From assembly GCA_012842395.1 (NCBI GenBank), contig DUSX01000034.1, forward strand, positions 124,001 through 188,000: 64,000 bases of DNA, written 5' to 3'. Positions 1 through 64,000 of the stretch are shown in pieces. A program made the position numbers and the translations under genes. The notes beneath the pieces are model-generated. The model had not been told where the DNA came from. It saw nothing but the letters and a program-made list of their open reading frames with translations, and made no database searches. The DNA comes from Bacillota bacterium. Lineage in GTDB: Bacteria; Bacillota; SHA-98; UBA4971. How positions within the stretch are numbered: the first letter of the stretch is position 1; the number at the start of each line of letters is the position of its first letter.

Positions 1-446
1 TCGACGAAATACCCAGCGTAGGGAATCACGGCGACCGGCACGCGTTCCCGTACGTCGATGACAATGGTGCACGGAAGCCGCCGAGACACCTGCACCTTGT
101 CCACCCTGGGGATGGCCTTCAACCTCGCGGTAATCGCGCGAAGGTCTACATCGAAGATGTTCTCATCCTGGGCGAGGCCGCACGCCACCACGACCTCCTC
201 CGTCGAGAGATTCGTGAGCCCTCGGACATCGATGTGCTGGACTTGGAAGTACGGCGACCTCAGAAACGTGAACGCCGCGCTCGCCACAAGAAGCACGACG
301 AACGCCAGCGGCACGAGCCTGCGCGTCGGCTGCCGGCGTCTTCCTGGACGCGTCGCGCCCCGCCCGTCAATGTCCTCCATGGATATGCCCTCGACCGGGC
401 CCGGTCTTCTGGGTCTCATCCCCACCGACTCGCCCCCGCCGTCCAC
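1..446 (-). CDS. ftsQ: Cell division protein FtsQ/DivIB (partial, C-terminus beyond window)
   Basis: Last gene of the dcw cluster visible here; it runs off the low-coordinate end. Translation shows a basic, proline-rich cytoplasmic start, one membrane segment (LVPLAFVVLLVASAAF), then FQVQHIDVRGLTNLS, which fits the start of the POTRA domain of FtsQ/DivIB. FtsQ links the membrane division proteins FtsL and FtsB/DivIC to the septal synthases. I prefer a GTG start at 446, immediately after the murA TGA, because AGGTGAG lies 4 nt upstream. An ATG at 419 in the same frame is possible but has no clear ribosome site. The beta domain and C-terminus are outside the window. Confidence 0.85.
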   Translation of the reverse strand, partial: MDGGGESVGMRPRRPGPVEGISMEDIDGRGATRPGRRRQPTRRLVPLAFVVLLVASAAFTFLRSPYFQVQHIDVRGLTNLSTEEVVVACGLAQDENIFDVDLRAITARLKAIPRVDKVQVSRRLPCTIVIDVRERVPVAVIPYAGYFV

Positions 447-1721
447 TCAACTCACCTGGCGCTCCAAAACGCCGACCCTCTCGATGGCCGCACCGAGCTT
501 CGCAAGCTTGCCCGGAAGGTCTTCGTATCCTCTGTCCACATGATGCACCCCCGAGAGCACCGTGGGACCGCTTGAGACGAGCGCCGCCAGGATCAAAGCA
601 GCCCCTCCGCGAAGGTCGGGCGCCTCAACGCTCCCCCCGGCAAGGCTCGCAACCCCCTGCACTATCGCCACACGGCCTTCCACCCTGACGGTGGCCCCCA
701 TGCGGCTTAGCTCCTCAACGTACTTGAACCTGTTCGGGAATATCGTTTCGGTGACGATGCTCGTCCCGTCGGCGACGCTCATCGCCGCAACGAACTGCGG
801 TTGCATGTCCGTAGGGAACCCCGGGTAGGGGGATGTTCGCACGCTTGCCGCGCGGAGCCGTTCGGGCCCCTTGACAACCACGAACGAATCGCCTTCGACT
901 ATCTCCGCACCTGCTTCGCGCAGCTTGCCAATGAGGGCTTGGAGGTGCTCGACGACGACGTTCTCCACGCGCACGGTGCCCCTCGTCATCGCAGAGGCCA
1001 CCATGAAAGTGCCCGCCTCGATCCTATCTGGTATGACCGCGTAATCCGCCGCCCCGAGAGACTTCACCCCCTCGATTCTGATCGTATCGGTGCCGGCTCC
1101 CGACACCTTCGCGCCGAGCCGGTTGAGAAATCTCTGCTGGTCCACTATCTCGGGCTCACGGGCGGCGTTCTTGATGATTGTCGTTCCCTCGGCCAGGCAC
1201 GCAGCCATCATGATGTTCTCGGTCGCGCCGACGCTTGGGATGTCGAGGAAGACCTCCGCGCCTCTCAGCTTCTCGGCTCTCACCGAGACATACCCACTCT
1301 CTTCGTTTATCTTCGCTCCGAGCGCTGCGAAGCCCTTCAGGTGGAGGTCGATGGGGCGCGGCCCGATGTTGCAGCCACCGGGGCGCCGCGCGCGCACATA
1401 CCCCAGACGGGCGAGGAGGGGCCCCATGACCTGTATGGACGCACGCATCTCCCTCACCTGCTCCTCCGGGGGCTCGCAGCGGTCGACCCCGGATGGGTCG
1501 ATGCTCATTGTGCTACCGTCGGGTCCCACCTCGACTCTCGCGCCGAGGCCGCGAAGGACCCCCAACATGGTATCGACGTCCGCGATCCGCGGGACGTTTG
1601 AGATCCGACACACGCCGCCGGCCAGGATGGAAGCGGCCATGATCTTCAAAGCAGCGTTCTTTGCGCCCGCGACTTTCACCGTCCCAGAAAGCGGTCTTGA
1701 GCCGGCGATTACCAGCCTCAC
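447..1721 (-). CDS. murA: UDP-N-acetylglucosamine 1-carboxyvinyltransferase MurA
   Basis: Catalyses the first committed step of peptidoglycan synthesis, transfer of enolpyruvate from PEP to UDP-GlcNAc, in the cytoplasm. About 424 aa, the normal size. Seen: the N-terminal VAGAKNAALK lysine motif and RPGGCNIGPRP, which carries the PEP-binding cysteine that fosfomycin attacks, so the enzyme should be of the fosfomycin-sensitive type. The GTG start at 1721 is chosen because GGAGGTGA sits 8 nt upstream. Longer in-frame extensions overlap murB and have no homology. It lies 22 bp after murB and its stop abuts the ftsQ start. Confidence 0.96.
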   Translation of the reverse strand: MRLVIAGSRPLSGTVKVAGAKNAALKIMAASILAGGVCRISNVPRIADVDTMLGVLRGLGARVEVGPDGSTMSIDPSGVDRCEPPEEQVREMRASIQVMGPLLARLGYVRARRPGGCNIGPRPIDLHLKGFAALGAKINEESGYVSVRAEKLRGAEVFLDIPSVGATENIMMAACLAEGTTIIKNAAREPEIVDQQRFLNRLGAKVSGAGTDTIRIEGVKSLGAADYAVIPDRIEAGTFMVASAMTRGTVRVENVVVEHLQALIGKLREAGAEIVEGDSFVVVKGPERLRAASVRTSPYPGFPTDMQPQFVAAMSVADGTSIVTETIFPNRFKYVEELSRMGATVRVEGRVAIVQGVASLAGGSVEAPDLRGGAALILAALVSSGPTVLSGVHHVDRGYEDLPGKLAKLGAAIERVGVLERQVS

Positions 1722-1743
1722 AGCGCAAGTCACCTCCGGCCTC

Positions 1744-2655
1744 TTAGCCTCCGAGGACCCTGATCTCCGGCTCCAGCACCACCCCGAACCTCTTGTACAC
1801 GACATCCCGGACCTTCTCCATCAGCGTAAGGACGTCACGAGCGGTGGCACCCCCGGTGTTGATTATGAAGTTCGCATGGACCGTGGAAACCTGCGCTCCG
1901 CCCACGCGCTCGCCTTTCAGGCCGGCGGCGTCTATGAACCTCCCGGCCCCGCCGCCTGCGGGGTTCTTGAAGGCGCAGCCCGCGCTCGGAACCGAAAGCG
2001 GCTGCTTCTTCGACCGATCCTTGAGATGCTCCTGCATACGCCGGACGATTGCCCCGGGTTCATCTTCGCGAAGGAGGAATCGCGTCTCAACCAGGATTAA
2101 CGGCTCCTGAAGGACCCTCGTGGTCTTCACGCCCGCATCGAGGTCCTCGCGCCCCAAGGCCACGCGTTCCCCCTCGTATGTCAGGGCCGCAACGGTGTGC
2201 ACCACGTCGTACATGGTGCGCCCATACGCGGCCGCGTTCATCGCCACCGCGCCCCCCGCCGTGCCCGGGATGCCGCTCGCGAATTCGAGCCCCGCCAAGC
2301 CCCACGACGCCACGGTCCTGCAAAGGGCCGGAAGATGAGTCCCGGCACCGCACCGCACGATGCAGCCGTCCTCTCTCCCAACGTCGTCCAGGGTCCCGGC
2401 TAGCTTGATAACCACGCCCCTCACGCCCTCGTCCGCGACGAGGAGGTTCGTTCCTGCGCCGATCACGTAAAACGGCGCCTGCACGTCCCCAAGCGCCTGC
2501 AAGAGGACGACCAGGTCATCCACGTCCTTCGGCACCACAAGCACATCGGCCGGACCGCCGATGCGAAACGAGGTGTGACGCCACATCGGCTCGTCGGCAC
2601 AGACTTCGCCGCGTACGACCTCTTTGAGCCGCAAGGCTAGACTCGTGCCTCTCAA
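1744..2655 (-). CDS. murB: UDP-N-acetylenolpyruvoylglucosamine reductase MurB
   Basis: FAD/NADPH enzyme that reduces the MurA product to UDP-MurNAc. The FAD-binding region TSFRIGGPADVLVVP and AGTNLLVADEGVRGVVI are clear, as are SGIPGTAGGAVAMNAAAYG and the C-terminal PSAGCAFKNP motif with its catalytic serine region (type II, Gram-positive form). About 303 aa, equal to the B. subtilis protein. The most likely start is a TTG at 2655 that overlaps the murC stop (TTGA), with GAGGA 4 nt before it. A longer TTG start at 2691 is possible but deeper inside murC. Confidence 0.93.
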   Translation of the reverse strand: MRGTSLALRLKEVVRGEVCADEPMWRHTSFRIGGPADVLVVPKDVDDLVVLLQALGDVQAPFYVIGAGTNLLVADEGVRGVVIKLAGTLDDVGREDGCIVRCGAGTHLPALCRTVASWGLAGLEFASGIPGTAGGAVAMNAAAYGRTMYDVVHTVAALTYEGERVALGREDLDAGVKTTRVLQEPLILVETRFLLREDEPGAIVRRMQEHLKDRSKKQPLSVPSAGCAFKNPAGGGAGRFIDAAGLKGERVGGAQVSTVHANFIINTGGATARDVLTLMEKVRDVVYKRFGVVLEPEIRVLGG

Positions 2656-4043
2656 TCGGTCCTCATCCTCTTCACGAGTTCTCGCGCGCAAGAGTCGACG
2701 TCCCCCGCCCCCATTGTCACGACCAGGTCGCCCGAACGCACTTCAGAGAGAAGCCACGACACTATCTCCTGCAGCGTGCCTATGAACTCCACCCGCGGCC
2801 CGCCCGGGCCCTCGTGCGCCCTGATGGCGTCGGCCAGCCTCTCTCCGGTCACGCCGGCGATGGGCTCCTCACCTGTGCCGCGGTGGTATATCTCGGTGAT
2901 CACCACGACGTCCGCGGAGGAAAACGACCGCGCGAACTCGTCGAAGAGGAGCTTCGTCCTGGTGAACCGCTGAGGCTGAAACACCACCACGAGCCGCCCG
3001 CCGTGACTTTCCTTCAGAGCAGCGAGGGTCGCCCTGATCTCCGTCGGGTGGTGAGCATAGTCGTCCACCACCGTGACCCCCCCGACCTCGCCGATGACCT
3101 CTTGTCGCCTCCTCGCGCCTCGGAACAACGCAAGCCCGCGCCGGACGACGTCGAATGGAACGCCGAGTTCGAGCCCCACGCCGACGCAGGCGAGGGCATT
3201 AGCTATATTATGCCGCCCCGGCACCCCGAGTTCCAATTGGCCGAGGAGCCGCCCGCGGTACAGGACTCCGAACCGGTAGCCTCTCCCCACGCGCACCGGA
3301 TCTAGACACGAGATGTCCCCCGAGGACAGTCCGTACAAGACCTTCCTGCACTTCAGGTGCTTCTGGTGCTTCTCTATGGCCATGAGGCGGGCGTTCTCGC
3401 ATGAGAGGACCGCAAGACCTTCTTCGGGGACGTGCCCCAGGAACTCGACGAAGGCCTCGTCGATTGCACGAGAGGTCCCGTAGTAGTCCAGATGATCATC
3501 GTCTATGTTGGTCACCACCGCAATCTTGGGCCAGAGCTTGAGAAACGAGCCATACGCTTCATCCGCCTCAACGACGACCACCTCGCCCCGGCCAGACCTC
3601 CCGCCGCCCGGGACCGCGTCAACTTCCTCGCCCAGCACGCACGTGGGGTCGAGGCCCGCCTCAATGAGCACGGTCGCGATCATGGACGACGTCGTGGTCT
3701 TACCGTGGGTCCCGGATATGGCTACTCCTACTCTCGGGTTCATGAGCTCGCCCAGCATTTCAGCGCGGCTTGCGACCGGTATGCCGAGGCGCACGGCAGC
3801 GAGGACCTCGACGTTGTTGCGGGGGACCGCCGCGCTTACCACGACCCGGCTCGCCCCTTCGACGAGGATCTCGGAATGCCCGATGTGGACATCCGCCCCT
3901 GCCGCGCGAAGCGCCCGGACCCTAGGAGAGTCCGCCACGTCGCTCCCGCTTATCTCATATCCCATCTGTAGAAGCACTCGGGCGATCGAGCTCATCCCGT
4001 GGCCGCCTATGCCCACGAAGTGGATCCGGCCCTGCTTCTTCAT
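2652..4043 (-). CDS. murC: UDP-N-acetylmuramate-L-alanine ligase MurC
   Basis: ATP-dependent Mur ligase that adds the first residue (L-Ala) of the stem peptide. About 463 aa. It begins with the Rossmann motif HFVGIGGHGMSSIA near residue 10 and has the Mur-ligase P-loop SGTHGKTTTSSM near residue 110. DDYAHHPTEIRATL and VVFQPQRFTRT near residues 315-350 are typical of MurC. The ATG at 4043 is preceded by GGGAGAGGA. The 334-bp gap upstream separates it from murG, so it may be internally promoted or transcribed through. Confidence 0.95.
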   Translation of the reverse strand: MKKQGRIHFVGIGGHGMSSIARVLLQMGYEISGSDVADSPRVRALRAAGADVHIGHSEILVEGASRVVVSAAVPRNNVEVLAAVRLGIPVASRAEMLGELMNPRVGVAISGTHGKTTTSSMIATVLIEAGLDPTCVLGEEVDAVPGGGRSGRGEVVVVEADEAYGSFLKLWPKIAVVTNIDDDHLDYYGTSRAIDEAFVEFLGHVPEEGLAVLSCENARLMAIEKHQKHLKCRKVLYGLSSGDISCLDPVRVGRGYRFGVLYRGRLLGQLELGVPGRHNIANALACVGVGLELGVPFDVVRRGLALFRGARRRQEVIGEVGGVTVVDDYAHHPTEIRATLAALKESHGGRLVVVFQPQRFTRTKLLFDEFARSFSSADVVVITEIYHRGTGEEPIAGVTGERLADAIRAHEGPGGPRVEFIGTLQEIVSWLLSEVRSGDLVVTMGAGDVDSCARELVKRMRTD

Positions 4044-4377
4044 ACCGTCCTCTCCCTTTCTCGTGCCCGCCGCGCGTCGGAAGATCCCCTCGAACTCATC
4101 CGGGATTCCTCCGTGACCGCCCCGCGTGACGTACAAATGCTATGCTGGATCCCGCGCGCCTGCCACTCGCGCAAACGAGTGCGCCGGGCAGGCGGGCCTC
4201 CGCGCCCGCTACAGAGCCCGGTTTCTGGCGCACGCTGCTTGTCCAAGCGGTCTTTCGCCTGATGCCGTTGCGGTCTCCCTCGAGCCGGCCTTGGGCACAG
4301 TCCCCTCCCGTCGCCGCCGCTCCTTCCAGTTCCATTGAAAGCCCCGTCTCAGCCACGTTCCCTGCTCTCTTTGCTCG
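4044..4377. other. Non-coding gap between murG and murC
   Basis: No recognisable protein is encoded. The only prominent structure is an interrupted hairpin at about 4157-4193: GCCTGCC and ACTCG on one side, CGAGT and GGCAGGC on the other, with no T-run on either strand, so it is not a typical terminator. An 86-codon minus ORF (4096-4356) shows no family features. The gap is unusual because the rest of the dcw cluster is tightly packed. Confidence 0.5.
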
Positions 4378-5520
4378 TTACAGCCGCGGACTGGGCTGTC
4401 TCCTGCGCCGTGCCGCCACTCCGACCACTAGGTCCGCCAGAGAATCGGCCGCGTCCGGTCTTCCCAAGCCCCGCGAGCTCCGTGCCATCCGTGCCAGCTG
4501 GTCCCGGTCGTGAATGAGTCGCTCGACGGTCTCACGCAGGACGTCGCCTGCGAGCTCGCTCTGGAGGATCACCACGGCGGCGCCCGCAGCCTCCAGCGCC
4601 CGGGCGTTCTTCTCTTGGTGGCCCTCGGCGGCCCCCGGGTACGGAACGAGCACGGCGGGAATGCCTCTCGCAGTGATCTCGGCGATGGATATGGCGCCCG
4701 CGCGGCTCACCACCAGGTCGGCGCAGGCCATGGCCATGTCCATCTCATAGAGGTATGGCTCAACAACGAGGCGCGACCGCCTCGCCACGTCGATTCCCCT
4801 CGCCGCAAGCTCGGCAACAACCCACGCGTGGTCGCGGCGACCTGTCTGGTGGATCACCTGCAGCTCCGGGTGCCGGGCGAGGAGATCCGGCAATGCGTCA
4901 ACCATGGCCTGGTTTATCGCTCGCGCGCCCTGGCTTCCCCCGAACACGAGGAGTGTGGGGCGCATGGGGTCGAGCCCGAATGCCCTTGCCCCCGCGCCTC
5001 TCTCAGCCTTGAGGATCGACTTCCTCACCGGGTTTCCGGTCACCACGACCCTGGACTTACGCGCAAGGTACCGCGCAGACTCTGGGTAGGTCACCGCCGT
5101 TGCGCTCGCGACCCGCGAGAGGGCGCGCGTGGTCACGCCGGGCAGGGCGTTCTGCTCGTGAATGACCGTGGGAATCCCGAGAACCCACGCGGCCAGGACG
5201 ACAGGGCCCGATACATACCCCCCCGTGCCCACGACCACGTCGGGCTTCTCGCGCCGCAGTATGGCAACGGACTGGACGAATCCCTTGCAGGCCCGGAGCG
5301 CCGTCAAAACCGTGTCCGGCGACAGCCTGCGACGGAACCCTGCCACATCGATGGTGCAGAGGGGAAAGCCCTCCCTGGGGACGACGTCCGCCTCAAGGCC
5401 CTTTCGAGTGCCGATGAAAACCACCTTCGTCGCAGGGTCTCTTTCAACCAGAGCCCGGGCCACAGTCACGCCGGGGTAGACGTGTCCCCCTGTGCCTCCC
5501 CCGGCAAACACCACCTTCAT
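4378..5520 (-). CDS. murG: Undecaprenyldiphospho-muramoylpentapeptide N-acetylglucosaminyltransferase MurG
   Basis: Peripheral membrane GT28 glycosyltransferase that adds GlcNAc to lipid I to make lipid II. About 380 aa. Seen: the N-terminal G-loop VVFAGGGTGGHVYPG, the second G-loop GTGGYVSGPVVLAA, the VIHEQNALPG motif, VFGGSQGARAIN and the UDP-GlcNAc site SRAGAISIAEIT with VPYPGAAEGHQEKNA. The ATG at 5520 has GGTGAG 4 nt upstream and follows the ftsW stop by 5 bp, so the two are surely co-transcribed. The tail is rich in arginine. Confidence 0.96.
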   Translation of the reverse strand: MKVVFAGGGTGGHVYPGVTVARALVERDPATKVVFIGTRKGLEADVVPREGFPLCTIDVAGFRRRLSPDTVLTALRACKGFVQSVAILRREKPDVVVGTGGYVSGPVVLAAWVLGIPTVIHEQNALPGVTTRALSRVASATAVTYPESARYLARKSRVVVTGNPVRKSILKAERGAGARAFGLDPMRPTLLVFGGSQGARAINQAMVDALPDLLARHPELQVIHQTGRRDHAWVVAELAARGIDVARRSRLVVEPYLYEMDMAMACADLVVSRAGAISIAEITARGIPAVLVPYPGAAEGHQEKNARALEAAGAAVVILQSELAGDVLRETVERLIHDRDQLARMARSSRGLGRPDAADSLADLVVGVAARRRRQPSPRL

Positions 5521-5525
5521 CGCGC

Positions 5526-6644
5526 TCACCCTATGGACGAGTATTTCGAGATGTTGAGGAGCACGCCGATCGACGCGAGCGTCGTCACCAGGGAGGACCC
5601 CCCGGAGCTGATCAACGGCAAGGTTATCCCCGTGATCGGAAACGTGCCGGTTACGACGCCGATGTTCACAGCCGCTTGGAACACGATCATGGTAGTTATG
5701 CCCACCGCCAACAAGCTGCCGAAGGAGTCCGGCGCGCCGATGGCCACTCGCAGCCCGCGCCACGCGAAAAGGAAATACAATAACACAACGGCGGTGGCGC
5801 CTACAAACCCGAGCTCTTCGCCGATTATGGCGAATATGAAGTCCGTATGCTGCATGGGAAGGTACAGGAACTTCTGACGGCTCCTTCCCAGACCAACCCC
5901 GAATATGCCCCCGGACCCGATAGCAAGCAGCGACTGGATGATGTGAAAGCCGGAGCCAAGCGGGTCCTCCCACGGGTGCAGGAAGGCGAGGAACCTCTGG
6001 ACCCTATAAGGTGCGGCCATGGCCACCGCGACAAGGGCGGGGACTCCCATTGCCCCGAGGGCCGCCAGGTGGGAGATGCTCGCACCCGCCGCGAAAAGCA
6101 TGAGCACCGTGATGCCGACGATGGTGCCGCCCGTGCCGAGGTCAGGCTCCAGCATTATGAGGCCGAACACGATCCCAAGGACCACAAGGGGCGGCAAGAG
6201 CCCGGTCACGAACCGGTGAATCCTCCCGGAGCGTTCCGAGAGGAAGCTCGCCATGAAGAAAACCGTGACAACCTTGGCCAGCTCTGAGGGCTGAAACGTC
6301 AGGGAGCCAACGCCCAGCCATCTTCTGGACCCACGGATCATCACGCCGACCCCGGGGATGAGGACTACCACCAGAAACAAGAGGCTCACAAGCAGCGCAG
6401 GCCAAGTAAACTTCTTCCAGACCCTGTAATCGATCTCCATGGCTACGCACATCGCGGCGAGACCAACCGCCGCCCACGCCAGCTGGCGCTTGAGGAAATA
6501 GTACGTGTCCCTGAAGATCTCGTATGCGCTCACCGAGCTCGCGCTGAATACCATCACCACACCCAAGCTCAGGAGCGCGAAGGTTATGAGGAAGATCACG
6601 ACGTCAGGGGCGTGTTTCTCATTGGCTTTTCGTCGCACCGCCAT
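5526..6644 (-). CDS. ftsW: SEDS peptidoglycan glycosyltransferase FtsW/SpoVE
   Basis: Ten-TM SEDS polymerase of about 372 aa that works with the class B PBP encoded upstream in this cluster. Hallmarks: GVMIRGSRRWLGVGSLTFQPSE, LEPDLGTGGTIV, and the conserved C-terminal GITLPLISSGGSS. The ATG at 6644 has AGGTGA 5 nt upstream; a longer in-frame extension has no ribosome site. Position after mraY and before murG fits either division FtsW or the sporulation paralogue SpoVE, which sequence alone cannot separate. A second SEDS gene lies at 33902-35230. Confidence 0.92.
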   Translation of the reverse strand: MAVRRKANEKHAPDVVIFLITFALLSLGVVMVFSASSVSAYEIFRDTYYFLKRQLAWAAVGLAAMCVAMEIDYRVWKKFTWPALLVSLLFLVVVLIPGVGVMIRGSRRWLGVGSLTFQPSELAKVVTVFFMASFLSERSGRIHRFVTGLLPPLVVLGIVFGLIMLEPDLGTGGTIVGITVLMLFAAGASISHLAALGAMGVPALVAVAMAAPYRVQRFLAFLHPWEDPLGSGFHIIQSLLAIGSGGIFGVGLGRSRQKFLYLPMQHTDFIFAIIGEELGFVGATAVVLLYFLFAWRGLRVAIGAPDSFGSLLAVGITTMIVFQAAVNIGVVTGTFPITGITLPLISSGGSSLVTTLASIGVLLNISKYSSIG

Positions 6645-6710
6645 GTCTCTCACCTCTCGACGAGGCGTTCGCAGGTTGGGCCTGGACGACCGCGCCGACA
6701 CGCGTGGCCG

Positions 6711-7676
6711 CTATAGCCATGGAAGGCACAGCATCCCGAGGATCGCGAACACTAGGCCCAATATCCAGAACCTCGTCACCACCTTGGGCTCACGCCAGCC
6801 GGATAGCTCGAAGTGATGGTGAAGGGGGGCCATCCGGAACACACGCCGCCCATGCGTCGCTCGAAAGTACGTTACCTGGATGATGTCAGACAGAGCCTCG
6901 ATCACGAAAACCCCGCCTATCACCACCAGGAGGAGCTCTGTTTTCGTTAGTATCGCGAGGCATCCGAGCGCCGCGCCAAGCGCGAGAGACCCCGTGTCGC
7001 CCATGATGACCTGTGCAGGGTGGCAGTTGAACCACGCAAACCCGACGCACGCTCCCGCGAGAGCGAACGCAAAGATCCCGAGGTCGTGCGCGCCTTTATA
7101 TGCGGCGATGACACCGTACGCGAGAGCCGCGATGGTCACCGTTCCCGCCGCGAGGCCGTCCAGGCCGTCCGTAAGGTTCACGGCATTGGACGCGCCCACC
7201 ACAACGATGATCGCGAAGGCCACGTAGCCCAACCCCAGGTCAACGCTCTGCCGCAGGAAAGGAACGCTCACCGCCGTGCCGAGCTCGGGCCTGGTGGCCG
7301 CGAACACCCCAACGAGACCCGCGAGGATGATCTGCGCTACAAGCTTGTATCTCGCGCGCAGCCCAAGGGAACGCTTGGCCACGACGATGATGAAGTCGTC
7401 GGCCAGGCCGATGGCCCCGAATCCGAGCGTCATAAACATGGCCCACGCAGACCCAAGCGCGCGCGGGCTGAAAAGCAACGTGGCCGCGAAGACGCCTATG
7501 AGTATCATGATCCCGCCCATCGTGGGCGTGCCTGCCTTCACGAGATGGGTGGCGGGGCCGTCCGAGCGGATCGACTGCCCGAACTTCATCTTCCGCAGGA
7601 TCCTTATGGACACGGGACCTATCGCGAGAACGATCGCCATGGCAACCAGGGCCGCATAATACATCTCACGGTTCAC
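6711..7676 (-). CDS. mraY: Phospho-N-acetylmuramoyl-pentapeptide transferase MraY
   Basis: Integral membrane enzyme that moves phospho-MurNAc-pentapeptide onto undecaprenyl phosphate, giving lipid I. About 321 aa with many TM segments. Diagnostic motifs: KAGTPTMGGIMIL, GLADDFIIV (aspartate pair), NLTDGLDGLAAG, and APLHHHFELSGWREPKVV near the C-terminus. The GTG at 7676 is favoured because GGAGG lies 8 nt upstream; it overlaps the murF stop by 11 nt. An in-frame ATG at 7664 is the alternative. murD, the usual next gene, is absent from the 66-bp space before ftsW. Confidence 0.95.
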   Translation of the reverse strand: MNREMYYAALVAMAIVLAIGPVSIRILRKMKFGQSIRSDGPATHLVKAGTPTMGGIMILIGVFAATLLFSPRALGSAWAMFMTLGFGAIGLADDFIIVVAKRSLGLRARYKLVAQIILAGLVGVFAATRPELGTAVSVPFLRQSVDLGLGYVAFAIIVVVGASNAVNLTDGLDGLAAGTVTIAALAYGVIAAYKGAHDLGIFAFALAGACVGFAWFNCHPAQVIMGDTGSLALGAALGCLAILTKTELLLVVIGGVFVIEALSDIIQVTYFRATHGRRVFRMAPLHHHFELSGWREPKVVTRFWILGLVFAILGMLCLPWL

Positions 7677-9117
7677 TGAGCCTGCCTCCAGTATCTCCCA
7701 CAAGCGCCCGCACGACCTCCTCCATCCTCATGGCCCTCGACCCTTTCACCAGTATCACGTCACCGGGTTCCACGAGTCCGTCGAGCGCGTTCACGGCTTG
7801 GGCGTTCGTGCTGCACATGACGACGTGGCGCGGGCTCTTGCCCAGCCTGAGAGCCTCCTCGCCTGCCAGGCGTGCGAGGTCGCCGACGGTCACGAGCACG
7901 TCACACCCGTGCGCCACCGCGGCCCGCCCGAGCTCCCGGTGAGCCTCGGCTGAGATCTCGCCGAGCTCGAGCATGTTTCCGAGAACGGCGATCTTCCTCC
8001 TGCCGCCAGCCACATCCCGTAGAGCAGCGAGCGCGGCCTTCATCGACGCAGGGTTCGCGTTGTACGTGTCGTCGATCACCGTGAAGCCACGGGGGGTCTC
8101 CACCATGCCCGACCGCCCGTGCGATGGCTCAAAATGCGCAAGCCCCTGCGCCACGGCAAACGAATCGAGCCCCATGACGAGCGCCGCTGCACCGGCCGCA
8201 AGGGCGTCATACACGTGGTGAACACCTGGCACCGGCACGTGAACCCGAAAGGACCTCTGGCCGTACGACATCGTGAACCTCGTGCCAGCCTCCCCGAGTA
8301 CCTCGATGTCGCTCGCTCTCACGTCGGCATCGTGGTCTATCCCAAAGAACACCGCTTTCGCGCAGGTCTTGTCCTTCATCGCCGCGGTGTACTCGCAGTC
8401 GGCGTTTAGCACGGCGACCCCGTCCGGGCCGAGCGCCTCGACGAGCTCAGCCTTGGCAAGGGCCACGTTCTCAACGGACCCAAGAAGCTCCACGTGGCTA
8501 GGCCCCACGTTCGTAACGACACCCACGTCGGGCCGCACTATCTCCGCAAGCTCGCGGATCTGCCCCTTTCCCCGCATCCCGATCTCGACGACGCATATCT
8601 CATGGCGGGGGTCGAGCGCCAGGAGCGTGAGGGGCACGCCTACCTCGTTGTTGAAGTTCTCTTCGGTCCTGGCCGACCTCATCCTCTCCATGAAAATGCT
8701 ATGCGCCATGTCCTTGGTGGTAGTCTTGCCGGTGCTCCCTGTGACGGCCACCACGGGGATCCCCAGGCGGCACCGGTGATACCTCGCGAGCCTCTGGAGA
8801 GCCTTGAGCGGATCGTCCACGACAACTACGGGCACCGACGCCGCGAGGCCTGCGACCTTATCGAAGCGCGACGCGACTATCCCCCTGGCCCCTTTCGCAA
8901 CGGCTTGTGCCGCGAAATCGTGACCGTCGAACTTCGCGCCCGTCAATGCGAAGAAGATCTCCCCGCCGACCACATTCCGGGAGTCGGTGCATACCGCGGA
9001 GAACACGGGCGCGCCCGGTGGCCCGCCGCACGGCTCCCCCTCTTGCGGGCCGGCGGGCACCCACTCGCAGCGTCCCCCGGTCGCGGCTATGATCTCGTCA
9101 AGACTGAACTTTGCCAC
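7666..9117 (-). CDS. murF: UDP-MurNAc-tripeptide-D-Ala-D-Ala ligase MurF
   Basis: Mur ligase that adds D-Ala-D-Ala to complete the pentapeptide. About 483 aa. The N-terminal domain starts FSLDEIIAATGG. The P-loop is VTGSTGKTTTKDM near residue 115, followed by NFNNEVGVPLTLL, a MurF signature, and DDTYNANPASM near residue 345. The GTG at 9117 overlaps the end of murE by 20 nt and has AGGGAG 10 nt upstream; an ATG at 9162 lacks a ribosome site. Translational coupling to murE is likely. Confidence 0.94.
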   Translation of the reverse strand: MAKFSLDEIIAATGGRCEWVPAGPQEGEPCGGPPGAPVFSAVCTDSRNVVGGEIFFALTGAKFDGHDFAAQAVAKGARGIVASRFDKVAGLAASVPVVVVDDPLKALQRLARYHRCRLGIPVVAVTGSTGKTTTKDMAHSIFMERMRSARTEENFNNEVGVPLTLLALDPRHEICVVEIGMRGKGQIRELAEIVRPDVGVVTNVGPSHVELLGSVENVALAKAELVEALGPDGVAVLNADCEYTAAMKDKTCAKAVFFGIDHDADVRASDIEVLGEAGTRFTMSYGQRSFRVHVPVPGVHHVYDALAAGAAALVMGLDSFAVAQGLAHFEPSHGRSGMVETPRGFTVIDDTYNANPASMKAALAALRDVAGGRRKIAVLGNMLELGEISAEAHRELGRAAVAHGCDVLVTVGDLARLAGEEALRLGKSPRHVVMCSTNAQAVNALDGLVEPGDVILVKGSRAMRMEEVVRALVGDTGGRLSEP

Positions 9118-10609
9118 CTGCGAAGCGCTCCCTGAGACAATTCCTCGCGACCTCGCGATCATCAAAGTGGATGGTTCGGTCACGGAATATCTGGTAGGTT
9201 TCGTGCCCCTTGCCTGCGATCACGACCACGTCTCCCTCTCGCGCGAGCGCGAGCGCCCTGCTGATGGCATCGGCCCGGTTCACGATCACCTCATATCCAT
9301 CCCGCGGGCCGCCCGCTTTCAGCACGCCCCCTTCGATCTCGCGGCATATCGCCTCAGGATCCTCAGACCTGGGATTATCCGAGGTGATTATCACGCGGTC
9401 CGCGAGCCTCGCTGCGACCTCCCCCATCACCGGGCGCTTCGTGCGGTCGCGATCCCCCCCGCACCCGAAGACGACCGTCATGTCGCCCTTTCCAAGACTC
9501 CGTGCCGCCCTGAGGATGTTCTCAAGGCTATCCGGCGTATGCGCAAAATCCACGACCACCGCGAATGGCTGGCCCTCGTCTATCGCCTCGAACCGGCCTG
9601 GCACGCCCGTGACTTGCTCCACCCCCGACTTTGCATCCTCGAGACTAGCGCCAGACGCGATGCCGCATGCGATGGCCGCCAGCGCGTTATACACGTTGAA
9701 GACGCCCGTCAGTCTGAGCCGGACCTCCGCCTGCCCCGATGGCACGCGGACCACGAACGAGGCCCCGTGCGGGAACAGCTCCACGTTATGGGCCCTCACG
9801 TCGGCCTCGCTCGTTATGCCGTAGGTCAACACCCGAGCACGGGTCCTTGAGATGATGTATCCCGCTTGCGGCTGGTCGAGGTTGACGACCGCCGTCCGCA
9901 GAAGGCCCTTGGGCGATCTCCCCGTGCCGAGCGCCTCGAAGAAGGACGCCTTGGCAGCGAGGTAGTTCTCGAACGTCCCGTGAAAGTCCAGGTGATCGTG
10001 GCCGATGTTCGTAAAAACCCCTATATCGAAATCTACCCCCAGCACGCGGCGCTGCACCACGGCATGGGACGACACCTCCATTGCTGCGGCGGTCTGCCCC
10101 CTTGCCCGCATGTCGTTGAGCATCCGCTGGATGTCGAGGGCCTCGGGCGTCGTGTGCTTCGCCTGGACGACCTCGTTGCCGATGACGTGCCCGACTGTCC
10201 CGATTATCCCGCACCAGCGGCCGGACGCATCGAGCACGGCTTTGACCAGGTGGGTCGTGGTGGTCTTTCCTTTGGTGCCGGTCACTCCGACGCATACCAG
10301 CGAACGCGACGGGTCCCCGTAAAAGACCTGTGCAATGCGGGCAAGCGCCTCGCGGGAGTCCGAGACAAGCGCCACGGCCACGCCCTCTGGAGGCGCGACC
10401 TCCCTCTCGGCAACGATCGCCACCGCCCCACGCCGGACGGCGTCCCCAACGAACTCGTGGCCGTCGTGCTTCTCTCCCTTTATACAGACAAAGACGTACC
10501 CCGGCTCGACTAAACGCGAGTCGTAGGCCACGCCTGTCACGACAGCATCGCTGCTGCCTGAAAACCCTTTGACGCCAGCATCCTTGAGAAGCTCTTTGAA
10601 TTGCGGCAT
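9098..10609 (-). CDS. murE: UDP-MurNAc-tripeptide synthetase MurE (meso-DAP type)
   Basis: Mur ligase adding the third stem residue. About 503 aa. P-loop VTGTKGKTTTTHLV near residue 112, the EVSSHA motif near residue 180, and DNPR (ITSDNPRSEDP) near residue 410. The DNPR motif specifies meso-diaminopimelate rather than lysine, so this organism should have DAP-type peptidoglycan. The ATG at 10609 follows GGGAG by 5 nt. It lies about 96 bp after ftsI. Confidence 0.95.
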   Translation of the reverse strand: MPQFKELLKDAGVKGFSGSSDAVVTGVAYDSRLVEPGYVFVCIKGEKHDGHEFVGDAVRRGAVAIVAEREVAPPEGVAVALVSDSREALARIAQVFYGDPSRSLVCVGVTGTKGKTTTTHLVKAVLDASGRWCGIIGTVGHVIGNEVVQAKHTTPEALDIQRMLNDMRARGQTAAAMEVSSHAVVQRRVLGVDFDIGVFTNIGHDHLDFHGTFENYLAAKASFFEALGTGRSPKGLLRTAVVNLDQPQAGYIISRTRARVLTYGITSEADVRAHNVELFPHGASFVVRVPSGQAEVRLRLTGVFNVYNALAAIACGIASGASLEDAKSGVEQVTGVPGRFEAIDEGQPFAVVVDFAHTPDSLENILRAARSLGKGDMTVVFGCGGDRDRTKRPVMGEVAARLADRVIITSDNPRSEDPEAICREIEGGVLKAGGPRDGYEVIVNRADAISRALALAREGDVVVIAGKGHETYQIFRDRTIHFDDREVARNCLRERFAGGKVQS

Positions 10610-10705
10610 CTGCGCTCCCGGCACCTCCCGCTCCCCACCACCGGCCTGCTGCCAGTGCTGGCGGCCAGTACCATTATGTCACCTGCAACTGGGTGTTATG
10701 ACAGA

Positions 10706-12853
10706 TTAAGGCTGGGGCTGTGGCTGGCTGCCCTGCGAGCCGGATGTTGGCGGCTCGAACCTCACGATCACGACGGAGCCCTTGGGCGCCCGCGTCCCTG
10801 GCTTGGGGTCCTGCGCCGTAGCGATGCCGGTGCCCTCAACCTGCAGCCTCAGACCGACCTGGCTCAAAAGGAGCGCCGCATCCTTCATGGTCTTGCCTTC
10901 AAGATCCGGGACAACCGCGTCCGTGCCCACTTCATTATAGAGTTCACCCATATCCAAGTAAAGCACGACAGTGGTTCCGCGCGGCACCCGCGCCCCGGGC
11001 CTTGGGGTCTGGTCGCGGACCACGTCGCCCGACCCCTTCGTGCGCGCCTGAAGCCCGAACTCCGACACAAGCGACTTCTCTGCGTCGGCCGCCTGTCGCC
11101 CAACGAGGTCGGGCACCGCGACGAGCTGGGCCTGCCCCGTGCCCTCCGCGGCCGTGCCCGACTCCACCGGTGATGTCGGCGGTACGTCCATGTACCTCAG
11201 CACATCACGCACGATAGCCTGGAACGTAGGTGCCGCGAGCACACCGCCGTAGCTGGTGCCGGCGTTGGGCTCGTCCCACACCACCAGAACTGATATCTTT
11301 GGGTCTTCCACCGGCGCAAAGCCAAGGAAAGAGGCGACTCGCTTTTCTCCGTACCTGCCTGCCTCCGGCTTCTCAGCCGTGCCGGTCTTGCCTGCGACGC
11401 GGTACCCCGGGATCCTCGCTCTGAAGCCGGACCCGTTGACCACAACCGACTCCAGGATGAGCGAAAGCTCCCTCGAGGTCTCCTTGCTGATGACCTGCCG
11501 GATGGGCTCGGGCCCGAACTCTTTCACCAGGCTCCCGTCGGGTGCCACGACTTTCGACGCAAGCCGCGGCCGCATGAGTGTGCCCCCGTTTGCTATCGCG
11601 TTCAACGCCGAGAGAAGCTGCAGGGGCGTGACGGACACTCCCTGGCCGAAGGATATGTTCGCTATCTCCACGAGCCCGACGTTTTTCTCCGGCTGAAGGA
11701 TTCCCGCGGCCTCCCCCGGATAGTCGATGCCGAGCGGGCTGCCGAACCCGAACGCCTTGATATACTTGTAGAACCGCTCGGTTCCAAGGCGCATGCCCAA
11801 AGTGGCGTACACGACGTTGCAAGAGTTCTCGGTTGCCTCTGTAAATGTCTGGCTTCCATGGCCGCCAGCGAGCCAACACCTGACGTACCTATCTTCCACA
11901 CGGATAAATCCTGGGTCAAAGAACGTGTCAGAGGGCTTCACGATCCCTTCCTCGAGCGCGGCAGCGGCGGTCACTATCTTGAAGGTCGAGCCGGGCTCGT
12001 ATGAGTCGGATACCACGATGTTGCGCCGCGCGGCTTCCGGATACTCGTAGTAGCGGTTCGGGTTGTATGTGGGCCGCGCCGCCATCGCGAGCACCGCACC
12101 GGTCTTCGGGTCCATCGCCAGGATCATCCCGCGTTTCGCCTTCGTCTCGGCCATGCCGCGATCGAGCTCCCGCTCAACTATGTACTGGATGACCTCGTCA
12201 ATCGTAAGATAGAGGTCATTGCCGTCGATGGGCGGGATGAACTTACTCACGCCACCGGGGATCTCTTTCCCCGTGGCGTCGCGCTCCGCGACGATCTGGC
12301 CGCGCGTGCCCCGGAGGTACGAATCGTATTGGACCTCGATCCCCTCAAGGCCTTGGTTGTCGATGCCCGCTATCCCTAGGACCTGCGCTGCGAGCTTGTC
12401 TTTGGGGTAGAACCTCTGCCCACGCTCGGTGAAACCGATGCCAGGCAGGTTGAGCTTCTTCACAGCAGCGGCCTTGTCCGGGTCGACCTTCCGGTCGATC
12501 CACACCGTTGCAGCCTTTTGCGTCAGCTTGTTCCTAATGGCTGCCGGGTCTTGCCCCAGAATGCGCGCGAGGGCATCGGCTGTCCCCGCCGGGTCCTTGA
12601 CCTCCACGGGCACCGCGTAGATGGAGTCGGCGCTCACGCTTACAGCGAGCTCGCGCCCGTTTCGGTCACGTATGGTCCCCCTCCTTGCGTCAACTGGAAC
12701 AGGGTACAGCCTCTGGTCTAGGGCAAGCTTGCGGAACCGGTCACCTTGGACGATCTGGAGCCAGGAAAGACGCAGCATGAGGAGAAGGCTCACAACGCCC
12801 CACATAATAAAAAGCCAGGCTACCCTCTTCTTGATGGTGACGCCCGAGTACAC
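10706..12853 (-). CDS. ftsI: Class B penicillin-binding protein with two PASTA domains (FtsI/SpoVD)
   Basis: Septal transpeptidase of about 715 aa. Order: a short cytoplasmic start, one TM (residues about 10-32), a dimerisation/pedestal region, the transpeptidase with SxxK (GSTFK, near residue 290), SCN, and KTGTAEKP near residue 500, then two C-terminal PASTA domains (starting VAVPDLVGR and VVPDLEGKT). PASTA-bearing FtsI paralogues in Firmicutes include PbpB and the spore cortex enzyme SpoVD. GTG 12853 is preferred (AGGAG 9 nt upstream); GTG 12859 is only 3 nt from it. It should partner the SEDS protein at 5526-6644. Confidence 0.93.
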   Translation of the reverse strand: MYSGVTIKKRVAWLFIMWGVVSLLLMLRLSWLQIVQGDRFRKLALDQRLYPVPVDARRGTIRDRNGRELAVSVSADSIYAVPVEVKDPAGTADALARILGQDPAAIRNKLTQKAATVWIDRKVDPDKAAAVKKLNLPGIGFTERGQRFYPKDKLAAQVLGIAGIDNQGLEGIEVQYDSYLRGTRGQIVAERDATGKEIPGGVSKFIPPIDGNDLYLTIDEVIQYIVERELDRGMAETKAKRGMILAMDPKTGAVLAMAARPTYNPNRYYEYPEAARRNIVVSDSYEPGSTFKIVTAAAALEEGIVKPSDTFFDPGFIRVEDRYVRCWLAGGHGSQTFTEATENSCNVVYATLGMRLGTERFYKYIKAFGFGSPLGIDYPGEAAGILQPEKNVGLVEIANISFGQGVSVTPLQLLSALNAIANGGTLMRPRLASKVVAPDGSLVKEFGPEPIRQVISKETSRELSLILESVVVNGSGFRARIPGYRVAGKTGTAEKPEAGRYGEKRVASFLGFAPVEDPKISVLVVWDEPNAGTSYGGVLAAPTFQAIVRDVLRYMDVPPTSPVESGTAAEGTGQAQLVAVPDLVGRQAADAEKSLVSEFGLQARTKGSGDVVRDQTPRPGARVPRGTTVVLYLDMGELYNEVGTDAVVPDLEGKTMKDAALLLSQVGLRLQVEGTGIATAQDPKPGTRAPKGSVVIVRFEPPTSGSQGSQPQPQP

Positions 12854-13069
12854 CGACACACACTCCTACCTCGCCCTACGCTGGCTTGTCGTGGCCTGTG
12901 CCCGCGTGCGTTCACGACTTGCCCGAGGCTAAGCTTCCCTGTCTCTGCCGCTCCCGCCGTCAGACCGTCCAACCGATCGTTCCACCGGGCGCTCGCCGCC
13001 CTGGGACCAGCCTGAGGCGCGGGACCGCGTGAAGGCGCGCCCGCGCGAACCCGGCCCGCGTCATCCGCG

Positions 13070-13675
13070 TCATCTCGCCACTACGTGCACCCTTGGGTGC
13101 TCCTGGCTGGGAACGTCATAGAACCACCGCGCCACAAACGGCGATACCAGCCCTATGAGGACGTTGCCCACGCGAGTCGCGACGTCCCTCTCAAACCGAG
13201 CCGCATCACTGGACGGCCCGCCGGCCGCCACGCTTGCCCCCCCGGCTCGACCTGACGGACCGGGCGCAACCACGACAAACTCGGCGGATGTCGGGTCGAC
13301 CATGCCCAGCCTCATCCTGGCGGTCTCCTCGATTCTGTCAAGCGACTGGAGATTCGCTATGGCGAGATTGAGCCTGTCGTACTCCGCCTGCGTCGCCGCG
13401 AGCGTTTCCTCAAGCTTGCTCAATCTGTATCCGGAGTCCATGACTGTGGCGCGCAAGGCAAGGTTCCCGAGGAGAAGCCCCGTCGCTATGACGGCCACCA
13501 ATGTGATTCTGCCGAGATTTGCCTTTTTCCCAGCCACGGCCCTCGGAGTGGAGATCGTGTCCGCAGCGCCCGCTCGCCGGGACCGCCGGACGGCCGCCGT
13601 CCGCCGCCTAGCGGCGGCCAGCGCAGAGCGGTGGCTTTCGCCGCGCACCATGGGCCTAGCTTCAGCCGGTACCAT
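13070..13675 (-). CDS. ftsL: FtsL-like cell division protein
   Basis: About 201 aa. The first 60 residues are basic and cytoplasmic. One TM follows (GRITLVAVIATGLLLGNLAL), then a short coiled coil (YRLSKLEETLAATQAEYDRL), then ARMRLGMVDPTSAEFVVV, the usual FtsL/DivIC ending pattern (membrane-distal R-L-G-M). The position between rsmH and ftsI is the canonical ftsL slot. FtsL proteins are poorly conserved, so the assignment rests on topology, coiled coil and synteny. The C-terminal 70 residues after the coiled coil are longer than usual. ATG 13675 has GGAGGGGG upstream. Confidence 0.82.
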   Translation of the reverse strand: MVPAEARPMVRGESHRSALAAARRRTAAVRRSRRAGAADTISTPRAVAGKKANLGRITLVAVIATGLLLGNLALRATVMDSGYRLSKLEETLAATQAEYDRLNLAIANLQSLDRIEETARMRLGMVDPTSAEFVVVAPGPSGRAGGASVAAGGPSSDAARFERDVATRVGNVLIGLVSPFVARWFYDVPSQEHPRVHVVAR

Positions 13676-13697
13676 CTCTATTCCCCCTCCGGTTCTC

Positions 13698-14621
13698 CTA
13701 GAACCTCTCCGCCGCGCGCAGCTTGGCACTGCGCGACCTCGGGTTTGCGAGCACTTCTTCGTCCGATGGAACAACTGGCCGCGCGGTGACGGTTCGGACG
13801 CGCCGCCTCTCTTCGGCGAACTTCCTCTTGACCACACGGTCCTCAAGGGAATGAAAGGTTATCGCGACGATCCTTCCTCCCGGCCGGACCGACTCCACTG
13901 CCTGCTCGAGCCCTCGCGCGAGGCTCCCGAGCTCATCGTTGACCGCGATCCGCAGGGCCTGGAAGGTCCGCTTCGCCGGGTGGGGCCCGGACCGCCTCGC
14001 GGACGCCGGTATCGCCTGCTTCACTACATCCACGAGCTCAGATGTAGTCATGATAGGGCGGCGCTCGCGACGTTCCACGATGAAACGGGCTATCCGCGAC
14101 GCCCACTGTTCCTCTCCATAGTCCCTGAGGATCCTCGAAAGCTCCTCGGCCGATAAGGTGTTCACGAGGTCCGCGGCGGATGGACCCGGCTCCGCGCCCA
14201 TGTCCATCCGCATGTCGAGCGGGCCCTCGGCCATGTACGAGAAACCCCGCCTCGGGTCATCGAACTGGTGACTCGAGACTCCGAGGTCGAATAGGACCCC
14301 GTCAACCTGTTCTGTGCCGAGGTCCCTCAGAACGCGCGAGAGGTCGGCAAAGTTGCCGCGCACGAGCCTGAATGACCCAGGGTACCTTGCCAGCCTTGCC
14401 CGGGCGGACTCGATTGCGTCAGGATCCCTGTCGATGCCGATAACGAGGACGCTTGGTCCGGCGTGCTCCAGAAGAGCCTCGGCGTGTCCTCCGCCGCCCA
14501 CCGTGCAGTCGACGTACGTGCCGCCCGGCCTGGGTCTAAGCATCCATACAACCTCGTCCCTCATGACCGGAACATGGTAGGGCTCGCGCCCATCCACTCC
14601 GCCGCGCGTCGCCGATACCAT
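13698..14621 (-). CDS. rsmH: 16S rRNA (cytosine1402-N4)-methyltransferase RsmH (MraW)
   Basis: SAM-dependent methyltransferase of about 307 aa that modifies C1402 in the ribosomal P site. Motifs: [10 protein letters not shown] at the start, the SAM site [52 protein letters not shown], and [14 protein letters not shown]. It starts at an ATG 2 bp beyond the mraZ stop; a TTG at 14627 overlapping that stop (TTGA) is possible. Standard second gene of the dcw cluster. Confidence 0.96.
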
Positions 14622-14623
14622 CT

Positions 14624-15076
14624 TCAAGCGCCACCACCGGAGATGAGCTTCTCTGCTATCTCTTCATAGGATTCCTCGGCTCTAGCGGAGTACTCCAGCC
14701 ACACCTCCCGGCTCCAGACCTCTACGCGGCTCATGACGCCGATCACGACTACGTCCTTCGAGATGCCTGCGTACTCCCGCAGATACTGAGGGATATTCAC
14801 CCGCCCCTGTTTGTCAAGCTCACACTCGCAAGCCCCTGCGAAGAACAGCCTGCTGTATGCCCTGGCGTCTCGCATGGTAAGAGGCAGTGAGGCGAGCTGT
14901 GCCTGCTGCTTCTGCCACTCAGCCTCGGGGAAAAGGAACAGACACTTGTCCAAACCCTTGGTCGCATAGAATCGCGCGCCAAGGCCGTCGCGGAACTTCG
15001 CCGGGATCGCAAGCCGGCCCTTGTCATCCACGGCGTGGTCGTAAGTTCCAATGAACACGGGGCTCGCTGCTTCCAC
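14624..15076 (-). CDS. mraZ: Transcriptional regulator MraZ
   Basis: Small AbrB-fold DNA-binding protein (about 150 aa) that binds TGGG repeats before its own gene and controls the dcw operon. The two characteristic repeats are visible: [17 protein letters not shown] near residue 18 and [17 protein letters not shown] near residue 90. Starts are ambiguous: tandem GTGs at 15079 and 15076 follow GGGGAG, while a GTG at 15058 matches the family N-terminus ([10 protein letters not shown]) best. Its putative operator repeats lie over and just upstream of the start. Confidence 0.94.
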
Positions 15077-15100
15077 CACTTCTCCCCACTTTTCCCCACA
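15071..15100 (-). promoter_or_regulatory. MraZ operator: 10-bp-spaced TGGGG repeats
   Basis: Read on the minus strand there are two perfect copies of GTGGGG-A-A/G-A-A at 10-bp spacing (TGGGG at 15098-15094 and 15088-15084) and a degenerate third (TGGTG at 15078). MraZ proteins are known to bind runs of TGGGN repeats at one-helical-turn spacing upstream of mraZ. The last repeat overlaps the start codon. Confidence 0.8.
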
Positions 15101-15114
15101 TTGGCAACTTCTTT

Positions 15115-15141
15115 CTTCTATGCCTTGCCTGGAATTCCTTC
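15115..15141 (-). promoter_or_regulatory. Sigma-H-like promoter of the dcw cluster
   Basis: On the minus strand GAAGGAATT (15141-15133) matches the Bacillus sigma-H -35 consensus RnAGGAwww. After an 11-nt spacer comes ATAGAAG (15121-15115), which matches RnnGAAT at all but the last base. Spacing equals that of the spoVS promoter at 16545-16571. No convincing sigma-A promoter was seen nearby. Confidence 0.5.
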
Positions 15142-15430
15142 TGCTCGAAGTAACTTTTTTCTCGAATCTGCGAGGTTCGCGCGCCCTCCGGTTGCCCCCC
15201 AGCGAGGATCCTTCTATCTATGCTGCCAACGGATCTGGCCGATGCCCCGCTCGTCAGCTGAGCAACGCCCGCTTGGCCGGCTGTGTTGAGGACGCGTTGG
15301 TCCTTGCCTTGCCTCCCTGCCTGCTTCCTGATTCCCCCAATTGCGAGGTGTCTGGCCTTGTCTCCCGAGACGGTAAGGCCCGCAGCGCGTAGACACGCAG
15401 AGATTCAGGCTGGACCACCTCGATGCGCAA

Positions 15431-15461
15431 AGTGGCCCTGGCATCATATGCCAGGGCCACT
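15431..15461 (-). terminator. Perfect 14-bp hairpin downstream of the GNAT gene
   Basis: AGTGGCCCTGGCAT and its exact complement are separated by 3 nt. It lies 35 bp past the GNAT stop and before the dcw promoter. There is no long T-run after it on the minus strand (TTGCG only), so termination may be weak; it also reads the same on the plus strand. Confidence 0.55.
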
Positions 15462-15496
15462 GCACTTAACTCGAACCCACGCCCGTGCTTTAGGCC

Positions 15497-16042
15497 TTAG
15501 GAGGCCGCGCGACACCGGGCGCTTCTTACGAAGTCGTCCCGCTCCAGCACCATCAGAATGATTCTCCTGGAGGGCTCCCCCGCGCGGTCCGCCCGGGGCG
15601 TCATCACCCACCGCTTCTGAAAGCCGCACTTCAGAAAGCATTTGATGGCGCGGGCATTGTCGCTGAATACACGCAGGTAAACCCGGTCCAGCTTGGTGTT
15701 GATGAAGACATGCCGAAGAAGGGCGTTTATGGCCTCCTGACCATAGCCCTTGCCCCGGTACCGGACGTCGCCAATCCTCACAACCAACTCCGCTTCACGT
15801 TTACGCCAGCTTATCTCCACCACGCCGATGTCACCGATAAGCGTGCCATCGCGGGTCTCAATCGCGAACATCCTCGCCGTCCGGGAACGCAGGATCCTCT
15901 CGTAGTCACTCCGGGTATCGAGGTGCCGGTCGTCGCTAGGTCCGGCCGCTGCTGCAATGTAGTAGTCCGTGTCCCACTTACAGACGGTCTCAAGGTCTGT
16001 CTCGTTCAGCGGGCGAAGCACAACCCTTGCTCCTTCGATCAC
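15497..16042 (-). CDS. GNAT-family N-acetyltransferase (RimJ/RimL type)
   Basis: About 181 aa. It starts IEGARVVLRPLNETDLE, the usual opening of RimJ/RimL-like acetyltransferases. The acetyl-CoA loop is RYRGKGYGQEAINALL near residue 100, and RVYLRVFSDNARAIKCFLK followed by CGFQKRW is the conserved C-terminal block. The substrate is unknown; relatives acetylate ribosomal protein N-termini, antibiotics or polyamines. GTG 16042 is chosen because GAGAGGTG sits 8 nt upstream and the family start aligns; earlier in-frame ATGs add unrelated sequence. It stands alone between spoVS and the dcw cluster. Confidence 0.88.
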   Translation of the reverse strand: MIEGARVVLRPLNETDLETVCKWDTDYYIAAAAGPSDDRHLDTRSDYERILRSRTARMFAIETRDGTLIGDIGVVEISWRKREAELVVRIGDVRYRGKGYGQEAINALLRHVFINTKLDRVYLRVFSDNARAIKCFLKCGFQKRWVMTPRADRAGEPSRRIILMVLERDDFVRSARCRAAS

Positions 16043-16234
16043 TTGCGCGACACCTCTCGTTCTGTTCTTCACCTCCCCACCTGTCGTAAAGAGAGTTCGA
16101 CCGCACGACCGCGATACCTTCATGTAATTATATCCGCTTCTAGCAGCCAGGGCCATGAGCGCGCAGGGCCGCCGCCCTGGTGCTGCAACGCCCGCTTGCG
16201 CGACGTTGCGCGCGCCGAAGCACCCGCTCCGCGT

Positions 16235-16495
16235 TCATCTGGGTTGCACTATGAGTTTGATGGCGGTCCGCTCCTCGCCATCGATCTCCACATCAGCAAA
16301 CGCCGGTATCATCACCAGGTCCATCCCGCTTGGAGCCACGAAACCTCTTGCGATCGCGACGGCCTTCACAGCTTGATTGAGCGCTGCAGCGCCTATGGCC
16401 TGTACCTCCGCGAAACCACGTTCCCTCAGCACACCAGCGAGAGCGCCAGCAACAGAGTTGGGGTTGGATTTGGAAGACACCTTGAGGACATCCAT
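16235..16495 (-). CDS. spoVS: Stage V sporulation protein S
   Basis: Small (86 aa) AlbA-like protein required for normal sporulation in Bacillus and widely conserved. The whole length matches the family: LKVSSKSNPNSVAGALAG at the start, AIGAAALNQAVKAVAIARGF in the middle, and DVEIDGEERTAIKLIVQPR at the end. ATG 16495 has TAGGAGGAA at ideal distance. It follows ymdB, as in B. subtilis rny-ymdB-spoVS, but a strong terminator and its own promoter lie between them. Its presence is good evidence for a sporulating lineage, though not proof. Confidence 0.96.
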   Translation of the reverse strand: MDVLKVSSKSNPNSVAGALAGVLRERGFAEVQAIGAAALNQAVKAVAIARGFVAPSGMDLVMIPAFADVEIDGEERTAIKLIVQPR

Positions 16496-16544
16496 GTATA
16501 ATTCCTCCTAACATGGTTGAGACTACCTGCTGCCACCTTCGATA

Positions 16545-16571
16545 ATTATATGTTGACGGCCAAAATCCTGC
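16545..16571 (-). promoter_or_regulatory. Sigma-H-like promoter of spoVS
   Basis: On the minus strand GCAGGATTT (16571-16563) fits the sigma-H -35 consensus RnAGGAwww exactly. An 11-nt spacer leads to ATATAAT (16551-16545), which differs from RnnGAAT only at the G. Bacillus spoVS is known to be sigma-H dependent. The -10 also fits sigma-A (TATAAT), but no sigma-A -35 is present. Confidence 0.6.
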
Positions 16572-16592
16572 TAACTCCATGTTCACCTCGTG

Positions 16593-16623
16593 AAAAAAGC
16601 TGGGCCGCGCGCACGCGCGGCCC
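16593..16623 (-). terminator. Rho-independent terminator after ymdB
   Basis: On the minus strand a perfect 10-bp stem GGGCCGCGCG with a 2-nt loop is followed by AGC and six T residues. It lies 17 bp after the ymdB stop and separates ymdB from spoVS. Confidence 0.9.
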
Positions 16624-16640
16624 ACACCCTTCCCCCGAGA

Positions 16641-17432
16641 TCAGGCGCCCTCCACTCGAAGAACCCTCTCGATGCTTTTCGCTTTGCCCGTCGAGGCGTC
16701 AACCGTCACCACAGCGCCGGAGAGCTGTGCGACACCCGACGCGGTCTCGAACTTCGCAGGTAACCCCGTAAGAAAACGCTCCACGATGATGTCCTTCCGT
16801 ACCCCGATCACCGAGTCAACAGGCCCCGTCATCCCCAGGTCCGTGATGTAGGCGGTTCCACTGGGCAGGACCCTCTCGTCAGCCGTTTGGACGTGCGTAT
16901 GTGTGCCGACCACACAAGCGACCCGACCGTCCAAGTACCACCCCAAGGCAACCTTCTCCGAGGTCGCCTCCGCGTGAAAGTCAACGACGATCACATCACA
17001 CTTCGAGGTCTGTTCTTCGAGGATCCGATCCGCCGCGCGAAACGGACAATCGACAGGCCCCATGAAGACGCGGCCGGCAAGGTTCACTACACAGAGGCGG
17101 AGCCCGCTCGCGAGCTGAACAACGGTCACGCCCCTCCCGGGCGCACCCGGGGGATAATTGGCCGGTCTCAAGACCCGCTCGTTCGCTGCGAGCACGGGAT
17201 AGAATTCCCTCTTGTTCCACACGTGGTTGCCGGTGGTGATAACGTTGACGCCGGAGCGAAAGATCTCGTCCGCCGTCTCCGCGGTGAGCCCGAAGCCGCC
17301 AGCTGCGTTTTCGCCGTTGGCGATGACGGCGTCGGCCCCAAGTTCCTGTACAAGATCAGGGAGCAGAGCCTGGCAGACCCTGCGCCCTGGCTTCCCCACG
17401 ATATCGCCGATGAAGAGAATTCGTGCGGTCAT
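16641..17432 (-). CDS. ymdB: YmdB-family metallophosphoesterase (2',3'-cyclic nucleotide phosphodiesterase)
   Basis: 263 aa. Metal-binding motifs are intact: GDIVGKPGR near residue 9, ANGENAAGG near 39, TTGNHVWNK near 66, and VVGTHTHVQTAD near 180. B. subtilis YmdB hydrolyses 2',3'-cyclic nucleotides and steers the choice between motility and biofilm; it is encoded after rny, as here. ATG 17432 overlaps the stop of the unknown upstream gene (ATGA), so translation is probably coupled. Confidence 0.93.
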   Translation of the reverse strand: MTARILFIGDIVGKPGRRVCQALLPDLVQELGADAVIANGENAAGGFGLTAETADEIFRSGVNVITTGNHVWNKREFYPVLAANERVLRPANYPPGAPGRGVTVVQLASGLRLCVVNLAGRVFMGPVDCPFRAADRILEEQTSKCDVIVVDFHAEATSEKVALGWYLDGRVACVVGTHTHVQTADERVLPSGTAYITDLGMTGPVDSVIGVRKDIIVERFLTGLPAKFETASGVAQLSGAVVTVDASTGKAKSIERVLRVEGA

Positions 17433-17998
17433 GACCTTGTGCGCTCGCTCCGCTTCTCACCCTGCTTGTTGAAAACAAGCACCCGACCGTCGTCGCGGAA
17501 ACCGATGAGCTTTCTGTGTTGTATGGTCTCCTTCAAGTCTTCCAGCATATTCTCGATCATTTCATCCTGGAAGACGAGGTCGTCGTCAAGCGCCCCTTCA
17601 TCGGTGACGCCCTCTGTGACGAGCGAAGACCCCAGTTTCTCCCTGGCAAACTCGATTATGAGCGATATCTCCTCCTGAGTCAGAGTGGCGGCGTCCCTGG
17701 AGATCTCGACCAATGAGACCCCGTCGTAATCGCGCCGGTCCACGGAAAGCGTCGGCGACATGCCATGGACGAGCGCCGCGTACCCCTGCACGCTCTCGCG
17801 CAACCCTTCGCGGAAGGCCTTCCATTGGTCGTCGGGAATAGGCTTTGATACCATGAATGTGAACTTGAGGACCTTCCCCTGGGGGACGAAGTTTACCGTA
17901 GCTATCTCAGGGTATCGAACAAGTATGGAAATGAGAAGGCTCACGCTGTTCGCGGTGCTGTCGTCGACCGTGTTGGACTCACCGGCGCGCCGTGCCAC
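17429..17998 (-). CDS. Conserved-looking protein of unknown function between rny and ymdB
   Basis: About 189 aa, acidic, no membrane segment or signal peptide. I do not recognise the family. Visible features: a possible alpha/beta N-terminal domain (VSLLISILVRYPEIATVNFVP), a middle segment VDRRDYDGVSLVEI, and an acidic helical tail with FQDEMIENMLEDLKETIQ followed by a basic end (KQGEKRSERTRS). GTG 17998 has GAGGGAGG 9 nt upstream; GTG 18007 is too close. Its stop overlaps ymdB (ATGA). It is absent from the B. subtilis rny-ymdB locus, so it may be a lineage-specific partner in RNA turnover or cyclic-nucleotide signalling (inference). Confidence 0.8.
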   Translation of the reverse strand: MARRAGESNTVDDSTANSVSLLISILVRYPEIATVNFVPQGKVLKFTFMVSKPIPDDQWKAFREGLRESVQGYAALVHGMSPTLSVDRRDYDGVSLVEISRDAATLTQEEISLIIEFAREKLGSSLVTEGVTDEGALDDDLVFQDEMIENMLEDLKETIQHRKLIGFRDDGRVLVFNKQGEKRSERTRS

Positions 17999-18080
17999 CT
18001 TGACCACCCTCCCTCAACACACGTACAACAGGATTCTGTGCCCGGGCCCAAACTCCTGCTTGGGGCTGTTTCGGAATGAT

Positions 18081-18111
18081 GTGGCAGGGTGGGATGCTCC
18101 CGCCCTGCCAC
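18081..18111 (-). terminator. Hairpin between rny and the unknown gene
   Basis: Stem GTGGCAGGG/CCCTGCCAC extended by GGGA/TCCC across one mismatch, 3-nt loop, 17 bp after the rny stop. No T-run follows, so it may act as an RNA processing or stabilising element rather than a full terminator. Confidence 0.5.
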
Positions 18112-18128
18112 GCTGCCGAGAGCCTTCG

Positions 18129-19664
18129 TCACTTGGCGTAATCGACGACCCGGGTCTCGCGGATAACCGTGACCTTGATCTGGCCTGGGTACTCGAGCTC
18201 CTCCTCGATCTTCTTAACGATGTCCCGCGCAAGCCGAACGGCTGCCAGGTCGTCGACCTTCTCGGGCTTCACCATTATCCTGATCTCTCGCCCCGCCTGA
18301 ATGGCATAGGCCTTCTCAACGCCCTCGAAGGAATCGGCGACTTCCTCGAGCTTCGTGAGACGCTTTATATAAGCCTCCAGCGTCTCGCGTCTCGCGCCCG
18401 GCCGCGCCGCCGAAATCGCGTCCGCCGCCTGAACAAGGACCGCCTCGATAGTCTTCGGCTCCTCGTCCCCGTGGTGAGCTGCAATGGCGTGAATCACCTC
18501 GGGCGACTCCTTGTACTTGCGCGCCAGATCCACTCCTATCTGGACATGAGGGCCCTCGACCTCATGATCGACGGCCTTGCCTATGTCGTGGAGCAAGCCC
18601 GCCCGCTTCGCGACCGCGATGTTGGCACCGAGCTCGGCTGCCATGCCCGCTGCGAGATGGGCGACCTCAAGCGAGTGCTTGAGCACGTTCTGACCGAAGC
18701 TCGACCTGAACTTCAACCGCCCGAGGAGGCGTATGAGCTCCGGATGCAAACCGTGCACTCCCGCCTCAATTGCGGCGCTCTCGCCCTCTTCTTTGATGAT
18801 GGCTTCCACTTCCTTCTGGGCCTTCTCCACCATCTCCTCTATGCGTGCGGGATGGATCCTCCCGTCGGAGATAAGCTTCTCCAGGGCTACCTTGGCGATC
18901 TCCCGACGCACGGGGTCAAAGCCGGAAAGGATGACTGCTTCCGGAGTATCATCGATTATGAGGTCAATCCCTGTGAGCGTCTCGAGCGCCCTGATGTTCC
19001 TGCCCTCCCGTCCGATGATCCTCCCCTTCATCTCGTCGTTCGGAAGAGACACCACGGACACGCTCGTCTCGGCCACGTGGTCCGCAGCGCACCTTTGGAT
19101 GGCCGCTGCTACGATCTCCCTGGCGCGCCTGTCGGCCTCCTCCTTCGCCTGAGCTTCGATGTCTCTTATCATCACCGCGGCCTCGTGGCGGATCTCGTTT
19201 TCGATGTCTTTCAGGAGAAGCGCCTTCGCCTCCTCAGACGAAAGTCCGGATATCCGCTGAAGCTCAGCCCTCTGCTCCGCGTGCAGCTTTGCGAGCTCCT
19301 CCTTGGCCGCCTCGAGCTCCCTTTCCTTCCTCGCTATAGACTCCTCTTTGCGTTCGAGCGCTTCTAGTTTGCGGTCGAGGCTTTCTTCCTTCTGAAGGAG
19401 CCGTCTCTCGGTCCTCTGGAGCTCGGCGCGGCGCGTCCGCTCCTCCTGCTCGATATCGTTGCGAAGCCGGTGGGCCTCCTCCTTGGCTTCCAAAAGGATC
19501 TCCCTTTTAGCAGCCTCGGCCTCCTTCTCGGCCTCTTCCACTATCCTCTTTGCGGCAAGCTCCGCCGACTCGATCTTCGCCTCCGCCAGCGTCTTTCTGG
19601 CCAGGTAACCGAGAGCAGCCCCAACTAGGACGGAAAGAACAACTGCTAGTATGATTCCAATAAT
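18129..19664 (-). CDS. rny: Ribonuclease Y with non-canonical start
   Basis: Membrane-anchored endoribonuclease initiating mRNA decay. Order: TM near residues 3-20 ([20 protein letters not shown]), a long coiled coil to about 190, KH domain with [13 protein letters not shown] near 205, and HD domain with [11 protein letters not shown] and [12 protein letters not shown] near 330-360. Extending the frame upstream gives a normal 511-aa protein, but no ATG, GTG or TTG exists before codon 42. The ribosome site GGGAGGTGA lies 7 nt before an ATT codon at 19664, used here. The first ordinary start (GTG 19541) would delete the membrane anchor. A one-base deletion near the start is an alternative. Confidence 0.85.
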
Positions 19665-19692
19665 ATCGGATTCACCTCCCTTTCACGAACAA

Positions 19693-19712
19693 GGCCGAGC
19701 GTGAACTCGGCC
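19693..19712. other. Hairpin in the rny upstream region
   Basis: GGCCGAG and CTCGGCC with a 6-nt loop, about 28 bp before the proposed rny start. Next to it, 19724-19750 is an imperfect palindrome (CATTAT/ATAATG arms) that contains TATAAT on the minus strand at 19734-19729, a possible -10 without a matching -35. These could be leader structure or an operator for rny. Confidence 0.35.
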
Positions 19713-19899
19713 ACTAGATGAAAGACACATTATATGCCGTCATAATGTCTAGTGCCGGAGCGCCATCTCCGGCCAGAACCGGAATTCACGCATATTGTAC
19801 CTTTTCAGCTTCCAGGTGTCAAGGCAAGCACTGGCCCTGCGCCCGCCTGTGCCCGCGAAGCGCCAGCCAGGGGAACGCCAGGAAGCCAGTCTCCCTCCC

Positions 19900-20460
19900 C
19901 TAACCCAACACGCGTCGGAGCGCCCTTTCGATGGCTTCAGAAGAGAACCCCCGCCGGGCGAGAAAGCCGTACAATCTTCGCCTGGCCGCGCAGCGCTCAT
20001 CGCTGCGCAGCAACTCGGCCACACCGTGCCGCTCGGCCCAGGTGCGCGCCACGACGAGAGCCACCTCGCTTTCCTTCTCGCCCTCGAACGCGTGGCTCAG
20101 GACTTGGTCCACAACGGACCCTGCCACGCCCCGGCGTAAGAGCTCCGCGCGGATCCGAGTGGGGCCGATCCCCCTTTCCTCGGCGCACTTCTCTGCAAAC
20201 CTCGCCGCGAGCTTTGCGTCGTCGAGATACCCCAGGGACACCATCTCAGCTACGGTCGCGTCCACGACGTCCTCAGAAAAGCCCTTGCCCTCGAGTTTCG
20301 ATCGGACCTCCTTTACAGTGCGATCCGCCATGGCAAGCAGCTTGAAAGCATAGGTTCTCGCCTTCCGCCTCGCGTCCGCGGGGCTACTGCCCAGTGCCTC
20401 CCCCTCCGTTGCACCCATCATCCTTTCTTCATAGATGTTTACTCCGGACCCCCACCTCAT
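19900..20460 (-). CDS. recX: Regulatory protein RecX
   Basis: About 186 aa modulator that inhibits RecA filament extension. The three-helix RecX repeats are visible: ARTYAFKLLAMADRTVKEVR, KLEGKGFSEDVVDATVAEM with SLGYLDDAKLAARF, and ELLRRGVAGSVVDQVLS followed by RRRLYGFLARRGFSSEAIER. The start is uncertain. ATG 20460 follows GGGGTGA very closely, and ATG 20421/20418 follows GAAAGG closely; both are imperfect. The gene lies 455 bp downstream of recA, so it is probably not simply co-transcribed, since a hairpin terminator follows recA. Confidence 0.85.
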   Translation of the reverse strand: MRWGSGVNIYEERMMGATEGEALGSSPADARRKARTYAFKLLAMADRTVKEVRSKLEGKGFSEDVVDATVAEMVSLGYLDDAKLAARFAEKCAEERGIGPTRIRAELLRRGVAGSVVDQVLSHAFEGEKESEVALVVARTWAERHGVAELLRSDERCAARRRLYGFLARRGFSSEAIERALRRVLG

Positions 20461-20915
20461 TTCACCCCTACCCACCCATCGTTGCGGTTCCATCGAGCCA
20501 CAACCCGCCCGCATTGCGGCGCCGGGCCGGACCCCAACCCCAGAAGGGGGGCGACCCGTCCGCCGCGCCTAGTTACACTCTCGGATACATTATTGGCCTC
20601 GCCGTACCCGGACATGCCCAGCCGGACGTGGACGGTGCCCGTCCATCGCCCGCACTTGCGGCCGCCCTTCAACTAAACGTTCTCGTCTTCGCGGAAAACT
20701 CCTTCTGGCAACCTCGTGACCCGACGCATCAAGCAGCGGCTTGCCGGCCCATCCCTCGGGTGGCGACCCCAGTGGGCTGTGAGGATAGCATACTACCGTC
20801 GCGTACGACAGAACGGGGAAGGCCGCAGCCTTCCCCCGGCTTTCGTGCCCGCCCTGGGAGTTCCCCCGCCGGACCGAGCCATCGCAGCCATTGCAGCCGT
20901 TGCAGGCCACCGGCG
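20461..20915. other. Non-coding gap between recA and recX
   Basis: No coding sequence recognised. It contains the recA terminator hairpin (20815-20836) and a perfect small hairpin at 20629-20645 (TGGACGG/CCGTCCA, 3-nt loop). A stretch near 20690 (GGAAAACTCC) faintly resembles the end of the repeat family described elsewhere but is not convincing. Confidence 0.45.
20815..20836 (-). terminator. Hairpin terminator after recA
   Basis: Stem GGGGAAGGC/GCCTTCCCC with a 4-nt loop (TGCG on the minus strand), then GTTCTGT. It lies about 80 bp beyond the recA stop. The T content is modest, so efficiency is uncertain. Confidence 0.6.
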
Positions 20916-21947
20916 TCAACTCGTCTCTTCCTCGCTCGAATCGGCGGGTTTCGACGACGGCAGCTTGAGGCCGGCGAGGTGGCGGATCTTGTCCTCGATC
21001 TCGGCCGCGAGGTCCGGATTATCCCGCAGGAACTCGCGGGCGTTCTCTCTGCCTTGCCCGAGCTTGATGTCGCCGTACGAGTACCAGGTGCCGCTCCGGG
21101 TTATTATGTCGTTGGCCTCACCCAAGTCGAGTATGCTGCCCTCGCGCGAGATACCCTGGCCGTAGATGATGTCGAACTCCGCCTCGCGGAACGGAGGAGC
21201 GATCTTGTTCTTGACCACTCTCGCCCGGGTGCGGCTCCCGATCATCTGCTGCCCCTGCTTTAGCACCTCGACCCTCTTGACCTCAAGGCGTATCGTCGCG
21301 TAGAACTTGAGCGCCCGCCCCCCAGGAGTGACCTCAGGATTCCCGAACATCACCCCGACCTTCTCGCGAATCTGGTTGATGAATATGGCACACGTGCGTG
21401 ACTTACCGATCGCGGCTGTGAGCTTTCGGAGCGCCTGCGACATGAGCCTGGCCTGCAGCCCCACATGAGCGTCGCCCATCTCGCCCTCGATCTCAGCGCG
21501 AGGCGTCAGCGCCGCGACGGAGTCGATGACAACCACATCCACGGCACCGCTGCGTACAAGCGCTTCAGCTATCTCGAGCGCCTGTTCCCCCGTATCGGGC
21601 TGGGAGATGAGGAGGTTGTCCACGTCTACCCCGAGCTTCTTCGCGTACACCGGGTCGAGGGCGTGCTCGGCGTCGATGAACGCCGCGATTCCGCCAGCCT
21701 TCTGCGCCTCGGCTATGACGTGGAGAGCCACCGTGGTCTTGCCGGACGACTCCGGGCCGAATATCTCTATCACCCTCCCGCGAGGCATCCCGCCTATCCC
21801 CAGAGCGATGTCGAGCGAAAGCGCGCCCGTGGGGATCGCCTCCACCGCGAGACGGGCATCGGCCTCACCCAACCTCATGATCGAGCCCTTCCCGAACTGC
21901 TTCTCTATCTGCGACAAGGCCATCTCGAGAGCCTTTTCCTTCTCCAT
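20916..21947 (-). CDS. recA: Recombinase RecA
   Basis: 343-aa ATP-dependent recombinase for homologous repair and SOS induction. Walker [14 protein letters not shown] near residue 65, [37 protein letters not shown] (Walker B region), and loop L2 region [15 protein letters not shown] with [10 protein letters not shown]. The acidic C-terminal tail is present (DSSEEETS). No intein. ATG 21947 has a very strong ribosome site (GAAGGAGGAGG). A possible sigma-A promoter lies at 22180-22208; no GAAC-N4-GTTC LexA box was found near it. Confidence 0.98.
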
Positions 21948-22179
21948 TGTCCTCCTCCTTCTCGGGCATGCGTCCTACGCCAGGATTCGCACCGCAACCG
22001 CATCCGAAGGCGCATCTGACGCCGTTCCTCCCCCTGCAACCGGTCTCCCGGAGCGCCGCCGCGCTCGCGCGCTTGCCATGCGAGCCGCCGAAAACGCATC
22101 CCGTCTGCCGGTGGGGTCGGACCCCCCGGGTCACCCGGTCGAGCGCCCCGCAGCGCTCGGGGTCTGTCCCTTCACATCA

Positions 22180-22208
22180 ATTCTATCTCATTCTCCCAAC
22201 TCCCACAA
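22180..22208 (-). promoter_or_regulatory. Candidate sigma-A promoter for recA
   Basis: TTGTGG (22208-22203), 17-nt spacer, TAGAAT (22185-22180) on the minus strand. The -10 is one base off consensus; the -35 matches only its TTG. It would give a 5' leader of about 225 nt. Confidence 0.4.
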
Positions 22209-22285
22209 CGGGCGATGCCCACGGCGGACCGCGCTCGCCCCGCGGCCAGCGCGGCAAGCCGTCCGGCGGAACGGGCAGTCCAGCT

Positions 22286-22491
22286 GTGTCGCCAGAAGCT
22301 CGCGCTCCCTCTCCGCGAAGGGTCCTCCGCCGGGGGGCCCGGTGCCGTCCCTCTGGGACGGCGCGCTTGCGACGCGCCTCATTCGAACTTGGCGCACGAG
22401 ATAGCCGAATTCTCAACGCCCCGTCGCTGCACGCGCCGGCGTCCCTAGCGGCGTCGGGAACGCGGGCGAAAACTCATGGCGCCGGCCCACC
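22286..22491 (+). repeat. Dispersed structured repeat, copy R1
   Basis: About 206 bp, clearly similar along its length to R2 (52618-52820) and R3 (26087-26307, opposite orientation). Ends form an imperfect inverted repeat (GTCGCCAGAAGCTC versus GGCGCCATGAGTTTTC on the other strand). Inside are hairpins GGCGCG/CGCGCC around CTTGCGA (near 22359-22378) and CCGTCCC/GGGACGG (near 22346-22360), and a weaker GAACTTGGC/GCCGAATTC stem. No protein-coding signal. Confidence 0.8.
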
Positions 22492-22580
22492 TGGTTGCTG
22501 CGCCCCGAACTAAGCCGGGAACGCCCTTCCGCGGCGCTGGAAAACCCCTTGAGTCAGGCCACGCGTGGGAGGGTCAGGGG

Positions 22581-23147
22581 TCACGGGGAAAGCGGGACTG
22601 CAGCGATCGGCCTATAGATCGGCCCGCGGGCCGTGAGCTCGCTTGCCACCAAGTAAACCGTGTCGACCTTCATGCCGCCCTGGAGGGGCGCGCTCGACGA
22701 GAGCCTCTCCGCAAGTGCCCGCACGTTTCGACTGGACCTCACCCTGCCTATAGTGAGGTGAGGTGAGATCTCCCTTCTCTCACCCGTGAAGCCTTCTGCC
22801 TTCATCGCTTCCTCCACAAGCGAGGCAAGCGCCGTAAACTCCTCCCGTCCAGCGCTGACCCCGACCCAGATCACGCGCGCGTCCTGGAGCCGCGGGAAGG
22901 CCCCCACCGGCCCTACTGCGAGCTCGAACCCGCGCACGCCCTCAACGCACGCTTTGAGTCTGCCCGTCAAAGCCTCGAGCCTCGACGACTCTACATCGCC
23001 GAGGAATTTCAGGGTGAAATGAAGGTTCTCAGGCTCGACCCATTTCACATCGGCTCCGCTCTGGGCGAGTCGCCTCTGCAATTCCACAACCTGGGGCCTA
23101 AGTGCTGGGTCGAGAAAGATGGCGATGAAAGACCGAACCGCTTTCAA
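22581..23147 (-). CDS. thpR: RNA 2',3'-cyclic phosphodiesterase ThpR (2H family, LigT)
   Basis: About 188 aa, 2H phosphoesterase acting on 2',3'-cyclic phosphates of RNA. Both catalytic HxT motifs are present: ENLHFTLKFLG near residue 40 and ISPHLTIGRVR near residue 127. The start is the TTG at 23147, with AGGGAGG 7 nt upstream and the family opening (RSFIAIFL) just after. A longer ATG start at 23225 has no ribosome site. It follows the metallophosphoesterase gene by 85 bp and is probably co-transcribed with cinA. Confidence 0.92.
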   Translation of the reverse strand: MKAVRSFIAIFLDPALRPQVVELQRRLAQSGADVKWVEPENLHFTLKFLGDVESSRLEALTGRLKACVEGVRGFELAVGPVGAFPRLQDARVIWVGVSAGREEFTALASLVEEAMKAEGFTGERREISPHLTIGRVRSSRNVRALAERLSSSAPLQGGMKVDTVYLVASELTARGPIYRPIAAVPLSP

Positions 23148-23232
23148 ATCGAGACCTCCCTGGGATTGATAGACCATCTGCTTCGATCTCTTCGACGCCC
23201 GAGTCGTATTTCCTGCTTTTGCCATGTCGTTG

Positions 23233-24744
23233 TCAGGGATTTTCCTTTGCCTGAGGTGTACCCGACGGAGCTGTGAAAGAGGGGCTCACCACCCTCCGCT
23301 CCAGGTCGAACCCTTGTTTTCCACCCAGAATGCGGATGGTATCGACCGCGAGGAGCTCCGCCGTCCGGGTGGTGTCACCCGCGCGCCCCACCCGGGACGT
23401 GCCGTCAACAGTGAAATGAAGCAGAGCCACGCTCATAGGGACACCGCCATCCACCTGCAGGCCCCTCGCTCCCGCACCTCCCGTGGTCCCAGCATCCACC
23501 ATCACCGTCCCGTCGCGCACGGCCACGGAGACATGGTGGTCGTGGCCGCTCAACACAACCGGCACCTTTCCCACGGCCACCTCGGCGACCCGCACGTCAT
23601 GAACGGCTAGGATGTCAGGGGCTCCCGAATCCCTGTTGCCATCCGCGGAATCACCTCCCGGTGCGGCGATGGCGGCCGCACGCGTCGCCGCCAAGTCCAA
23701 TTCCTCCTGACTCGCCGCGGCCATGTCATTTCGCAAGGCCCCCGGGTCTCCCAGACCAGCGACGCGCAAGCCTTGGAGGTCGACTGAGCCATCCGTGAGA
23801 ACGATCGCGCCTCCCTCGCTGGACATCACCCTCGACACCTCGGGAGAATCGTGGTTACCCGGGACGAAGACGTAGGGGGCACCGAGCTTCCGCACTCTCT
23901 CGGCGGCCATTCTCGCCTCGGCGGCCGTTCCGAAGTCGGTTATGTCGCCCGTGTCGATGATGAAATCCGGCGTGAAGCTCTTCACAACCTGCTCCAGGAA
24001 GTCAAAGGCCTGAGGGTTATTGTGGATGTCCGACACATGCAAGACCCTTACGAAAGGCCTGTCGCTCTCAAGCTTGTGGAAAGCCTCCGCCTTGTCGAAG
24101 AACGTGCGGATGTTCGACGCTATGGTCTCCATGCTGCCGGCCACCTCGCCGGCCTTGAGAAGGCTTCCGTCCAACAGCCCGAGCATCCACGGCGCAGCCT
24201 CTATCACACCCTCGTAACGCGGATTCGCAAGCTTGCGCTCATCGAAGGTGACATACGTGAGGATGAGGAGGGTACAGCCTGCCAAGAGGCCTGCGGCCGC
24301 GCCCGCCAGGATCCGCCGTGGCCTCCAGCCCGCCACGGCAGCGCTCCCGAAAGCCCCTCCGGCGATCGCCAGGAGGGCCATGCGAAGCGCGATGATAGCC
24401 ACAAGCCGGCCCGAATCGTTCTTAAACTGACTGCTGATGCTGGAGGGCGCCTCCCCGCGGGATATGGCGTCCTGCAGCATGCCCGGGTCAATGTCCTCGA
24501 GAGTGGCTTCCAACCGGATGGGTGTGGGATGGGTTCTCGCCTCGATCCGGCCGATGGGGGGAATCGCAAGCACGCTTGCGCCCGGAACCCCAATGCGCAC
24601 AGATATGCGGATATCGAGGCCAGCGAGGCGATATGACATGGACCCGAAAAGATTGATGGCTGCGCATGCGCACGCGAGCGTCACCAGGATCCTCCACCAG
24701 GGGGAAGCGCCGGTCTCCCCGGCCCCGCCGGGTGTACGCCGCAT
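23233..24744 (-). CDS. Membrane-anchored calcineurin-like metallophosphoesterase
   Basis: About 503 aa. Two to three membrane segments are in the N-terminal half (WWRILVTLACACAAINLFGS near 17, LVAIIALRMALLAIAGGAFG near 120, ILAGAAAGLLAGCTLLIL near 150). A C-terminal phosphoesterase follows with HVSDIHNNP near 240, DTGDITDFG, PGNHDSPE and LSGHDHHVS. The substrate is unknown. The domain between the first two TMs (about 80 residues) probably faces outside. The start is uncertain: ATG 24744 is used, GTGs at 24801/24798 are possible, and none has a good ribosome site. It sits between cinA and thpR. Confidence 0.85.
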   Translation of the reverse strand: MRRTPGGAGETGASPWWRILVTLACACAAINLFGSMSYRLAGLDIRISVRIGVPGASVLAIPPIGRIEARTHPTPIRLEATLEDIDPGMLQDAISRGEAPSSISSQFKNDSGRLVAIIALRMALLAIAGGAFGSAAVAGWRPRRILAGAAAGLLAGCTLLILTYVTFDERKLANPRYEGVIEAAPWMLGLLDGSLLKAGEVAGSMETIASNIRTFFDKAEAFHKLESDRPFVRVLHVSDIHNNPQAFDFLEQVVKSFTPDFIIDTGDITDFGTAAEARMAAERVRKLGAPYVFVPGNHDSPEVSRVMSSEGGAIVLTDGSVDLQGLRVAGLGDPGALRNDMAAASQEELDLAATRAAAIAAPGGDSADGNRDSGAPDILAVHDVRVAEVAVGKVPVVLSGHDHHVSVAVRDGTVMVDAGTTGGAGARGLQVDGGVPMSVALLHFTVDGTSRVGRAGDTTRTAELLAVDTIRILGGKQGFDLERRVVSPSFTAPSGTPQAKENP

Positions 24745-24803
24745 GCGCGCGCCAACGCCCCAGGTGCCTGGAAAACCGTGAGCCCCCCGGCGTGGCACCA
24801 CGC

Positions 24804-26054
24804 CTAGCATTTCGACAAGACATGCCGGCGCAGGAGGTCCAATGCTCTCCTGGCGGCCCTCTCTTTGATCTCGTGCCGCGTGCCTCCGAGATTGAGCCTC
24901 GCGCACGCGATCCCGTGCCGCGACGCAATGCCGACGAAGACAAGCCCCACGGGTTTCCCTGCGGTTCCCCCGGACGGCCCGGCGATGCCGGTGGTTGAGA
25001 CGGCTACGTCCGCATGTCCCTTCAGGAGTGCGCCCTTCGCCATGGCTATCGCCACCTCACGGCTCACGGCGCCGTGCGTCTCCAAAGCCTCGGCCGGGAC
25101 CCCGAGGATCTCGCGCTTAGCCTCGTTACTGTAGCTCGTCACGCCGAGCCCCAACACCGCGGAGCTGCCGGGCACCTGCGTGAGCTTGTGCGCGATGAGC
25201 CCGCCGGTGACCGACTCCGCGACCGCGCACCTGAGGCCCTTCGCAGTCAAGAGCCTGACCACGGCATCCTGGAGCTCGTCGTCGCCCGTCCCGTACACGT
25301 CGTCGCCCAGCCTCGCGCGGATCTCCGCCTCAACCGGCGCGATCATGGCCTCCGCCTCCTGCGGGGACCTTGCCTTCGCTGCGATACGAAGGGCCACCTC
25401 TCCAAGCGACACCAGCGGGGCCACAGTCGGGTTGCTCCTTCCGTGAAGGAGGTCACGCACCTCCTCCTCAACCGACGCCTCGCCCCTGCCGCAGATCTTG
25501 AGAACTTTCCATACGATGACGCTCGAGGCGTCGCCCATCCTGCCTTGCAAGTAGGGGAGGACGGTGCTCTCCATCATGCCCTCCATCTCGCCTGGAACAC
25601 CCGGCATCGAGATGACCACCTTGCCGTCCGTTGACGCGATGAATCCGCAGGCCGTTCCCCGGTCGTTGTCAATGACCTGGGCGCCTTCGGGGACCATCGC
25701 CTGGCGCACGGCGCTTTCCAACCCGATCTCGTGCCCCGCCCTTGCCAGCCGAGACTCGGCGCGGCGGCGTGCACGCTCTGAGACCACGAGCGGCACGCCC
25801 AGGGCCTTCGCCACGGCCTCCCTGGTGGGATCGTCCTCGGTCGGCCCGAGGCCGCCCGTGGTGATAACGACATCCGCCCTCTCGAGGGCCTCGTTGATGG
25901 CGGCGACGACCCTGTCGGGGTTGTCCCCCACCGTGACCCTGTGAAAGACGTCCACGCCGATCTCCGCAAGCTTGCGAGAGATGTAAGCGGCGTTGGTATC
26001 CACGATCTGTCCGAGCAGCAGCTCGGTTCCAATGGAGACTATCTCGGCCTTCAC
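24804..26054 (-). CDS. cinA: CinA-family nicotinamide-nucleotide amidohydrolase
   Basis: About 416 aa, same length as B. subtilis CinA. N-terminal MoCF/COG1058 domain: AEIVSIGTELLLGQIVDTN, TTGGLGPTEDDPTREAVA, and SMPGVPGEMEGMM. C-terminal CinA (PncC) domain from about residue 255: AVAESVTGGLIAHKLTQVPG, VTSYSNEAKREILGV and TGIAGPSGGTAGKPVG. It deamidates NMN and may hydrolyse ADP-ribose; in some Firmicutes it is co-expressed with recA during competence. GTG 26054 has AGGTGA 5 nt upstream. Confidence 0.95.
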   Translation of the reverse strand: MKAEIVSIGTELLLGQIVDTNAAYISRKLAEIGVDVFHRVTVGDNPDRVVAAINEALERADVVITTGGLGPTEDDPTREAVAKALGVPLVVSERARRRAESRLARAGHEIGLESAVRQAMVPEGAQVIDNDRGTACGFIASTDGKVVISMPGVPGEMEGMMESTVLPYLQGRMGDASSVIVWKVLKICGRGEASVEEEVRDLLHGRSNPTVAPLVSLGEVALRIAAKARSPQEAEAMIAPVEAEIRARLGDDVYGTGDDELQDAVVRLLTAKGLRCAVAESVTGGLIAHKLTQVPGSSAVLGLGVTSYSNEAKREILGVPAEALETHGAVSREVAIAMAKGALLKGHADVAVSTTGIAGPSGGTAGKPVGLVFVGIASRHGIACARLNLGGTRHEIKERAARRALDLLRRHVLSKC

Positions 26055-26086
26055 GGCGATCACCTTCCGCACCGCAGCTTAACGCA

Positions 26087-26307
26087 CGTCGCCACAGGTT
26101 CCCGTAGTCCGCGCTCCCTTCAAGCCCGAAAGTCCCGCCCCACGGTCGCCGGTGCTTGCACGATGCACGACAGAGCACGGACGATTCGCTTGGCCTCGCG
26201 CACAGAGGCCGAACGGAGCGCACCGCAAGTGCGCCGTCCCCGGAGGGCAAGGCCGGCGACCCGAGCCGGGGCCCTCAAGAAAAGAGACGAGGAGTCACGG
26301 CGCCGTA
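26087..26307 (-). repeat. Dispersed structured repeat, copy R3 (reverse orientation)
   Basis: About 220 bp filling the space between the FtsH-like gene stop and cinA. On the minus strand it shares CGGCCTTG-CCTCCGGGGACGGCGC with R2 and then TCGTGCAAGCACCGGCGACC further on. The hairpin GCGCAC-TTGCG-GTGCGC keeps the same TTGCG loop as R1/R2 with different paired bases, and the central hairpin becomes GGCCTC/GAGGCC. Ends GGCGCC and GTGGCGAC correspond to the ends of the other copies. Confidence 0.75.
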
Positions 26308-26308
26308 C

Positions 26309-27835
26309 CTAAACCGAAGCCCGTTCGCGGGCGAGACTCGTTTTCACGCTCCTCCCGAGCATCTCTCTGAACTCATCGCCCTCTATCTTCTCCCTCTCGA
26401 GCAGCGTCACGCTGGCCTCCACGAGGACGTCCTTTCGGGATTCGAGGATCTGCCGGACCCTGCGTTCCTGCCCCCTCAGGATCGACGTCATGGTCTCGTG
26501 GTAGAGCTGTCTCGGGAGCTCATCCACGTTCACCACGCCAAGCTGCGACATCCCAGAGCCGATGAGACGCCTTGCGATGTCCAGGGCCTGTTCGAAGTCG
26601 TTCGCCGCACCCGTGGACCGCGTCCCGAAGCGGATCTCCTCGGCCACGGCACCCCCCAGGAGCACCGCGAGCTGGTCCTCAAGCCACTCACGCGTGTACA
26701 GGCACAGGTCCTCCTCCTGAGTCTGCCTGGTATAGCCCAGCGCCTTTCCCCGTGACGTAACGGTGATCGTTGAAACCGAGCCCGGGCGGAGCACTTCGCT
26801 TGCAAGCGCGTGCCCGACTTCGTGGAACGCGATCCTCTCAAGGTCCGCACGGCTCGGCCGACGGTCGAGCCTCTCTCCCATCATGACCTTGTCTATGGCG
26901 TCCCTGAATTCCCTCGCTCCGATCGTGCCCTTCCCTTGCCGCATCGCGAGAATGGCCGCCTCGTTCACGAGGTTCTCAAGGTGGGCACCGGAGAACCCGA
27001 ACGTCTGCTGCGCGATGTCTTCGAGATCGACGTCCTCGCCAAGTGGCTTGCCTTTCGTGTGGATTCGAAGGATATGGAGCCGCCCCTCGCGATCAGGAAG
27101 GTTCACCTGGACGATGCGGTCGAATCTACCAGGCCGAAGGAGCGCGGGGTCGAGCAGGTCGGCCCTGTTCGTGGCGCCTATCACCAGTAGCCTGACGTCG
27201 TCGTACGGGTTTATGCCGTCCATCTCTACGAGCAGCTGGTTGAGCGTCTGATCATACTCCAAATGGCTCGTGTGCTTGCCGCGCTTGCCGCCCAGCACCT
27301 CGATCTCGTCTATGAATATCATGGCGCTGCCGCGCTTCTCGCGGACCGCGCGCGTCCTCGCCGTATTGAAGAGCTGGCGGACCCGTTGCGCCCCCACCCC
27401 AGCGTACATCTCGACGAATTCGGACCCGCTCGCTGCCAGGAACACGCTGCCGGTGTAGCTCGCGGCGGCTTTGGCGAGCAACGTCTTGCCGGTGCCCGGA
27501 GGGCCCGTAAGGAGGATGCCCCGCAAGGGCCGAATGCCCAGGGCCTTGACCTTGTCCGCGTTCACCACGAATTCGAGCGCCTCCAGGAGCTCTCGCTTGG
27601 CGACTTCCTGGCCCCCAATGTCGTTGAACGAGACATGCGGCACCCCCGGGTCCTGCCGCCCTCCGCTCAGCACGTGAAAGCGCTTGCCAACCCCGACCCC
27701 CGGGCCGGCGGCCTGGAGGTACCATAAGGCAACCGCGATTCCCATGAGAAGAACGAGCGGCATTATGTTGTATCCGGAGACGGCGAGGAAGGTTGCCGCG
27801 GCGAGCGACGCCCCCACGCCGATTTCCTTGAGCAT
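26309..27835 (-). CDS. FtsH-like AAA+ zinc metalloprotease lacking the extracytoplasmic domain
   Basis: About 508 aa. Two closely spaced membrane segments occupy residues about 8-40 with almost no external loop, whereas normal FtsH has about 70-80 residues there. The AAA+ domain follows: GPPGTGKTLLAKAAA near 113, MIFIDEIEVLGGKRG, and the SRH ATNRADLLDPALLRPGRF. The M41 peptidase has HEVGHAL near 340 and the distal aspartate in TGAANDFEQA. All catalytic residues appear intact, so it should be active. It probably degrades membrane or cytoplasmic targets with different access rules from canonical FtsH. ATG 27835 follows GAGGG. Confidence 0.88.
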   Translation of the reverse strand: MLKEIGVGASLAAATFLAVSGYNIMPLVLLMGIAVALWYLQAAGPGVGVGKRFHVLSGGRQDPGVPHVSFNDIGGQEVAKRELLEALEFVVNADKVKALGIRPLRGILLTGPPGTGKTLLAKAAASYTGSVFLAASGSEFVEMYAGVGAQRVRQLFNTARTRAVREKRGSAMIFIDEIEVLGGKRGKHTSHLEYDQTLNQLLVEMDGINPYDDVRLLVIGATNRADLLDPALLRPGRFDRIVQVNLPDREGRLHILRIHTKGKPLGEDVDLEDIAQQTFGFSGAHLENLVNEAAILAMRQGKGTIGAREFRDAIDKVMMGERLDRRPSRADLERIAFHEVGHALASEVLRPGSVSTITVTSRGKALGYTRQTQEEDLCLYTREWLEDQLAVLLGGAVAEEIRFGTRSTGAANDFEQALDIARRLIGSGMSQLGVVNVDELPRQLYHETMTSILRGQERRVRQILESRKDVLVEASVTLLEREKIEGDEFREMLGRSVKTSLARERASV

Positions 27836-28029
27836 CTCTGGTTTCCCTCTCCCTCCCCCGCAAGGCAAAGCAGCTCCCGGTCTCGCTTCAGGTTGAGGAA
27901 CGGGCCTCGTCTCCGCGCGTCCGGGACGAGACCAGGGCTTCTCGGCCTCCCGCGGCGAAAAGTCCCACGACGAGTCCCGCCGCCCAAACTCGACCTCGAC
28001 ACGCGAGCGTCGGCGGGCGGTCCCGTGTA

Positions 28030-28638
28030 TCAACGCAGACCACAGCCGGTGAAGGGCGACTGCCAAGGGACGGACGCTGCGCGCTGGTCGCCGCCCACCA
28101 CACCACCCGACGCCGTCGCATCCTTCCTCGGGATCACCTCGTAAAGATAGTGCGCGCCTTCATGCAGTTGCAGGTACACGTTGCGGGAGTCGACGTAAAC
28201 GTTCCACCTCTCCAGCCCCGCTTCTGCGGCAAGGGCATCGATTGCCTTCGCCATGTCCCGGAACGTGCCACGCGCCATCGCTTCTTCCACGGCAAAGCGC
28301 ATTCGCCGGTACGCGTCGGAGAGCTGGCCGGTTCTGGTGTCTTCGATGATGAGGCGAGAGACCCTCCCGGTCGCCCGCGTGATCCCGTCTTGGATTTGCA
28401 GGTATGCGGCCTGAAGGTCCCGAACGTCCTTCAGCTTGACCCGCACCTCGAGGTCAGACGCCGACCCCGTGGCTGGCATGATCTGCCAGGCAGCCACATC
28501 AGCGCGGCTTCGGAGGAACGCTTCCATGGGCCGTTCCACCTGAACGTGGTACGCGGCGATCCGCCCACCGGTGAGGATGGCGAATGTCACGAGGAACGCT
28601 ACTATGACCTTCCTGATATCGAGCCCGAATACCTTCAC
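28030..28638 (-). CDS. Unknown single-pass membrane protein
   Basis: About 202 aa. N-terminal TM (VIVAFLVTFAILTGGRIAAY, residues about 10-30), then a mostly alpha/beta extracytoplasmic or cytoplasmic domain with VRVKLKDVRDLQAAYLQIQD and GLERWNVYVDSRNVYLQLHE. I do not recognise the family. GTG 28638 has GGGAG 5 nt upstream, and a good extended -10 promoter lies just before it. It precedes the FtsH-like protease by about 195 bp on the same strand, so it could be an adaptor, substrate or the missing external domain partner of that protease (inference). Confidence 0.75.
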   Translation of the reverse strand: MKVFGLDIRKVIVAFLVTFAILTGGRIAAYHVQVERPMEAFLRSRADVAAWQIMPATGSASDLEVRVKLKDVRDLQAAYLQIQDGITRATGRVSRLIIEDTRTGQLSDAYRRMRFAVEEAMARGTFRDMAKAIDALAAEAGLERWNVYVDSRNVYLQLHEGAHYLYEVIPRKDATASGGVVGGDQRAASVPWQSPFTGCGLR

Positions 28639-28948
28639 CTGCTCTCCCTCCCACGGGCTAGCAGCAATTATAGCACAACGCCCCCGCCTTGCGCGAGGGC
28701 AAACTTGAGGCAAACATGGCAATCGGGTCGTCGAGCCCGCTCCCGTACATCTTTGCCTCTGCATTCGGGTCCAAGGCTCGTCGCGACCTTCCAGGCATCG
28801 CAGGACGTAGGAACGCGCGCCCGTGTGTGCTTAGTGGTGCGGGGCAACCCGTGTCTTGTCGAGGAAACACGCGCCACCCACATCGCGTCACGGCGGAACC
28901 GCGGAACCGGACACGGGCCACATCCGGCGTCCGGTCACAGCCCTGCCA
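28639..28948. other. Intergenic region between rpe and the unknown membrane protein gene
   Basis: Contains the extended -10 promoter at 28667-28675 and, near the rpe end, a hairpin at 28906-28935 (ACCGGAC/GTCCGGT) that may end the rpe transcript but has no T-run. Nothing else recognised. Confidence 0.5.
28667..28675 (-). promoter_or_regulatory. Extended -10 promoter
   Basis: TGCTATAAT on the minus strand is a perfect extended -10 (TGnTATAAT). No clear -35 at 17 nt, as is common for extended -10 promoters. It lies about 30 bp before the GTG of the unknown membrane protein gene and probably drives that gene and the FtsH-like protease. Confidence 0.65.
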
Positions 28949-29617
28949 TCAACAGGACGGGAGCGCCGAAAACGCGCTCCTCCTCAAGCGCTCCACGTTC
29001 GCGCAAGGGTCTAGCCCGTCGAACACGAAATTCCCGGCAACGAGAACATTGGCCCCAGCCTCCACCGCGAGAGGCGCCGTAGTGTCTCGTATGCCGCCGT
29101 CCACCTCGATGTCGATGCATCTGTGAGCGCGCTCGATCATCTCCCTTGCCTGCCGTATCTTCGGCAGCGTCGCGCGGATGAACTCCTGCCCCCCGAATCC
29201 CGGGTTGACCGTCATGACGAGGATGAGGTCCACGAGATCGAGCACGTGTTCGAGCCAGCACGTAGGAGTAGCGGGGCAAATGGCCAGGCCAGCCTTCACG
29301 CCAGCGCCCTTCACTGCTTGGAGGGTCCTATGGACGTGAGGGGTCGCCTCGGCATGGACCGTGATGATCGACGCTCCCGCCTCCGCAAAGCGGCCGATGT
29401 AAGCGTCGGGGTCGTCGATCATGAGATGCACGTCAAGGGGCAAGCTGGTCACTGCCCTCAAAGAGGCCACCACGGGCGGCCCCACGGTGATGTTCGGCAC
29501 GAAGTGGCCGTCCATCACGTCCACGTGCAAGAGGTCCGCACACCGCTCCACACGGGCTACCTCATCCGCGAGGTGCGCGAAATCCGCTGAGAGTATGGAT
29601 GGCGCTATCTTTACCAA
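28949..29617 (-). CDS. rpe: Ribulose-phosphate 3-epimerase
   Basis: 222-aa TIM-barrel enzyme interconverting ribulose 5-phosphate and xylulose 5-phosphate in the pentose phosphate pathway. IAPSILSADFAHL at the start, LLHVDVMDGHFVPNIT near 28, PLDVHLMIDDPD near 60, VMTVNPGFGGQEF near 135, and DIEVDGGIRDTT near 170 carry the metal and phosphate ligands. The start is TTG 29617, overlapping the rsgA stop by 7 nt, with AAGG about 6 nt upstream. The rsgA-rpe order is standard in Firmicutes. Confidence 0.96.
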   Translation of the reverse strand: MVKIAPSILSADFAHLADEVARVERCADLLHVDVMDGHFVPNITVGPPVVASLRAVTSLPLDVHLMIDDPDAYIGRFAEAGASIITVHAEATPHVHRTLQAVKGAGVKAGLAICPATPTCWLEHVLDLVDLILVMTVNPGFGGQEFIRATLPKIRQAREMIERAHRCIDIEVDGGIRDTTAPLAVEAGANVLVAGNFVFDGLDPCANVERLRRSAFSALPSC

Positions 29618-30501
29618 AACTTCCCTTTCCTTTCTGCCTCTATGATCTCCTCGAGGAATTTCACGTAGTGCGTGTACCGCGACTCGGACACTTCGCCCGC
29701 CTCTACCGCGGCCTTAACAGCGCACCCAGGCTCCTTGTGGTGCAGGCACCCGGTGAACCTGCAGCGATCGCGCACCGCGGCAAACTCGGGAAAGAGGTCC
29801 CCCAGGTTCTCCCTTCGCAGCCCCGTGAGATCGAGGTCAAGCTTGGAGAACCCTGGGGTGTCCGCGACGAACCCGTCCGGCTGGACGCTGAGCAGCATCG
29901 AGTGCCGCGTTGTGTGCCTGCCACGCCCGGTCTTCGCGCTTATCTCCCCGCAGCGGAGCCGTAGGCCCGGCTCGAGAGCGTTGAGGAGCGCGGACTTGCC
30001 CACGCCCGAGGGCCCCGAGAAGACGGAGATCTTGCCAGCAAGAGCCCTCCTGAGCGCCCGCAAGCCCCACCGGGCCCTTGCACTCGCCCGCACGACCGTA
30101 TAGCCTGCGCGCTTGTAAATCCTCGCGAGCTTCCTCGAGGCGTAGTCGCTCACGAGATCCATCTTGTTGAAGCATACCACGGCGCCAAGCCCGGCGGCCC
30201 CTACCGCGACGAGCATGCGGTCGAGAAGCTCGAGGTCGGGCTCGGGGTCATCGCATGCCATCACGACGACCGCTTGGTCCACGTTCGCCACGGGGGGCCT
30301 GACGAGGCGCGACTTCCTCGGGAGGATGTCCTCGATGGCGCCGCTTCCGGGCCCGGTTACGCTGAAGGAGACCATGTCCCCCACGAGCACCTCCTTGCGT
30401 TCCTTCCGGAGCCTGCCCCGGGCCACGCAATCGAAGGTCTCGCCTCCTGACTCCACGTAGTAATGACCGGAGTATGCCCTCGTAACCCGCCCTTCCGGCA
30501 C
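29611..30501 (-). CDS. rsgA: Ribosome small-subunit-dependent GTPase RsgA
   Basis: About 296 aa, circularly permuted GTPase acting in late 30S maturation. After an OB fold, motifs run G4-G1-G3: CFNKMDLVSDY, SGPSGVGKSALLN and DTPGFSKLDL. The zinc knuckle is C-RFTG-C-LHH-KEPG-C. GTG 30501 has GGGAGG 7 nt upstream; the size equals B. subtilis YloQ. It sits between prkC and rpe, the standard Firmicutes order; B. subtilis RsgA is a known PrkC phosphorylation target. Confidence 0.95.
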   Translation of the reverse strand: MPEGRVTRAYSGHYYVESGGETFDCVARGRLRKERKEVLVGDMVSFSVTGPGSGAIEDILPRKSRLVRPPVANVDQAVVVMACDDPEPDLELLDRMLVAVGAAGLGAVVCFNKMDLVSDYASRKLARIYKRAGYTVVRASARARWGLRALRRALAGKISVFSGPSGVGKSALLNALEPGLRLRCGEISAKTGRGRHTTRHSMLLSVQPDGFVADTPGFSKLDLDLTGLRRENLGDLFPEFAAVRDRCRFTGCLHHKEPGCAVKAAVEAGEVSESRYTHYVKFLEEIIEAERKGKFW

Positions 30502-30515
30502 TTGCGGCCCTCCCG

Positions 30516-32468
30516 TTACTCCTTCGGCACCCACTCGTCTTTGTACAAGATCCCGGCGATGTACACCCTGATCCTGACCTTCCGGCCCCACGCATTCACC
30601 TGTTTCTCAATGCGCTCGCCCGGCGCGTGCATCCCCACGTAGTAGTCGCGCTCGCCATAATAGTCGTTGATTTTGATCCTCACTTCCTGTTGGTCCGCGC
30701 CCGGCGGAACGAGGATCGTGACCAGCGTTGAGACGGGTGTTATAGCGTCCAGTATCGACGATGAACCTTCGGTCCCGGCGGATATCACCAGGTCCACGGC
30801 TGTGCCTCGCTGCACTTCCTGCCCGGCGGGCGGGACTTGACTCAAGACAACTCCGGGGGTCTCCCCTTCTCGAGCCTCCTCCGTGACGTTGCCCTTCACG
30901 AGGCCTGCCAGCGCAAGCCGGGACTCGGCATCGGAAAGCGTCGCGCCCACAACGTCGGGCACGGCCACTACGTTGGGCTCGGGCCCGGCCGAAACCACTA
31001 TGTCAATTGGAATGCCCTTTTCCACACGCGTTCCGGCCTCGGGCGACTGCGACAACACCCGCCCGCGCGCCACATCAGAGCTGTATTCCTCGGTCTGGAT
31101 CCCTTCCTTAAGCTCCAGGCGCTCAAGTTCCAGGACGGCTTGGCGGACGTCCAGGCCCTTCAAGTCGGGGACCTCGACCATTTCCTTGCCCATGCTCACC
31201 ACGAGCAGCACCCTGCTGTTGAGCTTCACTTTCTCATATGGGGCGGGTCGCTGGGAAATCACGGCGTTCGGCGGGACAGAGTCGTCGTAACGCCTGTCAG
31301 GCTCGTCCAGGCGCAGGCCAGCCTCTTCAGCCATGAGCTTCGCCTCGTCCAAGGTCTTGCCGGTGAAATCGGGAACGCGAACCTCTTCCACATACAGCCA
31401 TTCAGGCAGCTTGATGACCGCCACGGCGGCGAGGCTGAAGAGGGCCAGCGTGACCATGACTAGCATCGCGACAGCTTTCCCCACGCCGCGCGAGCTCTTG
31501 CGGGGTTTCGCCAGGGTATCATCCACTCCTTTCGGGCCCGCCGCTCGAGGCATCGCCGGTGGCCGGAAGACCTCGGTGGGCGCGTCCGCGGCCCTGTTCT
31601 CGCCACCACCATCTCCGGTGCTAGGCGCGGCGTCGATGCGCACGCCCCCCGGCACAGGAACGTACTTCTCCAGAGCACGCACCATGTCGCGGGCGTTCTG
31701 ATAGCGCTTGGAGGGGTCCTTCTCAAGGGCTTTCATGACGATCCTGCCGAGCTCGCGTGGCACTCTGGGGTTGAGCTCGGAGGGGGATATCGCGGTGTTC
31801 TGCAAGTGTTGCAGCGCAATCGCAATCGGGGTGTCCCCCTTGAACGGCACCCTGCCCGTGAGCATCTCGTAAAGCACAACTCCAAGGGAGTAGATGTCCG
31901 ACCCGATGCCGACGGTCTCTCCCCTGGCCTGCTCTGGCGAAAAGTAATTCACCGTTCCGATGATCGTGCCTGTCTCGGTGAGTGCTGAGGTGCTCGTGGC
32001 GCGGGCTATGCCGAAGTCGGTCACCTTGACCGCACCCTCGGGGGTCACCAGGATGTTGTGCGGCTTTATGTCCCTGTGGACGATGTTGTTCTTGTGAGCA
32101 TGATCGAGGGCCGCCAGGATCTGGCACGCGATCCCCGCCGCCTTCTCGGGCGCGAGCGGACCCTCCTCGCGGATGAGGTCCTTCAGGCTCTTGCCGCTGA
32201 CGTATTCCATCACTATATAGTAACGGTCGCCGTCCTGGCCCACGTCGTAGATGCTGACGATGTTCGGGTGGGACAGGCTCGCAGCCGCCTGGGCTTCTCT
32301 GCGGAACCTCTCCACAAATTCCTCGTCGGACGCGAACTGAGGCCGAAGGACTTTTACGGCGACGATCCTGTTTAGGACCGAGTCGCGGGCCCTGTAGACC
32401 TCGGCCATGCCGCCCTCGCCCACCCTCGACAGGATCCTATACCTTGTCCCCAGGACCTCCTCTGTCAT
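30516..32468 (-). CDS. prkC: Serine/threonine protein kinase with three PASTA domains (PrkC/StkP)
   Basis: About 650 aa. Kinase domain residues about 10-270: VGEGGMAEVYRA, AVKVL lysine, HRDIKPHNILV, and DFGIAR. A basic proline-rich linker is followed by one TM near 335 (VAMLVMVTLALFSLAAVAVI). Three extracellular PASTA repeats start VRVPDFTGKT, VEVPDLKGLD and VAVPDVVGAT, and a further roughly 80-residue C-terminal domain follows. PASTA domains sense muropeptides or lipid II, linking wall state to growth or germination. ATG 32468 has GAGGTGAGACC upstream. The cognate phosphatase is encoded three genes earlier. Confidence 0.95.
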   Translation of the reverse strand: MTEEVLGTRYRILSRVGEGGMAEVYRARDSVLNRIVAVKVLRPQFASDEEFVERFRREAQAAASLSHPNIVSIYDVGQDGDRYYIVMEYVSGKSLKDLIREEGPLAPEKAAGIACQILAALDHAHKNNIVHRDIKPHNILVTPEGAVKVTDFGIARATSTSALTETGTIIGTVNYFSPEQARGETVGIGSDIYSLGVVLYEMLTGRVPFKGDTPIAIALQHLQNTAISPSELNPRVPRELGRIVMKALEKDPSKRYQNARDMVRALEKYVPVPGGVRIDAAPSTGDGGGENRAADAPTEVFRPPAMPRAAGPKGVDDTLAKPRKSSRGVGKAVAMLVMVTLALFSLAAVAVIKLPEWLYVEEVRVPDFTGKTLDEAKLMAEEAGLRLDEPDRRYDDSVPPNAVISQRPAPYEKVKLNSRVLLVVSMGKEMVEVPDLKGLDVRQAVLELERLELKEGIQTEEYSSDVARGRVLSQSPEAGTRVEKGIPIDIVVSAGPEPNVVAVPDVVGATLSDAESRLALAGLVKGNVTEEAREGETPGVVLSQVPPAGQEVQRGTAVDLVISAGTEGSSSILDAITPVSTLVTILVPPGADQQEVRIKINDYYGERDYYVGMHAPGERIEKQVNAWGRKVRIRVYIAGILYKDEWVPKE

Positions 32469-32487
32469 GGTCTCACCTCGCCCGGCA

Positions 32488-33912
32488 TCACCGCGAGGCG
32501 GCCCGAAGCGCGGCGCGCAGGATCTCGCGCGCCACGGGCGCGGAGACCGCCCCGCCGGACCCCCCGTTCTCGAGCACAACCGCCACCGCGCAGCGCGGGT
32601 CATCCGCCGGAGCGAACCCCACGAACCACGCGTGGGGAGCCCCGTGTGGGTTCTGGGCGGTGCCCGTTTTGCCAGCGACTCTGACCCCCGGAAGCCCCGC
32701 GGCGCGCGCTGTGCCTCGCGCGACCGCCCCGACCATCATATCCTTCACGAGGCCGGCCTCTTCAGCCGGGACCGGCACGCACAGGATCACGCTGGGAGTC
32801 CTGCGGAGCACGGCCCCGTCGGGATCGCGCACTTCGCGTACCACGTACGGGCGGCGCATCACCCCACCGTTCCCGATCGCTCCGACGGCGCATGCCATCT
32901 CAAGTGGGCTCGCGAGGAGCGTGCCCTGGCCGATAGATATCTGCGCGACCGTGGCTCTGTCAAGCCCCGCATCAGCGACTGTGATGACACCCGCCGCAGT
33001 CGGGACATCAAAAGGCAAGGCCGCGCCGAAATGGAAGCTCCGAAGACCATTATACAGCTTTTCGCCGCCCACGCGCCACCCGATCTGGGCAAACGCCACG
33101 TTGCACGAATAGGCGAGAGCAGACGAGAGGTTCACGTTCCCATGCGCCTTGCCTCCGGGGCACGAGATCTCACGGTCATCGCCGGCGCGCGTTCCGACCC
33201 TTATGGCGCCCTCACACCGGAACGTCTCGTCCACGCTTACAGCGCCCGAAGACAGAGCTATGGCCGCTATCATCGGCTTTACCGCCGAGCCGGGCGGGTA
33301 GAGGCCGAGCGTCGCCCTATTGAACAGCGGGCTTGCCTCGTCTTCGACAAGCCGCTCCCAAGCGGACGAGATCTGCGATGGCGAGAAGCCCGGGTTGCTC
33401 ACCATCGCGAGAACAGCGCCGGTCCTCGGGTCAAGCGCCACCGCAGCGCCGCGGCGCCCCGCCATCGCCCGTTCCGCCGCCTGCTGGACCTCTAGATCAA
33501 TAGTGAGGACTATGTCGTTACCGCGCGCGTGGCCGTGGCCCGCTGAGAAAACGCTCCTAACGAAGCTTTCGAGCCAGCTCCGCCCGTCGAGCCCGAGGAG
33601 CTCCGAGTTGTAGCTCGCTTCGAGCCCGGCCACGCCGTACCTCGCGTCCTCGTAGCCCACAAGGTGTGCCAGGCTGAGCGGGCCCACGTAAAGCCTGGGC
33701 CCACCGGGTGCAACATCCCTTGCGACGGGCTCCCCGCCCGAGAGGAATATGGAGCCTCGTACGATCTCGCGCCTTGCCGCCGTCACCCTGGGGTTTCGCG
33801 GATGGGCCGAAAGACTCGGCGCGCGGACGACGCCCACATAGGCGAGCCTGGCTGCCACAGCGATGAACGCAACTAGAAACGCGGCCGTGACCCGGCGGAT
33901 GCTATCCTTCAA
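32488..33912 (-). CDS. pbpA: Class B penicillin-binding protein (PbpA-like)
   Basis: About 474 aa transpeptidase. One N-terminal TM (VTAAFLVAFIAVAARLAYVG, residues about 8-27), a short pedestal, then SxxK (PPGSAVKPM), SCN (AYSCNVAFAQIG) and KTG (AGKTGTAQNP). No PASTA domains. Its size and gene order resemble actinobacterial PbpA. TTG 33912 overlaps the end of the SEDS gene by 11 nt and has AGGG 6 nt upstream; tight coupling suggests a one-to-one synthase pair with that SEDS protein. Confidence 0.92.
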   Translation of the reverse strand: MKDSIRRVTAAFLVAFIAVAARLAYVGVVRAPSLSAHPRNPRVTAARREIVRGSIFLSGGEPVARDVAPGGPRLYVGPLSLAHLVGYEDARYGVAGLEASYNSELLGLDGRSWLESFVRSVFSAGHGHARGNDIVLTIDLEVQQAAERAMAGRRGAAVALDPRTGAVLAMVSNPGFSPSQISSAWERLVEDEASPLFNRATLGLYPPGSAVKPMIAAIALSSGAVSVDETFRCEGAIRVGTRAGDDREISCPGGKAHGNVNLSSALAYSCNVAFAQIGWRVGGEKLYNGLRSFHFGAALPFDVPTAAGVITVADAGLDRATVAQISIGQGTLLASPLEMACAVGAIGNGGVMRRPYVVREVRDPDGAVLRRTPSVILCVPVPAEEAGLVKDMMVGAVARGTARAAGLPGVRVAGKTGTAQNPHGAPHAWFVGFAPADDPRCAVAVVLENGGSGGAVSAPVAREILRAALRAASR

Positions 33913-35230
33913 CCTCGACCCTAGCCTCCTCCTTGCCGCGCTCCTCCTGTTCCTCGCGGGCCACGCGGAGCACGAATCCCACCGCGGCAAAGCTTGCCAC
34001 CATCGAGCTGCCGCCGTAGCTTACGAACGGCAGAGTAACCCCGGTGAGCGGAACGAGCCCCAGGACTCCACCGGTTATCGCGAGCGCCTGCAGTCCTATG
34101 AGGGAAGTCATGCCCGCTGCGAGGAGCCCGCGAAAATCGTCTCTCGCTCGGGTGGCCCACGAAAGCCCCCTCTGCACCAACAGTGCGTAGGCGCCAATCA
34201 CGGCCAGCCCGCCCACGAGCCCCATCTCTTCGCATATGGCGGAGAAAACGAAATCGGTAGGCGCGGCGGGTATGACGTTGGGCATCCCGCGACCAGGTCC
34301 CACGCCGATGATGCCACCCGCCGCCACGGCGAACATGGACTGCACCGCCTGATAGCCGGTGGAATCCATGAACCGCCACGGATCGAGCCACACAGTGAAC
34401 CTGGCCTTGACGTGCGGGAAAAACCAAGCGCATGCTGCAGCACCCAGCGCCAGGAGAACCGCACCCCCTGCCACATAAGAGGCTCTCCCCGACGCCGCGT
34501 ACAACATCACGAGGAAGACCCCGAAAAAGAGAACCGCCGCCCCCAAGTCTCTCTGGAAGACCAGAAGCACGAGAGCCAGGCCCCACATCAGGACGAGCGG
34601 CCCGGCGTACGAGAGGTCCGGCAGGAGGATCCCAAGGAGCCTCCGGGATGACCTCTTCAGTAGCGCTCTAGTGTCCTTGAGATAGCCTGCGTAGAACATG
34701 ACCATGAGGACCTTGGCGGCCTCCGACGGCTGCACCGCCACAAATCCAAGGTCAAGCCACGACCTTGCGCCACCGACCTCGACGCCAAAGAAAATGGTGC
34801 TCGCGAGAAGGACGCACGACGTCGCCGCGGCAACGAACCTGTATTTCTCAAACACCCGCACCTCCGGGGTGAACGCCACAAGCGCGGACATCGTCGCGAC
34901 CCCGAGAGCGAGATGGCCCACCTGCCTCGCAGCAAGCCCAGGATCGAGCCTGAGGACCTCTGCGAGGCCGACGCCTGAGAGAAAGGCCACAACCGAGAAG
35001 ACCACCGGGTCGCCAATGCGGCGTCCCCGCCCGAACGAGATGTGACAGGTGAGGAAGATCCCAGTGAACCCTAGAAGCGCGGGCCACCCCGGCGAGCGCT
35101 CCGGCCTCCCGGAAGCAAGGGTCGCCATGACCACGCCGAGCATGCCGGGCAAGAGCGCCGTCGCGAACAGAGTGTCGATTGATGACGGCCCTGGCAGGCC
35201 CCGGGCTGCGCCGCGAGCGTCGTATGTCAT
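33902..35230 (-). CDS. rodA: SEDS-family peptidoglycan polymerase (FtsW/RodA), second copy
   Basis: 442 aa with about 12 hydrophobic segments. SEDS motifs: VGGARSWLDLGFVAVQPSEAAK, VFQRDLGAAVLFFG, the WRFMDSTGYQAVQS region, and GVTLPFVSYGGSSM. The N-terminus has about two more TMs than the copy at 5526-6644, like the actinobacterial RodA in the pknB operon. ATG 35230 overlaps the prpC stop (ATGA). The symbol is a best guess; sequence alone does not tell elongation from division use. Confidence 0.9.
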   Translation of the reverse strand: MTYDARGAARGLPGPSSIDTLFATALLPGMLGVVMATLASGRPERSPGWPALLGFTGIFLTCHISFGRGRRIGDPVVFSVVAFLSGVGLAEVLRLDPGLAARQVGHLALGVATMSALVAFTPEVRVFEKYRFVAAATSCVLLASTIFFGVEVGGARSWLDLGFVAVQPSEAAKVLMVMFYAGYLKDTRALLKRSSRRLLGILLPDLSYAGPLVLMWGLALVLLVFQRDLGAAVLFFGVFLVMLYAASGRASYVAGGAVLLALGAAACAWFFPHVKARFTVWLDPWRFMDSTGYQAVQSMFAVAAGGIIGVGPGRGMPNVIPAAPTDFVFSAICEEMGLVGGLAVIGAYALLVQRGLSWATRARDDFRGLLAAGMTSLIGLQALAITGGVLGLVPLTGVTLPFVSYGGSSMVASFAAVGFVLRVAREEQEERGKEEARVEVEG

Positions 35231-35934
35231 GGCAGGTCAAGGAACACCGCTACAGCGGTGATGTTGTCGTGGCCCCCTCCGCGCATCGCGAGCTCCACGA
35301 GCTGGTCTACTGCGGATCTCGGATCTTGCGCAGAAGCCATAACTCTCAGTATCTCCCCGTCGTCAACGGCACCGGTGAGGCCATCTGTGCAGAGGAGAAA
35401 CCGGTCGCCCGGTCCGAGCTTGCAGTAGCCCACCTCGATCTCCACATCGGGCTGCGTGCCGATGGCACGGGTGAGGAGATTGCGCTGAGGGTGGGCACGG
35501 GCCTCAGGTTCGGAAAGCATGCCCATGCGGATAAGCTCGCCTACGATGGAATGGTCCTCGGTGAGCCTGTGCAGCCTGCCATCCCGCACGAGATACGCCC
35601 GGCTGTCGCCCACGTGTCCTATGTAAGCAGTGTCCCCTGTGATCAAGAGCACGGTGAGAGTAGTCCCCATCCCCTCGCAGGACGGATCGGCCACCGAGCG
35701 CTTGTACACGGCCCGATTGATCCCCTCCAGGGCTTCCGCCAAGGCCCCAGCCGGGTCGCCGTTCTCCGGAGGCTTGAACTCTTTCAACATGCGGATGGCC
35801 ATTTGGCTCGCGATCTCACCCGCTTCGTGGCCCCCAAGTCCGTCAGCGACGGCGAAAACGCCGTCACCGATGAGGTAGTCATCCTCGTTCACGGACCTCA
35901 CGAGGCCCACGTCCGTCCGGGCAGAGGCCTGCAT
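35227..35934 (-). CDS. prpC: PP2C-type serine/threonine phosphatase (PrpC/PstP)
   Basis: About 235 aa, cytoplasmic. Metal-binding motifs VRSVNEDDYL near 14, FAVADGLGGHEAGEIA near 30, GDSRAYLVRDGRL near 115, and LCTDGLTGAVDD near 180. It should reverse PrkC phosphorylation. There is no TM after the phosphatase domain, unlike mycobacterial PstP. ATG 35934 follows GGTGAGGG and starts 5 bp past the fhaB stop. Confidence 0.95.
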   Translation of the reverse strand: MQASARTDVGLVRSVNEDDYLIGDGVFAVADGLGGHEAGEIASQMAIRMLKEFKPPENGDPAGALAEALEGINRAVYKRSVADPSCEGMGTTLTVLLITGDTAYIGHVGDSRAYLVRDGRLHRLTEDHSIVGELIRMGMLSEPEARAHPQRNLLTRAIGTQPDVEIEVGYCKLGPGDRFLLCTDGLTGAVDDGEILRVMASAQDPRSAVDQLVELAMRGGGHDNITAVAVFLDLP

Positions 35935-35939
35935 AACCC

Positions 35940-36386
35940 TCACCCCCGAAACCGAAATATGGTGTCACCGAGCTCCAACCGGTCTCCCTTCCTGAGGCGC
36001 CGTTCCCGACCAAGCTTCCTTCCGTTCACGTACGTGCCGTTGACGCTTCCGAGGTCCCGGACGAAGAAACCCGACTTGCCGAAGACGATCTCGGCGTGCC
36101 TCGCGGACACGTATGGATCAAGGATAACGATGTCGTTGTCGGGCGCACGCCCGAGAACCGTGACAGCGCCGAGGGTGAACCGCTCGCCGCCCGATGGAAC
36201 CCCAGGCCCGGACTCCACCTCGAGCTCGCCCCGGCACCGGGCTGGGCATTGCGCGTCCGGCGCTCGAAATCGCTCCTCCGCGAATTCGTAAACCCCTGCC
36301 ATTCGGGACGCACGGTAGACAAATAGACATATCAGGCTAGCCAGAGCCACGCGCGCGACAAACCATGTAAGCGCCACGTGGGTCAT
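35940..36386 (-). CDS. fhaB: FhaB-like membrane protein with C-terminal FHA domain
   Basis: About 148 aa. One TM (FVARVALASLICLFVYRAS, residues about 9-27) and then an FHA domain: VLGRAPDNDIVI, DPYVSARHAEI, and DLGSVNGTYVNGRKL. FHA domains bind phosphothreonine, so it is a likely reader of PrkC phosphorylation. In actinobacteria FhaB/FipA links kinases to division. ATG 36386 overlaps the fhaA stop (ATGA). Confidence 0.9.
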   Translation of the reverse strand: MTHVALTWFVARVALASLICLFVYRASRMAGVYEFAEERFRAPDAQCPARCRGELEVESGPGVPSGGERFTLGAVTVLGRAPDNDIVILDPYVSARHAEIVFGKSGFFVRDLGSVNGTYVNGRKLGRERRLRKGDRLELGDTIFRFRG

Positions 36387-37153
36387 GCCTCCTTGAAGCA
36401 GGCAGCCACCTTGCCGAAGTTGACGTGGTCGCCGTCGGCAAGGATCTGTCGCGACACCCTCCTGCCATTGACATACGTCCCGTTGGTGCTTCCCAGGTCC
36501 AAGACGTAGAAGCGTCCCGCCTCCCGACCTATCTCGGCGTGACGCCGGGACACCCCGGCGTCCTCCAATACGATGCCACAAGAGCTTGAGCGGCCCACGA
36601 CCACCCTGTCGCCGCCGAGGGGGAACACGCGCTCCACGCCCCCATTCAGCCGCACTATAAGCCGCGGCCCTGTAGGGAGATCCCGGTTCGACGGGCCCGC
36701 GCCGCCGCGACTAGAGATGAGCGTCCGCGACGTCTCCTCCGCCGAGAGCCCCGCACGCGATGCGTCGTCCGGCTCTCCTCCGTCGTCGTCCTCGACGAAG
36801 GACCCCTCGACCCTTATGTCTCCCGGCTTCGCGGCCTCATCTGCCACGAACTCCACGTCTACCCGGCCCACGAACGAATAACCCTGCCGACGAGCCCGCG
36901 ACATCACATGTGCCGCGAGTTCCCGCGACACCGTGCGAGCAAGCGGCCCCAGGTACTCCACGTCCCGTGCGTGCAGCCTTACCTTGTAGTGATTCGGGAC
37001 GTACGTGCGGGTCACGGAGATCCTTTTCTCATCCTCCATTTCCCGCAGCAGGTACCTCCCTATCTCTACGGGGTGCGTAGCCTCGCGGGCCTTCCGAAAG
37101 ATGCCCTCCACGATCTCCTCGATCGCCCTTTCCATCCGTGCGAGGAAGTTCAT
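36383..37153 (-). CDS. fhaA: FhaA-like protein: DUF3662 plus FHA domain
   Basis: 256 aa, cytoplasmic. The N-terminal DUF3662 domain starts FLARMERAIEEIVEGIFRK and includes RTYVPNHYKVRLHARD. An acidic linker (FVEDDDGGEPDD) leads to a C-terminal FHA domain: VVVGRSSSCGIVLEDAGVSRRHAEI split over about residues 185-210, and DLGSTNGTYVNGRRV. Mycobacterial FhaA binds phosphorylated MviN (lipid II flippase). First gene of the FHA-phosphatase-SEDS-PBP-kinase block, about 100 bp after rlmN. Confidence 0.92.
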   Translation of the reverse strand: MNFLARMERAIEEIVEGIFRKAREATHPVEIGRYLLREMEDEKRISVTRTYVPNHYKVRLHARDVEYLGPLARTVSRELAAHVMSRARRQGYSFVGRVDVEFVADEAAKPGDIRVEGSFVEDDDGGEPDDASRAGLSAEETSRTLISSRGGAGPSNRDLPTGPRLIVRLNGGVERVFPLGGDRVVVGRSSSCGIVLEDAGVSRRHAEIGREAGRFYVLDLGSTNGTYVNGRRVSRQILADGDHVNFGKVAACFKEA

Positions 37154-37256
37154 GACACGGTCCCCCGAAACCGCACGCAGCGCGCCGAGCTTGCCGCGTC
37201 TCGTGGCCCGCCCGGCCGCTCGGGTGTTCCCAGTCGCAGTATATCTCTACCGTAAC

Positions 37257-38348
37257 TCACCTGCAATATCTACGGCGCAGCTGCCCGCACGCGGCGTCGA
37301 TGTCAAGCCCGAGCCCCCTCCTTATTGTCACGGGGATGCCCGCCTGCCTCAGAACCGCGAGAAAACGCATGACTCTTTCCCGGGGCGGACGCTCATAGGC
37401 CTTCCCGTCTACGGGATTCAATGGAATGAGGTTCACGTGGGCCAGCATGCCGGAAACGAGCTCCGAAAGCCGACGGGCTTCGGCCGGGCTGTCGTTGACG
37501 TCGCGGATGAGTGCGTACTCAAAGGTGACCCGGCGGCCTGTGCGGCTTGCATAGAACGAAGCGGCCTCCATCACCTCGGCAATGGGGTAACGCTTGTTGA
37601 TGGGCATGATCTCGTCGCGCAGGTCGTCGGTGGGAGCATGAAGGGAGATCGAAAGCGTGACAGGGATGCCCTCGCCGGCGAGCCGCCTGATGCCCGGCAC
37701 GAGCCCGCACGTCGACACGGTCATGCGCCGGAAGCTCAAGTTCAACCCGTCCTTGGCGTTCAATATGCGCAGAGCCTTCGTGGACGCGCTGTAATTGTCG
37801 AGAGGCTCGCCCGTCCCCATGAGAACGACCCAGCCCACGCGGGCCGTCCGCGGCCCTTCCCCCTGTCCCTTGGACAGGTCCATGTTCATCTTAAGGACCT
37901 GGTCCACTATCTCGCCTGGGCTCAAGTTTCTGGTGAACCCTCCCATTCCCGACGCGCAGAACGCGCAGCCCATCTTGCAGCCCACCTGCGTGGAAACGCA
38001 CGCCGACACGCCGTAGGCGTACTTCATCCGCACCGCTTCCACCGAGTTTCCGTCGCCCAGGCCCAGAAGGTACTTGACAGTGCCCTGCGTGCCAGACGCA
38101 CGCGAGATCACCTCCAGGTCGGTCAATCGTGCCGCATCCGCGAGCCTCCTGCGCAGCTCGATCGGGAGGTTCGTCATCTCGTCAAAGCGTACGGCGCCCT
38201 TCCGGTGTATCCAAGAGAAGACTTGGGTGCCTCTGTAGGCGGGCTCACCCATGTTCACCATGAACTCTGCGACCTCATCTGGCAGGAAACCCTTGAGGTC
38301 CGGCTTGGAGCGAGGCCTAGAACCAACCTCTTCGTTTGAAATAGACAA
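37257..38348 (-). CDS. rlmN: Dual-specificity 23S rRNA/tRNA adenine-C2 methyltransferase RlmN
   Basis: 363-aa radical SAM enzyme methylating A2503 of 23S rRNA and A37 of tRNAs. The cluster motif is CKMGCAFC within STQVGCKMGCAFCASG. GTGEPLDNYSA, the STCGLVPGIRRLA segment (with a conserved methylatable Cys region), and LSISLHAPTD are present. The C-terminal catalytic cysteine region is DIDAACGQLRRR. TTG 38348 is used, with GGAGG 5 nt upstream, and overlaps the end of corA by 32 nt. The rlmN-prpC-prkC order matches Firmicutes. Confidence 0.95.
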   Translation of the reverse strand: MSISNEEVGSRPRSKPDLKGFLPDEVAEFMVNMGEPAYRGTQVFSWIHRKGAVRFDEMTNLPIELRRRLADAARLTDLEVISRASGTQGTVKYLLGLGDGNSVEAVRMKYAYGVSACVSTQVGCKMGCAFCASGMGGFTRNLSPGEIVDQVLKMNMDLSKGQGEGPRTARVGWVVLMGTGEPLDNYSASTKALRILNAKDGLNLSFRRMTVSTCGLVPGIRRLAGEGIPVTLSISLHAPTDDLRDEIMPINKRYPIAEVMEAASFYASRTGRRVTFEYALIRDVNDSPAEARRLSELVSGMLAHVNLIPLNPVDGKAYERPPRERVMRFLAVLRQAGIPVTIRRGLGLDIDAACGQLRRRYCR

Positions 38349-39297
38349 GGAAACCTCCCCCCACGAGCAACATCACTATCCACACCATGAGATAGCCGTA
38401 TCTCCATTCCAGTTCAGGCATGTACCTGAAGTTCATGCCGTATACTCCCGCGATGAACGTGAGAGGCAGGAATATCGTCGCAACTATGGTGAGCCTCTGC
38501 ATCACAACGTTCGCGCGGTGGGACGACATCGACAGATACAGCTCGAAGAGGCTCGCCACCGCGTCCCTGGCAGAGTCGAGCATACCGAGCAGCCTGTGGA
38601 TGTGGTCAGATGTGTCTCTGAAGTACCAGGCCGCCTGTTCCGAGATGAACCCCACGTCGCGCCCGGCGAGGCTTCCCACAAGGTCTCTCGTGGGCACCAC
38701 GCTCCTGCGCGCCCTCGCGATGTTCCTCCTGACCGCGGTCAGGCTCTGAAGCGCGTTCTTGGTGCGCTCCAATAGCAGCCCCTCCTCGACCTCGTCCAGC
38801 CGGTCACTCCACCGATCCACAAGCGGGAAGAACGAATCGACCAGGGCACTGAGGAGAGCGTGGACCAGATAATCCGGGCCCATCGCTCGCAGCCCCGGGT
38901 GTTCCAGGCATCTTTCGATACACCGGTCCACGATGCCCGCCTCACGCATGTGGACCGTCACCACGAACGCGCGTCCGAGGAATATGTCGAGTTCGCCCGT
39001 GGACAGCTCGCCGAACGTCGCGTCATCGGCTGTACACACCAGGTGATGGGTGACCAGGAACAAGTACTCCGAGAACTCGTCCACCTTCGGTAGCTCACTG
39101 TACGCCCGGCAGTCCTCTATCGACAGAGGATGGAAACGGAAGACGCGCGATAGGATCTCGAATTCGTCCTCAGTCGGCGCCTGGAGATCGACCCAGACAA
39201 AGCCTGCCTCGCTCCGTGCAGCGGCCTCTATCTCCGGTTCACCCTCGATCGCCTCAGGGGCATCCCCCGGACTCTTGAAGAAGAACGCACGCATCAT
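38317..39297 (-). CDS. corA: CorA-family magnesium/cobalt transporter
   Basis: About 326 aa. A large cytoplasmic funnel domain (FVWVDLQAPTEDEFEIL, FHPLSIEDCRAY) precedes two C-terminal TMs separated by the pore signature YGMNF, where GMN is the selectivity filter. It ends with a basic KRRG. ATG 39297 (or 39294) follows GGGAGGTGG by about 11 nt. It overlaps rlmN, so it may head that operon. Divergent from the only plus-strand gene. Confidence 0.93.
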   Translation of the reverse strand: MMRAFFFKSPGDAPEAIEGEPEIEAAARSEAGFVWVDLQAPTEDEFEILSRVFRFHPLSIEDCRAYSELPKVDEFSEYLFLVTHHLVCTADDATFGELSTGELDIFLGRAFVVTVHMREAGIVDRCIERCLEHPGLRAMGPDYLVHALLSALVDSFFPLVDRWSDRLDEVEEGLLLERTKNALQSLTAVRRNIARARRSVVPTRDLVGSLAGRDVGFISEQAAWYFRDTSDHIHRLLGMLDSARDAVASLFELYLSMSSHRANVVMQRLTIVATIFLPLTFIAGVYGMNFRYMPELEWRYGYLMVWIVMLLVGGGFLVYFKRRGWF

Positions 39298-39670
39298 GCC
39301 GTCCCAGTCCACCTCCCAAGATTCGCTGCGTGCTTTCGACCTTCCTGCCAGAAGTATCCCCCTTGGGCGACCCAGCGTATGCCGGTCATGGAAGCGCGCC
39401 TCCATTGGACAGTCTCCGGCATGCGACCGCTGGCCCCGCGGGCCCGGTTCCGGCGCGGTGCGCTCCTCTCGCTCTCAGAACGCCGTCCCTGCGCACACCG
39501 TGAGCCGCTCCAAAACCGCCCAAGCAGCAACAACGGCTGCCCCCCGCACGACACGGCACGTAGCGGCGTGGGAACCCGCTTCCCCCTCCCGCAAGGCAGG
39601 AGATCGAGGCATCCTTGTCGAAACGCAGGCTGGTCCGCAATTCACGATGACTTGCAGGAGGTTTCCAGAA
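39298..39670. other. Divergent intergenic region, corA / histidine phosphatase
   Basis: 373 bp that must hold promoters for both directions. On the plus strand TTGTCG and CAATTC with a 17-nt spacer (about 39617-39645) is a weak candidate. A small hairpin GGGAA/TTCCC lies near 39570-39584. No gene recognised. Confidence 0.4.
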
Positions 39671-40288
39671 GTGACTCGCGTGTTTCTCGTGCGACATGGT
39701 GAGACGGAGTGGAACACCAGCCGAAGATTCCAAGGCCACCGGGACGTTCCCCTCTCACCCGTCGGAGAACGGCAGGCGGAACGGCTCGCACTGCGGCTCG
39801 CGGGAGAGAGCCTCGCCGCCGTATACACGAGCGACCTGGCGCGGGCGGTCATGACGGCCCGCGCGATCGCCAAGCCTCACGGGCTCTGTGTCGTGCAGTT
39901 GAAGGAGTTGAGAGAGATCGACGTGGGTGATTGGGAGGGAATGAGCCTCGACGAGCTCCACAATGCGAGAAGGACAGACGTTGCAAAATGGCTCGAGGAC
40001 ACAGTGAACAACCCCATCCCCGGCGGCGAGTCATACGCTGATCTCAGGGACAGGGTTGTTCCCAAGGTGATGGAGCTGGTCCACGCCCACCCCGACGCCT
40101 CGATATGTGTCGTCAGCCACGCCGGACCCGTGAAGATGATCCTCTGCCATGCATTGGGGATGACCGTTGACCATCGCCACAGGATAGACCTGGCCAACGC
40201 TTCCCTCTGCATGGTCGAGTACTCGCCGGGAAGGGACCCAAGGGTGATTTTTATGAACGATACATGCCACCTTCGCCCGTCGGCCTGA
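39671..40288 (+). CDS. Histidine phosphatase family protein (phosphoglycerate mutase-like)
   Basis: About 205 aa. Catalytic RHGETEWN near residue 8, YTSDLARAVMTA near 57, ELREIDVGDWEG near 84, and VVSHAGPVKMIL near 150 carrying the second histidine. The family includes CobC, GpmB-like phosphatases and PhoE, and the substrate cannot be read from sequence. GTG 39671 has AGGAGG 9 nt upstream. It is the only plus-strand gene in the window and meets the SLH-protein gene tail to tail with a 5-bp gap and no evident terminator. Confidence 0.93.
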   Translation: MTRVFLVRHGETEWNTSRRFQGHRDVPLSPVGERQAERLALRLAGESLAAVYTSDLARAVMTARAIAKPHGLCVVQLKELREIDVGDWEGMSLDELHNARRTDVAKWLEDTVNNPIPGGESYADLRDRVVPKVMELVHAHPDASICVVSHAGPVKMILCHALGMTVDHRHRIDLANASLCMVEYSPGRDPRVIFMNDTCHLRPSA

Positions 40289-40293
40289 CCTCC

Positions 40294-41493
40294 TCACTTG
40301 ATCACGATGCCGAGTATGGCCACGGCCGCAAGAAGGATCTTAAGGAGGGCGTTCTCCTTGCGGAGCGAGTCCACGTCCTTTGCGGTCTGCGCCTTCGTAG
40401 CGGCGAGCTCCGAGGCGAGGTCCGCAATGGCAGTCTGCAGCGAGGTATCCGTGGACAACCTTGCCGCTCGCTCGGTCGCAAGGCCGTCCTCAAGGGTCAG
40501 CGTCTTCCCCGTTACCGCGTCCAACGCCTCTTGCAGTTTCGTGTCGGATGCGTTCAGCTCCGCCACGCTCATGCCGAGCGAGGTATTGAGCGTTCTGACG
40601 TCTTCCTGCAGGGTCGCGATGTCGCCCTGAGCCGAGGTGAGGCCCACTTTGAGGGCGTCGATGTTCCCGCCGAGATCCTTTTTCGCGGCGACAAGCCCGT
40701 CAGTGACCAACGCGACCTGGGGCTCGAGCGTGCTGAGACGCAGGATCGCCGCGGAGAGGTCCTCGTCAAGCTGCTTGAGCTTGGCATCGTGGGCGTCGAG
40801 GCGGCTCGCCAAGCCCTTGTCAGACGCCTCCATCCGTCCCGCGAGATCCTCGAGCGAAGCCTGGGCGTTGCCGAACCCCTTGGCGACATCATCAGCTAGG
40901 CTGGCCATCCGGCTTTCGTTCTGGTCTATCCTCGCGGAAAGCTTGCTCTCAGCCTCCCGGGCCCGTTGGTCGGCCGCGGCGACGCTCTTGCCGGTGGAGG
41001 TGGTGATATCGGCGATCATCTTCTCAACCTCGGCCCTCAACTGGTTCTGCGTGAAGGTCAGACGGGCAATGTCTTCCTTCATGACCGCCTGGGCCCGGTT
41101 CTGCTCATCGACAGACTTTTTGAACACATCTAGCTCGTTTGCGACCTGGACAAGCTCCTGTCGAAACTCCACGGAGAGCTTCCGAAGGAGCTCCACGTCC
41201 TCGGGGGTCGCACCAACCTTGCCGCTCTCGATCTCGCTCAAGATCTTCGCTATCACCACGGCAAGCGTGTATCTGTCCACCGGTTTTCCGCCTTGGAAGG
41301 TGCCGTCGCCGTACAACGCCAGATAGCCCTTGTCCACAAGCGTCTTAACGGCCTGGTACGCCCAGTGATCCTTGGGGACGTCCTTGATCTCCGCGGCCAT
41401 GGCGCGCCCGGGCACGGTCAGCAGCGTCGCGCAAAGCAACGCCACACACACTGCCTTTACAGGAACTCCGAAAAGAAGCCTTCTCCTAGTCAT
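40294..41493 (-). CDS. SLH-domain, coiled-coil, C-terminally anchored envelope protein (Omp-alpha-like)
   Basis: 399 aa. Signal peptide (cleavage near AMA, residues 31-33) and one SLH domain (residues about 36-85: DVPKDHWAYQAVKTLVDKGY, GGKPVDRYTLAVVIAKIL). A very long coiled coil runs from about 95 to 375, and a final hydrophobic helix LLKILLAAVAILGIVIK ends the protein. This is the architecture of Thermotoga Omp-alpha, in which SLH binds peptidoglycan polymer, the rod spans the periplasm and the last helix sits in the outer membrane. The family is inferred from architecture, not alignment. ATG 41493 has GGGGAG upstream. It is the last gene of the TonB-linked cluster. Confidence 0.82.
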   Translation of the reverse strand: MTRRRLLFGVPVKAVCVALLCATLLTVPGRAMAAEIKDVPKDHWAYQAVKTLVDKGYLALYGDGTFQGGKPVDRYTLAVVIAKILSEIESGKVGATPEDVELLRKLSVEFRQELVQVANELDVFKKSVDEQNRAQAVMKEDIARLTFTQNQLRAEVEKMIADITTSTGKSVAAADQRAREAESKLSARIDQNESRMASLADDVAKGFGNAQASLEDLAGRMEASDKGLASRLDAHDAKLKQLDEDLSAAILRLSTLEPQVALVTDGLVAAKKDLGGNIDALKVGLTSAQGDIATLQEDVRTLNTSLGMSVAELNASDTKLQEALDAVTGKTLTLEDGLATERAARLSTDTSLQTAIADLASELAATKAQTAKDVDSLRKENALLKILLAAVAILGIVIK

Positions 41494-41564
41494 AACACTC
41501 CCCCCAGCACGGGCAGGGCCCGCTCCGTTCAGCTGACATCTATCTCATTTCACGGTCGTCCTCG

Positions 41565-43616
41565 CTATTTGACCGTCACGGAGGCGCTTTCGATGGACCC
41601 TGGGACGGGCACTCCGTCGTCGCCCACAAGGGACGTGTTCTCGAGCCAGACGCGGGAGGTGCCCGGCGCTTTCGCCCGAAAGCTCACAGTCGCGAGAACG
41701 CCCGTCACGTCCCGCGCCTTCGTGAACCGACCCAGGATGCCTTTCACAACGCCCTTCGAGTTGTCGATCACCCCCTCCCTCCAGAAGGCCATCCCGTTGT
41801 CCTCCACGAAAGCCGTCCCTCTCGACACGAAAACTGCCTCGAGCACAGCGGGATCGAACCGCACGTCGAATTGCGATTCCATGAGCCCTGGAACGTTCCT
41901 CGCGACCACGTCGACGGTAAAGAAGTCGCCCGCAGAGAGCGAGGCAGCCGGCACGTTCACCATAACCCTCGAGGGTAGCTTGGGGACGCGCACGGTCCCC
42001 GTGGCGAATCTCTCATCGGTGCTGCGCGACTCGACCTTCACCACATAGTCGGAATCCCCCGCGCCTCCCGACGGGACTATCTGCCAAAGCACTCCGAACG
42101 TTTCGCCGGGAGCGAGCGTTCCGGGGAATCTCGACGCCGTCTCGCGCTGGGCAAGCTTGACCCCTTGTCCAAGCGTGAGCGTGGCCTTGACCCCGTAGGC
42201 GGGAGCCCCGCCCACGTTTTCAATGACCGCCTTCACCCCGAGAGGATAGGGATCGAATGCGTCATCCTTCACCTCGAAGCCGGGGGGCGCTTCCACTCGC
42301 ACGAGAAGGTTTGGAGGCGCGAGAACCCTCACCGAGCGCGCCACTCGGTTGGGCTCGGCGTTCTCAGCCTCCACCACCACCGAATACTCGAGCTCGGCCT
42401 GGTCCACGACGTCAGGGGTCAGGTCCCACGCTGCCTGCGCTGTCTCGCCAGGCTCCAGGTTCCCGAGGACGCGCCCGCTCTTTTCCCCAGGAGCTAGCCG
42501 GAGCCCGGATGGAAGCGCAATGGTTATGCGCACGCCCAAGGCTACGGTGGGGCCAGAGTTTTCTACATAAGCGACCACAGGGAAGGTGATCGGCCTGTCC
42601 TTTGCGCATGTAACCTCCGCTGGCGATGTCACGCCCACCGAAAGCACACCGGGCGCAATGCTGATGCCGCCCATCCCGTACAGCGTGGTGTATTCCTTCG
42701 AGTCACCTGGAGCCAGTGGCACAGGGTCCCAGAACAGAGCGATGGCACTGTCGAGCTCGTACTCGCCGCTCCTCGTGAAATCGCGGCCTGGCGAGAAGTC
42801 CGAGTCCCACACCCCGTCAGCAAGACTTCCCCAGTTGGTGAAGACCACGCGATCTGGCGGGGTTACCTCGGGTCCTGCCACGGTTCCCTGGCTTGTGACG
42901 GACGGGCTTGAGAGCGAATCGAACGCCTGCCAGAAATGAGGCATGTCGTTGGGTCCGAACACGGTGTCGGAGACAACGGCCTTGTCCTTGACACGAAACG
43001 GGGCGCCGTCGTTCGCCCCCAGCATAGTGTCTAGCATGACGCGCAGCCCGACGTTGTGCGGGGTCAAACCATGATTCGAGACAATGTATGTGATCTTAGC
43101 CGTGTCGAAGAGCCCGGTGGTAGTGCTCCTCACGATCGAAAGCACCTGAGAAACCTCGATGTCGCCGAAGTTCCAGGCGGCGATGATGTTTCCGCCGGAA
43201 AGCGTCGGCCCAAGCACCTTTGTGCCGTAGTATCCCTCCCTGCCCGCACGCCGCTCCGTCTTTCCGCCGAAAACGTAGTCCACGCCGTCCACCTTCACGG
43301 TCGTGTACGAGGTCCACGGGCACGGTCGGCCGTATATGAGAGGCTTGTTGTCGTCCGCCGGGTTGAGCGGATCACCACCCGTGGAATCCACGGCGAACCT
43401 CCCGGTGCCGTCGTCGGTCGCGTTGACGAACACCTTTATGTACTGGTTGCTCACCTCAACTAAGTTGGGACTCGCACTGCGGCCCTCCTCCTCGGCGTGC
43501 AGCGCCGCGCCCCCTGGCGCGGAGAAGAACCACGCACAGGCCGCGGCTACCACAGCAGACGCGAGGAGATACGCGCATCGCCGAAGCCTACCCCGCCCGG
43601 CCTTCCAACAGGTCAC
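41565..43616 (-). CDS. Secreted protein with CARDB/Ig-like repeats and C-terminal cohesin-like domain
   Basis: 683 aa. Signal peptide (LLASAVVAAACAWFFSAPGG, residues about 17-40). A large N-terminal beta domain runs to about 310 (IYGRPCPWTSYTTVKVDG, ARRAGREGYYG-like segments). Two CARDB/DUF11-like Ig repeats follow at about 330-540 (VVAYVENSGPTVALGVRI; GVKAVIENVGGAPAYGVKA). The C-terminal cohesin fold is about 550-683 (SLSAGDFFTVDVVARNVPG, MESQFDVRFDPAVLE, VLATVSFRAKAPGTSRV). No dockerin is seen in the window. GTG 43616 has GGGAGG 8 nt upstream. Function is unknown; probably an extracellular adhesion or scaffold protein. Confidence 0.82.
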   Translation of the reverse strand: MTCWKAGRGRLRRCAYLLASAVVAAACAWFFSAPGGAALHAEEEGRSASPNLVEVSNQYIKVFVNATDDGTGRFAVDSTGGDPLNPADDNKPLIYGRPCPWTSYTTVKVDGVDYVFGGKTERRAGREGYYGTKVLGPTLSGGNIIAAWNFGDIEVSQVLSIVRSTTTGLFDTAKITYIVSNHGLTPHNVGLRVMLDTMLGANDGAPFRVKDKAVVSDTVFGPNDMPHFWQAFDSLSSPSVTSQGTVAGPEVTPPDRVVFTNWGSLADGVWDSDFSPGRDFTRSGEYELDSAIALFWDPVPLAPGDSKEYTTLYGMGGISIAPGVLSVGVTSPAEVTCAKDRPITFPVVAYVENSGPTVALGVRITIALPSGLRLAPGEKSGRVLGNLEPGETAQAAWDLTPDVVDQAELEYSVVVEAENAEPNRVARSVRVLAPPNLLVRVEAPPGFEVKDDAFDPYPLGVKAVIENVGGAPAYGVKATLTLGQGVKLAQRETASRFPGTLAPGETFGVLWQIVPSGGAGDSDYVVKVESRSTDERFATGTVRVPKLPSRVMVNVPAASLSAGDFFTVDVVARNVPGLMESQFDVRFDPAVLEAVFVSRGTAFVEDNGMAFWREGVIDNSKGVVKGILGRFTKARDVTGVLATVSFRAKAPGTSRVWLENTSLVGDDGVPVPGSIESASVTVK

Positions 43617-43634
43617 TTCGTAGCCCTCCCATGC

Positions 43635-44723
43635 TCAGTCCCCGAGAACTCTAACGCCCCCGAAGGCAATCTCTACTGTCGTCTTCCGGAACGTCACCCG
43701 GACCGCCAATTCATACGGCCACCCGATGGCTTGGAATCGCCAGCCCCTCGATATCGCGCGAATGGCCGCGTCGTCAAGGCGAGCGTCCCCGGATCCCACT
43801 GTCACCGCGATCTTGGTCGCGTTGCCGAGCGCGTCAACCGACACGGACAGCTGCACTGAACCCTCTGCCCCTTCGTTCTGGGCGTCCTTCGGATAGACCG
43901 GCGGAACGCCCGATAGGACCAACGAACGCCCCGTGCCGAACTCCTCCCCCTTGGGTTTCGCAGGCGTCGCGGGCCCACCGCCCGCATCTGAACCGCCTGT
44001 TCCTTCAGCAGTCGCGCCCCCCGCTGTCGTCGATCCCCCTGCCTCCTCACCTCTCGCGGACTCCCCGGCGTTCGTGCCTGCCGCCGCCGTCGTAGGCACG
44101 GCATTACTCGCAGAAACGCCCGCACCAGCCGATGCAGACGGCGTGGCCGCGGGGACCGGCACGACCTCGTCGGACTTCCCGGTAAGAACGTTCTCACTGG
44201 CGCCCGCGGCCGCCCCGGTGGCACCGGCACTCGTGATCGCGGGCTTCGAAGAAACCGCGGGGACCTGTTCACTCGGAACAGGCTGGCTTCCGGTCGAGCC
44301 TGCAGCCGCTTGCTTCGTTTGAGCAGCACCTGTTCGGACCGGCGCGGGCGCTTGCGCCGGCTTTGCTGGCGCCCCGGATGCGGAGCCCGGCTTGGGCTGG
44401 ACCGCTTGCTTGGGTTTAGGTGCGGACGCCGGCCTCGGCGCCGGTTTGGCCGAGGGCTTCACCGTCACTTGCGTCTCCGTCCCTGCGCCGCTTGCGGGCT
44501 CGGAAGGCTGTTGCGCCTCGGGCTGAACAGCCACGGACGCGTCGCCATCGGGGCTTCCCGCCCTCGGAGCCTCGAATGCCTGCTCGATCTCGCCGAACTC
44601 CACTGGGTAGATCACAACTTGGTTCAGGCTCGCCACCGGTACCAGGAATATCACGGCAGCGTGGACCAAGAGCGAAGCCAGGATCGCAAATCCCATCCTC
44701 GATCTTCCGCTGTCATGCTCCAT
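43635..44723 (-). CDS. tonB: TonB-family energy transducer
   Basis: 362 aa. N-terminal TM anchor (MGFAILASLLVHAAVIFLVP), where the SxxxH pattern (S-L-L-V-H) matches the TonB motif used to read ExbB/ExbD. A long Ala/Pro/Gly/Ser-rich spacer runs from about 50 to 270, able to span a periplasm. The C-terminal TonB domain is GVPPVYPKDAQNEGAEGSV, then LDDAAIRAISRGWRFQ. Encoded directly after exbB and exbD. TonB normally acts only with outer-membrane partners, so this argues for a diderm cell. No TonB-dependent receptor is in the window. Confidence 0.9.
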   Translation of the reverse strand: MEHDSGRSRMGFAILASLLVHAAVIFLVPVASLNQVVIYPVEFGEIEQAFEAPRAGSPDGDASVAVQPEAQQPSEPASGAGTETQVTVKPSAKPAPRPASAPKPKQAVQPKPGSASGAPAKPAQAPAPVRTGAAQTKQAAAGSTGSQPVPSEQVPAVSSKPAITSAGATGAAAGASENVLTGKSDEVVPVPAATPSASAGAGVSASNAVPTTAAAGTNAGESARGEEAGGSTTAGGATAEGTGGSDAGGGPATPAKPKGEEFGTGRSLVLSGVPPVYPKDAQNEGAEGSVQLSVSVDALGNATKIAVTVGSGDARLDDAAIRAISRGWRFQAIGWPYELAVRVTFRKTTVEIAFGGVRVLGD

Positions 44724-44778
44724 CTACGCCACCGTCCTTTCTCCGGAGACCGGTCGCACCACCCACCGCTCCCCGGTG

Positions 44779-45192
44779 CTACTTCGCCGCCGTCTGTTTG
44801 TCAGCGGCAAGGGCGAGCCGCGTCGCCCCCGCAAGCCTTGCGGCGTCCATGACCTCCACGAGCTTGGAATACCTTGTTGAGCTATCAGCCCTGATTATCA
44901 CAAGCTGATTGGGGTTCGCCTGCACGCTCTTCTCGATGTCTGCCCGCAACCCCTCCATAGCGACTCGGCGGTTATTCAAATACACGTCGCCTGCCCTGTC
45001 TATGACCACCACGATCGCTGCGGAGTCCTGCGGCGTCGCGGTGGCGGCCCTCGGGAGTTTTACGGAAAGACCCATGGGGTTCGTTCGGAACGTGGTGAAC
45101 AACATGAAGAACGAGATGAGAAAGGTCATCACGTCCACCATGGGGACGAGCTCAACCCGAGGCCTCTTACGATTGTTTCTGCGAAAGTTCAC
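44779..45192 (-). CDS. exbD: ExbD/TolR-family proton channel subunit
   Basis: 137 aa. One TM with the essential aspartate (LVPMVDVMTFLISFFMLFTT, residues about 15-35), followed by a periplasmic domain (VVIDRAGDVYLNNRRVAMEG; QLVIIRADSSTRYSKLVEVM). The TM Asp carries protons in the ExbB5-ExbD2 motor. GTG 45192 overlaps the exbB end by 26 nt, so translational coupling is likely. Confidence 0.93.
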   Translation of the reverse strand: MNFRRNNRKRPRVELVPMVDVMTFLISFFMLFTTFRTNPMGLSVKLPRAATATPQDSAAIVVVIDRAGDVYLNNRRVAMEGLRADIEKSVQANPNQLVIIRADSSTRYSKLVEVMDAARLAGATRLALAADKQTAAK

Positions 45193-45805
45193 CCTCGCTC
45201 ACCCTTTCAGCAAGGAGGTTCACAAGGCTCGACCCGAACTCGCCCATTTCGACAAGTCTCCTGTCTATGAGCCCTGTGATGTACACATGGAGGATAAACG
45301 CAGGGACCGCGATGATGAGCCCCGCCGCGGTCGTGATGAGGGCCTCGGCTATGCCGGCCGCCAGTGCCCACGGTTCGAGTACCTGGGGACTTGAAGAAAG
45401 GATTCGGAAGTTCTTGATAAGCCCCGTCACGGTGCCGAGCAGCCCCAGGAGCGGGGCCACCGTTACCACCATGTCTAGCACGGGAAGATGGTTCTCCAGG
45501 AGAAACGCCTCACGTTCGCCGGCCGCCTTCACTTCTGCCTCGAGCTCGGCCTTGGGACGGTTGGCGTTGGTAAGCGCCGCGGTGGCGAGCGCTCCGATTT
45601 GACCGCGTAGCTGCTGCACAGCTGCCACGGCCTCAGCCATGCGGTCACGGTCGACAGCAACCGAGATGAGTCGCAAGGCTCGTTCGGGATCCTGTGATGT
45701 CCTGAGCAGGTATAGTATGCGTTCGAACGCTACCGCAAGAGCCAGAACTGAGCAGAGAAGGAGGGGTATCATCACCGGTCCGCCTTTGATGAGAACATCA
45801 ACCAT
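45167..45805 (-). CDS. exbB: ExbB/TolQ/MotA-family proton channel subunit
   Basis: About 212 aa with three TMs (residues about 8-30, 110-135 and 150-175) and a cytoplasmic loop, as in ExbB. Motifs: LPVLDMVVTVAPLLGLLGTV and AGIAEALITTAAGLIIAVPAF, the conserved TM2/TM3 blocks. It forms the pentameric stator that powers TonB. ATG 45805 has GGAGG 8 nt upstream. First gene of the exbB-exbD-tonB-cohesin-SLH run. Confidence 0.94.
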   Translation of the reverse strand: MVDVLIKGGPVMIPLLLCSVLALAVAFERILYLLRTSQDPERALRLISVAVDRDRMAEAVAAVQQLRGQIGALATAALTNANRPKAELEAEVKAAGEREAFLLENHLPVLDMVVTVAPLLGLLGTVTGLIKNFRILSSSPQVLEPWALAAGIAEALITTAAGLIIAVPAFILHVYITGLIDRRLVEMGEFGSSLVNLLAERVSEGELSQKQS

Positions 45806-45939
45806 ATCTTGCTCCTCCAATCAGCCATGGATCACATGCTCATTGAGTCCTGTTTCTACACGAACTTCCAAACTTCCTCCCTGCATGCCACAAAGCACCC
45901 GGTTTTCCATGCACGACGTGCCTGCCAATTCATGCCATC

Positions 45940-45975
45940 ACAGAACAAGGCCGGGAGGCACACCGCCTTCCGGCC
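45940..45975 (-). terminator. Terminator after the ABC permease operon
   Basis: Stem GGCCGGAAGGC/GCCTCCCGGCC (one wobble pair), 5-nt loop, followed on the minus strand by TTGTTCT. It lies about 55 bp past the last permease stop and insulates exbB. Confidence 0.65.
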
Positions 45976-46028
45976 CACTAGCTACGCCCTCACCTGCTCT
46001 CATGCCCGCATCCGGCGGGAATGGGCGT

Positions 46029-46973
46029 TCATCCCTGACGCTCGTATGGAACGCCGTCCGCGGCCGGCGCCACCGCTTTTCCGATGACCCCGGCGAGAGC
46101 GGCCATGGTCAAGATGTACGGCGCCATCAGCAGGAACTCCCTCGGGATCACCATGATGCCCAGGGTCTGCGAGAGGATCTGGAGCGCGTCAGCAAACCCG
46201 AAGAGAAGGCATGCCGCGAGCGCCCCGTACGGGGTCCACTTCCCGAATATCATCGCAGCAAGGGCGATGAACCCTCTTCCGCCCGTCATGTTCTCCTGGA
46301 ACTGGCTCAGGAAGCCGACGGACAGCGATGCGCCGCCCAGCCCCGCAAGCACGCCGCTTGCAAGAACGCACAGGTACCTGATTTTGAACACGTTTATCCC
46401 GACGGTCTCGGCGGCGCGTGGGTGCTCCCCGACAGCCCTGATCCGCAGGCCGAGCGCGGTCCTGAAAAGCACGAAATGGGACAGTGGGACGGCGAGAAGC
46501 GCGATGTACACGAAAGGCGTGTGCTTCCCTATCATCGCCCCAAGGACCGGGACCTTCTCTAGAAGCGGGATGGTCCAGTCCGCCACCTTGGGCACGGGCG
46601 GCGATTGGCCCGCGTGCTGAAACACGCTCCGGAGCATGAACCCGGTGAACCCAAGCGCGAAGATGTTTATCGCAGTTCCGCTCACGACCTGATCGGCCCT
46701 GTACTTTATGGACACGACGGCGTGTATCGCCGCGACGCCAACACCCGCCATCACCCCGCCAAGCACGCCGAGCCACGGCATTCCGGTGAAGTAGGAGACG
46801 AGCATCGCCATGAAGGCTGCAACGAGCATAATGCCCTCGAGAGCGATGTTCACCACACCCGACCTTTCTGAGAACACCCCTCCAAGAGAGGCCAGAATGA
46901 GCGGCGTCGCCATCCGCAGCGTAGACACTACAAGCGCTATGTACACGGTGACGTCCGCAAGCCTATGTAGCAT
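46029..46973 (-). CDS. Nucleoside-type ABC transporter permease (NupQ-like)
   Basis: About 314 aa, BPD_transp_2 family with about 9 TMs. [20 protein letters not shown] near 33 is the family hallmark, with [17 protein letters not shown], the EAA-like loop, near 190. Second permease of a BMP/ABC importer that likely carries nucleosides. ATG 46973 has GGGGGAG about 6 nt upstream and overlaps the preceding permease by 11 nt. Confidence 0.92.
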
Positions 46974-48120
46974 CGCCGTCTCCCCCTTCCGCATCGCCCG
47001 GAGCCGCCCCCGCAACCGTTGCGACCCTGGCCTTCCGCCTGGGCGCCACAAGGCGCCTTATTATCTCGTCCGCCGCCACGAACAGGACGATGGTCGCCTG
47101 CACGATGCCGATGACCTCTTTCGGTATCTTCGCTATGCTCTGCATGAGGATCGCTCCCCTAGCGAGCGTCCCGAAGAGGCACGCTGCGACAAGAACGCCC
47201 AGGGGGTGATTCCTACCGAGCAGCGCCACGGCTATGCCGTCGAACCCGTACCCCGTAAAACTGAACACGTCGAGGAACTTGTACTGAAGGCCGAGCACCT
47301 GGATGGCGCCCGCCGCCCCTGCGAGCCCGCCGCTTATTATCATGGCGACCAAAATGCTCTTGCGAACGCTGATCCCGCCGTAGCGTGCGGCCTCCGGGTT
47401 CTGGCCGACGGCCCGGATCTCGTACCCGAGGGTGGTCCTGAACAGGATGTAATACACAAGCCACACGGCGCCGAGCGCCACGATGATCCCCAGGTGGAGC
47501 CTGGTCGGCGGAAGAAACCTCCAGAGCCGGGCGCCAGGCGCGATCGTCGGCGTGACAGGGAGAGGACCGGGCGCCTTGAGCGGCCCGATCACGAGGTAGT
47601 GACTAAGGTACAGCGCGATGTAGTTCATCATTATCGTGTTGATTACCTCATGAACGCCCAGCCTCGCCTTGAGGTACCCGGGAAGCGCCGCCCACGCCGC
47701 ACCTGCGGCCACTCCAGCTCCGAGGGCGAGGGGCATGTGGATGAAGGCCGGCAGGCCGGAAAGGGCGAAACCCGCCCAGGCTGAGGCCACCTGTCCCATG
47801 ATGAGCTGCCCCTCGGCACCGATATTGAAGAGCCCGCACCTGAAGGAAAACGCCACCGAGAGCCCGGTGAAGATGAGGGGCGTGATATTGATGAGAGTCT
47901 CCGCGATGTTCCCGATGCCTCCGAACGCTCCGCGGACGAGAGCACTGTACGCGGCCACGGGGCTCTTGCCGCCCAGCCTCACGAGAACCGCCCCGAGCGC
48001 GAGCGCGAGCACTACCGCCACCAGCGGGATCAAAAGCTCCCTTGATTCCTCATGTTGCAGAAAGGTACGCCGCCGCGTGGACGGTTTCCCCCGGCTCATT
48101 TCCTGCTCCGGCACCGGCAC
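46963..48120 (-). CDS. Nucleoside-type ABC transporter permease (NupP-like)
   Basis: About 385 aa, BPD_transp_2 family. [20 protein letters not shown] near 95 and [17 protein letters not shown] near 230 correspond to the matching motifs of the partner permease. A hydrophilic tail ends [12 protein letters not shown]. Start is GTG 48120 (GGGAGGTGA 5 nt upstream) or GTG 48129; either way it overlaps the ATPase gene by about 70-80 nt, an unusually long overlap. Confidence 0.92.
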
Positions 48121-49675
48121 CGCGCTCACCTCCCACTCCTGTCTCACCTTCTGCCTCCATCCCGGAACCGCGCCCGTGGCGACCGCCGGCCATCAAGAAA
48201 CCTATCTCCTCCTCTGTAGCCTCCTCGGCCTTCATGCTGCCCACTATGCGTCCCTCGTACAGCACGAGGATCCTGTCGGAGAGCGACATGATCTCCTCAA
48301 GATCCAGTGACACGAGGAGAATCGCCTTGCCCGCGTCACGCTGGGACACGAGCCTCTTGTGTACAAACTCTATCGCCCCGACGTCGAGACCTCTCGTCGG
48401 CTGTGACGCGATGAGGAGCCGCGGTTCCAAAGAAAGCTCCCGGGCCACCACCACTTTCTGTTGGTTGCCACCGGAGAGAGCTCCGACGCGCACGGTTTCG
48501 CTTGGGGTCCTGACATCGAACTCCGAGACAAGCCTGCGCGCGTAATCCTTGACAGCCTGCAGGTCCAGATTGATGCCCCGCGCGAACGGAGGCTTGTGGT
48601 ATCTCTCGAGGATGAAGTTCTCCGCCACCGAGAAGGAGAGGATCAGGCCGCGACGCTGGCGGTCCTCAGGAATGTGTCCGACACCGTGCGAAATAACCTC
48701 GCGGGGAGACTTGTTGGTGATGTCCGCGCCGCCGACCAAGATGCGGCCGGCGCTAACCCTGCGAAGCCCGGTCAGCGCCTCCACCAGCTCACTCTGACCG
48801 TTCCCCTCTATGCCGGCAACGCCCACGATCTCGCCCGCCCTCACTTCAAAGGAGACTCCCTTCAAAGCAGGCAGGCCCCGCCCGCTCTTCACGTGGATGT
48901 CCTCGACCTTGAGGACGACATCCCCGACCGTTGCCGGCCGTTTTTCCACCGAAAGGACTACCTCGCGACCCACCATCATCCGTGCGAGGTCTTCGGGCGT
49001 GGTCTCGCGCGTGGGAACAGTGCCTACGACCCTGCCCCTCCGGAGCACGGCCACCCTGTCGCTTATCGCCATGACCTCCTTGAGCTTGTGGGTTATGAAG
49101 ATGATCGACTTGCCCTGGCCTGCCAGGTTGCGCATGATCCCGGCGAGCTCTTCGACCTCTTGCGGAGTCAGCACTGCCGTGGGCTCATCAAGGATCAGGA
49201 CCTCGGCGCCCCGGTACAGAGCCTTGAGAATCTCCACGCGCTGCTGCATCCCGACGGATATGTGCTCGATGCGGGCCTCCGGGTCAACCGCGAGCCCGTA
49301 CCTGGCCGAGAGCTCCTTCACGTCCTTCACTGCTCGGGCCTTGTTGAGGACGCCGCCCGCGCCCACCGGCTCGGTCCCGAGCACTATGTTCTCGGCCACT
49401 GTGAAGGGCGGTATGAGCATGAAATGCTGGTGTACCATGCCGAGGCCAAGCGCGATAGCGTCATTCGGGTCCCGGATGACCACCGGCTTGCCGCGCACGC
49501 GGATCTCGCCGCGATCGGGCTTATAGAGACCATAAAGGACGTTCATCAGGGTAGTCTTCCCGGCGCCGTTCTCGCCGAGAAGCGCCAGGATCTCACCTGG
49601 ATACACGTCGATGCTGACGTTGTCGTTTGCGACGACCCCCGGGAACGTCACGGTGATCCCCCGCATTTCAACCAC
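48050..49675 (-). CDS. Nucleoside/simple-sugar-type ABC ATPase with two nucleotide-binding domains
   Basis: About 541 aa with tandem NBDs. NBD1: GENGAGKTTLMNVL near 38, signature ISVGMQQRVEILKAL, Walker B LILDEPTAVLTP. NBD2: the Walker A equivalent is degenerate (GIEGNGQSELVEAL near 288), with signature LSGGNQQKVVVAREL and Walker B LIASQPTRGLDV. This asymmetry is normal for the RbsA/NupO class. An alanine/glycine/glutamate-rich tail overlaps the next gene. GTG 49675 has CGAGG 5 nt upstream; the start is not certain. Confidence 0.92.
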   Translation of the reverse strand: MVEMRGITVTFPGVVANDNVSIDVYPGEILALLGENGAGKTTLMNVLYGLYKPDRGEIRVRGKPVVIRDPNDAIALGLGMVHQHFMLIPPFTVAENIVLGTEPVGAGGVLNKARAVKDVKELSARYGLAVDPEARIEHISVGMQQRVEILKALYRGAEVLILDEPTAVLTPQEVEELAGIMRNLAGQGKSIIFITHKLKEVMAISDRVAVLRRGRVVGTVPTRETTPEDLARMMVGREVVLSVEKRPATVGDVVLKVEDIHVKSGRGLPALKGVSFEVRAGEIVGVAGIEGNGQSELVEALTGLRRVSAGRILVGGADITNKSPREVISHGVGHIPEDRQRRGLILSFSVAENFILERYHKPPFARGINLDLQAVKDYARRLVSEFDVRTPSETVRVGALSGGNQQKVVVARELSLEPRLLIASQPTRGLDVGAIEFVHKRLVSQRDAGKAILLVSLDLEEIMSLSDRILVLYEGRIVGSMKAEEATEEEIGFLMAGGRHGRGSGMEAEGETGVGGERGAGAGAGNEPGETVHAAAYLSAT

Positions 49676-49718
49676 GGGAGCCTCGTCTCGCGTTGACAGC
49701 GAACATACCCCCCTCTCC

Positions 49719-49762
49719 GAAGGCGCCAGATGCCTCCTGTACACGCGGCACCTGGCGCCTTC
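49719..49762 (-). other. Strong stem-loop between the binding-protein gene and the ABC ATPase gene
   Basis: 16-bp stem GAAGGCGCCAGGTGCC / GGCATCTGGCGCCTTC (one wobble), 12-nt loop. It lies between the abundant binding-protein message and the membrane components, where such hairpins usually stabilise the upstream mRNA or partly stop transcription. No T-run. Confidence 0.7.
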
Positions 49763-49844
49763 CTGCCTAGCTAGCCCGCCCCTTTGGGGCCAAATCACTC
49801 TTCCACGTCTCTTGTCACCATCGTCGCCCTTGTAGCGGCGTCGC

Positions 49845-50888
49845 TCAAATGGCTGGCGGGGTGAACGTCTCGAGCTCAGCCCTGGTGCCCGGGATCACGA
49901 GCTCGCCGGAGACGATCTTCTCTTTGTAGGCGTTGACCTTGTCCAGGACTTCCTGCGGGACGTGCTTGGAAGTCTCGTCGCATGGACCGACCCCGTCCTC
50001 TTTGAGGCCGTACTCATAGTGGGTAGCCTCGAACGTGCCGTCCTTCACCTTCGACGACACGTCATACACCGCTACGTCCACCCGCTTCATCATGCACGAC
50101 AGGACGTTGTCGGGAGCCAAGTGGTGCTGACAGGAGTCCACGCCCATGGCCCAGAATCCCGGGCCCTTCTCTTTCGCAGCTTCGATGACGCCTATGCCGC
50201 AGGCGCCGGACGCGTGGTACACAATGTCAGCTCCCTGGCTGAACTGCGCAAGGGCAACCTCCTTGCCCTTGGCCGGGTCGTCGAACTTGCCGGTGTAGCC
50301 TATGAGCACCTTCACGTTGGGATTCACGCTGCGCACCCCTGCCAGGTAACCAACCTCAAACCTCTCTATGACAGGTGAATCCATGCCGCCCACAAATCCG
50401 ACGGTTCCCGTCTTCGTCATGCTGGCGGCGATAATCCCGAGGAGGTAGGACCCCTCTTGTTCCTTGAAGGTGACGGACGCTACGTTTGGCTGTTCCACAA
50501 CGCTGTCGATTATGCCGAACTTCAGATCGGGGTACTGTGGGGCCACGTTGTTCAGGGCGTCTGTCATGAGAAAGCCGATGGCCCATGTTATGTCATACTT
50601 CTGATCGGCGAGGCTGCGAAGGTTGGGCTCATAGTCGTCCATCTTCTTGGACTCCACCACGTTTATCTCCGCGCCCAGCTCGTCTTTGGCTTTCTGCAGA
50701 CCCCGATAAGCCGCGTCGTTGAACGACTGGTCTCCGAGCCCTCCGATGTCAGTCACCATACCGGCCTTGAAGGCCTGCTGGGCTTCTTCGGCCTTCTTTG
50801 CTGTGGGAAGACCGCGCACCCCAAGATAAACCGCGGCGAGCACCACGATGACCGCCACTACCACGATCCAGGTGGTTCTCTTGGACAT
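49845..50888 (-). CDS. BMP-family (basic membrane protein) substrate-binding protein
   Basis: 347 aa, Med/PnrA-type periplasmic binding fold that usually binds purine nucleosides. N-terminal hydrophobic segment (TWIVVVAVIVVLAAVYLGV) without a lipobox cysteine, then GMVTDIGGLGDQSFNDAAYRG split across residues 43-63, VIDSVV-like and GFVGGMDSPVIERFEVGY segments near 165, and ADIVYHASGACGIGVIEAAK near 225. In monoderm Firmicutes these are lipoproteins; here it is either TM-anchored or freely periplasmic. ATG 50888 has AAAGGAGG upstream. Confidence 0.92.
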   Translation of the reverse strand: MSKRTTWIVVVAVIVVLAAVYLGVRGLPTAKKAEEAQQAFKAGMVTDIGGLGDQSFNDAAYRGLQKAKDELGAEINVVESKKMDDYEPNLRSLADQKYDITWAIGFLMTDALNNVAPQYPDLKFGIIDSVVEQPNVASVTFKEQEGSYLLGIIAASMTKTGTVGFVGGMDSPVIERFEVGYLAGVRSVNPNVKVLIGYTGKFDDPAKGKEVALAQFSQGADIVYHASGACGIGVIEAAKEKGPGFWAMGVDSCQHHLAPDNVLSCMMKRVDVAVYDVSSKVKDGTFEATHYEYGLKEDGVGPCDETSKHVPQEVLDKVNAYKEKIVSGELVIPGTRAELETFTPPAI

Positions 50889-51253
50889 ACCCGAAATGCC
50901 TCCTTTCGCATTCAGGGAACTACACGAACGCTACTTTAAAGGGAGACCGCGCACCACATCCCTCCCTTCAAGCGGGGATAACGGAACGACGCGAGAATCC
51001 CCACGGGATGGTCCGGTCGCGCCAGCCACATCCCGAATATTATGGATTCTACGTCCGCCCCCGCTCTTCCTTCCCAGTCCGGGGAATTGCCCCCATTTAC
51101 ACCCTGCATTGAGACGGCGCACAAAAACCCGCCCCACCCTGCCGCCGGGTGAGGCGGGCCAAGGTTACGCGCAAGCCAGCACCGGCCGCAAACGAGAGCG
51201 TCACGGGACACCCGCGGCCGCCCCGAGAAACGGTCGGGTCGGCTCCATGAGCT
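50889..51253. other. Intergenic region between gdhA and the BMP gene
   Basis: Contains the gdhA terminator (51123-51158) and about 230 bp of leader or promoter DNA for the transporter operon. TAATAT-like sequence near 51040-51047 could be a -10 but lacks a good -35. I looked for a purine riboswitch and did not find its conserved core. Confidence 0.5.
51123..51158 (-). terminator. Rho-independent terminator after gdhA
   Basis: Stem CCCGCCTCACCC/GGGTGGGGCGGG (one wobble), 7-nt loop, then TTTTTG on the minus strand. It lies about 95 bp beyond the gdhA stop. Confidence 0.9.
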
Positions 51254-52513
51254 TCACGGATAGATCCCTCTCAGCTTCGCGGCCTCCGCGACCCTTGAGA
51301 TCGCAAGCATATAGGCCGCGCTCCTCATGTGGACCTTCTTCTTCTGAGCCATGTCGAACACAGCGTCGAAGCTGCGATTCATGATGTCTTCAAGCTTCTT
51401 GTTGACTTCGTCTTCCGTCCAATAGTAAACCATGAGGTTCTGCACCCACTCGAAGTACGACACCGTCACGCCGCCCGCGTTCGCCAGGATGTCGGGTATC
51501 ACCATGACGCCCTTGTCGAAAAGGATGTCATCAGCCTCTGGAGTCGTTGGACCGTTGGCCGCCTCGGCCACGACCTTCGCGCGGACCCGAGGCGCATTCT
51601 CCGCGGTTATCTGGTTCTCGAGGGCCGCCGGCACAAGCACGTCGCAATCAAGCTCGAGAAGGTCGGCGTTGGAGATTGGCTCGGTCCCCTCGGCTCCCAC
51701 CACCGATCCTGTGAGCTTCTTGTGGGCGAGGACCTTGTCGGGGTCGAGCCCCTTCTCGCAGTACACTCCGCCCTTGGAATCCGATGCTGCGACGATCTTG
51801 CAGCCGTCTGCGTGAAGAAGAGACGCGGCCACGGAGCCCGCGTTGCCGTAACCCTGGATCGCGACCCTGAGCCGGTCCATGGGCATCCCCAGATGCTTGG
51901 CAGCCCGCCGTATGACGAACACGCACCCTCTCGCAGTGGCCTCATTGCGGCCCAGCGACCCGCCCAGTGGGATGGGCTTGCCGGTCACGACGCCTGGCAC
52001 GAACTGACCCTTCTGGGTGCTGTACGTGTCCATGATCCACGCCATTACCTGGGCGTTCGTATACACGTCCGGCGCCGGAATGTCGGTATATGGCCCTATG
52101 AGGCCGCTTATCTCAGTAGTGAAGCGCCTCGTCAAACGCTCGATCTCGCCCCCGGACATCTCTTTGGGGTTGCACACCACGCCGCCCTTGGCTCCGCCGA
52201 ACGGAATGCCAACCACCGCGCACTTCCAGGTCATCCACATAGCGAGCGCCTTGACCTCGTCGAGAGTCACCGCAGGGTGGTACCTTATGCCGCCTTTCCC
52301 CGGGCCTCTCGCCGTGCTGTGGATAACCCGGTACCCCTTCATCACTTTGATGCTGCCGTCGTCCATTCTCACAGGGAACGCCACTTCGAGGGCTGTCTCG
52401 GGGTGGCGCAGGAGCTCGCGTATGCCCGGATCGATATCGAGTCTCTCCGCTACGGCGTCGTACTGCTGGAGAGCCATCTCGTAAGGGCTTCTAGACCTCG
52501 TTTCCCCGCTCAT
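51254..52513 (-). CDS. gdhA: Glutamate dehydrogenase (Glu/Leu/Phe/Val family)
   Basis: About 419 aa. Substrate-binding lysines in [11 protein letters not shown] near 75-80 and in [17 protein letters not shown] near 100-115, with [17 protein letters not shown] as the dinucleotide-binding motif near 210. Converts glutamate to 2-oxoglutarate and ammonia, and reversal is possible. Size and sequence resemble the NAD-type catabolic enzymes of Firmicutes (RocG/GudB). ATG 52513 has AGGAG 6 nt upstream. Repeat R2 lies just upstream. Confidence 0.95.
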
Positions 52514-53022
52514 CATGCACTCCTCTCCTCTCTTCGGGTCTCTACGGCTCGTTCTCCTTACCAGAAGCACCTTGCCTGCTAGAATATGCAATGGTCGCAC
52601 GCGCAGGACATCTAACGATGTCGCCAAGAGTTCGCGCTACTTTCGGCGGGGCGGTCGGCGGTCCTGCCTAAGGCTATCGGCCTTGTCCTCCGGGGACGGC
52701 GCGCTTGCGGCACGCCTCGTTCGAATTCGGCGCTTAAGACAGCCGAATTCTCCACGCCCCCTCGTGCAAGCACCGGCGACCACAGCGCCGTCAAGAAAGG
52801 GGACGAAAACTTGTGGCGCCATAAGTACTCACGGTGGGCTCTGCGGCACGAGACCACGACGAGCCCGCAACCGTGCAGACTGAATGCGTATGCTTATCGC
52901 GCCGCTCGCGACCCGCGCGGCGCGTGCTGCCCGGACATGTGGGCACCACACACACCCGTGCTCGTGAGTCAGCGCCTGCGATGCTTTCGAGCCTGCTCGC
53001 TCCGCGACCTTTAGTTTTTCTT
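52514..53022. other. Intergenic region between rimO and gdhA
   Basis: Repeat copy R2 fills 52618-52820. The 100 bp next to gdhA hold its presumed promoter, though I see no convincing -35/-10 pair. 52821-53022 is unassigned; minus ORFs across R2 (52612-52857, 52637-52822) are judged spurious. Confidence 0.5.
52618..52820 (+). repeat. Dispersed structured repeat, copy R2
   Basis: About 203 bp, the best preserved copy. Starts ATGTCGCCAAGAGTTC and ends AACTTGTGGCGCCAT, an imperfect terminal inverted repeat. It contains a perfect 9-bp hairpin GAATTCGGC/GCCGAATTC (52723-52750, 10-nt loop), the TTGCG-loop hairpin (near 52699-52717) and AAGGC/GCCTT (near 52670-52685). Roughly three quarters of positions in the right half agree with R1 by eye. 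Confidence 0.8.
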
Positions 53023-54399
53023 CTACGGCGCCTGCCTATTTCCTTCTAAGCTGGGGCCCATCGGCAAGATCTCGCCCACAAGGTCGTAGTCGCCTGCTTC
53101 CACTATCTTCACACGTCTAAACTCCCCGGGCATTGGGTGCTCGTTCCCAATGTAGATCAGGCCGTCTATCTCGGGTGCCTCTGCCTCTGAACGGCCCACC
53201 GTGACGAGCTCGCTCTCCTCTGAGCGCCCCTCGATGAGGACATCGAATACCCTCCCGACCCTGGCCTCGTTTTTCTGACGAGAGATCGCCCGCTGAACCT
53301 CCATGGCCTCGCGCCGCCGTCTTTCCTTGACTCGAGACGGGACCCGACCACGCAGCTTCGCCGCTGGTGTGCCTGGCTGCGGCGAGTACGCAAAGACCCC
53401 GACTCTGTCGAGGCGGACCTCCTTCAGAAACTCGAGGAGCCGTTCGAACTTCTCGTCGGTCTCGCCCGGGAACCCGACAATGAAGGTGCTCCTGATGGTA
53501 ACGTCAGGCATCGCCCGTCTGAACGCCGCGATGATCTCGCGCGCGTCCTCAGAGCTCCCTATGCGATTCATGGCCTTCAGGATCTCATCGTCGGCGTGCT
53601 GGAGCGGCAAGTCAACGTACTTGCATATCTTTGGCTCGGTCGCCATGACCTCGATGAGTTCTTGCGTCACCCTGGAAGGATACATGTAGAGCACTCTGAC
53701 CCACCGCGGGCCCTCAACCTCGCAGACCTCCCGAAGCAATTCCGCAAGGGAGGGATGCCCATAAATGTCCTCGCCATACCTGGTGGTGTCTTGCGCAATG
53801 AGAATGAGCTCTTTGACTCCCGCGCGTGCGAGCGCACGCACCTCGCTCACGACTGACTCCAGGGGCCGAGACCGGTAAGGCCCACGAAGCTCCGGAATCA
53901 CGCAGTACGAGCATCGGTTGCTGCACCCTTCCGCGATTTTGACGTAGGCCATGTAAGGCGGGGTTGACAGGATCCGCGGAGCATTCTCGTCGTAAAGGTA
54001 GCACGGGGTCCCGACCAGGTGCACCCGCTCACCCGAGAGAACCCGGCCGACCACGTTCGCAATGTGAGGGAAGTCTCCGGTGCCCACCACGGCGTCGATC
54101 TCAGGGACCTCTGCGAGAAGCTCCGACGCAGACCTCTGGGCGAGACACCCCGTGACCACGAGGGCTTGACAGCGCCCCGACTTCTTGTACCGAGCGAGCT
54201 CGAGTATTGTGTCGACCGCCTCCTGCTGAGCCTCGTCGATGAAAGCACACGTGTTCACCACGATCGCGTCAGCATCCTCAGGAGAAGATACCATCCGATA
54301 GCCCGCCCCGGCCAGCACACCGGCCATGACCTCGGAGTCCACCAGGTTCTTCGCGCATCCCAGAGATATCAGCGCAACAGCCTTACTCATAACACTCAT
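53023..54399 (-). CDS. rimO: Ribosomal protein uS12 methylthiotransferase RimO
   Basis: About 458-aa radical SAM methylthiotransferase. N-terminal MTTase domain with SLGCAKNLVDSE, VNTCAFIDEAQQE, and VTGCLAQR. The radical SAM motif is CSNRCSYC near 160. PLQHADDEILKAMNR is family-typical, and a C-terminal TRAM domain follows. It modifies Asp89 of S12. ATG 54399 overlaps the upstream lipid-kinase stop (ATGA); ATG 54390 is also possible. Confidence 0.94.
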   Translation of the reverse strand: MSVMSKAVALISLGCAKNLVDSEVMAGVLAGAGYRMVSSPEDADAIVVNTCAFIDEAQQEAVDTILELARYKKSGRCQALVVTGCLAQRSASELLAEVPEIDAVVGTGDFPHIANVVGRVLSGERVHLVGTPCYLYDENAPRILSTPPYMAYVKIAEGCSNRCSYCVIPELRGPYRSRPLESVVSEVRALARAGVKELILIAQDTTRYGEDIYGHPSLAELLREVCEVEGPRWVRVLYMYPSRVTQELIEVMATEPKICKYVDLPLQHADDEILKAMNRIGSSEDAREIIAAFRRAMPDVTIRSTFIVGFPGETDEKFERLLEFLKEVRLDRVGVFAYSPQPGTPAAKLRGRVPSRVKERRRREAMEVQRAISRQKNEARVGRVFDVLIEGRSEESELVTVGRSEAEAPEIDGLIYIGNEHPMPGEFRRVKIVEAGDYDLVGEILPMGPSLEGNRQAP

Positions 54400-55274
54400 G
54401 GGTATATTGCCCGGAGTCCCCCAGGAATAAGAGTGAACTCCATCAAATCCGTCACGAATACCTCGCCATCCATGTGAAGCGACACGGGAGCCGAGGAGCG
54501 GATCGACACGTACCGTCCTCGCAGCATCGTAGCTTGCCGCAGCTTGGTGTGAGACCCTGTGAACACCTTCGGAAGATGGTACAAAGCCTCGAGGCTCCCC
54601 ATAGATTCCACGACACATATGTCGTAAAGGCCGTCGTCAGGCAACGCATCAGGGACGATCTTCATGCCCCCCGCGTATGTCTTGCCGATTCCGACGGCCA
54701 CTAGGAGTGGCCGCACTGTCATGACCTTCTCGTCAACGGTCAACACCATCTCGGATGCCTTGTAGTCGGCCAGCGTCTTCAGGACAGCGATCACATACAG
54801 CGGTGCCCCGCGCACGGGAAGCCACCGTAGGTCGTTGCTGGCAACCCTCGCCACCGTGGCGTCGAAGCCTACCCCGACAGCGTTGACGAAATACCTGTCG
54901 ATTACGCGCCCGAGGTCGCGGTTGCGCGTCTTGCCGCTCAGGAGGACTCGGCATGCGCTCTCCACATCCTTGGGAATGCCGAGGCTTATCGCCATGTCGT
55001 TCCCGCTGCCGCACGGGATGACCGCAAGCGCCGCCTCGCATCCGGCGAGGCCGTTAGCGACCTCGTTTGTCGTGCCGTCACCCCCTGCCGCCGCGATGAC
55101 GTCGTACCCCTCTTCAACGCCTCTCCTTGCGGCCGCTATGGCATCTCCCGGGCCCTTGGTTACGTAAACGTCGTAATCCGCCCCGCCCTTCTCTAGTGTA
55201 CGGCAGATGGTGGGAATCGCCCTAACCGCCCGGCCCCGCCCGGCCATGGGATTCACGATAACCTTGACCCGCAA
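54396..55274 (-). CDS. YegS/DagK-family lipid kinase (diacylglycerol kinase catalytic domain)
   Basis: About 292 aa. KVIVNPMAGRGRAVR at the start, AAAGGDGTTNEVANGL near 65 (the GGDGT nucleotide site), and IPCGSGNDMAISLGI near 88; the C-terminal beta domain includes VALHMDGE-like SLHMDGEVF. Probably phosphorylates diacylglycerol for phospholipid recycling. TTG 55274 has AGGGGG 8 nt upstream; ATG 55292 lacks a site. Coupled to rimO. Confidence 0.88.
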   Translation of the reverse strand: MRVKVIVNPMAGRGRAVRAIPTICRTLEKGGADYDVYVTKGPGDAIAAARRGVEEGYDVIAAAGGDGTTNEVANGLAGCEAALAVIPCGSGNDMAISLGIPKDVESACRVLLSGKTRNRDLGRVIDRYFVNAVGVGFDATVARVASNDLRWLPVRGAPLYVIAVLKTLADYKASEMVLTVDEKVMTVRPLLVAVGIGKTYAGGMKIVPDALPDDGLYDICVVESMGSLEALYHLPKVFTGSHTKLRQATMLRGRYVSIRSSAPVSLHMDGEVFVTDLMEFTLIPGGLRAIYP

Positions 55275-55704
55275 CCCGCCAACCCCCTGCATTATCCAGA
55301 CTGTGCTAAGTACGTCCCCACGGGACCGCTGAACTTCGCCAGTACTTACCAGTTTTGCCGGGCACGGCGATGGTTTTGCGTGCCGGCATCGGCGACCCTC
55401 GACTCCCCAAGAAGGCGATGAGGGGTTGTGACACCGTACCCCGTCGCGTGCCGCTCCTAGTTGTTGTCGTCACGTGACAAGCCCCCGCACTTACCTCGTC
55501 GCCCACGCACACGGCCGTGCTGCGAGACATATAGCGCCCCGCGGCACGAAACCGCGGGTCTACTAATTCTACACGAAACAGGACATTCCTACCTCAGGCG
55601 CGAAAATCCCAGGGCTATCGGCATCTGCCCGATGGCCCTGGGATGAAACGATCACGGTGGGGAGGAGGAAGCTCCCTCATCTTGTTGCGGTCCACTCAGC
55701 CCAC
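55275..55704. other. Intergenic region between the E2 gene and the lipid kinase gene
   Basis: Contains the E2 operon terminator (55603-55642) and a perfect hairpin at 55538-55558 (CCCGCGG/CCGCGGG). The remaining 260 bp, presumed promoter and leader of the lipid kinase, has no recognised gene or riboswitch; a 74-codon ORF (55306-55530) has no family features. Confidence 0.5.
55603..55642 (-). terminator. Terminator after the acetoin-type dehydrogenase/TRAP operon
   Basis: 14-bp stem with one mismatch, CCCAGGGCCATCGG / CCGATAGCCCTGGG on the minus strand, 7-nt loop, followed by ATTTTC. It lies about 60 bp past the E2 stop. Confidence 0.8.
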
Positions 55705-57036
55705 TCAGCCCAACACGCCACCGGTGCCGCCCGGCTGGAGCGACTCCAGGATGCCCCTGACCCGCCCCAGGAACTTCGCGGCGCTGGCACCATCGAGCAC
55801 GCGGTGATCGGCCGAAAGGGTCAGCCTCATGACCATGCCCGGAACCACGGTCCCTTCCTTCACGACAGGAACCTGCCGGACAGCGCCGACCCCAAGGATG
55901 GCCGCCTGCGGCGGATTGATCACCGCACACAGCTCATCCACGCCGAACATGCCGAGGTTCGACACGGTGAACGTGCCCCCCGAGACGTCACGCGGCTCGA
56001 GCTGGCCAGCCCTGGCGCGGCTCGCAAGCCTCCTCGTCTCCCGGGCGATCTCCAGGAGCGTCTTCCTGTCAGCGCCGTGGACCACGGGAACCACGAGGCC
56101 CTGATCCGTGGCGACTGCAACCCCGACATTGATCTCCTCGTAAACAGTGATCCCGTCATCAGCTGCCGAGGCGTTGGCGTACGGGTGCTCGGTGAGGGCC
56201 ATCGCCACGGCCTTTATGATGATGTCGTTGATGGAAGGCCGGAAAGGCTGCCCCGTCTCGTCACTCGACGCGTCCCCGAAAGCCTTCTCTCTGAATGCAG
56301 AGAGTGCCGTGGCGTCAACGTCCATGGATATGTAGAAGTGAGGCGCCGTCCGAAAACTCTTGCTGGTCCGCTCAGCTGAAATCCTCGCGATGGGCGTGTA
56401 CGTGACGGCCTTTCCGGAGGGAGGGGCGACCTCCGTCTGACCGGCGTGAGCTTCTTCGGCGCCCCGTGCCCCGGTCGCCTGGGCGATCACGTCCGCAGCC
56501 GCTGCAAGCATTCTGTCAAGGAACGCGCGCACGTCTCCTTCGACCACACGCCCGCCCGGCCCCGTGCCCGGGACTTTTGCGAGATCGATGTTGTGCTCTC
56601 TCGCCAGCTTCTTCGCTGCCGGTGAAGCGCGAACGATCTCAGCCTCGGCCGTGGCCGGCGTCGCGGGGCCCTGCTGGTGGCTCTCCGTGTCCACAGCGCG
56701 CCCGGGCCCTTCCGGCGCGTGCTGCTCCGCGCCCGGGCTCGGGCCCGTGGTCGGCACGGAGCCGCTACCGGCTCGCCCTGGCCCGACGAGACCCTCACCC
56801 ACAACTTCTGCCCGTGCCACCACCGCGCCGACGGGGACCGTCTCACCCTCGTTCACGACGATCTCGATGATGGTGCCGTCCGTTGCAGCCTCGACGGTGA
56901 AGCTGATCTTGTCGGTCACCGCCTCGAAAAGCGGATCTCCCTTCTTGTAGGGTTCACCCTTTGGCACTATCCACCTGGCGAGAGTCCCCTCGCTCATGGT
57001 TAGCCCGAGTTTGGGCATTACGATATCCTGTACCAT
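55705..57036 (-). CDS. Dihydrolipoyl acyltransferase (E2) of a 2-oxo acid/acetoin dehydrogenase complex
   Basis: About 443 aa. N-terminal lipoyl domain, lipoylated lysine in EAVTDKISFTVE near residue 42, and a Pro/Gly-rich linker. The E1/E3-binding domain is near 135-170 (ASPAAKKLAREHNIDLAKVP, GTGPGGRVVEGDV). The catalytic domain ends with SADHRVLDGASAAKF carrying the active-site histidine. One lipoyl domain only. ATG 57036 has AGGAGG 8 nt upstream. It is separated from its E1 genes by a whole TRAP transporter, and no E3 gene is in the window. Confidence 0.92.
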   Translation of the reverse strand: MVQDIVMPKLGLTMSEGTLARWIVPKGEPYKKGDPLFEAVTDKISFTVEAATDGTIIEIVVNEGETVPVGAVVARAEVVGEGLVGPGRAGSGSVPTTGPSPGAEQHAPEGPGRAVDTESHQQGPATPATAEAEIVRASPAAKKLAREHNIDLAKVPGTGPGGRVVEGDVRAFLDRMLAAAADVIAQATGARGAEEAHAGQTEVAPPSGKAVTYTPIARISAERTSKSFRTAPHFYISMDVDATALSAFREKAFGDASSDETGQPFRPSINDIIIKAVAMALTEHPYANASAADDGITVYEEINVGVAVATDQGLVVPVVHGADRKTLLEIARETRRLASRARAGQLEPRDVSGGTFTVSNLGMFGVDELCAVINPPQAAILGVGAVRQVPVVKEGTVVPGMVMRLTLSADHRVLDGASAAKFLGRVRGILESLQPGGTGGVLG

Positions 57037-57193
57037 ATACCCTTCCTCCTGTGCGGTCTCGGCCGCCGTCCCTCCCGCTCGGGGCGCCCAGGCGCCGGGC
57101 CGGTCCCCGGACCCGAGTGGGCGGCCGCCCCGGTGGGGGACGCTCATCCGTCGTTCCTCTGTTCCTTGGTCGCGTGCCCTCACGTGCACCCCA

Positions 57194-58483
57194 TTAGTGC
57201 ATGAGCAGGCTCGGAAGCCATGTGGAGAGCGCGGGAACATACGTAATGATGATGAGCGCCGCTATCGACGCAAGCACGAACGGCACGACGGCGCGTGAGA
57301 TCTCGTCCATCGAGATCCCCGCGATGTTCGCGCCCACATACAGGTTCACAGCCACGGGCGGGGTAACCTGTCCGATCGCCAGGTTCACGCACATGAGCAC
57401 GCCGAACCAGATCGGGTCCCACCCGAAGTGCGCCATGATGGGCATGAGGAGCGGCGTGAGTATGTAGTAAATCGATATGGCGTCGAGGAGCATCCCCGCG
57501 ATGAGGAGGACGATGTTGATGATGAAGAGCACCACATACTGATTGGAGCTTATGGCGATCGCAGCCTCGGACACCTTCTCAACCACCCCAAGCGTGGTCA
57601 TGGCCCATCCGAAGATCCCCGCAAGCGAGACAACCAGCATCACTACGGCGGACGACACACAGGACTCAACCAGGAGATCATATAGGTCCTTAAAGGTCAG
57701 TGTGCGGTATATGACGAACCCCACAAACAGCCCGTACACGACGGCGACCGCGGCCGCCTCGGTGGGCGTGAAGATGCCGCCGTATATGCCGCCCAGGATT
57801 ATGACGGGTGCGATGAGCCCCCAAAACGCTTCCCTGAAGGCGCGCCACAGCTCAGCTAGTTTCCCGAACGCGCCGCCCCTGTAATCGCGCACAACGGAGA
57901 TGATATACGCCGCGATTATCAGGAACACGCCCACCACGATGCCCGGAACTATGCCGGCGATGAAGAGCTTGCCTATCGAGGCCCCTGTGATGACGCCGTA
58001 TACTATAAACGCTATGCTCGGCGGTATGATGATCGCGAGCCCGGATGCAGCCGACATGAGCGCGGCAGCGAAACCCCTATCGTATCCTGCTTTCACCATG
58101 CCAGGGATGAGGATCGTGCCAAGCGCTGCGACAGTCGCGGGCCCCGAACCGGATACGGCGCCCCAGAACAGCGCGGTTATGACCGTGACCACCGCAAGGC
58201 CGCCTCTGATCGGACCCACGATGAGCGAGATCAAGCGGATTATCTTATCTGATATCTGGGCCTTTCCCATTATCACCCCGGCCAGGATGAAGAACGGGAT
58301 CGCCAAGAGAGAGAACTTGGAGATGTTCGCGAAGAACACGGGCGCGAACATCGCGGACCCGAGTCCGCTAAGGTATACCACGACCATGCCGGCGATGCCG
58401 AGCGATACGGCAATCGGCACCCTCAGCACCAAGAGCACGGCAAACAATCCCAAGAGGACAATCCCTGGATCAACTCCTGCCAC
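57194..58483 (-). CDS. dctM: TRAP transporter large permease DctM
   Basis: 429 aa, about 12 TMs, the ion-coupled permease of a DctP-type TRAP system. Typical DctM segments: FILAGVIMGKAQISDKIIRL near 67, ALFWGAVSGSGPATVAALG near 105, and GGIFTPTEAAAVAVVYGLF near 235. GTG 58483 follows GGGGGTGAT. It lies about 160 bp after dctQ. Confidence 0.95.
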   Translation of the reverse strand: MAGVDPGIVLLGLFAVLLVLRVPIAVSLGIAGMVVVYLSGLGSAMFAPVFFANISKFSLLAIPFFILAGVIMGKAQISDKIIRLISLIVGPIRGGLAVVTVITALFWGAVSGSGPATVAALGTILIPGMVKAGYDRGFAAALMSAASGLAIIIPPSIAFIVYGVITGASIGKLFIAGIVPGIVVGVFLIIAAYIISVVRDYRGGAFGKLAELWRAFREAFWGLIAPVIILGGIYGGIFTPTEAAAVAVVYGLFVGFVIYRTLTFKDLYDLLVESCVSSAVVMLVVSLAGIFGWAMTTLGVVEKVSEAAIAISSNQYVVLFIINIVLLIAGMLLDAISIYYILTPLLMPIMAHFGWDPIWFGVLMCVNLAIGQVTPPVAVNLYVGANIAGISMDEISRAVVPFVLASIAALIIITYVPALSTWLPSLLMH

Positions 58484-58647
58484 AACATCACCCCCGCCGT
58501 TCCTTACGATTCTCCCGGCAAAAGCTCAACACCGCATCCGCCGTCGCTGTGACGCCCCACGCATCGGTCCAACTGAGGAAGGCGCCGCACCGGCCCACCC
58601 GCCCGGCAACGCCCGAAAACCTGCCGTGCCGTCGCCGCCTGTCGCCA

Positions 58648-59163
58648 TCAGGCCTTCCCAGCTGCCTTCGCCCGCGGCTCGGGGGATGCGGCCATCTTGC
58701 GGCCGAGCTCACGTATTTCGCTGAGGCCCGCCTGGATCACCCTCAGGACCAAGAGAACGCTGCCGACCGGCACAGCAAGCCCGAAGCACCACATGGGCAG
58801 GCCCATTGAATACGTTGTCATCTGAGACCTGTACTCGGAAACCACGAGATTGACCCCATGCACGAAGAGCAGCGCGAACAACGCGGTACCGCACACCATC
58901 GAAATGACAGCGATCACCTTCTGGTAATTCTTCGGCAAGGCGTTTGCAACCATTGTCATGCTGAGGTGCGCGCCTTTGCGCATGCCTATCGCTGCGCCGA
59001 GCATCGTGATCCACACGAACAGGTTCACGAGAAGCTCCTCGGAGAACGCGAAGGACATAGTTGTGAGATACCTCACGATGACGTTCACGAAGGCAAGAAG
59101 CGCCATGAAGAGCAGCATAGCCGCGCACGTGTACTCCTCAAACTTGTCAAGAAACTTCAGCAC
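58648..59163 (-). CDS. dctQ: TRAP transporter small permease DctQ
   Basis: About 171 aa with four TMs (residues about 15-35, 45-65, 85-110 and 125-148). The DctQ pattern FVNVIVRYLTTMSFAFSEEL and LFVWITMLGAAIGMRKGAH is clear. Partner of DctM. GTG 59163 follows GGAGGGGGAGG. A long hairpin separates it from the dctP gene. Confidence 0.93.
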   Translation of the reverse strand: MLKFLDKFEEYTCAAMLLFMALLAFVNVIVRYLTTMSFAFSEELLVNLFVWITMLGAAIGMRKGAHLSMTMVANALPKNYQKVIAVISMVCGTALFALLFVHGVNLVVSEYRSQMTTYSMGLPMWCFGLAVPVGSVLLVLRVIQAGLSEIRELGRKMAASPEPRAKAAGKA

Positions 59164-59180
59164 CGTCCTCCCCCTCCATG

Positions 59181-59261
59181 CCGCGCGCGGGCGCCCCATG
59201 TGCACCCATGGTCTGCCAGCACCTAAGCGGGCGAACCAACAGGATGGGGCGGCCCGCGCGG
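59181..59261 (-). other. Long stem-loop between dctP and dctQ
   Basis: Arms at 59181-59199 (CCGCGCGCGGGCGCCCCAT) and 59244-59261 (ATGGGGCGGCCCGCGCGG) are complementary apart from small bulges, with a 44-nt loop. It sits between the binding-protein gene and the permease genes and has no T-run, fitting an mRNA stabiliser that raises DctP over DctQM. Confidence 0.6.
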
Positions 59262-59288
59262 TCAGTACCTAAGCACACGAACGCTCTC

Positions 59289-60305
59289 TCACTTCACTCC
59301 TGCGATCGCATCCTCGAACGCTTTCACAATATCAGGGCCGACCTTCTCAGCCCACTTGTCATAGACAGACTTGGTCTTCTCACGGAAGGCTGCGAGCTGC
59401 TGCGGAGTGAGGTCGGTCACGACCATCCCCTTGGACCTTAGGAAGTCGTTGCCTTCCTTGAGGCCTTGCCTGCTTATGTCAACCTGCCACTTCATGGCGT
59501 CAGTAGCCGCCCTGCGAAGCTGCTGCTGAATGTCCGCGGGGAAGCTCTCCCAGACGTTCTTGTTCACTGCTAGGACGAGTGCGTCATAAGAGTAGTGCCA
59601 GTTGGTGAGGTACTTCTGAACCTCGTAGATCTTCGTGGGAATGATGATCCCGACCACGGGGTTTTCCTGCCCGTCGATGACCCGTTGCTGCAGGGAAGTG
59701 AAGACCTCCCCCCAGTTCATGGCGATCGGGTTCGCCCCGAGGGCGCGCATAATATCGACGTATATGGGAACGGTTACCCTGATCTTGAGCCCTTTCAGGT
59801 CATCCGGCGTGGTAATGGGCCGCACGTTGTTGGTGAGCTCGCGGAAGCCGTTCTCGCCCCACCCCAGGCCGACCATGTTGTACTTCTCCAGGACCTTGAA
59901 CAGCTTTTCGCTAGCTGGTGAGTTGACCGCCGCGTCCACCGCTTCGTAGCTCGGGAAAAGGAACGGAAGCGCGAACACGTTGAATTCACCAATCATGGGC
60001 GAGATGTTGATGGTCGAGTTGAGCATGAAATCGATGGCGCCGCTCTGCACCATCTCCGCCTGGCGCATCTGGTCGCCGCCCACCAGGACGGCATTGGGGT
60101 ACACCTTGATGTTGACGGCACCGCCGGTATACTCCTTGGCGAGCTCGGCGAACTTTACGGCCCCCCTGCCCCACGCAGTCTCGTTGGCCACGTTTGTGGT
60201 GAGCTTGTACTCGGCCTTCAGCTTCGCAGCCCCGAGCGCAGCCCCGCTTGTGACGAGCGTCAAAAGGGTCAGCATCACCGCTCCAACAAGGATAACTTTT
60301 CTCAT
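59289..60305 (-). CDS. dctP: TRAP transporter solute-binding protein DctP
   Basis: About 338 aa. Sec signal peptide with AxA-like cleavage (VTSGAALGAAKLK), no lipobox. DctP signatures: YPNAVLVGGDQMRQAEMVQSG, WGENGFRELTNNVRPITTPD, and GLKIRVTVPIYVDIMRALGA, including the conserved arginine that pairs with a substrate carboxylate. This suggests a carboxylate ligand. ATG 60305 has only GGGTG 7 nt upstream; a strong GAGGAGGTG about 30 nt upstream directly abuts another ATG (60334) whose short frame ends over the dctP start, so coupling through a mini-ORF is possible. Confidence 0.93.
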   Translation of the reverse strand: MRKVILVGAVMLTLLTLVTSGAALGAAKLKAEYKLTTNVANETAWGRGAVKFAELAKEYTGGAVNIKVYPNAVLVGGDQMRQAEMVQSGAIDFMLNSTINISPMIGEFNVFALPFLFPSYEAVDAAVNSPASEKLFKVLEKYNMVGLGWGENGFRELTNNVRPITTPDDLKGLKIRVTVPIYVDIMRALGANPIAMNWGEVFTSLQQRVIDGQENPVVGIIIPTKIYEVQKYLTNWHYSYDALVLAVNKNVWESFPADIQQQLRRAATDAMKWQVDISRQGLKEGNDFLRSKGMVVTDLTPQQLAAFREKTKSVYDKWAEKVGPDIVKAFEDAIAGVK

Positions 60306-60428
60306 CGACGTGCACCCGGCATTCCCGGGCGCATCACCTCCTCGTCTCCGACTGTTTCGAAACGATCTCCGGTAGGTGACATCAACCGCGTCCACCATCT
60401 TCGACCTTCAACGCCGGACGATTCGACA

Positions 60429-61400
60429 CTATGCGATCCTGCGCACGGCTTCCACTATCTCTTTCTTTCGAGGCACCACGCGCGCCTCCAGAGGCGGGCT
60501 GAACGGTATGGGTACGTCGAGGGTCCCAACCCGTACAACTGGCGCATCAAGGTAATCGAACGCCGCTTCCGCAATGGTCGCAGCGATCTCCGCTCCGGCC
60601 CCGCCGCGACGGCAAGCCTCGTGAGCCACCACCACCTTCTTGGTCTTTTTCACTGACTCAATGACGGTATCGATGTCCATTGGGACGAGGGTGCGTAGGT
60701 CGACCACTTCCGTCTCGATCCCGTCTCTCGCGAGTTCCTTGGCGGCGTCGAGAGCTTGGTGGACCATGATGGAATACGTGACGCACGTTACGTCCTTTCC
60801 GGGCCTCTTGACGTCCGCCTTACCTATCGGAACGATGTACTCCTCTTCAGGCACCGGGCCCTTCATGGCGAAGAGGGCCTTGTGCTCGAAATAGAGCACG
60901 GGGTTGTCGTCCCTTATCGCGGCCTTGAGCAGCCCCTTCGCATCGTATGGGGTGGATGGGATAACGATCTTGAGGCCCGGCACATGCACGAACCATGACT
61001 CCAGGCTCTGCGAGTGCTGCGCCGCCGCAGATTTCACCACTCCGTCCGGTGCCCTCACGACGAGGGGAAGCCGGGCTTGTCCGCCGAACATGTAGTGGAT
61101 CTTTGCCGCCTGGTTCGCGATCTCGTCCATGGCGCACGTCACGAAGTCCGCGAAGTGCATGTCGGCCACGGGCCTCATGCCGGTAAGGGCCGCGCCGACA
61201 GCAGCTCCTACTATCGCTGTCTCCGATATCGGTGTGTCGAGCACCCTCTCGTATCCGAACTCAGCCGGGAGGCCCTTGAACTGGCCGAAGATTCCGCCCT
61301 GCCGGGCTATGTCCTCGCCGAGGACGAACACAGTAGGATCGCGCCTCATCTCCTCGCTCATGGCCTCAAGCGTCGCCTGCGAAAACGTTATCTCCCTCAT
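60429..61400 (-). CDS. acoB: Acetoin/2-oxo acid dehydrogenase E1 component, beta subunit
   Basis: About 323 aa, transketolase pyrimidine domain plus C-terminal domain. VFVLGEDIARQGGIFGQFKG near 25, RVLDTPISETAIVGAAVG near 52, and MHFADFVTCAMDEIANQAAK near 80 are typical. HEACRRGGAGAEIAATI near 265 is in the C-terminal domain. It forms the alpha2-beta2 E1 with the upstream product. ATG 61400 overlaps the E1-alpha stop (ATGA). The symbol follows similarity to AcoB and is tentative; pyruvate or branched-chain substrates are possible. Confidence 0.88.
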   Translation of the reverse strand: MREITFSQATLEAMSEEMRRDPTVFVLGEDIARQGGIFGQFKGLPAEFGYERVLDTPISETAIVGAAVGAALTGMRPVADMHFADFVTCAMDEIANQAAKIHYMFGGQARLPLVVRAPDGVVKSAAAQHSQSLESWFVHVPGLKIVIPSTPYDAKGLLKAAIRDDNPVLYFEHKALFAMKGPVPEEEYIVPIGKADVKRPGKDVTCVTYSIMVHQALDAAKELARDGIETEVVDLRTLVPMDIDTVIESVKKTKKVVVAHEACRRGGAGAEIAATIAEAAFDYLDAPVVRVGTLDVPIPFSPPLEARVVPRKKEIVEAVRRIA

Positions 61401-62383
61401 CTCCCGCACCCCTCCCCTTGTGTGTCCAACACATACAAGTCAGAGAACGCATCATCGGGGTCAGGGTAGGGGCTCTCCTCTGCGAAGCTCACGGCCTCGA
61501 GGATCTCCTCGCGCGCAGCGGCTCTAATGGCCTCCATCTCACCTTCGGTGAGCACGCCCTGAGCCCTCAGCCGGTCCTCAAAGCGCAGGATCGGGCACCT
61601 CGCCTTCCACTCCTCGACTTCGGAGCGGTCGCGGTATTTCTCTGGATCCCCGACGAAGTGTCCCTTGATTCGGTAGGTTTTCGCTTCCAAGAGCGTGGGA
61701 CCGCCTCCCCGCCGCGCGCGGTCTATGGCCTCGCGCGCGGCCTCGTACACCGCGAGCACGTCGTTTCCATCAACCGTGACGCCAGGGATCCCGTAGCCGA
61801 CGGCGCGGTCGGCCACGTCCCGCACGGACAGGGAATACGTCGCCGGCGTCGTCGACGCGTATTGGTTATGCTCGCAGACGAAGACACACGGAAGATGGAA
61901 GACGCTCGCCATGTTGAGAGCTTCATGAAACGTGCCGCGGTTCGAGGCGCCGTCACCGAAGAAGCACACCGCGACCTGATTGGTGCGCCTCATCTTCGCG
62001 GAAAGCGCAGCGCCGACTGCGATGTTGAACCCTCCTCCCACGACGCCGTTGGCACCGAGCATCCCCACGGAGAAGTCGGCGATGTGCATGCTTCCGCCCT
62101 TGCCCTTGCAATAGCCGGTGCTCTTGCCCAGGATCTCCGCCATCATCCGCCGCGGGCTGGCGCCTTTCGCGATGCAGTGCCCGTGGCCCCTGTGCGTGCT
62201 CACGATGTAATCCGAGCGCTCAAGCGAGGCACATACGCCCGAGGCAACCGCTTCCTCACCGATGTACAAATGGACGAACCCAGGAATCTTCCCAGCAAGA
62301 AAAAGCTCCTCCACCTTTTCCTCAAATGCCCTGATCCTCACCATCGTCGTATAAACCCGGATAAGAATGTCGCGGTCTGGCAA
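61397..62383 (-). CDS. acoA: Acetoin/2-oxo acid dehydrogenase E1 component, alpha subunit
   Basis: About 328 aa, thiamine diphosphate enzyme. GFVHLYIGEEAVASGVCASL, STHRGHGHCIAKGASPR, GKGGSMHIADFSVGMLGANG, and the TPP motif FFGDGASNRGTFHEALN. From memory these blocks are closest to AcoA of acetoin dehydrogenases rather than PdhA, hence the tentative symbol. TTG 62383 has GGGAGG 7 nt upstream. The upstream ATG 62443 coincides with the predicted transcription start of the -24/-12 promoter and cannot be the start if that promoter is used. Confidence 0.88.
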   Translation of the reverse strand: MPDRDILIRVYTTMVRIRAFEEKVEELFLAGKIPGFVHLYIGEEAVASGVCASLERSDYIVSTHRGHGHCIAKGASPRRMMAEILGKSTGYCKGKGGSMHIADFSVGMLGANGVVGGGFNIAVGAALSAKMRRTNQVAVCFFGDGASNRGTFHEALNMASVFHLPCVFVCEHNQYASTTPATYSLSVRDVADRAVGYGIPGVTVDGNDVLAVYEAAREAIDRARRGGGPTLLEAKTYRIKGHFVGDPEKYRDRSEVEEWKARCPILRFEDRLRAQGVLTEGEMEAIRAAAREEILEAVSFAEESPYPDPDDAFSDLYVLDTQGEGCGR

Positions 62384-62454
62384 CTTGCTCCCTCCCGTCA
62401 GCGGCTCTCGTCCGCCGGGAATGCGCGGTCCATCCCGGCTCATCTGACGGTCTT

Positions 62455-62471
62455 TGCAAGATCCTTGCCAA
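62455..62471 (-). promoter_or_regulatory. Sigma-54 (-24/-12) promoter of the acetoin-type operon
   Basis: On the minus strand TTGGCAAG-GATC-TTGCA. The GG and GC pairs are exactly 10 nt apart, as required, and only one position differs from TTGGCACG-N4-TTGCA. The expected transcription start is near 62444, about 60 nt before the E1-alpha TTG. A sigma-54 activator gene lies immediately upstream. Confidence 0.85.
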
Positions 62472-62534
62472 CCACTCCGACACACAGCCGCAGTACAAAC
62501 CGCGGGCCGTAGCTCAGAGTCGACGCATGACAAA

Positions 62535-62561
62535 GAGGAGCGGGGTTTACCCCCGCTCCTC
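62535..62561 (-). terminator. Terminator after the sigma-54 activator gene
   Basis: Perfect 11-bp stem GAGGAGCGGGG/CCCCGCTCCTC with a 5-nt loop, followed on the minus strand by TTTGTC. It separates the activator from the acetoin-type operon. Confidence 0.8.
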
Positions 62562-62565
62562 ACAT

Positions 62566-62586
62566 GGTGTTCACAATCAGGACACC
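62566..62586 (+). promoter_or_regulatory. Enhancer-like site 1 for the sigma-54 activator
   Basis: GGTGTTC-ACAATCA-GGACACC, an imperfect palindrome with 7-bp half-sites and 7-nt spacer. About 120-140 bp upstream of the predicted -24/-12 start, the normal range for enhancer binding. It resembles site 2 (15 of 18 core bases, opposite orientation). Confidence 0.6.
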
Positions 62587-62620
62587 ACACCATAGCTCAC
62601 GTGCGATCACGAGGCCAGTG

Positions 62621-62650
62621 ACTGTCCTAATTGTGCACACTGTCCTAAAT
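62621..62650 (-). promoter_or_regulatory. Enhancer-like sites 2 and 3 for the sigma-54 activator
   Basis: On the minus strand GTGTGC-ACAATTA-GGACAGT (62640-62621) matches site 1, and a further half-site TTTAGGACAGT (62650-62639) repeats 18 bp away, overlapping the end of the activator gene. The plus strand shows two direct copies of ACTGTCCTAA at 62621 and 62639. Confidence 0.55.
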
Positions 62651-64000
62651 GACGACACCCGTGGCTTCGCCGCCGATCGCGCCCGGCAAATCGCCGGTGG
62701 AAATGCCGAACTTCCTCATTTTACAGTATAAGGTGTTCCTGCTGATGCCGAGGGCCTTTGCTGCGCGGGACACGTTCCCGCCGTAGGCTGCGAGAGCTGC
62801 CTCCACGGCGCGACGCTCGGCCTCTGCAAGCGACCACACCTCCAGGGCCGCCGTCGCGGAAGCTTGATCCGGCGCGCCTTGCGGTGCGCCGTGACGTTCC
62901 CGCAGGTAACCAGGTAAATGCTCAACGTCCAATGTATCGCCCGATATGACGGCAAGCGTCCTCTCAACGACGTTCTCAAGCTCGCGCACGTTGCCGGGCC
63001 AATCGTGTCCCACGAGGATGTTCATTGCCTGCGGGGTGACCTTCACAGACTCCTTCCCCAGCTTACGCCCGACCTTCTCGAGGAAATGCCGGACGAGGAT
63101 GGGGATATCGCTTTTCCTCTCTCTGAGCGGGGGCACGGTGATGGTGAACACGTTTAGACGATAGTAGAGATCCTGCCTAAAGTTGCCCTCCGCCACGTCG
63201 TGGGCGAGATCCCTGTTGCTCGCAGCCACGACCCGGGCGTCAACCGGCAGGACCACGTCCCCGCCCACCCGCGTGATCCGCCGCTCCTGCAGCACGCGAA
63301 GGAGCTTAGCTTGCACGTCGAGGGACATCTCGCCTATCTCATCCAGGAGGATCGTCCCTCCTGAGGCCAGCTCGAACTTGCCCGGGTGCCCCGATGCCCT
63401 TGCCCCCGTGAAGGCGCCTTTCTCGTACCCGAAGAGCTCGCTCTCCACAAGCTCGCGGGGTATCGCCGCGCAGTTGATCGCCACGAACGGGCCATCCTTC
63501 ACCGCGCTCGCGTTGTGGATGGCTTGAGCGAACATTTCCTTACCTGTGCCGCTCTCCCCCAGGATGAGCACGTTCGAGGAGGTCTTTGCCGCCGTCTCCG
63601 CAAGCCGCTTGGCCTCGCGCATAGCGGGAGCGTCCCCGATTATGTCGTCGAACGTGAAGTTGGCGAAGGCTCCGACCATGTAGTGGACGAGCCGGCGCAC
63701 CCTGCGGATCTCGCGGAACACGTCCACAACCCCGGTGAGACGCCCGTGCTCGTCGCGAATGGGGACAGCCGACTTTATGAAGTGCAAGGCACCGCGCTTG
63801 CTATTCACGACGAACTCGCGATCTATGTATCCCTCGCCGGTCTTGATTACATTGAGAATGACCGGGCGGAAATCCACGATATCGCTGACGTGTTGCCCCA
63901 CCACCGCCTTGTGGTCGACCCCGAGTATCCTACCGCCGGCCGAGTTCATGTAGGTGACGCGGCCCTCAGCGTCAACCGTGAGAAGACCGTCGGAAATATG
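62645..64000 (-). CDS. Sigma-54-dependent transcriptional activator with PAS domain(s) (partial, N-terminus beyond window)
   Basis: At least 451 aa; the frame stays open to the window edge. A PAS-like sensor (ISDGLLTVDAEGRVTYMN, then FIKSAVPIRDEHGRLTGVV) precedes the AAA+ domain. That has Walker A GESGTGKEMFAQ near 145 of the visible part, the sigma-54 contact loop GYEKGAFTGA, Walker B GGTILLDEIGEM, and the R-finger region. A Fis-type HTH ends the protein (GNVSRAAKALGISRNTLYCK). Regulators of this type (AcoR and relatives) control acetoin catabolism; location and binding sites suggest it drives the downstream operon. Any earlier domains are not visible. Confidence 0.93.
   Translation of the reverse strand, partial: HISDGLLTVDAEGRVTYMNSAGGRILGVDHKAVVGQHVSDIVDFRPVILNVIKTGEGYIDREFVVNSKRGALHFIKSAVPIRDEHGRLTGVVDVFREIRRVRRLVHYMVGAFANFTFDDIIGDAPAMREAKRLAETAAKTSSNVLILGESGTGKEMFAQAIHNASAVKDGPFVAINCAAIPRELVESELFGYEKGAFTGARASGHPGKFELASGGTILLDEIGEMSLDVQAKLLRVLQERRITRVGGDVVLPVDARVVAASNRDLAHDVAEGNFRQDLYYRLNVFTITVPPLRERKSDIPILVRHFLEKVGRKLGKESVKVTPQAMNILVGHDWPGNVRELENVVERTLAVISGDTLDVEHLPGYLRERHGAPQGAPDQASATAALEVWSLAEAERRAVEAALAAYGGNVSRAAKALGISRNTLYCKMRKFGISTGDLPGAIGGEATGVVI

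Follow-up and report, generated by a model that had tools for sequence, protein, structure and literature searches.

Between recA (20916-21947, minus strand) and a ThpR-like gene (22581-23225, minus strand), whose names we read from their sequences, the 64-kb window (the whole stretch of DNA that was analyzed) carries R1, a decayed full-length copy of a dispersed element at 22280-22494 on the plus strand. R1 was recognized from blastn and profile matches to its family, and its outer ends were set by eye against the consensus ends. Comparison with the copy alignment showed that its left terminal inverted repeat (22280-22298, plus strand) reads CCAGCTGTGTCGCCAGAAG where the consensus has CTAAGTATGTCGCCAAAAG, and that its right terminal inverted repeat (22472-22494, plus strand; consensus CTTATGGCGCCATACTTAG) is decayed and contains a small insertion. 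The core, a branched hairpin module of about 111 nt at 22333-22444 (plus strand), was delimited by a core profile match, by an alignment of core sequences (A1, see below) and by covariation. Within the core, the sequence, A1 and covariation together support a hairpin with a TTGCG loop, GGCGCGCTTGCGACGCGCC (22360-22378, plus strand), and a second, imperfect inner hairpin, GAACTTGGC ... GCCGAATTC (22385-22412, plus strand).

An earlier note on this DNA had described three related copies of about 200 bp in the window. A full-element profile bore this out, matching R1 at 22285-22483 (plus strand, E 9.5e-35), R2 at 52612-52824 (plus strand, E 3.6e-50) and R3 at 26311-26087 (minus strand, E 1.8e-21). 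R2 was placed at 52612-52828 on the plus strand by its profile match and end analysis, and R3 at 26087-26312 on the minus strand by its core match and full profile match, with the outer end set by eye. The outer end of R3 overlaps the TAG stop codon (26311-26309) of a minus-strand FtsH-like gene (ORF 26309-28066). When folded singly, the copies barely exceeded dinucleotide shuffles (z -1.8 for R1, -2.3 for R2 and -1.2 for R3), because all three are decayed.

Consensus anatomy and fold of the element

Forty-five aligned matches yielded a sharply bounded consensus of 211 bp, CTAAGTATGTCGCCAAAAG...CTTATGGCGCCATACTTAG. The element starts with CTAAGT and finishes with ACTTAG within imperfect terminal inverted repeats; the presence of these repeats was evident from CTAAGTATGTCGCCA/CTAAGTATGGCGCCA and from the ends of 123 copies. 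Across 41 copies no reading frame was conserved; none stayed open along its full length in more than 19 of them. Folded end to end, the consensus had a free energy of -115 kcal/mol (z -7.9): the terminal repeats pair, the arms pair next, and the long stem GGGTTGCCGGTG/CACCGGCAACC then encloses two hairpins. The arms vary by subfamily (CTAAGTATGTCGCCA, CTAAGTAGATCGCCA, CTAAGTGTGAGTTCA and CTAAGTGGGGTGCA), and the CTAAGT/ACTTAG ends and the 111-nt core are common to these subfamilies.

A relative of about 120 bp was seen at L188:2133-2254 (CTAAGTGAGGGTGCG...CACCCTCACTTAG), in which, as judged by eye, the ends and the stem GGGTTGCCGGTG are present and the inner hairpins absent. In copies with clear arms, the core was in the forward orientation in 63 and reversed in one. 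Cores inverted relative to the arms were observed at L068:564-720 (by eye) and L110:948-1159; inversion as a regular switch was rejected in view of its rarity (one of the 64 copies with clear arms).

Covariation and decay of the core

To quantify covariation, we used alignment A1, which comprises 108 core sequences from this genome and its relatives. Scored against a structure drawn from the fold of one copy, which favors that structure in the counts, 92.4% of the cells in A1 were paired, as against 37-44% in slid versions, and both-side changes occurred in 19 of the 36 pairs. Shuffled and slid controls were used because the structure had been set from one copy. Doubly changed cells, which are a more telling figure than the paired fraction, numbered 123 versus 35 in shuffles, and the covariation exceeded that of all 500 shuffles. 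Default consensus folding of A1 recovered 9 pairs only, because of gap columns. Compensation within the TTGCG hairpin, as claimed in the earlier note, was confirmed: at columns 46/58, R3 has A-U in place of G-C, a genuine compensatory change. For the central hairpin, the same claim stood in part: covariation there is seen across the family, but GGCCTC/GAGGCC of R3 lies off the pairs homologous to GAATTCGGC/GCCGAATTC in A1, and the central helix of R3 is mostly lost.

The imperfect pairs in the core comprised 133 G.U and 129 A.C cells, and the rare variants comprised 49 G.U and 37 A.C (p 0.24). RNA selection after insertion would put G.U above A.C; the counts were equal, and therefore RNA pairing of neither strand is favored. 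Full-length copies in this genome diverged from the consensus by 3-18%, and thus look like relics. From these observations we infer that an RNA function is not indicated for the inserted copies, which would decay while serving no function themselves, and that the covariation reflects the moving lineages, via selection on the fold or arm-to-arm repair. The earlier suggestion that compensating changes mean selection on structure accordingly holds for the family, which covaries, but not for the inserted copies, in which G.U equals A.C and the strand is random.

Divergence was 5.3% at paired and 9.7% at unpaired core positions, and 8-14% in the arms and terminal repeats. That the core should be more strongly conserved than the terminal repeats is odd and is not predicted by a plain MITE model. 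It is conceivable, albeit doubtful, that the branched core works in transposition as a folded single strand or RNA, for example as a recognition site for the transposase or for some host factor. Such a role would explain why the core outlasts the terminal repeats and survives arm replacement and, if true, would make this a small mobile element recognized through an internal nucleic-acid fold.

Copy number and distribution

R1 alone as a blastn query retrieved 40 other matches in the same genome (73-88% identity), and a 15-bp terminal motif with up to two mismatches occurred 131 times in this genome versus 5 times for the reversed control; such numbers greatly exceed chance. Counted with core model R1 at E 1e-5, which was applied to the element's own genome, its congeners and genus g2, cores numbered at least 130 of 150 scored matches in this genome, 124 in G009, 127 in G010, at least 150 in G012, 33 in G008 and 3 in G011, and 0-9 in genus g2. 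Among other families of the class, one had 101 and 25 cores and a third had none (E 1e-3). Under stricter filters, core-model matches among 299 Bacillota genomes were limited to one class, the host's own. A 20-base core pattern searched across GTDB genomes was found in uncultured Bacillota MAGs, with three single matches elsewhere that look like chance. The element was not detected in the plasmids and phages searched, and no Rfam family matched it. The proposal in the earlier note had hinged on further copies, covariation and scores above the level of shuffled sequence; all of these were found, and copies were present in all five congeners examined and elsewhere in the class. Among the genomes sampled, this abundant mobile repeat is confined to a single class of uncultured Bacillota.

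Within the one genus, G011 had 3 copies and G012 at least 150, a spread that suggests separate bursts or losses. G012 carries copies that are 99% identical, indicating recent movement there. About 15 G012 contigs start less than 100 bases from an element end (e.g. C6:46, C14:72, C27:49, C31:41, C41:41, C43:41 and C49:40), and this assembly was probably broken at recent near-identical copies.

Gene context and insertion sites

With genes called by a simple codon-position GC rule, 70 elements lay between genes, in 48 tandem, 14 convergent and 8 divergent gaps; the proportions were similar to those of the background (153, 37 and 32, respectively), and 13 further elements overlapped a called gene. 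Relative to tandem genes, the element strand was random (22 same, 26 opposite). The 3' ends of genes near an element fell exactly on the terminal CTAA in 22 of 80 cases, for which the chance is 1e-37 under even spacing; the next most frequent distance accounted for 3 cases. R3 meets the stop codon of the FtsH-like gene in the same manner as the genes ending on CTAA, and at L011 the gene in the congener terminates with TAG at the same codon. Most naturally, this pattern means that the CTAG of an amber stop was the target of many insertions and that the stop was restored as TAA. Insertion at an amber stop that the end of the element restores would be a simple, harmless placement at gene ends.

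No element was found at the place corresponding to the L018 insertion in five congeners, nor at those corresponding to the L011 and L016 insertions in congeners, and the genes flanking all three are conserved in congeners. In one congener (L078), another core lay elsewhere in the same intergenic gap. The gap beside L021 was not clean in congeners and by eye seems to hold a decayed short relative.

When congener empty sites were sought using joined flanks, the intergenic DNA was too diverged and only gene ends aligned; nested insertions and one orthologous site served instead. The joined flanks matched unoccupied targets in other family copies, in a different repeat and at the orthologous site. 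In five unoccupied targets, exactly 4 nt lay between the flanks, as read by eye from printed alignments: CGAG, CCAG, CCAG/CCGA/CGAG, TTGG and, at the orthologous site, CTAG. The compared copy therefore lacks CTAG in four of the five. A spacing of five nucleotides is the better fit in one more nested case, and two other cases gave no clear spacing. With ends that read C-TA-AGT...ACT-TA-G, a 4-nt spacing is what insertion into CTAG with duplication of TA would leave. A passage in PMC2170065, citing Tenzen and Ohtsubo 1991, states that IS630 prefers the TA within CTAG, and ISY100 duplicates TA (PMC2170065). Read most simply, the sites reflect insertion into CTAG and duplication of TA, which is the signature of IS630/Tc1-mariner elements.

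A longer target duplication sought outside CTAAG...CTTAG gave no convincing signal (length 2 had z 2.5 among 12 lengths). There was a mild A+T excess immediately outside the ends, and the terminal C and G were conserved as well as the bases inside. Two abutting copies, at L039:2925-3136 and the bases that follow, have the junction CTAT|CTAAG...CTTAG|AGCAGATC, which is at odds with a simple TA duplication. A further copy (L097:1001-1211) sits within a second kind of dispersed repeat, about 280 bp long, which has several copies in G012 (L159:3113-3393, L206, L141 and L203).

Search for a transposase partner

A search of the genus for the IS630 catalytic domain detected DDE_3 fragments only, with no intact transposase bearing these ends; the six DDE_3 matches in G016 likewise had none with these ends. 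In G012, inspection by eye showed no exact end pairs 0.6-3.5 kb apart among the ends listed. Three candidates for an autonomous element were rejected. At L066:2187-3339, two solitary ends 1153 bp apart flank a lipoate-protein-ligase-like gene; they probably belong to two decayed copies and not to a composite. At L188, a dapB-like gene lies between the ends, and at L228 the apparent end falls inside a transposase frame. The partner may be missing from the sequences because the assemblies are drafts, may have been lost, or may be of another type.

Discussion

Among the candidates raised in the earlier note, the MITE-like one gained support from the terminal inverted repeats, the more than 100 dispersed copies, their species-variable positions and the insertion into CTAG. 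We conclude, with a probability of roughly 0.76, that a non-autonomous, MITE-like transposable element about 211 bp long, moved in trans by an IS630/Tc1-mariner-type transposase, gave rise to R1, R2 and R3, all of which are decayed copies. In the mechanism we propose, such a transposase would act in trans and cut between TA and AGT, and the element would insert at the TA of CTAG with TA duplicated, giving C-TA-[AGT...ACT]-TA-G. Insertions would persist where harm is small, in many cases at an amber stop within CTAG, with TAA given back by the end of the element. The hairpin core would be kept in the moving lineages by selection or because one arm serves to repair the other, and the inserted copies would then decay, having no function of their own.

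An unlikely, though credible, alternative is that the element is MITE-like and mobilized by a transposase outside the IS630/Tc1-mariner group, so that CTAAG...CTTAG belongs entirely to the element or the target is handled otherwise (four bases replaced, or no duplication). The failure of our searches to find an intact IS630 partner with these ends, the conservation of the terminal C and G like that of the inner bases, and the departure from an exact CTAG in the compared copy at four of the five unoccupied sites are all consistent with such a mover. However, a 4-nt spacing, TA at either end and the signature at amber stops are a direct match to IS630, and a longer duplication outside the ends was not convincing.

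It is improbable that the family is a structured noncoding RNA or mRNA control element that was copied around the genome with its fold kept by selection. Although the strong consensus fold (z -7.9), covariation above all 500 shuffles and the slid controls, and a core conserved better than the ends would suit such an RNA, departures toward G.U and A.C are equal, the strand is random relative to genes, positions differ from those in congeners where tested, the copies decay (3-18% divergence), relatives have anything from no copies to at least 150, and Rfam matches none of it. The undescribed RNA that the earlier note had offered as a candidate thus finds little support beyond the fold itself. 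The family instead provides a worked case of covariation across repeats that does not have to imply an RNA function: subfamilies covary, and inserted copies decay without strand bias. A REP/BIME-type repeat moved by a RAYT (Y1) transposase, which the earlier note had also considered in its REP form, is highly improbable, since REPs, while likewise high-copy intergenic palindromes, measure 20-40 bp (PMC3733652), and the present element is about 211 bp long, has terminal inverted repeats and targets CTAG.

The MITE-like element described here can be compared with several known systems. The bcr1 repeat of the Bacillus cereus group is likewise a dispersed Bacillota repeat with mobile-element features and a conserved fold; it is about 155 bp long, its ends are unlike those of the element here, and it is set apart by description. 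RUP of Streptococcus pneumoniae, an IS630-related (IS630-Spn1) MITE (PMC2229807), is also small and non-autonomous, with about 108-110 copies that are mostly intergenic, TA insertion and a structured transcript (PMC2229807; PMC3049150). By description only, RUP differs in being 107 bp long and AT-rich with a known partner IS, whereas our element is 211 bp long and GC-rich with a branched core, and no partner was found for it. The Correia/NEMIS elements of Neisseria resemble it in their length of ~100-200 bp, TA-ended terminal repeats, more than 100 copies, stem-loop transcript and reported inversion (PMC2229807, PMC10969869), but, again by description only, they have other ends and another host, and Correia has promoters and RNase III sites. 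IS630 and ISY100 share insertion at TA with TA duplicated and, for IS630, the CTAG preference given in the passage cited above (PMC2170065); they encode a transposase, whereas the present element has none, and its ends match none found. We regard the element as a new MITE-like family of a known kind, the bacterial MITEs, that is probably mobilized by an IS630-type transposase and is set apart from RUP, Correia and bcr1 by their descriptions.
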